10,269 nucleotides of DNA from contig JAFOIS010000297.1 in NCBI GenBank assembly GCA_017420605.1, positions 1 through 10,269 of the forward strand, in the 5' to 3' direction. Each line of letters begins with the position of its first letter. Positions within the stretch are counted from its first letter, which is position 1. The notes below the pieces were generated by a model that saw nothing but the letters and a program-made list of their open reading frames with translations, did not search any database and was not told where the DNA came from. Origin of the DNA: Lachnospiraceae bacterium (GTDB lineage Bacteria > Bacillota > Clostridia > Lachnospirales > Lachnospiraceae). Of the stretch, positions 1 to 10,269 are shown piece by piece. A program made the translations under genes and the position numbers.

Positions 1-14
1 ATAACAGACTGACG

Positions 15-644
15 ATGGATCCTTCGGGATTTGTGCTCCTCTCCGAGCATATCCCGCATATCATACAGGAGATCCGGTATTATTCCACCTATAACTTCAT
101 CGGCGAGCGGATCGACGGTTATGAGGAACCCTGCGCGCTCCTGACAAAAGAGGCCGCGCGGGCGCTGAAAGCCGTCAGCAGCGAAATGATCGTTCAGGGG
201 TATCGCCTGAAGGTATTCGACGCGTACCGGCCGGTCTGCGCAGTGAAACACTTTGTGCTCTGGGGCATCGAAGACCAGGATATCCGCATGAAGCCGTATT
301 TCTATCCGGAACTGGAAAAACAGGCGCTGTTCGCGGAAGGGTATATCGCGAAGCGGTCGAGCCATAGCCGCGGGAGCGCGGTCGACCTTACCCTCCTTGA
401 CATGAGAACGGGAAAAGAACTGGATATGGGCAGCCCGTTCGACCTGTTCAGCCCGCTTTCCCATCCGGACTGCCGGACGATCACGGAAGAACAGTATGAG
501 AACCGCATGATCCTGCAGAGGGCCATGGTCAGGAACGGATTTCAGCCGCTACCCTGCGAGTGGTGGCATTTTTCCCTGAAGAGGGAGCCGTATCCGGATA
601 CATATTTTGAATTCCCTGTCTCGTCGGCTTATCTGAGACGATGA
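15..644 (+). CDS. D-alanyl-D-alanine dipeptidase, VanX/DdpX family (peptidase M15D); start uncertain
   Basis: Zinc dipeptidase predicted to cleave D-Ala-D-Ala, the peptidoglycan precursor dipeptide. The 209 residues match VanX (about 202 aa) nearly end to end. Visible active-site features are the substrate-binding arginine in DAYRP (R72), the zinc ligands in SSHSRGSAVD (H117 and D124), and the catalytic glutamate and third zinc ligand in EWWH (E182 and H185). No signal peptide is present from this Met, so the protein would be cytoplasmic like VanX. The start aligns with the VanX N-terminus, but the 14 bases before it hold no ribosome binding site and the frame is open to the window edge, so a longer form, possibly exported, cannot be excluded. 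No vanH, ligase or vanRS gene is in view. A role in D-Ala-D-Ala recycling or wall turnover is more likely than glycopeptide resistance. Family call is firm; cellular role is inferred. Confidence 0.9.
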   Translation: MDPSGFVLLSEHIPHIIQEIRYYSTYNFIGERIDGYEEPCALLTKEAARALKAVSSEMIVQGYRLKVFDAYRPVCAVKHFVLWGIEDQDIRMKPYFYPELEKQALFAEGYIAKRSSHSRGSAVDLTLLDMRTGKELDMGSPFDLFSPLSHPDCRTITEEQYENRMILQRAMVRNGFQPLPCEWWHFSLKREPYPDTYFEFPVSSAYLRR

Positions 645-650
645 TCGGAG

Positions 651-676
651 CAACAATAAGTTATTATAGGTAGTAA
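651..676 (+). promoter_or_regulatory. AT-rich intergenic island with short dyad; possible promoter region for the STAS operon
   Basis: The 56-base gap between the dipeptidase and the first STAS gene is clearly more AT-rich than its surroundings. It holds a perfect 5+5 dyad, AATAA-G-TTATT, at 655-665. A TATTAT hexamer at 662-667 resembles a sigma-A -10 box, but no acceptable -35 hexamer lies 16-18 bases upstream. This is the most plausible place for a promoter separating the dipeptidase from the downstream genes. The evidence is compositional only. Confidence 0.2.
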
Positions 677-688
677 CAGAAGAAGCAC

Positions 689-694
689 AGGAGG
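689..694 (+). promoter_or_regulatory. Ribosome binding site AGGAGG of the stand-alone STAS gene
   Basis: A perfect AGGAGG lies six bases before the ATG at 701. This fixes the start of the small STAS gene and suggests strong translation, as expected for an antagonist that must titrate a kinase. Confidence 0.85.
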
Positions 695-700
695 TAGATC

Positions 701-1000
701 ATGCTGAGTATCGAAAAAAAGATCGAAGACGCAAAGGCATCCGTGTCTCTTGCAGGACGTCTCGATACGGTCTCCGCGCCGGAACTGGAAGAAGTGCTTT
801 CCAAGCTGATCCCGGGTATCGGGGAACTGACTCTGGATCTGAAAGACCTGGATTATATATCCTCGGCGGGACTCAGGGTGCTGCTTTCGGTCCATAAGAT
901 CATGGACAGACAGGGCATCCTCAAGGTGGCGAATGCCGGAGAGACGATCATGGAAATCTTTGAGGTGACGGGCTTTTCGGAGATCCTGAACCTGGTGTAA
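701..1000 (+). CDS. Anti-anti-sigma factor, single STAS domain (SpoIIAA/RsbV-like)
   Basis: A 99-residue protein that is a STAS domain throughout, close to the usual SpoIIAA/RsbV length. In this family the unphosphorylated protein binds an RsbW/SpoIIAB-type kinase and frees its target; phosphorylation of one serine switches it off. The signature is DLDYISSAGLRVLL (residues 49-62). By alignment with SpoIIAA DSSG (Ser58), the predicted phosphoacceptor is Ser55. The C-terminal MEIFEVTGFSEIL (84-96) matches the final helix region of the fold. The next gene carries a second, clearly related STAS domain plus an RsbW-like ATPase, and a PP2C phosphatase is encoded further down, so kinase and phosphatase partners are both local. 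It is probably cytoplasmic and soluble. The fold is certain; which kinase and phosphatase act on it is inferred from gene order. Confidence 0.93.
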   Translation: MLSIEKKIEDAKASVSLAGRLDTVSAPELEEVLSKLIPGIGELTLDLKDLDYISSAGLRVLLSVHKIMDRQGILKVANAGETIMEIFEVTGFSEILNLV

Positions 1001-1015
1001 AGTCGCCTTTAAAAT

Positions 1016-1022
1016 AAGGAGG
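1016..1022 (+). promoter_or_regulatory. Ribosome binding site AAGGAGG of the STAS-kinase-HATPase gene
   Basis: AAGGAGG lies six bases before the ATG at 1029, in the 28-base gap after the small STAS gene. It supports this start, which leaves a complete STAS domain at the N-terminus. Confidence 0.85.
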
Positions 1023-1028
1023 AAAACC

Positions 1029-2606
1029 ATGCCGGAAATGAATGCGGCGCCTGTAACGATCCTGCTTGCCGGACGGATCGACTCGGGCAATGCCTCGCAG
1101 GTCGAGGCGGAGGTCCGGAATCAGCTGGCCGGAAAGGGAAAGATACCGGTCGTTCTCGACGCGTCTGATCTTTCTTATATATCCAGCGCCGGCCTTCGGA
1201 TCATTCTGAGGATACGCAAGGAGTATCCGCGTCTTACGATCACGAACGTCAGCTCCGAGGTCTATGAGATCCTCGAGATGACCGGCTTTACGGAAATGAT
1301 GCCGGTCGAAAAAGCGTACCGCGTAGTATCCGTGGAAGGCTGCGAGGAGATCGGACGCGGCGCGAACGGCACGATCTACCGGATCGATAAAGATAACGTC
1401 GTCAAGGTCTACAACAATGCCGACGCGCTCGAAGACATCCAGCATGAGCGTGAAGTGGCAAAACTTGCGCTGATCCTCGGGATCCCGACCGCGATCTCCT
1501 ATGACGTCGTGCGGGTCGGGGACAGCTACGGTTCTGTCTTTGAACTGCTGAACGCCAGGTCATTTTCGAAGATCCTCTCGGAGGAACCGGAGAAGATGGA
1601 CTGGTGTGTCCGCGAGTATGTGGAGATGCTGAAAAAGATCCACGGAACGCTCGTTCCGCCCGGAAAACTCCCGGACATGAAAGACACGGTGCTCGGCTGG
1701 GCGCGCTTCATGCAGGATCATCTTCCGGAGGAGGCAGGGAAAAAACTGCTGTCCCTGGTCGAAGAAGTGCCGCATGACGACCACATGATCCACGGGGATT
1801 ATCATACGAAGAATCTGGAACTGACGGGCGACGAAGTCCTCCTGATCGATATGGATACGCTCGCGGTCGGGCACCCGATTTTTGAGCTGGCCAGCATGTT
1901 CAATTCGTTCGTCGGGTATTCGGAATTCGATCATTCGGTCATCAAAAAGTTCCAGGGCTTTGACTTCGAGACCGGAAAGACGTTCTGGCACAAGTCCCTT
2001 GCCGCCTATCTCGGAACGAACTGCGCAACGAAGATCCGGGAGGTGGAAGATAAGGCGAGGATCATCGGATACACGCGTATGATCCGCAGGGCGATCCGCC
2101 GGAAGGGGCTCGAGACGGAGGAGGGGAGAGCAGAGATCGGCTTCTGGAAAGAAAGGCTGCTCGCGCTGCTGGAGCATACGGATACGCTCCTGTTCCGCAC
2201 CGATGAGATGGAGATCGAAGCGGAAAACGATAATCTGTCCGAAGTACAGAGCTTTGTGGAAGAACGGCTTTCGGAGACGACCTGTCCGGCAAGGGCAAAA
2301 ATGCAGATCGGCCTTGCCGTCGAGGAGATCTTCGTGAATATCGCAAGTTATGCGTACGCGCCGGGAAAAGGCAAGGCGCTCGTGCGCGTCGAAGTGTCGG
2401 GAACGCCGGTCCGGGTGACCGTGACGTTCGTTGACGGCGGGGTCCCGTACGATCCGCTTGCCAAAGACGACCCGGACGTGACCCTTTCCGCCGCAGAGCG
2501 CGAGATCGGCGGTCTCGGGATCTTCCTGACGCGTCAGGTCATGGACGACGTCGCCTATGAGTATAAAGACGGGAAGAACATTCTGACGCTGAAAAAGAAC
2601 CTGTGA
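1029..2606 (+). CDS. Three-domain partner-switching fusion: STAS + APH-like kinase + RsbW-type HATPase
   Basis: A 525-residue cytoplasmic protein with three domains. Residues 1-95 are a STAS domain with YISSAGLRIIL (predicted phospho-Ser53). Residues about 103-385 are an aminoglycoside-phosphotransferase/protein-kinase-like fold: glycine loop GRGANGTIYRI (109-119), candidate ATP lysine K126 in VVKVY, catalytic HGDYHTKN (255-262, Asp257 and Asn262), and metal-binding LLIDMDT (271-277). Residues about 390-525 are an RsbW-like HATPase_c_2 domain: N box EEIFVNIASYAY (Glu433, Asn437), G1 box VDGGVPYDPL, and G2 box IGGLGIFL (493-500). All key residues look intact in each domain. The HATPase is the likely serine kinase for its own STAS domain and for the STAS protein encoded just upstream. 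The substrate of the middle kinase-like domain is unknown; similar APH-fold proteins exist as uncharacterised paralogous families. There is no frameshift or low-complexity junction, so the fusion looks genuine. Confidence 0.9.
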   Translation: MPEMNAAPVTILLAGRIDSGNASQVEAEVRNQLAGKGKIPVVLDASDLSYISSAGLRIILRIRKEYPRLTITNVSSEVYEILEMTGFTEMMPVEKAYRVVSVEGCEEIGRGANGTIYRIDKDNVVKVYNNADALEDIQHEREVAKLALILGIPTAISYDVVRVGDSYGSVFELLNARSFSKILSEEPEKMDWCVREYVEMLKKIHGTLVPPGKLPDMKDTVLGWARFMQDHLPEEAGKKLLSLVEEVPHDDHMIHGDYHTKNLELTGDEVLLIDMDTLAVGHPIFELASMFNSFVGYSEFDHSVIKKFQGFDFETGKTFWHKSLAAYLGTNCATKIREVEDKARIIGYTRMIRRAIRRKGLETEEGRAEIGFWKERLLALLEHTDTLLFRTDEMEIEAENDNLSEVQSFVEERLSETTCPARAKMQIGLAVEEIFVNIASYAYAPGKGKALVRVEVSGTPVRVTVTFVDGGVPYDPLAKDDPDVTLSAAEREIGGLGIFLTRQVMDDVAYEYKDGKNILTLKKNL

Positions 2607-2668
2607 CGCCAAGGCGAAGATCCCCGGCCCGGACGGAAAGCCGGACAGATGCATAAGGTGCGGCTGAG

Positions 2669-3856
2669 ATGAAGCTTGCGGTGATGCTCCTTATCTATAC
2701 GGCGGTGATGCTGCTCGCCCTCCTTCTTCTGGACGGGCTTATGCGCCGTGCTTTCCCGCGGAAAGGGAAACGGATACGGATCGCGGCCTGCATAGTCTGC
2801 GCGGTCCTTCTGCTGTTTTCGCCTGCCGGCGCACTCGTGTCCGACGGGCCGCTGTGCTGGTTTTTCCAGCGTTGGGGAAACGTTTTTACCGGCTTCATGC
2901 TGTATTTTTTCGGGCCGCTGCTGCTCATCCGGCTTCCGGCAGTTCCCGTGCGGTTAGCCGCGCATCGCCTCCGCAGCCGGAAGGACGGAGAGCGTCCGGG
3001 ACTGTCCCGGGGGCTGCTTGTATGTCTACTGCTTCTTACCGTCATCGTCAATATTTTTGGCATGCATGCGGCGCAGGACGTCCGGGTGACCCGCTATGAG
3101 ATCCCGAAAGAGACGCTTTCGCAGGATGAGCCCCTCCGGATCGTCCTTGTCGCGGATCTGCATATCGGCGTCAATTCTTCACCGTCCCTTATGCGGAAGA
3201 TGACGGAACGTATCAACGGGCAGGATGCGGATCTTGTAGTCGTGGCGGGCGACCTCATCACAAGCTCCTTCGGGGCGGTGCGGAATACGGACGCCTATGC
3301 CGACGCCCTCCGGGGCATCCGCTCGAAATACGGCGTTTACGCGGTATACGGCAATCACGACGTGGATGAGCCTCTTCTCGGAGGGTTTACGTTTGCGGGC
3401 GGCAGAGCGGTCCGGAATCCGGGTCTCGTCCGGTTTGTTTCCGGCCTCGGCTGGCATATGCTGGAAGATGAGACCGTCCGCCTTCCGGAACTTTCGGGAC
3501 TGGTCATCGCCGGACGCAGGGATAAGTCGCGTCCGGGAGACGGTATCGATAAGCGGAAGGATCTTGCGGAGCTCCTTGGAGGGACGGATCCGTCCGCACC
3601 GGTCCTCCTTCTGCAGCATGAACCGGAGGACCTGGATCTTCTCGGCGGCTGCGGTGTAGGGCTCTCCTTAAGCGGCCATACCCATGACGGTCAGATCTTT
3701 CCCGGGAATCTGATCACCCGGATGCTGAGTCCCCAGTCCTACGGCCTGCGGCAATGGAACGGGGCCTATGCGGCCGTCACGTCCGGCGTCGGCTATTACG
3801 GCCCGCCGATCCGGGTCGGTACGATCAGCGAGATCGCGGTGATCGATCTTGTATGA
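2669..3856 (+). CDS. Membrane-anchored calcineurin-like metallophosphoesterase (YkuE/YaeI-like)
   Basis: A 395-residue protein with four predicted N-terminal membrane helices (about 4-21, 37-57, 70-95 and 113-133) followed by a dimetal phosphoesterase domain (about 155-395). The metal-site motifs are complete and in order: ADLH (Asp163, His165), AGDLI (Asp195), GNHD (Asn229, His230), LQHEP (His317) and SGHTHDGQ (His337, His339). The late GHTHDGQ and SYGLRQW regions resemble the YkuE/YaeI branch. Basic loops at 25-37 and 96-115 fall on one side of the membrane. By the positive-inside rule this places the catalytic domain outside the cell. Homologues act on lipid-linked or cell-surface phosphoesters, but the substrate here is unknown. 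AAGGTG stands eight bases before the ATG. The gene sits 62 bases after the fusion gene, consistent with one operon. Confidence 0.92.
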   Translation: MKLAVMLLIYTAVMLLALLLLDGLMRRAFPRKGKRIRIAACIVCAVLLLFSPAGALVSDGPLCWFFQRWGNVFTGFMLYFFGPLLLIRLPAVPVRLAAHRLRSRKDGERPGLSRGLLVCLLLLTVIVNIFGMHAAQDVRVTRYEIPKETLSQDEPLRIVLVADLHIGVNSSPSLMRKMTERINGQDADLVVVAGDLITSSFGAVRNTDAYADALRGIRSKYGVYAVYGNHDVDEPLLGGFTFAGGRAVRNPGLVRFVSGLGWHMLEDETVRLPELSGLVIAGRRDKSRPGDGIDKRKDLAELLGGTDPSAPVLLLQHEPEDLDLLGGCGVGLSLSGHTHDGQIFPGNLITRMLSPQSYGLRQWNGAYAAVTSGVGYYGPPIRVGTISEIAVIDLV

Positions 3857-3909
3857 ACGGACAGGTTTTTGCTGTTGCAGATGATGATGCTTATAGATGA
3901 GGGACCAGG

Positions 3910-5748
3910 ATGGAAAACAAAGCGATAAGTGAGGAGAAGACGAGGCGCCGGGAATGGAAGAAGGCGGCGCGCGACGTTGTCCGCACCCATTACCTGATGC
4001 TTGTGGCGCTGTGTCTGGCTGCTGTTTTCTTTGGCACCGAGTTTGGCTACGTGAAGAGCCACAGTGTGAATCTGTACTATGCCGTGACCGGGCAGACTGC
4101 CCAGATCGGCGGCGATATCCTGAAGATCAATACCAATAACGTGCGTCAGAAGGTCCTGCAGGATCTCATCGACGACAATATCAAGGCCGGCAAGGTCCGG
4201 GCGGCCCGGCAGCTTCTGGAGTACCGGAACGAAAAACTGACGAACTCGACCGTAAGCCGCCGCAGCGGCATCTTTGCGGCAGCCGCCAACGAGATCTCCT
4301 CCGGCCAGCTTTATGTGACGCTTTTCAACGGACTGCATTCCATCATACACTCCCGGCGGATCTCGACCGCCATCGTAGTGGCCGGGGACCTGCTTCTTGC
4401 GATCGCGGTCTGGATCTTCCTGAAAAATGTATATCAGACACTGCTCCGGAGGGTCCTCCTGGAGGCGAGGGTATATCCGGAGGTGCCGGTCACGCATCTT
4501 CTGCACCTGAAACTGGCCGGCCGGTGGTTCCGTGCCTCCATGACTCTGCTGCTGCGCAGCATCATGGAGTTCCTCTGGTGGCTGACGATCGCGGGCGGCT
4601 TTATTTACCATTATGCATATTTCCTGGTCCCGTATATCGTTGCGGAGAATCCGGACATACGGCCGAAGGAAGCGCTTGCCCTGTCGAAACGCATGATGGA
4701 CGGGCATAAATGGGAGTGTTTCAAACTGGAGCTCTCCTTCCTGGGCTGGTTTTTCCTTGGATTCCTTACGTTCGGGTTCGCGGACGTCTTCTGGGCCGTT
4801 CCGTATGAAACGGCGACGATGGCAGAGTTCTATGCCGCGCGGCGCGCGCAGGCGAAGGCGGAAGGAATGCCGGGTACGGATGCGCTGAACGATACGTATC
4901 TCTATGAAAAGGCGGAGGAGGGGTTCCTCAGGCAGACGTATGCGGACGTGGAAGAGCATAAGCACTACATCGACGAGCACCGTGTGACGCTGCCGCCGGT
5001 GCGCGCGTTCTTCGCGAAGAACTTCGGGCTGTGGATCGGAAGCGGCGCGGAGAAAAAACAGTACGACGACGTGGACCTGCGCAGGCAGCAGATCGTCGAA
5101 GAACGGGCCGTGATCAAGGGAAAGATCTATCCGCTGCGGCTTGCGCCGCTGTGGAACGAAAAGAACAACAATGTGGTCCGCGAAATCCGGTATCTGCGTA
5201 CCTATACCGTCTGGTCGGTCATTCTCGCGTTTTTTGCGTTCGGTTTCGTCGGCTGGCTTTGGGAGGTCTCGCTGCATCTTTTCGGCGACGGCGTCTTCGT
5301 GAACCGGGGCGTCATGCACGGCCCGTGGCTGCCGATCTACGGCGGCGGGGTGGTCATGATCCTCGTCCTGCTTGCCAGATGGCGCAGCAAGCCGTATCTG
5401 GAAGCGATCCTCATCGTGCTGCTGTGCGGCGCGGTGGAATACACGACTTCCTTTGCGCTGGAACAGATCGCCGGCATGCGCTGGTGGGATTATACGGGAT
5501 ACTTTCTGAATCTCAACGGAAGGATCTGCGGCGAAGGACTGACGCTCTTTGCCCTCGGAGGAATGGGAGCCGTTTATCTTCTGGTGCCGGTCCTGGATTC
5601 CATATGGTCCAGGATGCGGACGAAGGTGCTGGCAGTCGTCTGCAGTATCCTTCTTGCCTGTTTTGCGGCGGACGCGGTCTATTCCGCGATCGTCCCCAAT
5701 ACGGGCGACGGCATCACCGATTATGCCGCCTATCAGGAGGCGGAGTAG
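3910..5748 (+). CDS. Polytopic membrane protein: DUF975 fused to CmpB-like 'ABC-transporter type IV' domain (PF06541)
   Basis: A 612-residue integral membrane protein with two recognisable halves. The N-terminal half (about 14-315) looks like DUF975. It opens with a basic cytoplasmic segment (REWKKAARDVVRTHY) and a first helix at 29-47, and has the family's typical stretch NPDIRPKEALALSKRMMDGH (247-266) leading into a helix pair and AVPYETATMAEFY. A charged cytoplasmic linker follows (about 310-430, including a second basic/acidic stretch at 380-400). The C-terminal half (about 435-570) matches PF06541: GWLWEV, NRGVMHGPWLPIYGGG (465-480), EYTTSFALEQ and RWWDYTGYFLNLNGRIC (524-540). A last helix is at 573-593. 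Despite the PF06541 name, no ATPase or binding protein is nearby, so transport is unproven. The SD GAGGGA lies five bases before the ATG. Domain calls are confident; function is unknown. Confidence 0.88.
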   Translation: MENKAISEEKTRRREWKKAARDVVRTHYLMLVALCLAAVFFGTEFGYVKSHSVNLYYAVTGQTAQIGGDILKINTNNVRQKVLQDLIDDNIKAGKVRAARQLLEYRNEKLTNSTVSRRSGIFAAAANEISSGQLYVTLFNGLHSIIHSRRISTAIVVAGDLLLAIAVWIFLKNVYQTLLRRVLLEARVYPEVPVTHLLHLKLAGRWFRASMTLLLRSIMEFLWWLTIAGGFIYHYAYFLVPYIVAENPDIRPKEALALSKRMMDGHKWECFKLELSFLGWFFLGFLTFGFADVFWAVPYETATMAEFYAARRAQAKAEGMPGTDALNDTYLYEKAEEGFLRQTYADVEEHKHYIDEHRVTLPPVRAFFAKNFGLWIGSGAEKKQYDDVDLRRQQIVEERAVIKGKIYPLRLAPLWNEKNNNVVREIRYLRTYTVWSVILAFFAFGFVGWLWEVSLHLFGDGVFVNRGVMHGPWLPIYGGGVVMILVLLARWRSKPYLEAILIVLLCGAVEYTTSFALEQIAGMRWWDYTGYFLNLNGRICGEGLTLFALGGMGAVYLLVPVLDSIWSRMRTKVLAVVCSILLACFAADAVYSAIVPNTGDGITDYAAYQEAE

Positions 5749-5758
5749 CAGGTAAATA

Positions 5759-8700
5759 ATGAATAAAAGAGATCATCGGAAAACAGGACGGGCGACGGAA
5801 GGCCGGACGGCGCGATGCGCCCGTCTTCTTGCCGCCATGCTGATCCTGACGGTCCTTTTTGTCACGGGGACGGGAACACAGGTATGCCGTGCCGCGGAGG
5901 GAGATACGTCCGGCATGGCGGACGGTGCGCAGGCGGCGGATCCGTTCAGCGGGGAAGCCGGCTTTTCGGCGGTGCTCTACAATAACGCGAACGGCCTGCC
6001 GACGTCGGAGGCTAACGCCATAGCCGAGACAGCAGACGGTTTTTTGTGGATCGGCAGCTACGGCGGCCTCACCCGCTACGACGGCAACAGCTTCGTTCCG
6101 GTCGAAGGCGCCGGCATCACCGGTGTGAACTGTCTGTGCGCGGACTCTAAGGGGCGGCTGTGGATCGGCACGAACGACAGCGGCATTTTCCTTATGGAAA
6201 AAGGGCAGCTGCGCCATTTTGGCACGGAAGACGGCCTTCGGTCCAGCTCGGTCCGCGCTGTAGTCGAAGGGCCGGACGGAACGGTCTATGCGGCAACGAC
6301 GAAAGGGATCGTCTTATTCGATGAGGAACTTTCTGTCTCCGTGCAGCAGGACGCGCGGATCGGGGACGCATATATCGGGGACCTCCGCGCCGGCGCGGAC
6401 GGCCTGATCTACGGACTTACGAACAGCGGAGATCTCTTCACCCTGAAGGACGGAAAGGTAGAACATTATCTCGATCACGGCAACAGCCGTCTCGGGGCTT
6501 TGAGCGCTGCGGTGCCTGATTCGGAAAATCCCGGGATGCTCTTTGTCGAAACGGAAGACAGCCTTTCTCTTTACGGGAAATTTGACGGCGGCTTCGGCAC
6601 GATGGAGATCCTGGATACCGGTTCCCTGACCCAGATCCAGGAATTCCGCCGCATCGGCGGTATGATCTGGATCTGCGGCAGAAACGGGATCGGTGTGATC
6701 ACGGAGGACGGCTTTTACGCACTCGAAGACTTTCCCATGAACAATTCCGTCTGTCAGGTGACGACGGATTATGAAGGCAACCTCTGGTTTGCGTCCACAC
6801 GGCAGGGGGTCATGAAGATCGTACCGAACCGGTTCACGGACCTCTTCGAACGCCATGGCCTTGTAAAAACGGTCGTCAACTCCACCTGCGTGTATGACGG
6901 ACTGCTTTTTATCGGTACGGACAGCGGCCTCACGGTCCTCGGCCGGGACGGCGCTTTGTCGGCTCTTCCGCTTTCGAAGGCGAAGAGCGCCTCCGGCTAT
7001 CATCTCGGCACGACCGACCTCCTGCAGTATCTTGACGGCTGCCGTATCCGCTCGATCATCCGTGACAGCCGCGGGCGGCTTTGGATCTCCACCTGGAGAA
7101 ACAAAGGGCTGCTCCGTTACGACGATGGCGAGCTTCTGGCGTTTTCGACCGGCGACGGCCTGTATTCGGATCATATACGGAGCGTCGTTGAGCGGGAAGA
7201 CGGCTCTTATCTCGTTGCCTGTACCGGCGGCGTCAATATCATCGAAGAAGACCGGGTCGTCGCCGGTTACGGGGAAGCCGACGGGATCGGCAATACCGAG
7301 ATCCTCACCGTTGCGGAAGGAGAAGCGGGCGATATCCTTGCCGGCTCCGACGGAGGCGGTATCTATGTGATCGGCGGACAGGGTGTCCGCAGGATCGGCA
7401 TGGAAGACGGTCTCACTTCGGAGGCGGTCATGCGGATCAAGGCGGACCGGAAGAGAGGAATCTACTGGGTCGTCACGGGAAGCTCGCTCGCATATCTGTC
7501 CTCCGATTATACGGTCACGACGCTGGATCATTTTCCGTATTTCAATAATTTCGACCTTTATGAGAACTCGAGAGGGGAAATGTGGATCCTGAGCGGCAAC
7601 GGGGTCTACATCTCGACGGTGGACGACCTTCTGGCCAACGAAGGAACACAGCCTGCCCATTTCGGCATCGGAGACGGGCTGCCGTGCATCCCGACGGCCA
7701 ATTCCTACAGCGAACTGACACAGGAAGGCAATCTCTATATCGCCGGCACGGAAGGCGTCTCGAAGATAAACGTCGATGAGCCGCTGGAGGGCGTTAGCGG
7801 GATCCGCATTGCGATCCCCTATCTGGAAGCGGACGGAACGCGGATCTATGCCGATGAAAGCGGTGTTTTCCATGTGGGGTCCCGCGTGCGGAAACTGACC
7901 GTTCACGGGTTTGCGTTCAATTTTTCGCTGACTGACCCGGTCGTGTCCTATCAGCTGGAGGGGTTTGATCCGGAGAGCATTTCTGTCCGTCGGAGCGAGT
8001 TCGCACCGGTGGTATATACGAACCTCCGGGGCGGCGATTACCGTTTTGTACTGCGGCTCATAGACCCGCTCAACCGTGAAAGCAGCTCCATGTCCGTGGA
8101 GATCGTCAAAGCCAGGGCGATCACCGAACAGGGCTGGTTCTACGCGGCGCTCCTTTTTGCCGCGGCGCTGGCGATCCATTTCTCCGTGATGATCCATGTC
8201 CGGAAAAAGATGCGCCTTCTGGAGGAAAAACACCAGGAGGAAAAAGAGAAGGAACGCATCAGTACGGAACTGGGCATGGCAAACCGGATCCAGACAAGTA
8301 CGCTGCCGCATGTTTTTCCGCCTTTCCCGGACCGTACGGAATTCGATATTTATGCCGCCATGCAGCCGGCAAGAGAAGTGGGCGGCGATTTTTATGATTT
8401 CTACATGATCGACGACGATCATCTGTGCCTCGTCATAGCGGACGTGAGCGGCAAAGGCATTCCTGCTGCGCTCTTTATGATGATCTCCAGAGCGGTCCTG
8501 CAAAGCTGCGCGATACCGGGCCGTACGGCCGGAGAGGCCCTCGAAAAGATGAACGATGCCATCTGCGCGAGAAACCAGGTGGATATGTTCGTTACGGTCT
8601 GGATCGGGATCCTGGAGATCAGCACGGGACGGCTTGACGCCGCCAATGCCGGACACGAATATCCGGCCGTGATGCACGACGGAAAGTTTGAACTTCTTAA

Positions 8701-8998
8701 GGATAAGCACGGCTTCGTGATCGGCGGCATGGAGGGCATGCGGTACAGGGATTATGAGATCGTGCTGAAGCCGGGGGACAGGATCTTTGTGTATACGGAC
8801 GGCGTTCCGGAAGCGACGGACGGAGAAGGCGCGATGTTCGGAACGGAGAGGATGCTGGACGCGCTCAATGAAGATGCGTGCGCGGGAACGGAAAAGATCC
8901 TCGATAACGTCCGGAAAGCCGTGGATGTCTTTGTCGGCGGGGCGGAGCAGTTCGACGATCTGACGATGATGTGTCTCGAATACAGGGGGAAGGTATGA
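5759..8998 (+). CDS. Transmembrane sensor PP2C phosphatase: propeller + Y_Y_Y ectodomain, SpoIIE/RsbU-type catalytic domain
   Basis: A 1079-residue type I membrane protein. A long basic signal peptide (hydrophobic core about 23-40, cleavage near 45) is followed by about 13 propeller repeats (about 68-670) of the two-component-regulator type, such as GFLWIGSYGGLTRYDG (94-109), GRLWIGTNDSGIF and GRLWISTWRNKGLLRYDDG. This suggests two seven-bladed propellers. A Y_Y_Y domain follows (about 708-785, with YQLEGFDP and VVYTNLRGGDYRF), then one membrane helix (793-813), a charged coiled coil (815-845) and a PP2C domain (about 850-1075). Expected metal aspartates are present in VGGDFYDF (D877), IADVSGKGIPAAL (D895), VYTDGVPEA (D1014) and QFDDLTM (D1066/D1067). 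It should sense an outside ligand and dephosphorylate STAS proteins inside; the two STAS domains encoded upstream are the obvious candidates. An in-frame TAA at 5753 fixes ATG 5759 as the first start. Its own SD is weak (AGG six bases away); the AGGAGG at 5735 is too far. Confidence 0.94.
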   Translation: MNKRDHRKTGRATEGRTARCARLLAAMLILTVLFVTGTGTQVCRAAEGDTSGMADGAQAADPFSGEAGFSAVLYNNANGLPTSEANAIAETADGFLWIGSYGGLTRYDGNSFVPVEGAGITGVNCLCADSKGRLWIGTNDSGIFLMEKGQLRHFGTEDGLRSSSVRAVVEGPDGTVYAATTKGIVLFDEELSVSVQQDARIGDAYIGDLRAGADGLIYGLTNSGDLFTLKDGKVEHYLDHGNSRLGALSAAVPDSENPGMLFVETEDSLSLYGKFDGGFGTMEILDTGSLTQIQEFRRIGGMIWICGRNGIGVITEDGFYALEDFPMNNSVCQVTTDYEGNLWFASTRQGVMKIVPNRFTDLFERHGLVKTVVNSTCVYDGLLFIGTDSGLTVLGRDGALSALPLSKAKSASGYHLGTTDLLQYLDGCRIRSIIRDSRGRLWISTWRNKGLLRYDDGELLAFSTGDGLYSDHIRSVVEREDGSYLVACTGGVNIIEEDRVVAGYGEADGIGNTEILTVAEGEAGDILAGSDGGGIYVIGGQGVRRIGMEDGLTSEAVMRIKADRKRGIYWVVTGSSLAYLSSDYTVTTLDHFPYFNNFDLYENSRGEMWILSGNGVYISTVDDLLANEGTQPAHFGIGDGLPCIPTANSYSELTQEGNLYIAGTEGVSKINVDEPLEGVSGIRIAIPYLEADGTRIYADESGVFHVGSRVRKLTVHGFAFNFSLTDPVVSYQLEGFDPESISVRRSEFAPVVYTNLRGGDYRFVLRLIDPLNRESSSMSVEIVKARAITEQGWFYAALLFAAALAIHFSVMIHVRKKMRLLEEKHQEEKEKERISTELGMANRIQTSTLPHVFPPFPDRTEFDIYAAMQPAREVGGDFYDFYMIDDDHLCLVIADVSGKGIPAALFMMISRAVLQSCAIPGRTAGEALEKMNDAICARNQVDMFVTVWIGILEISTGRLDAANAGHEYPAVMHDGKFELLKDKHGFVIGGMEGMRYRDYEIVLKPGDRIFVYTDGVPEATDGEGAMFGTERMLDALNEDACAGTEKILDNVRKAVDVFVGGAEQFDDLTMMCLEYRGKV
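8985..8997 (+). promoter_or_regulatory. Ribosome binding site and ATGA start/stop overlap that fix the PHP gene start
   Basis: GGGGGAAGG (8985-8993) precedes ATG 8995, whose bases overlap the TGA stop of the sensor phosphatase (8996-8998). The frame has an earlier ATG at 8971, but that would add eight residues ahead of the family's conserved MKIDLHLHT beginning and has no good SD. The overlap points to translational coupling. Confidence 0.8.
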
Positions 8999-9864
8999 AA
9001 ATCGATCTGCATCTGCATACCTGCATCTCCGACGGCACCGATACGCCGGAAGAGATCCTTGCGCATGTCCGGGAAGCGGGAATGCAGCTTTTTTCGGTGA
9101 CGGATCACGACGCGGTGCGTGCCGGGATAAAGATGCGGGCGCTGCGGAAGGAGGGAGATCCCGCGTTTCTTTGCGGCGCGGAATTCTCCTGTAAAGATGA
9201 AGAAGGCAAATATCACATACTGGGATACGGCTTCGATCCGGAAGGGAAGGCGATCCGCCGTCTGGTGGAGGCGGGGCATTCGCTGCGGATGAAAAAAGTC
9301 CGGGCCCGTCTTGATTTCCTCCGGACGGAATTCGGCTTTACCTTCCCCAAGGAGGAGATCGAAGGGCTTCTTTCGCTGGATAATCCGGGAAAGCCGCATA
9401 TCGGAAATATGATGGTGCGGTACGGCTATGCCGCGACAAAGGATGAGGCGATCCGCGATTTTATCAACCGGGTCCATTTCCGGAGCGAATACCTGCGGCC
9501 GGAGCAGGCGATCGAAGGGATCCTTGACGGCGGCGGCATTCCGGTCCTTGCGCATCCCGCTTACGGCAGCGGCGATCAGCTGATCCTCGGCAGTGAACTT
9601 ATGGAAAGATTCCGGAAACTGACGGCCTTCGGCCTTCAGGGCGCGGAGGCGTATTATTCGGGGTTTACGCGCAAGATCCGGGAACAGGTACTGTCCTGCG
9701 CGGAGGAGCTGGGTCTTTACGTCACGGCCGGGAGCGATTATCACGGCTCGAACAAACTGGTCGTGCTCGGGGACACCGGGCTTTCGGACACGGCCGAAGG
9801 GGCGGAAGGTCTTCAGCGTTTTCTTGGCGAGATACGGTCGAGGGACGGATATTTCGGTGAATGA
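8995..9864 (+). CDS. PHP-domain metal-dependent phosphoesterase (TrpH/YciV-like)
   Basis: A 289-residue soluble protein, close to the usual length for the TrpH/YciV branch of the PHP superfamily. Characterised members include 3',5'-nucleoside bisphosphate phosphatases and the RNase AM exonuclease of E. coli. The metal-site motifs are visible in order: DLHLHT (His6, His8), SDGTDTPEE (Asp13), VTDHD (Asp37, His38), GAEFSC (Glu63), YHILGYG (His74), KPHIGNMMV (His135), VLAHPAYG (His187) and AGSDYHGSN (Asp248, His250). The IGNMMVRYGYAATKDEA region is the insertion typical of this subfamily. There is no signal peptide or membrane helix, so it is cytoplasmic. It overlaps the sensor phosphatase gene by ATGA, so it is co-transcribed and probably translationally coupled. 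A direct role in the phosphatase pathway is not shown; a nucleotide or RNA turnover role is what the family suggests. Confidence 0.92.
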   Translation: MKIDLHLHTCISDGTDTPEEILAHVREAGMQLFSVTDHDAVRAGIKMRALRKEGDPAFLCGAEFSCKDEEGKYHILGYGFDPEGKAIRRLVEAGHSLRMKKVRARLDFLRTEFGFTFPKEEIEGLLSLDNPGKPHIGNMMVRYGYAATKDEAIRDFINRVHFRSEYLRPEQAIEGILDGGGIPVLAHPAYGSGDQLILGSELMERFRKLTAFGLQGAEAYYSGFTRKIREQVLSCAEELGLYVTAGSDYHGSNKLVVLGDTGLSDTAEGAEGLQRFLGEIRSRDGYFGE

Positions 9865-9908
9865 AGATGCCGGACGCGGAAGCGGACCGGCCCATGCGGG
9901 GGATGGAC

Positions 9909-10269
9909 ATGAAGTTTGATACCAGAGAAAAAAAACCGGCTTTGTGGGGTCTTCTGATCCTGACGTGCGGCGCGGCGTTCCTTTGTGCCGCCGTACTTCG
10001 TTTCGTCGGGGAAAAAGCCGCCATTTCCTGCGCGATGATCGCCGACGTCTTTCTGCTCTGTGCGGCCGTCATGCTCGTACGGGCATTTTTCCGGCAGATC
10101 GAGTATAACCTCTATTCGTACAATACGATCTACTACATGGGGTTCGCTCTGTTCCTTTTCGCCGTTTTCGTAAGCTGCGTGCTCCTGACGGCGGAGATGA
10201 TCCGGCATCCGGACGTATATACGGCCGTTTACATCGTGCATACGCTCGTCGGCTCCGCAAAGAACTATA
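9909..10269 (+). CDS. Hypothetical membrane protein, 5' part only (runs off the right edge)
   Basis: An open frame continues without a stop to the window end, giving about 120 residues from ATG 9909. Three or four hydrophobic segments are visible: residues about 12-30 (LWGLLILTCGAAFLCAAVL), 37-58 and 76-96, with a fourth possible near the end. Between them is a polar, tyrosine-rich loop, RQIEYNLYSYNTIYYMGF (62-79). The first stop upstream in frame is TGA 9858, so starts at 9861 (ATGA overlap with the PHP gene), 9867 (GGTGA six bases before) or 9903 are also possible. ATG 9909 was chosen because GGGGGA stands five bases before it and the product then begins with a short charged tail before the first helix. 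The loop faintly recalls N-terminal membrane regions of YdcF-type proteins, but the diagnostic catalytic region would lie outside the window. I do not assign a function. Confidence 0.65.
   Translation, partial: MKFDTREKKPALWGLLILTCGAAFLCAAVLRFVGEKAAISCAMIADVFLLCAAVMLVRAFFRQIEYNLYSYNTIYYMGFALFLFAVFVSCVLLTAEMIRHPDVYTAVYIVHTLVGSAKNY

Follow-up and report, generated by a model that had tools for sequence, protein, structure and literature searches.

A three-domain STAS, APH kinase and HATPase gene common in rumen and gut Clostridia: candidate for a partner switch with a built-in kinase

The locus and its three-domain gene

The window, i.e., the whole stretch of DNA analysed here, covers the 10,269 nucleotides of contig JAFOIS010000297.1 from the Lachnospiraceae bacterium assembly GCA_017420605.1. 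All genes between 701 and 9864 lie on the + strand, in the order separate STAS gene, fusion gene, metallophosphoesterase, DUF975/CmpB membrane protein, Reg_prop-SpoIIE phosphatase and PHP phosphoesterase. Neighbouring genes are 28, 62, 53 and 10 bases apart, and one pair overlaps (Table 1). The reading frame and the ribosome-binding sequence in front of the fusion gene bore out the clean boundaries and strong Shine-Dalgarno sequence of the preliminary description. A frame or annotation artefact was ruled out by the uninterrupted ORF and by the homologues, since all 120 listed (the window's own protein among them) carry STAS, APH and HATPase_c_2. A scan of 600-2800 revealed no promoter-like site, and its three terminator-like matches were near chance (2.0 expected).

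Table 1. Position and basis of the features in the window
Feature	Position	Strand	Basis and remarks
AGGAGG 5' of stand-alone STAS gene	689-694		Sequence
Stand-alone STAS protein, 99 aa	701..1000	+	TIGR00377, 67.3 bits vs cut-off 53.45; candidate phospho-site Ser55
Shine-Dalgarno AAGGAGG of fusion gene	1016..1022	+	Sequence; six bases 5' of ATG at 1029
Three-domain gene STAS-APH-HATPase	1029..2606	+	Single uninterrupted ORF, 525 aa, ATG start
STAS domain, aa 11-95	1059..1313	+	Pfam PF01740, whole-protein E 8.4e-14; Ser53 codon 1185-1187
STAS-APH junction, aa 93-104	1305..1340	+	Very conserved: mean majority-residue share 0.94
APH-fold kinase domain, about aa 105-383	1341..2177	+	Gly loop 109-114, Lys126, HGDYHTKN 255-262, IDMD 273-276
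RsbW/SpoIIAB-type HATPase, aa 396-523	2214..2597	+	HATPase_c_2, E 3.1e-22; Asn437 codon 2337-2339
Reg_prop / Y_Y_Y / SpoIIE PP2C-type phosphatase	5759..8998	+	Pfam; SpoIIE domain about 8411-8983
PHP phosphoesterase	8971..9864	+	Pfam PHP, E 6.1e-8; 6.4 kb 3' of fusion gene

In a whole-protein search of the 525-aa chain, STAS, APH and HATPase_c_2 each exceeded the Pfam gathering score, confirming three domains with intact signatures on one chain. The APH match (PF01636) covered aa 105-295 with an E value of 1.6e-13 and 51.4 bits, as compared with a gathering score of 23.2, and the HGD...N and D motifs of the family were present. The motifs ISSAG, HGDYHTKN and EEIFVN start at aa 51, 255 and 432 of the translation, which yields Ser53, Asp257 and Asn437, exactly the residue numbers given before. 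Ser53 aligns with the phospho-serine of SpoIIAA and RsbV. The fused HATPase contains the N-box, DxGxP and GGLG motifs of a GHKL serine kinase. No Pfam match to SpoIIE/PP2C was obtained on the 525-aa chain.

The AlphaFold2 model of the full chain had a mean pLDDT of 90.7 and a pTM of 0.80. RsbW and SpoIIAB were the nearest fold neighbours of the HATPase, including complexes with SigF, and those of the APH part were mostly small-molecule kinases. Searching the sequences of solved structures returned only STAS chains below an E value of 0.03; RsbW and a hygromycin kinase were found at 0.21.

For the phosphatase at 5759-8998, SpoIIE (E 1.9e-47) and Reg_prop (E 2.1e-22) were over the Pfam cut-off and Y_Y_Y was below it; Pfam found no HATPase on this protein. 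A single 612-aa membrane protein at 3910-5748 joins DUF975 and ABC_trans_CmpB (Pfam). No ORF of the 80 related loci described below had the metallophosphoesterase or the DUF975 protein of the window as its best match (E up to 1e-6). A diguanylate cyclase output encoded by the truncated last gene (9861-10268) was considered and rejected, as its two full-length relatives are DUF218 proteins.

Spread, conservation and history of the fusion

The protein homologue search (E up to 1e-3) gave at least 7999 matches, with scoring limited to 8000 candidates. Among genome contigs, 110 stretches encode relatives, of which 80 were kept; by title they come mostly from rumen and gut Clostridia. The whole three-domain length was matched in at least six of 393 class genomes (G000, the window's own, and G123, G268, G161, G113 and G204). 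STAS-APH without a HATPase on the chain occurred in at least 19 further genomes of the class, and in G185 at a contig end. These counts are lower bounds, at most three candidates having been scored per genome. The fusion is genuine, and the idea that it is a rarity was rejected, as it occurs commonly in the Clostridia of rumen and gut. The plasmid search yielded 11 records, and in none did the match extend over 80% of the chain.

Residue conservation was inspected in 199 aligned sequences (120 proteins and 79 locus ORFs, many of them 70-80% identical). Ser52, Ser53, Lys126, His255, Asp257, Asn262, Asp274 and Asp276 were invariant (199/199). Glu433 and Asn437 were kept in all 190 sequences that reach the HATPase; the other nine have no HATPase. 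A wider check drew on the class survey, which supplied 27 relatives of about 30-74% identity. In these, Lys126, His255, Asp257, Asn262 and Asp274 were retained in 27/27 and Asp276 in just 18/27. Ser52 and Ser53 were present in all 24 relatives with a STAS domain at that place; of the other three, two are HD_4-APH proteins and one is a truncated gene, none with STAS. In the separate STAS protein, Ser54 and Ser55 were conserved in 68/68 aligned sequences. The majority-residue share, calculated over 73 alignment rows, was 0.94 for both the STAS-APH junction and the kinase N-lobe, and 0.72 for both the STAS domain (aa 9-92) and the APH-HATPase junction. This conservation of the junction suggests that the STAS domain may be rigidly coupled to the kinase.

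The neighbours are also shared among lineages. Across 112 clustered loci, in which Pfam annotation covers 10 of the 45 neighbour clusters, a separate STAS gene was found in 77, SpoIIE in 68 and PHP in 54. For 49 three-domain genes the sequence extends at least 5 kb to either side; within 6 kb of these genes, a separate STAS gene was present in 43 cases, SpoIIE in 34, both in 33 and PHP in 37. A phosphohydrolase gene often adjoins STAS-APH, its type varying with the lineage (PHP, HD_4 or Y_phosphatase3). Counting nearest neighbours on the same strand, within 250 bases and for modelled gene types only, PHP was found downstream of 43/75 three-domain and 3/34 two-domain genes. HD_4 was nearest upstream of 7/34 two-domain genes and nearest downstream of 3/75 three-domain genes. 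The corresponding values for Y_phosphatase3 were 5/34 upstream and 3/34 downstream of two-domain genes, and 3/75 upstream of three-domain genes. PHP and HD_4 occurred together in one of the 112 loci (L036), where the HD_4 match is on the opposite strand, at a distance of over 5 kb.

Further arrangements were seen in single lineages. Two genomes encode the same APH kinase with HD_4 attached and no STAS (L124:1399-2877 and L127:1426-2922, both on the - strand). Genes of the Y_phosphatase3 type lie near STAS-APH in L011, L039, L068, L072, L136, L137, L139-L141 and L158, assigned by Pfam for L068 (with SLH) and L136 and by cluster for the remainder. A sodium:dicarboxylate symporter adjoins the fusion gene at L026:7295-8941 and in nine loci in all (cluster c9). 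Its N-terminal extension of about 146 aa has no Pfam match and is HATPase-like by eye only.

The HATPase changes its place among the relatives. A SpoIIE-HATPase gene, in which the HATPase forms the C-terminus of the phosphatase, lies immediately upstream of STAS-APH in four two-domain loci (L128-L131), and Pfam identified joined SpoIIE-HATPase domains in L128, L129, L132, L138, L164, L170 and L074. In L074, L076 and L078, a separate HATPase gene (Pfam-checked in L074 and L078) is followed by HD_4, STAS-APH and a separate STAS gene. The STAS-APH gene at L076:10042-11214 is split in the assembly into ORFs of 236 and 149 aa. Tallies made with home-made domain models gave, for 75 three-domain loci, a HATPase-free SpoIIE in 50, SpoIIE-HATPase in one (L023, by Pfam) and a separate HATPase in none. 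In 31 two-domain loci, the respective numbers were one (L073), 13 and three. A Fisher test of this co-occurrence gave p = 1e-10 (0/34 vs 11/11); it ignores kinship and covers loci with at least 5 kb on each side, which leaves out the counter-example L023. At the genome level, no second close HATPase was detected in 27 of 30 chosen three-domain genomes (4/4 and 23/26), weak matches with E above 1e-5 being set aside. A close HATPase was encoded elsewhere in 15 of 17 two-domain genomes (8/10, and 7/7 of the nearest), a tally that leaves out 13 more distant genomes.

One SH-aLRT quick tree was calculated for each part, with the three-domain rows of L001-L080 thinned to every fourth. In the STAS-APH tree, all 23 sampled three-domain chains fell into one clade of 28 rows (support 99), with the other 28 STAS-APH rows and two HD_4-APH rows outside it. 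Five HATPase-less STAS-APH genes are nested in this clade (L069, L071, L072, L073 and L075); a close HATPase elsewhere in the genome was found for L069, L072 and L073, and was not found for L071 and L075. The HATPase tree joined the fused domains to those that are SpoIIE-attached or separate and set the MATE-attached domains apart (support 99). Its inner order was weak (12 starred of 63 inner branches), and the window's HATPase was not firmly placed. As the simplest reading of the STAS-APH tree, the fusion would have been gained once and lost several times. The patterns suggest that STAS-APH is the core conserved unit and that the HATPase comes and goes. This would reverse the initial picture of the APH domain as an insert between two partners.

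A candidate switch with a kinase output and its alternatives

The window's own genome is 93.9% complete. No SigB/F/G-type sigma factor was found in it: the best match to the model was RpoD, with 131.8 bits vs a cut-off of 234.35. Its four Sigma70_r2 matches were RpoD, a SigH-like protein and two ECF-like proteins. In the wider set, 20 of 30 three-domain genomes contain a SigB/F/G-type sigma factor over the cut-off. For G000, G268, G113 and G204, the best match reached 128-146 bits only. Completeness was stated for six of the 30 genomes and was at least 90% in all six, with values of 98% for G268, 96% for G113 and 97% for G204.

The two STAS matches of the own genome both lie in the window. HATPase_c_2 gave three matches over the cut-off (the fusion, one beside a ferredoxin-like ORF and one on a MATE transporter) and three below it. 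A 141-aa SpoIIAB-like HATPase beside the ferredoxin-like ORF (by eye) and a 389-aa SpoIIE-like phosphatase lie on different contigs of this genome (C192 and C244; L084 and L091). MATE transporters with a C-terminal HATPase_c_2 (Pfam) were observed at G000:C206 (L085:1489-2868, - strand) and L025:7206-8960, and the MATE cluster is present in 25/112 loci. The MATE-HATPase is possibly a second output of STAS-type switches.

With these results in hand, we propose a partner switch without a sigma factor, whose output would be the APH-fold kinase built into the chain and gated by STAS, with the fused HATPase acting as the kinase of the module. We consider the chance of this reading to be about even. 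Its observed basis comprises the domains, the signature residues, the nearby STAS and SpoIIE genes and the interchange of the HATPase. The HATPase domain would phosphorylate the separate STAS protein, Ser53 of its own STAS domain, or both. The SpoIIE phosphatase, governed by its sensor domain, would reverse STAS phosphorylation, and the separate STAS, once dephosphorylated, might then vie for the HATPase with the STAS domain of the chain. The state of the latter could set the activity of the APH kinase via the nearly invariant 12-residue junction to the N-lobe. The kinase most likely would act on a small molecule. Since the HATPase sits on another protein in sister lineages, a cis arrangement is probably not required. 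APH activity is probably what STAS governs, because STAS and APH stay joined while the HATPase comes and goes. The module would behave like a partner switch and is not filed here as an anti-sigma system, because no SigB/F/G-type sigma factor was found in the own genome.

A more specific version may be formulated, which we regard as tentative and, on the whole, doubtful. Here, a widespread sigma-free switch of gut Clostridia would let the STAS-gated APH kinase phosphorylate a metabolite or a nucleotide; the hydrolase encoded nearby (PHP, HD_4 or Y_phosphatase3, by lineage) would remove the mark. The result would be a phosphometabolite signal in place of direct control of transcription.

The original mechanism placed everything on one chain: the HATPase would phosphorylate Ser53 of the same polypeptide, and the switch would work by conformation alone. 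Both partners do lie on one chain with intact residues, and Rv1364c of M. tuberculosis is described as adding phosphate to its own antagonist domain and removing it (PMC7693655). However, a separate STAS protein with its own Ser-Ser-Ala-Gly site is encoded within 6 kb of 43/49 three-domain genes, the phosphatase is a separate protein, and in relatives a protein other than STAS-APH bears the HATPase, while five sampled genes of the fusion clade have no HATPase on the chain. This mechanism is unlikely, and the claim that the fusion replaces protein association was not supported, as the separate STAS (701-1000) and the SpoIIE phosphatase (5759-8998) share the locus. The direction of control could also be the opposite, with APH as an input that binds or phosphorylates a metabolite and whose state sets the activity of the STAS and HATPase domains on the separate STAS or other proteins. 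A sensor part fused to a STAS domain is known from RsbR, and the same STAS could serve the two unlinked own-genome HATPases over the cut-off, one of them MATE-fused. However, retention of five APH catalytic residues in 27/27 relatives is more than a pure sensor needs, and sensing is already covered by the diverse sensor parts that the SpoIIE genes carry (Reg_prop, dCache, 5TMR). We find an input role rather improbable.

The sigma factor results bear on a third alternative, an ordinary anti-sigma module in which a sigma factor is bound by the HATPase and set free by the STAS domains, the APH domain being incidental. The kinship of the HATPase fold with RsbW and SpoIIAB (SigF complexes included), the database name of some relatives (anti-sigma factor antagonist) and the 20/30 genomes with a suitable sigma factor are consistent with it. 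Against it stand the own genome, where the best SigBFG match is RpoD, below the cut-off, and the four Sigma70_r2 matches are all of other types, and the low scores in the nearly complete G268, G113 and G204. An anti-sigma role is very unlikely. For the preferred reading, i.e., the STAS-gated kinase output, the candidate output is open to assay in vitro. Nature also supplies a set of variants for the question of cis or trans kinase action: SpoIIE-HATPase beside STAS-APH, separate HATPase, fusion and apparent secondary loss.

Comparison with known systems

Among the open-access papers listed, we found no description of a STAS domain linked to an APH kinase, whether or not a HATPase was present. 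The NCBIfam model TIGR02172 resembles the APH part, aa 106-327 aligning with positions 7-226 of 226 (E 1.7e-31), but the STAS and HATPase parts both lie outside it. Membership was rejected, as the score of 109.8 bits is below the cut-off of 228.2, and no paper naming this model was found. With aminoglycoside phosphotransferases, the protein shares the fold alone: the sole such NCBIfam model at E up to 0.1 was APH(6)-I, with 12 bits vs a cut-off of 325.

The switches of Bacillus, RsbU-RsbV-RsbW and SpoIIE-SpoIIAA-SpoIIAB, share with the present locus a SpoIIE-type phosphatase, a STAS protein with a conserved serine and an RsbW/SpoIIAB-type kinase. Accordingly, a SpoIIE-type phosphatase was found in the locus, and a phosphorylatable serine is conserved in both STAS types (candidate phospho-sites Ser53, 199/199, and Ser55 of the separate protein, 68/68). 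The difference lies in the kinase, which is fused here to STAS-APH, and in the cognate SigB/F/G-type sigma factor, for which the own genome gave no match over the cut-off.

Antagonist and kinase are usually separate proteins, as initially noted, and their occurrence on one chain here is real; it is not new, as Rv1364c is already such a case. That protein carries a sensor, a PP2C phosphatase, a GHKL kinase and an antagonist on one chain and reportedly phosphorylates its own antagonist domain (PMC7693655); its anti-sigma and antagonist domains are at the C-terminal end (PMC12143880). The two systems share an RsbW-type kinase and an antagonist on one chain. They differ in that Rv1364c includes the sensor and PP2C parts, with no APH kinase named there, whereas the present chain has STAS at its N-terminus and the phosphatase on a different protein. 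The 525-aa protein gave no PP2C match and so lacks the Rv1364c-like combination, in which PP2C, kinase and antagonist share a chain. A kinase-antagonist fusion is already known; for an APH domain between the two, we found no report in the open-access literature.

An enzyme as the output of a switch has a parallel in Pseudomonas aeruginosa. SiaABCD and HsbR-HsbA-HsbD are described as combining a phosphatase, a kinase and a STAS-like protein with a diguanylate cyclase output; there, the cyclase is separate, whereas here the kinase is joined to STAS. SypE of Vibrio fischeri is described as a dual serine kinase and phosphatase that acts on the STAS protein SypA, whose target is unknown (PMC8256260). 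With kinase and phosphatase on one chain, SypE resembles the SpoIIE-HATPase relatives, but its STAS partner is separate, and no APH domain is mentioned for it. The same review names SypA, RbaV and HmpV as STAS proteins without a known target (PMC8256260). Compared with such target-less partner switches, the present module has its candidate output covalently attached to STAS and conserved over many genomes.
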